A stretch of 5,854 nucleotides of DNA. Source: JAGLHV01 sp023132075 [NCBI: bacterium]. GTDB lineage: Bacteria > CBDUZB01 > JAGLHV01. How positions within the stretch are numbered: the first letter of the stretch is position 1; each line of letters starts with the position of its first letter. Where the stretch lies: contig JAGLYT010000107.1 in assembly GCA_023132075.1 (NCBI GenBank), positions 1 through 5,854 on the forward strand. The letters are read 5' to 3'. Shown piece after piece: positions 1 through 5,854 of the stretch. The position numbers and the translations under genes were made by a program. The notes under the pieces are model-generated. The model did not search any database and had not been told where the DNA came from. It saw only the letters and a list, made by a program, of their open reading frames with translations.

Positions 1-75
1 ACTAAAATTTAAATCACAAAATTCCAAATCAAAAATTTTTAGGAAACAAATTGCGTAAATCTAAGAAGTTATAAA

Positions 76-83
76 AAAGGAGA
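76..83 (+). promoter_or_regulatory. Ribosome binding site of the PilZ-HMGR gene
   Basis: AAAGGAGA lies just before ATG 88, with the AGGAG core 5 nt away. The frame stays open upstream to a TAG at 40-42 but offers no other well-placed ATG. This site therefore fixes the start and places the PilZ domain at the very N-terminus of the protein. Confidence 0.8.
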
Positions 84-87
84 CAAA

Positions 88-1692
88 ATGAAAAAACAAT
101 TGTTTCTCTCTTCAGACAGAAGAGTTTTTCCACGTATTGAAGTAGATTTACCTGTGGAGTTGAAAGTTAGGGATTCCTTGAATAATTCATCTTCAATTAT
201 CCCTGCAAAAGTCATAAATCTTAGTGAAAATGGGGCATCTCTTCTTTTAAGTGATAATTTACCTATTTTATCGATTGTTAGCCTCAAAATAAATTTACCA
301 TCTCCTTATTTTTCAATAGAGGCTCAATCACAAGTAGTAAGATGCAATTTTGAAAAAGATAAATTTCAGTGTGGGGTATCTTTTTCAGAGGGAGGAAATA
401 AATTTTCTGCATTTATGAATAATGCCTTATGTACAGATTCTTCCCTGGAGCGTAGAAAAGATAAACGGAGGAAAGCAGCAGTAGCAATTGAATTTACACC
501 CCGGAGAAAATTTGATCGTAGAACAAATATAATTCCAAAGGGAAAAGATAAAAATTACAAAAGAGAGTTTATTGATATGCGTAGAGATTGGCTGAGTAAA
601 AAAACAAATGCGGGGTTGTATCATATTGGTCAATATTCAGAACAAGCTGAAAATATGAAAGGAAACATAGAAAATCTAATTGGTGTTTGCCAAGTACCTC
701 TGGGTATTGCCGGTCCATTGAAAATTAATGGTCAATTTGCCAAAGGAGATTTCTATATCCCTTTAGCTACGACTGAAGGGACTTTAGTGAAGACTTACAG
801 TAGAGGGATGCATGTTCTTACTAAAGCCGGTGGTGTAAATGTGGCTGTCCTCACTGACCAAATACATATCTCTCCGGTTTTTATGGTAACTGGTATAAAA
901 GAAGCCAATCAATTTATATGCTGGATTAATAATAATTTTGTAAAAATTAAGTCAAAAGCAGAACAAACAACAAAACATGGAAAATTATTAAGTATTGAAC
1001 CAATCATAATGGGATGCAGGGTAGTTCTTAAATTTTCCTATTTTACTGAAGATGCTCAAGGATTGAACATGATAAATAAAGCTACAGATATTGCATGCAA
1101 ATTTATTTCGGAAGAGACCAATAAAAAATTTCTTCTTAGATCAAATTTTTCTTCTATAAAAAAAGTTTCTATGTATAACCTTTATAAAGGGCAAGGAAAA
1201 GCAATTTTTGCCGATGCAGTTATACCCGGAAGAGTCCTTAAAAGACTTTTACAGGTAACCCCTGAAGAAATGTGTAAATATTATTTTTCCGCTTTACTCT
1301 CAAGTGCTCACAGTGGGATGATAGGTATAACTGCTCACGCAAGTAATGGTATTACTGCTTTATATATCGCATGTGGTCAAGATGTAGCCGATGTATCTCA
1401 TTCTCATATAGGAATTATGACATATGAAATTAAGGAGTCTGAAAATCTTTATGTAAGTCTTTACCTTCCTAATTTGCTTGTTGGAACTGTTGGTGGTGGT
1501 ACTGGATTAGCAACGCCGCAGGAAAATCTTAAAATATTGGGATGTTATGGAACAGGAAAGGCGAAAAAATTGGCTGAAATTATTACTGCTGTTGCTCTTG
1601 CCGGAGAAATTACTTCTATGGCTGCATTAGTAAATGGAACTTATGTTGGGGCACATGAAAAATATGGAAGAAATATCCCTAACAAAATATAG
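88..1692 (+). CDS. PilZ domain fused to class-I HMG-CoA reductase
   Basis: This 534-residue protein has two recognisable parts. Residues ~10-105 form a PilZ domain with both c-di-GMP-binding motifs: RxxxR at R12-R16 and NxSxxG at N44-S46-G49. Residues ~160-534 are an HMG-CoA reductase catalytic domain of the class-I bacterial type, which reduces HMG-CoA to mevalonate with two NAD(P)H. The landmarks are ENLIG (195-199), PLGIAGP (204-210), TTEG with catalytic Glu230, DAQGLNM (322-328, human DAMGMNM), Lys358 (human Lys691), Asn420 and Asp432 (human Asn755 and Asp767), GTVGGGTGL and the C-terminal catalytic His523 in AHEKYGR. Two substitutions stand out: Ile357 where DKK enzymes have Asp, and Ala522 before the His. 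No membrane segment is seen, so it is probably cytosolic. ATG 88 is chosen because AAAGGAGA ends 4 nt before it and it begins just ahead of the PilZ domain. Domain calls are firm; regulation of catalysis by c-di-GMP is inferred. Confidence 0.93.
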   Translation: MKKQLFLSSDRRVFPRIEVDLPVELKVRDSLNNSSSIIPAKVINLSENGASLLLSDNLPILSIVSLKINLPSPYFSIEAQSQVVRCNFEKDKFQCGVSFSEGGNKFSAFMNNALCTDSSLERRKDKRRKAAVAIEFTPRRKFDRRTNIIPKGKDKNYKREFIDMRRDWLSKKTNAGLYHIGQYSEQAENMKGNIENLIGVCQVPLGIAGPLKINGQFAKGDFYIPLATTEGTLVKTYSRGMHVLTKAGGVNVAVLTDQIHISPVFMVTGIKEANQFICWINNNFVKIKSKAEQTTKHGKLLSIEPIIMGCRVVLKFSYFTEDAQGLNMINKATDIACKFISEETNKKFLLRSNFSSIKKVSMYNLYKGQGKAIFADAVIPGRVLKRLLQVTPEEMCKYYFSALLSSAHSGMIGITAHASNGITALYIACGQDVADVSHSHIGIMTYEIKESENLYVSLYLPNLLVGTVGGGTGLATPQENLKILGCYGTGKAKKLAEIITAVALAGEITSMAALVNGTYVGAHEKYGRNIPNKI

Positions 1693-1720
1693 TTTTTAAC
1701 TTTAGAAAAAGGAAACAAAA

Positions 1721-3811
1721 ATGATAACTTCTTTTGTAACAATATGTGTGATAAGTTCTATTAGTAGTTTATTTTTCGGAATGCTTGTATACTTTAAAAA
1801 CACAAAAAATAAGATAAATATAACCTGGGGACTGATGAGTTTAAGTATAGCCTTTTGGAGTTTTGGATTGGGATTAATGGTTATCGCAAAAAGTGAAGGA
1901 GAAGCTCTTTTTTGGTTAAAAGGAATACATTATTTTGGAGCAATATTCATTCCTGCATTTTTCCTCCATTTTGTTCTTGCCTTTTTGAATATAGATAAAA
2001 TAAAGAAGAAAGTAATTATCTTTAGCTATTCTTTAGCCATAATCTTGCAGGTTTGTAACTTTACAGGGTTATTTGCAACGGTGAGTCGTAAAGGACCTTT
2101 TAATTATTACACAGAGCCAGGTATGTTTTATATAGTTTTTGTCATTATGTTTTTTGTTTGTGTAGTTTATGCTCATTATTTGTTATTTATTTTTTACAAA
2201 GATTCTTTTGGCCTTAGAAAAAAGCAGATTAAATATCAATTTTTGTCGATGCTGTTAGGTTTTGGTGGAGGCTCAACCACCTTTTTACTGGCTTTTAATA
2301 TTCCGATATTTCCATATGGAATGTATGTTGTTTTTCTCCATGTTCCTATTATGTCCTATGCCATTGTAGCTCATCGCTTGATGGGTATAGAAATTGTCAT
2401 GCAAAAAGCTACCAGGATTATTTTTTCTTTCCTTGTTTCTATTGGGGTTTATTTTGGCCTTTTTTACTTAGGGTATAATATGATAGCGCTTAATGTCTGG
2501 CAGGCCACTATTTTTGCTATTCTACCCTGTATGGTTTGTTTTAGTTTTTTTATCTGGAGGATGCAAAAGGTAATTTTTAAGAAGGAAGAGAGTTATCAGG
2601 ATGCCCTTATCCGTACTGCCGGGGAAATGGTTAAAATTAGGGATCCCTTGAAGTTAATAGGAGAGGTTGCAAATTCAATCTATAATATTATTGAGGCAAG
2701 GCAGATAAGTATATTTTTGTTGGACACTCAGACTAATGAATATGTGCTGCAAATAGCCAAAGGAAGGTCACCTTTGCAGGAGATAGGTTTTCGACTTAAA
2801 AAAAGAGTTCCTATAGTTAGTTGGTTTGATGAAACAGGTGATAAATTCTATAAAGAGGGATTGATTAGTGAAACGGAGAAGAATTTTTTACAATTAGATA
2901 TTGTAAAGGAGTGGTTGAATGAAGAGAGATTCTTGAATAGTGAGGAAAAAGTAGTAATGGCTTTAAAAGAAATAGAATCTCAAATGGGAATATTGAGGTC
3001 AAGTTTAATCATTCCAAGTCGTTATGAGCAAAGGATGCTTGGCTTTTTATGTTTGGGAGGAAGAGAAGGGGTTAAGTATACAAAGAGAGATGTTGAAGTT
3101 TTGAGTGGTTTTGCAGATGATGTTGCAATGAATATAAGAAATGCTTTTTTAATTCAGGACCTTCGTCAAAAAGTTCATGAAAAAGCAAAATTAAACAGGG
3201 ACCGGTATGATGCTTATCAGAGGTTAGAAACGATTTTCAAAGAGATTGTTTCCGCATTTGCAATGACTGTTAGTAAGATTGACCCTGATTATACTTATGA
3301 ACATGTAGAAAAGACTTCTAAATATGCTCAGAAATTGGTAGATGAATTACAACCAAAAGAGATAACGGAAAAAATTATTTCCAGGGATATGTTTTTTGCC
3401 GGAATACTTCTCCACGATATAGGAAAAATATTTATTCCAAAAAATATTTTAAATAAACCGGGCTCTTTAACTGATGAGGAATGGAAAATAATTAAGAGGC
3501 ATCCGGTAGATGGGTTTGAATTATTGAAAAACATAAAAGGGATGGAGATAAGTGCCGAAATAATCAGGCATCATCATGAGAGAATAGATGGAAAGGGTTA
3601 TCCGGATGGATTGAAAGGGGACCAGATTTCTATGGGGGCAAAGATCGTTTGTGTAGTTGATTCTTTTGAAGCAATGACTGCTGACCGTCCATACAGAAAA
3701 GCAAAACTAAAAGAAGAGGCAATAACACAACTTATAGAAAATAGTGGGACGCAGTTTGATCCTCAAGTAGTAAATGTTTTTGTGGAACTATGTGAAAAAG
3801 GAGAAATTTAA
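1721..3811 (+). CDS. Membrane 7TM-type sensor with GAF-like and HD-GYP domains (c-di-GMP phosphodiesterase)
   Basis: This 696-residue protein probably hydrolyses cyclic-di-GMP in response to a membrane or cytoplasmic signal. Residues 1-280 hold about nine hydrophobic segments (near 4-25, 34-56, 69-89, 98-119, 135-158, 172-194, 198-217, 232-251 and 259-279). The first seven resemble the N-terminal 7TM region of some histidine kinases, including the AxxRLxxIEIVMQKATR-like exit. A GAF-like domain spans ~300-480 and contains a charged insertion. A short helical linker (~483-512) leads to HD-GYP at ~515-690. Its metal-site residues all appear present: His528, His565-Asp566 (HDIGK), His594 (RHP), His618-His619 and Asp647, with the signature HHExxDGxGYP at 618-628 and DRPYR after it. 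No kinase or GGDEF domain is present. It starts 28 nt after the PilZ-HMGR stop behind AAAAAGGAA (1706-1714 region), so the two are likely co-transcribed. The input signal is unknown. A complete motif set argues for activity, but some HD-GYP proteins prefer other cyclic dinucleotides. Confidence 0.93.
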   Translation: MITSFVTICVISSISSLFFGMLVYFKNTKNKINITWGLMSLSIAFWSFGLGLMVIAKSEGEALFWLKGIHYFGAIFIPAFFLHFVLAFLNIDKIKKKVIIFSYSLAIILQVCNFTGLFATVSRKGPFNYYTEPGMFYIVFVIMFFVCVVYAHYLLFIFYKDSFGLRKKQIKYQFLSMLLGFGGGSTTFLLAFNIPIFPYGMYVVFLHVPIMSYAIVAHRLMGIEIVMQKATRIIFSFLVSIGVYFGLFYLGYNMIALNVWQATIFAILPCMVCFSFFIWRMQKVIFKKEESYQDALIRTAGEMVKIRDPLKLIGEVANSIYNIIEARQISIFLLDTQTNEYVLQIAKGRSPLQEIGFRLKKRVPIVSWFDETGDKFYKEGLISETEKNFLQLDIVKEWLNEERFLNSEEKVVMALKEIESQMGILRSSLIIPSRYEQRMLGFLCLGGREGVKYTKRDVEVLSGFADDVAMNIRNAFLIQDLRQKVHEKAKLNRDRYDAYQRLETIFKEIVSAFAMTVSKIDPDYTYEHVEKTSKYAQKLVDELQPKEITEKIISRDMFFAGILLHDIGKIFIPKNILNKPGSLTDEEWKIIKRHPVDGFELLKNIKGMEISAEIIRHHHERIDGKGYPDGLKGDQISMGAKIVCVVDSFEAMTADRPYRKAKLKEEAITQLIENSGTQFDPQVVNVFVELCEKGEI

Positions 3812-3843
3812 AAATAATAAGTATTTTTTAAAAAAATCAAATG

Positions 3844-3906
3844 GCTTACCGAAAATTCCTGTCAATTCTAAAAAACCGAAAAATTATTATTTAAAGTAAG
3901 CTTTTT
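3844..3906 (+). terminator. Weak inverted repeat followed by T run, possible terminator
   Basis: GCTTAC (3844-3849) is matched by GTAAGC (3896-3901), which runs directly into TTTTT (3902-3906). The placement suits the end of the HD-GYP transcript. However, the stem is only 6 bp (7 with a G-T pair) and the loop is 46 nt, so it is a poor intrinsic terminator. No better GC-rich hairpin is visible between the HD-GYP stop and the tRNA. Confidence 0.25.
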
Positions 3907-3930
3907 ATGAAAGCGTTGTTAGAGATATTC

Positions 3931-3959
3931 TTGACTTTTGAGTGTTTTTTTAGTAAGGT
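3931..3959 (+). promoter_or_regulatory. Probable sigma-70-type promoter for tRNA-Glu
   Basis: TTGACT (3931-3936) is a near-consensus -35 element. At exactly 17 bp spacing lies TAAGGT (3954-3959), a moderate -10 that matches TATAAT at three positions. A start near 3966 would leave a leader of about 16 nt before the mature tRNA 5' end. Location and spacing support it; the -10 is weak. Confidence 0.45.
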
Positions 3960-3981
3960 ATTTCTGTATTTAAAATATCGG

Positions 3982-4059
3982 GGCGCCATCGTCTAGCCCG
4001 GTCCAGGACGTAGCCCTCTCAAGGCTAAGACACGGGTTCAAATCCCGTTGGCGCTACCA
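3982..4059 (+). tRNA. tRNA-Glu (anticodon CTC)
   Basis: The sequence folds into a full cloverleaf. The acceptor stem pairs 3982-3988 with 4049-4055 (6 Watson-Crick pairs plus a terminal G-T). The D arm carries the TCGTCTAG start typical of tRNA-Glu. The anticodon stem pairs 4011-4015 with 4023-4027 around the loop CTCTCAA, giving anticodon CTC (4018-4020), which reads GAG. The T stem ACGGG/CCCGT (4032-4036 with 4044-4048) encloses TTCAAAT. The discriminator is A4056 and CCA is encoded at 4057-4059. The four-base variable region and the T-A pair at positions 11-24 fit known bacterial glutamate identity features. The gene looks intact and functional. Confidence 0.96.
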
Positions 4060-4093
4060 GAACATAAAAAATAAGAATTGAAAAGGTGAAAAA

Positions 4094-5389
4094 ATGGTTA
4101 AAAAAAGAAGAAGAATTACTCTTCTTATGAGTGCTTTTTTGTTTATTCAGGCAGGTTTTTGTTGGGGTGGAGGATTTGAAGGGCCGGGATTAGGCATCAG
4201 AGCAAATTCTATGGGGGGTGCTTTTATTGCTATGGCGGATGATTGGACGGCCGGTTATTGGAATCCTGCAGGATTAGCTCAACTCGAAGGAACAGGAATG
4301 GGGATTGTGGTAGATTGTGTAACGGTAATAGGGAAAGACGGTAATTCTATCGCTAATGGCAGTATTTTAGATCCGAATTATCCTGACGAAAACCAGGGGG
4401 ATATTTTTTATCAGGTTCCGCCGGGTGTTGAACCATTGCAGTTTGATAAAAAGGATATTACAGTTATTTCTTATTTGCCGGGTATAGGGGTATACAAAGA
4501 GATTAAGGGATATTTCACTATAGAAGCGAGCATTTACGAGCCGATAGGCTATAGCTCTAAATGGAAAGATATGGTGGGAGGAGTAGACGGGGTAAATGCT
4601 TTTTACGAGGAAACTTTTTATACTGTGGTTTATAATACGTCTCTTGCCAGAAAAATGTCCTCTAAGTTATTACTGGGGGCGGGATTAAATATTCTTCAGG
4701 GAAAATGGGAAAAAGAAGCAAGAAAGACAACTTTAGATTACAATTGTAAGTCTGGGATGGATGGGGATGGGACCGGATACGAAGGAGTTTTTGGGTTTTT
4801 ATATTCTCTTCCATGGGACAAGATGAAATTAGGTGGTGTTTATAGAACCGGAAGTGAAATTTCCCTTGAGGGAAAGGGTTTTGTTGAAGATCTTCGATTA
4901 GGCATAGATGAACGGACAAATTATACACAAAAATTCAATTATCCGGCTACTTACGGAATAGGAATTATTGGTAATCCTTTGCGTAAACTTACGCTTAGTT
5001 TTGATTGGCAGGCTACTGATTGGACAAAAATAAAAAGGGATATAGATTTTGATAATGACAGCGGAGCCGCTTTTGTCGATTTTGATGAAAATTTAAAATG
5101 GGAAAAGACAGAACGGATTCGTATCGGCGGAGAATATAATTTTGATAAGAATTTTGCTGCAAGAATCGGCTTTTATACCGATCCTACACCTGTTCCTGAT
5201 GAACAGGTAAGCCTGACGAATGTTCTGGATGTAGATAGAAACAATATAACTTTTGGCGGTGGGTATAGTGAAAAAGATTGGCAGGTTGATATTGGATACA
5301 TTTATGGCTGGGGTAGTAAAACAATAAATGAAGTGAGATACAAAAAAGAAGTTGGTTCTTTTCAGGTTGCTTTTAGTTATTTGTTTTAA
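4094..5389 (+). CDS. OmpP1/FadL-family outer-membrane transport protein
   Basis: This 431-residue protein is a likely outer-membrane beta-barrel of the FadL/TodX/OmpP1 family, whose members carry hydrophobic compounds such as fatty acids or aromatics across the outer membrane. The N-terminus is a signal peptide: a basic KKRRR cluster (residues 3-7), a hydrophobic core (~8-21), and cleavage probably within ~20-25. The mature protein opens with the family-like block RANSMGGAFIAMADD (36-50) followed by NPAGLA (57-62). The rest alternates polar and hydrophobic residues with many aromatic, Gly and Asp residues, as in barrel strands. It ends in FSYLF, a terminal Phe expected for recognition by the BAM machinery. 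The length suits the family. The start follows AAGGTGA (4084-4090 region) and lies 34 nt after tRNA-Glu, leaving little room for its own promoter. Substrate cannot be told from sequence, and a PorV-like or UPF0164 relative is possible. Confidence 0.85.
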   Translation: MVKKRRRITLLMSAFLFIQAGFCWGGGFEGPGLGIRANSMGGAFIAMADDWTAGYWNPAGLAQLEGTGMGIVVDCVTVIGKDGNSIANGSILDPNYPDENQGDIFYQVPPGVEPLQFDKKDITVISYLPGIGVYKEIKGYFTIEASIYEPIGYSSKWKDMVGGVDGVNAFYEETFYTVVYNTSLARKMSSKLLLGAGLNILQGKWEKEARKTTLDYNCKSGMDGDGTGYEGVFGFLYSLPWDKMKLGGVYRTGSEISLEGKGFVEDLRLGIDERTNYTQKFNYPATYGIGIIGNPLRKLTLSFDWQATDWTKIKRDIDFDNDSGAAFVDFDENLKWEKTERIRIGGEYNFDKNFAARIGFYTDPTPVPDEQVSLTNVLDVDRNNITFGGGYSEKDWQVDIGYIYGWGSKTINEVRYKKEVGSFQVAFSYLF

Positions 5390-5436
5390 AGAGCAGTTAA
5401 AGATTTAAAAGATTGTTTCGTCCAGAAAAAAGGAAC

Positions 5437-5444
5437 AAAAGGGA
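5437..5444 (+). promoter_or_regulatory. Ribosome binding site selecting a GTG start
   Basis: AAAAGGGA lies 5 nt before GTG 5450. No ATG is available in frame upstream, and the encoded START-like fold begins directly at this GTG, so the site decides the start. A second purine-rich stretch, AAAAAAGGAA, lies further upstream at about 5426-5435 but is too far for optimal spacing. Confidence 0.55.
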
Positions 5445-5449
5445 CAATA

Positions 5450-5854
5450 GTGACTTATACGGAAAGTTCAATCAGGATAAAAGGCGACATTAATACTGTA
5501 TTTAGTGTTTTTACCGATATGGAGAATTATCCTGAATTTGTTCCTTATTGCCGGGAAGCAAGAATAATTAAAGAAGAAACAGACGAAATAATAATTGTTG
5601 AAATGAAAATTAAAATAAACGGGATAACGAATAAAGAGAGAGCCAGGGTTTTTTTTTCAAAAAGCGATTTTTGTTTTAAAGCAGAACAATTAAAAGGAGT
5701 ATTAAAACAATTGAATTGGGTAGTTAAAATGAAACAGGTTTTTTCCGAAGTGGAAGTTGTTTCCAGGCATGATTTTGATTTGGGAATTCCTATAATTGGA
5801 AAATTAATAGAGCAATTAATAATAAAAAAATTTTTTATGGAAAAAACAGAAAAA
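5450..5854 (+). CDS. RatA/COQ10-like START-superfamily (SRPBCC) protein, 3' end outside window
   Basis: From GTG 5450 the frame is open for 135 codons to the window edge, with no stop, so the gene is partial. The N-terminus has the hallmark START-like pattern of the RatA/COQ10/polyketide-cyclase group: a first strand (YTESSIRIKGD), a helix (INTVFSVFTDMENYPEFVP), and then YCREARIIKEE. The phrase DMENYPEFVPYC, near residues 24-35, matches the usual D(V/I)xxYPxFLPxC. Alternating charged beta-strands follow, up to a C-terminal amphipathic segment around residues 110-130 (IPIIGKLIEQLI). Such proteins form a hydrophobic cavity. COQ10 members bind quinone lipids, and RatA has been reported to act on ribosomes. 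It lies 60 nt after the outer-membrane protein gene with no terminator seen, so co-transcription is likely. The precise ligand is unknown. Confidence 0.75.
   Translation, partial: MTYTESSIRIKGDINTVFSVFTDMENYPEFVPYCREARIIKEETDEIIIVEMKIKINGITNKERARVFFSKSDFCFKAEQLKGVLKQLNWVVKMKQVFSEVEVVSRHDFDLGIPIIGKLIEQLIIKKFFMEKTEK

What the first reader, a model, noticed from the sequence alone, without database searches (positions are those of the whole stretch)
88..1692. c-di-GMP receptor domain fused to HMG-CoA reductase
One uninterrupted reading frame joins an intact PilZ domain (R12xxxR16 and N44xS46xxG49) to a full HMG-CoA reductase catalytic domain (Glu230, Lys358, Asp432, His523). PilZ domains usually control motility, polysaccharide synthesis or transcription. 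I do not recall one attached to the mevalonate pathway's committed enzyme. The eukaryotic enzyme carries an N-terminal membrane sterol-sensing region in the same position, so this would be an independent solution: a second-messenger sensor placed on HMG-CoA reductase. The inference is that c-di-GMP tunes isoprenoid precursor supply allosterically.
Basis: partly seen in the sequence, partly recalled or inferred. Interest (0 to 1): 0.9.

Follow-up and report, generated by a model that had tools for sequence, protein, structure and literature searches.

The report
Receptor-linked HMG-CoA-reductase-like signalling gene pair
A bacterial gene that joins a signal-receiving domain to an enzyme resembling the target of statins sits beside a gene for a seven-helix membrane sensor, and the same pair recurs in several little-known bacterial groups that do not appear to make isoprenoids with this enzyme, so the enzyme may have been recruited for signalling.

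Summary
In detail: window 88-1692 is one open frame with a Pfam PilZ domain and a complete class I HMG-CoA reductase (HMGR) domain; all named motif residues are present. It is not an artefact: seven other genomes carry a PilZ-HMGR (Elusimicrobiota, Omnitrophota, Nitrospirota including Manganitrophus, bacterium Cli_8). The larger finding is the next gene. In 17 of 20 related HMGR loci it encodes a seven-helix, usually GAF-bearing sensor with HD-GYP (window), GGDEF or histidine-kinase output. The HMGR N-terminus is PilZ (8), a response-regulator receiver (4, one by eye) or short (8). Eighteen of these HMGRs form one clade (98/97). The mevalonate reading fails: HMG-CoA synthase and MDD were found in 0 of 11 genomes, the MEP enzyme DXR in 9. 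Catalytic residues are mostly kept, but pocket residue Arg590 is hydrophobic in 20 of 20, against Arg in 71 of 77 others. Best reading: a 7TM-sensor module whose output is a receiver-gated HMGR-fold reductase, probably not acting on HMG-CoA. Bolder: it makes the ligand its partner senses. Binding, activity, substrate and product were not tested.

The parts
88..1692 (+). PilZ-HMGR fusion protein, 534 aa
   Evidence: one open frame; Pfam
115..390 (+). PilZ domain (aa 10-101), RxxxR at aa 12-16 and NxSxxG at aa 44-49
   Evidence: Pfam PF07238 E 1.4e-10; motifs; beta strands at aa 21-82 in the AlphaFold2 model, block-mean pLDDT 44-68 for aa 11-90
391..573 (+). low-confidence linker (aa 102-162), rich in Arg/Lys
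   Evidence: pLDDT under 50 for aa 84-146
574..1671 (+). class I HMGR catalytic domain (aa 163-528); Glu230, Lys358, Asp432, His523 kept; human R590/S684/D690 positions are I/R/I
   Evidence: Pfam PF00368 E 1.1e-110; best PDB match 6hr7; residue tables
1721..3811 (+). partner gene: 7TM-GAF-HD-GYP sensor, 696 aa, 28 bases between it and the HMGR stop codon
   Evidence: Pfam HisKA_7TM 1.7e-15, GAF 1.1e-5, HD_5 4.7e-38; HDIGK and HHERIDGKGYP motifs; a homologue is the next gene in 16 of the 19 other loci of the set
1748..2389 (+). 7TM sensor region (aa 10-223), with a predicted beta hairpin (aa 119-133) between helices 4 and 5
   Evidence: Pfam PF16927; AlphaFold2 model mean pLDDT 79.7
4094..5389 (+). 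FadL/TodX-type outer-membrane transporter; a homologue lies 8 bases upstream of PilZ-HMGR in L035; possible part of the system, separated here by a tRNA gene
   Evidence: Pfam Toluene_X 3.2e-25; 37% identity, 6e-85 to L035 241-1563

Best explanation
The gene pair is a signalling module. A membrane sensor (seven helices, usually plus GAF) controls an HMGR-fold reductase through an N-terminal receiver domain on the enzyme. In the window the sensor's HD-GYP output would lower c-di-GMP, and the PilZ domain of the reductase would read that change and switch the enzyme. In sister systems the same job would be done by a histidine kinase with a receiver domain fused to the reductase, or by a GGDEF cyclase with PilZ. 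The reductase most likely performs an NAD(P)H-dependent reduction of an acyl thioester other than HMG-CoA; it does not feed a mevalonate pathway. Shown by computation: the fusion, the conserved pairing, the domain swaps, the clade, the pathway genes not found, the kept catalytic residues and the changed pocket. Inferred: c-di-GMP binding, allosteric gating, the direction of signalling, and the substrate.
For: Pairing: in 17 of 20 HMGR loci of this kind (window; 16 of 19 others) the next gene on the same strand is a 7TM homologue, from an 8-base overlap to a 211-base gap. It was first found by BLAST with only the window and G144 sensors as queries. Of the 78 loci only 6 have one; five of these six are in the clade and the sixth, L040, was not in the tree. 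Output domains vary: HD-GYP (window, L201), GGDEF (L033/L042), histidine kinase in 11. Receiver swap: PilZ in 8 of 20, Pfam Response_reg in L202, L203, L204. Clade: 18 of the 20 against 28 other rows, support 98/97. Pathway: PF01154 0 of 11, PF18376 0 of 11, PF02670 9 of 11. Pocket: human R590 position hydrophobic in 20 of 20 against Arg in 71 of 77 others; S684 position Arg in 16 of 20; D690 kept in 7 of 20 against 75 of 77; K691, D767 and N755 20 of 20 and E559 18 of 20. These positions line the ligand pocket of characterised HMGRs (passages of PMC9500038, and PMC3875450). Acyl-carrier context: ketoacyl synthase and ACP genes near HMGR in L200 and L201, ACP in L207.
Against: No biochemistry. 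PilZ presence does not track c-di-GMP enzymes strictly: of 8 PilZ-HMGR loci, the window and L042 have HD-GYP or GGDEF in the sensor and L035 has it in the gene after a kinase sensor; L034, L195, L196 and L197 have a kinase, L040 no identified output. Two loci without PilZ also have HD-GYP: L201 and, further downstream and by BLAST only, L198. L195 and L040 have Gly for the Ser of the PilZ motif, and in L042 no PilZ copy carries both motifs. L197 (E559Q, H866D) and L201 (E559Q) look catalytically altered. K735, which binds the HMG carboxylate in human HMGR, is not among the five commonest letters of the 77 comparison rows either, six of those rows also lack Arg590, and their activities are unverified, so pocket changes alone do not prove a new substrate. 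L203 has no sensor within the stretch read. The two congeners of the window lack the gene.
Confidence: 0.6

Rival explanations
1. One reading: a mevalonate-pathway HMGR placed under allosteric c-di-GMP control to tune isoprenoid supply.
For: Complete HMGR domain with catalytic residues; PilZ motif intact.
Against: HMG-CoA synthase 0 of 11 and MDD 0 of 11 genomes, DXR 9 of 11; S565, R590, S684 and D690 replaced in the window; sits in a clade marked by a sensor partner.
Confidence: 0.07
2. Signal synthase and receptor pair: the reductase makes a hydrophobic alcohol or aldehyde from an acyl-CoA/ACP, it is exported, and the adjacent 7TM protein senses it; the receiver domain closes a feedback loop, in the manner of CqsA/CqsS.
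For: Gene pairing with a 7TM sensor whose output is interchangeable; synthase and sensor genes are usually adjacent in quorum-sensing systems (passage of PMC3376566); KS/ACP neighbours; FadL-type transporter near the pair in the window, L035 and L197.
Against: No product or ligand known; FadL was found at three loci, KS plus ACP at two and ACP alone at a third; the REC-HMGR arrangement equally fits an enzyme that is only an output of the sensor. A FadL-like gene also sits beside a PilZ protein at L133, where no HMGR was found.
Confidence: 0.25
3. Pseudo-enzyme: the HMGR domain binds a CoA thioester or NAD(P)H and reports metabolic state rather than catalysing.
For: E559Q in L197 and L201, H866D in L197; K692H in L202, L203, L204 and L205.
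Against: The window keeps E559, K691, K692, N755, D767 and H866, and 18 of 20 keep E559.
Confidence: 0.12
4. The fusion is an assembly or annotation artefact.
For: Short contig (5854 bases) of an 86.7% complete assembly; absent in two congeners.
Against: Seven other genomes carry it, with the same kind of neighbour.
Confidence: 0.01

Closest known systems
Class I HMG-CoA reductase (best PDB match 6hr7/6hr8, Methanothermococcus thermolithotrophicus; human HMGCR)
   Same: fold, full-length domain, catalytic Glu/Lys/Asp/His
   Different: receiver domain on the N-terminus, sensor partner, changed R590/S684/D690 positions, no HMG-CoA synthase or MDD found in 11 genomes
PilZ-domain c-di-GMP effectors (PF07238)
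   Same: RxxxR and NxSxxG motifs, beta-strand-rich region
   Different: the fused partner is an HMGR-type enzyme; binding not tested
Two-component systems with HisKA_7TM sensor kinases
   Same: HisKA_7TM sensor; in L204 a kinase sits beside a REC-fused protein
   Different: the REC or PilZ output is an HMGR-fold reductase; in the window the kinase half is HD-GYP. The two papers found for HisKA_7TM name it only as a sensor domain in the passages seen (PMC6944256; PMC5847659)
CqsA/CqsS-type quorum-sensing pairs (analogy only)
   Same: a gene for an acyl-CoA-using enzyme near a membrane sensor gene (passages of PMC3376566)
   Different: CqsA is a PLP enzyme; that it is unrelated to HMGR is recalled; no ligand shown here
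Bacterial HMGR with PF25653 HMG-CoA_red_N domain
   Same: class I HMGR with an N-terminal extension (L009)
   Different: different N-domain, no 7TM neighbour in the stretch held

Membership tests
PilZ domain, c-di-GMP binding type | profile match above Pfam cut-off | tested here: met
   41.9 bits against 22.5
PilZ domain, c-di-GMP binding type | RxxxR and [D/N]xSxxG motifs | tested here: met
   R12-R16, N44-S46-G49
PilZ domain, c-di-GMP binding type | binds c-di-GMP | not testable with these tools
   needs purified protein
Class I HMG-CoA reductase | full-length HMG-CoA_red domain and fold | tested here: met
   PF00368 3-368/368; 6hr7 E 1.2e-39
Class I HMG-CoA reductase | catalytic Glu, Lys, Asp, His | tested here: met
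   E230, K358, D432, H523
Class I HMG-CoA reductase | HMG-pocket residues shared by human and 6hr7 (S565, R590, S684, D690, K735) | tested here: not met
   T, I, R, I, S in the window
Class I HMG-CoA reductase | NCBIfam equivalog cut-off TIGR00533 | tested here: not met
   320 against 441.8 bits
Mevalonate pathway enzyme | HMG-CoA synthase and lower-pathway decarboxylase in the genome | tested here: not met
   0 of 11 genomes for each; own assembly is 86.7% complete
HD-GYP c-di-GMP phosphodiesterase (partner gene) | HDxGK and HHExxDGxGYP motifs | tested here: met
   aa 565 and 617-628
Two-component system with HMGR output (sister loci) | sensor kinase next to a receiver-domain protein | tested here: met
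   L204: REC-HMGR plus 7TM-GAF-HATPase; phosphotransfer not tested
Quorum-sensing synthase/receptor pair | enzyme product is the ligand of the adjacent receptor | not testable with these tools
   only gene adjacency seen
GPCR-like seven-helix receptor | homology to eukaryotic GPCRs | tested here: inconclusive
   Foldseek best E 3.1e-3; VIA Z 17.2 for rank 1, then 13-15, at or little above the level the tool reports for common helical bundles

The most novel reading that the evidence does not exclude
An undescribed cell-signalling family in poorly known bacterial phyla: an HMGR-fold reductase was recruited from the mevalonate enzyme family to make a lipid-like signal from an acyl-CoA or acyl-ACP, the adjacent 7TM protein is its receptor, and c-di-GMP (PilZ) or phosphorylation (REC) gates the synthase, closing a loop in one operon.
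Probability: 0.25. Interest if true: 0.93.

Novelty: new variant of a known kind. Interest (0 to 1): 0.78.

Why it matters
If right, the HMGR fold is not only a mevalonate enzyme but a signal-controlled output domain that can be wired to c-di-GMP or to phosphorylation. It gives a ready test set (window protein, a REC-HMGR, their 7TM partners) for how a metabolic enzyme is gated by c-di-GMP. It also warns against reading an HMGR gene as evidence of a mevalonate pathway in uncultured bacteria, because no HMG-CoA synthase or MDD was found in the 11 genomes tested here, and 9 of them have the MEP enzyme DXR.

Tried and rejected
Artefact: rejected, since seven other genomes have the fusion. Mobile element: P0001 against plasmids gave 39 records, none with one place covering 80% of the query, and the eight records listed match only the HMGR part; against phages one fragment, an HMGR piece of Halorubrum virus BJ1. 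PrsK (PEP-CTERM kinase) identity of the sensor: TIGR02916 matches L035, L037, L198 and L033 but below its cut-off of 300 bits (144, 86, 127 and 19), so not assigned. GPCR homology of the 7TM region: not claimed. A statistical link between PilZ and c-di-GMP output in the partner: too few loci and not clean, so not claimed. Literature: searches showed no paper on PilZ-HMGR or an HMGR-7TM pair among the titles and abstract starts listed (20 of 85 listed); the library lacks most subscription papers, so absence from print is not established. One paper (PMC12419801, passages only) mentions HMGR and GHMP kinase near Lipocone genes, a different context. The quick 97-row tree left the clade's branch without support (0); a careful 46-row tree, with 18 sensor-linked rows and 28 of the 79 other rows chosen by me, gave 98/97.

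Left out before counts: partial or duplicate loci, rows under 250 aa and the far rows L003 and L019. The broken HMGR pieces of L128/L207, L129/L208, L130/L209 and L107 are not among the 20, although L207 and L209 also have the 7TM gene 3 bases downstream. L040 and L205 are among the 20 but not in the trees. Second HMGR copies listed without a locus, or not read (G085, G854, G837), were not checked for a neighbour. The HMMs were built from some of the sequences they were then run on, so their E-values for those rows are not independent. The second, weaker PilZ copy of L042/P0002 rests on Pfam at a loose limit (two stretches at E up to 10) and on my own HMM.

Full report
Observation. The frame 88-1692 is open and encodes 534 residues. 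Pfam finds PilZ at 10-101 (E 1.4e-10) and the whole HMG-CoA reductase domain at 163-528 (E 1.1e-110). AlphaFold2 gives a mostly confident HMGR domain and a beta-rich PilZ region at modest confidence, joined by a low-confidence linker (mean pLDDT 74.4); the nearest solved structure is 6hr7 from Methanothermococcus.

Genome. The window is the whole 5854-base contig C10 of a 1.87 Mb assembly, 86.7% complete. The phylum, as held, has three genomes, all of one genus, and the other two have no match. Among 386 genomes searched next (G000 and congeners included), one more fusion appeared in the loci fetched: G144, the same record as L042, bacterium Cli_8, with a clear PilZ and a weaker second PilZ-like copy.

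Spread. A scan of GTDB contigs gave 78 relatives. With searches of 384, 395 and 340 genomes from the phyla of L035 (Omnitrophota), L037 (Nitrospirae) and L034 (Elusimicrobia) (phylum names come from record titles), eight PilZ-HMGR proteins are in hand: the window, L034, L035, L040 (Manganitrophus, HMGR end frameshifted), L042, L195 and L196 (Nitrospirota search) and L197 (Elusimicrobiota search), each above the Pfam PilZ cut-off. It is rare: 1 of 384, 2 of 395 and 2 of 340 in those three searches.

The partner gene. The next gene in the window, 28 bases on, encodes a HisKA_7TM-GAF-HD-GYP protein with intact HD-GYP motifs. BLAST with this protein and the G144 neighbour found homologues directly after the HMGR gene in further loci. 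Over the 20 HMGRs of this kind, 17 have the 7TM gene next on the same strand, from an 8-base overlap to a 211-base gap (window; others). The exceptions are L201 (one gene between), L036 (no sensor on its short contig; another contig of the same genome has the HMGR end followed by a 7TM match) and L203 (none within the stretch; one about 7 kb away). The output half differs: HD-GYP (window, L201), GGDEF (L033/L042), histidine kinase in 11 (L034, L035, L037, L195, L196, L197, L198, L199, L200, L204, L206); in L202, L038 and L040 no output domain was found in the frame scanned, and L205 was not scanned. GAF was not reported for L197, L038 and L040. In L035 the following gene is REC-HD-GYP. In the listed part each of 21 genomes has between one and seven matches to the 7TM part (my count from the query ranges; the list is cut off), so chance adjacency is not a credible explanation. 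The two congeners of the window show one listed 7TM match each, more like the second 7TM protein of G000 (C383) than like the window's, so the pair seems absent from them as a unit.

Receiver swap. In L202, L203 and L204 the N-terminus is a response-regulator receiver domain (E 8e-26 to 1e-27); L205 looks the same by eye but is partly masked. The other eight of the 20 (L036, L037, L038, L198, L199, L200, L201, L206) have only 17-69 residues before the HMGR domain and no PilZ match; of these only L198 and L206 were Pfam-scanned. Two different receiver types thus sit in one position in front of the same enzyme, next to the same kind of sensor. This is the main argument that the enzyme is an output of the sensor.

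Phylogeny. In a careful tree of 46 HMGR domains the 18 sensor-linked rows are separated from 28 others by one branch (98/97). In the 97-row quick tree the same split has no support, and there PilZ needs five changes and REC one, so receiver domains were probably gained, lost or exchanged within one clade.

Metabolic context. Eleven genomes were tested: eight with an HMGR of the set (G000, G144 and those of L034, L035, L036, L037, L038, L040), that of L107 (a broken relative) and the two congeners without HMGR. HMG-CoA synthase PF01154 was found in none and MDD_C PF18376 in none; DXR PF02670 was found in nine, including six of the eight. G000 and the L035 genome lack a DXR match; G000 is incomplete and both congeners have it. 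The models ring in 7, 3 and 10 of 14 control genomes respectively. The mevalonate reading is therefore unlikely.

Active site. Against 77 other HMGR-family rows, the 20 sensor-linked ones keep K691, D767 and N755 (20 of 20), E559 (18 of 20) and H866 (17 of the 18 that reach it), but R590 is I, V, L or F in 20 of 20 (Arg in 71 of 77), the S684 position is Arg in 16 (Glu in 61 of 77), D690 is kept in 7 (75 of 77), and S565 is Thr in 17 (Ser in 76 of 77). R590, S684, D690, K691, K692 and N755 contact the ligand in the human and plant enzymes (passages of PMC9500038; see also passages of PMC3875450). The comparison rows are not themselves verified HMG-CoA reductases, and K735 is not among their five commonest letters. 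I read this as a kept reaction and a changed acyl pocket.

Neighbours that hint at the substrate. KS and ACP genes lie before HMGR in L200 and L201, an ACP gene before the broken HMGR of L207. A FadL/TodX-type transporter gene lies 8 bases before PilZ-HMGR in L035, before it in L197, and after the tRNA-Glu gene in the window. These are few loci and only suggestive of a hydrophobic acyl product.

Sensor. The 7TM region is predicted as seven helices with a beta hairpin between helices 4 and 5, followed by two further helices (mean pLDDT 79.7). Comparison with solved structures finds seven-helix receptors, but at levels that helical bundles can reach. No ligand is known to me; the two papers found for HisKA_7TM name it only as a sensor domain in the passages seen.

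Mechanism proposed. 7TM(-GAF) senses a ligand; HD-GYP, GGDEF or kinase output changes c-di-GMP or phosphorylation; PilZ or REC on the reductase reads it; the HMGR-fold domain changes its rate of reduction of an acyl thioester. The bolder form, in which the product is the sensor's ligand, rests on gene adjacency of the kind seen in quorum-sensing pairs (passage of PMC3376566). No step of regulation or catalysis was measured.

Noticed in passing
L014 (G120), frame 1-872 on the - strand: HMGR appears fused behind an AMP-dependent acyl ligase and an ACP-like stretch (read by eye, not Pfam-scanned).
   Followed up: no
L210 1361-4063 (-): A 900-aa protein with HMGR followed by an EcKL/APH-type kinase domain, possibly HMGR plus a small-molecule kinase in one chain.
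   Followed up: no
L009 (G085; also, by sequence likeness, L007, L008, L012): Class I HMGR with the PF25653 HMG-CoA_red_N domain (L009 only), another N-terminal addition of unknown role; no 7TM gene in the stretches held for L007-L009.
   Followed up: partly
L040 5968-7715: The Manganitrophus GAC4 PilZ-HMGR is split near its 3' end between two frames, whereas the L195 relative is intact.
   Followed up: no
L036 1995-3008 (-) and L208 4538-5697 (-): Transposase-like genes (by eye) stand next to truncated HMGR genes in Omnitrophota.
   Followed up: no
L033 upstream of 8800: In G144 the pair lies beside ParA/ParB-like and phage- or plasmid-like genes (by eye), hinting at mobility.
   Followed up: no
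L206, L201, L196: Several 7TM proteins at one HMGR locus (three in L206, two in L201; two 7TM stretches within one protein in L196).
   Followed up: no
L133 72-2868: A FadL-like gene sits directly before a 482-aa protein with a PilZ match, without HMGR.
   Followed up: no
window 3982-4059: tRNA-Glu (CTC) gene between the signalling pair and the FadL-like gene.
   Followed up: no
window 5450-5854: Partial polyketide-cyclase/START-like gene cut by the contig end.
   Followed up: no
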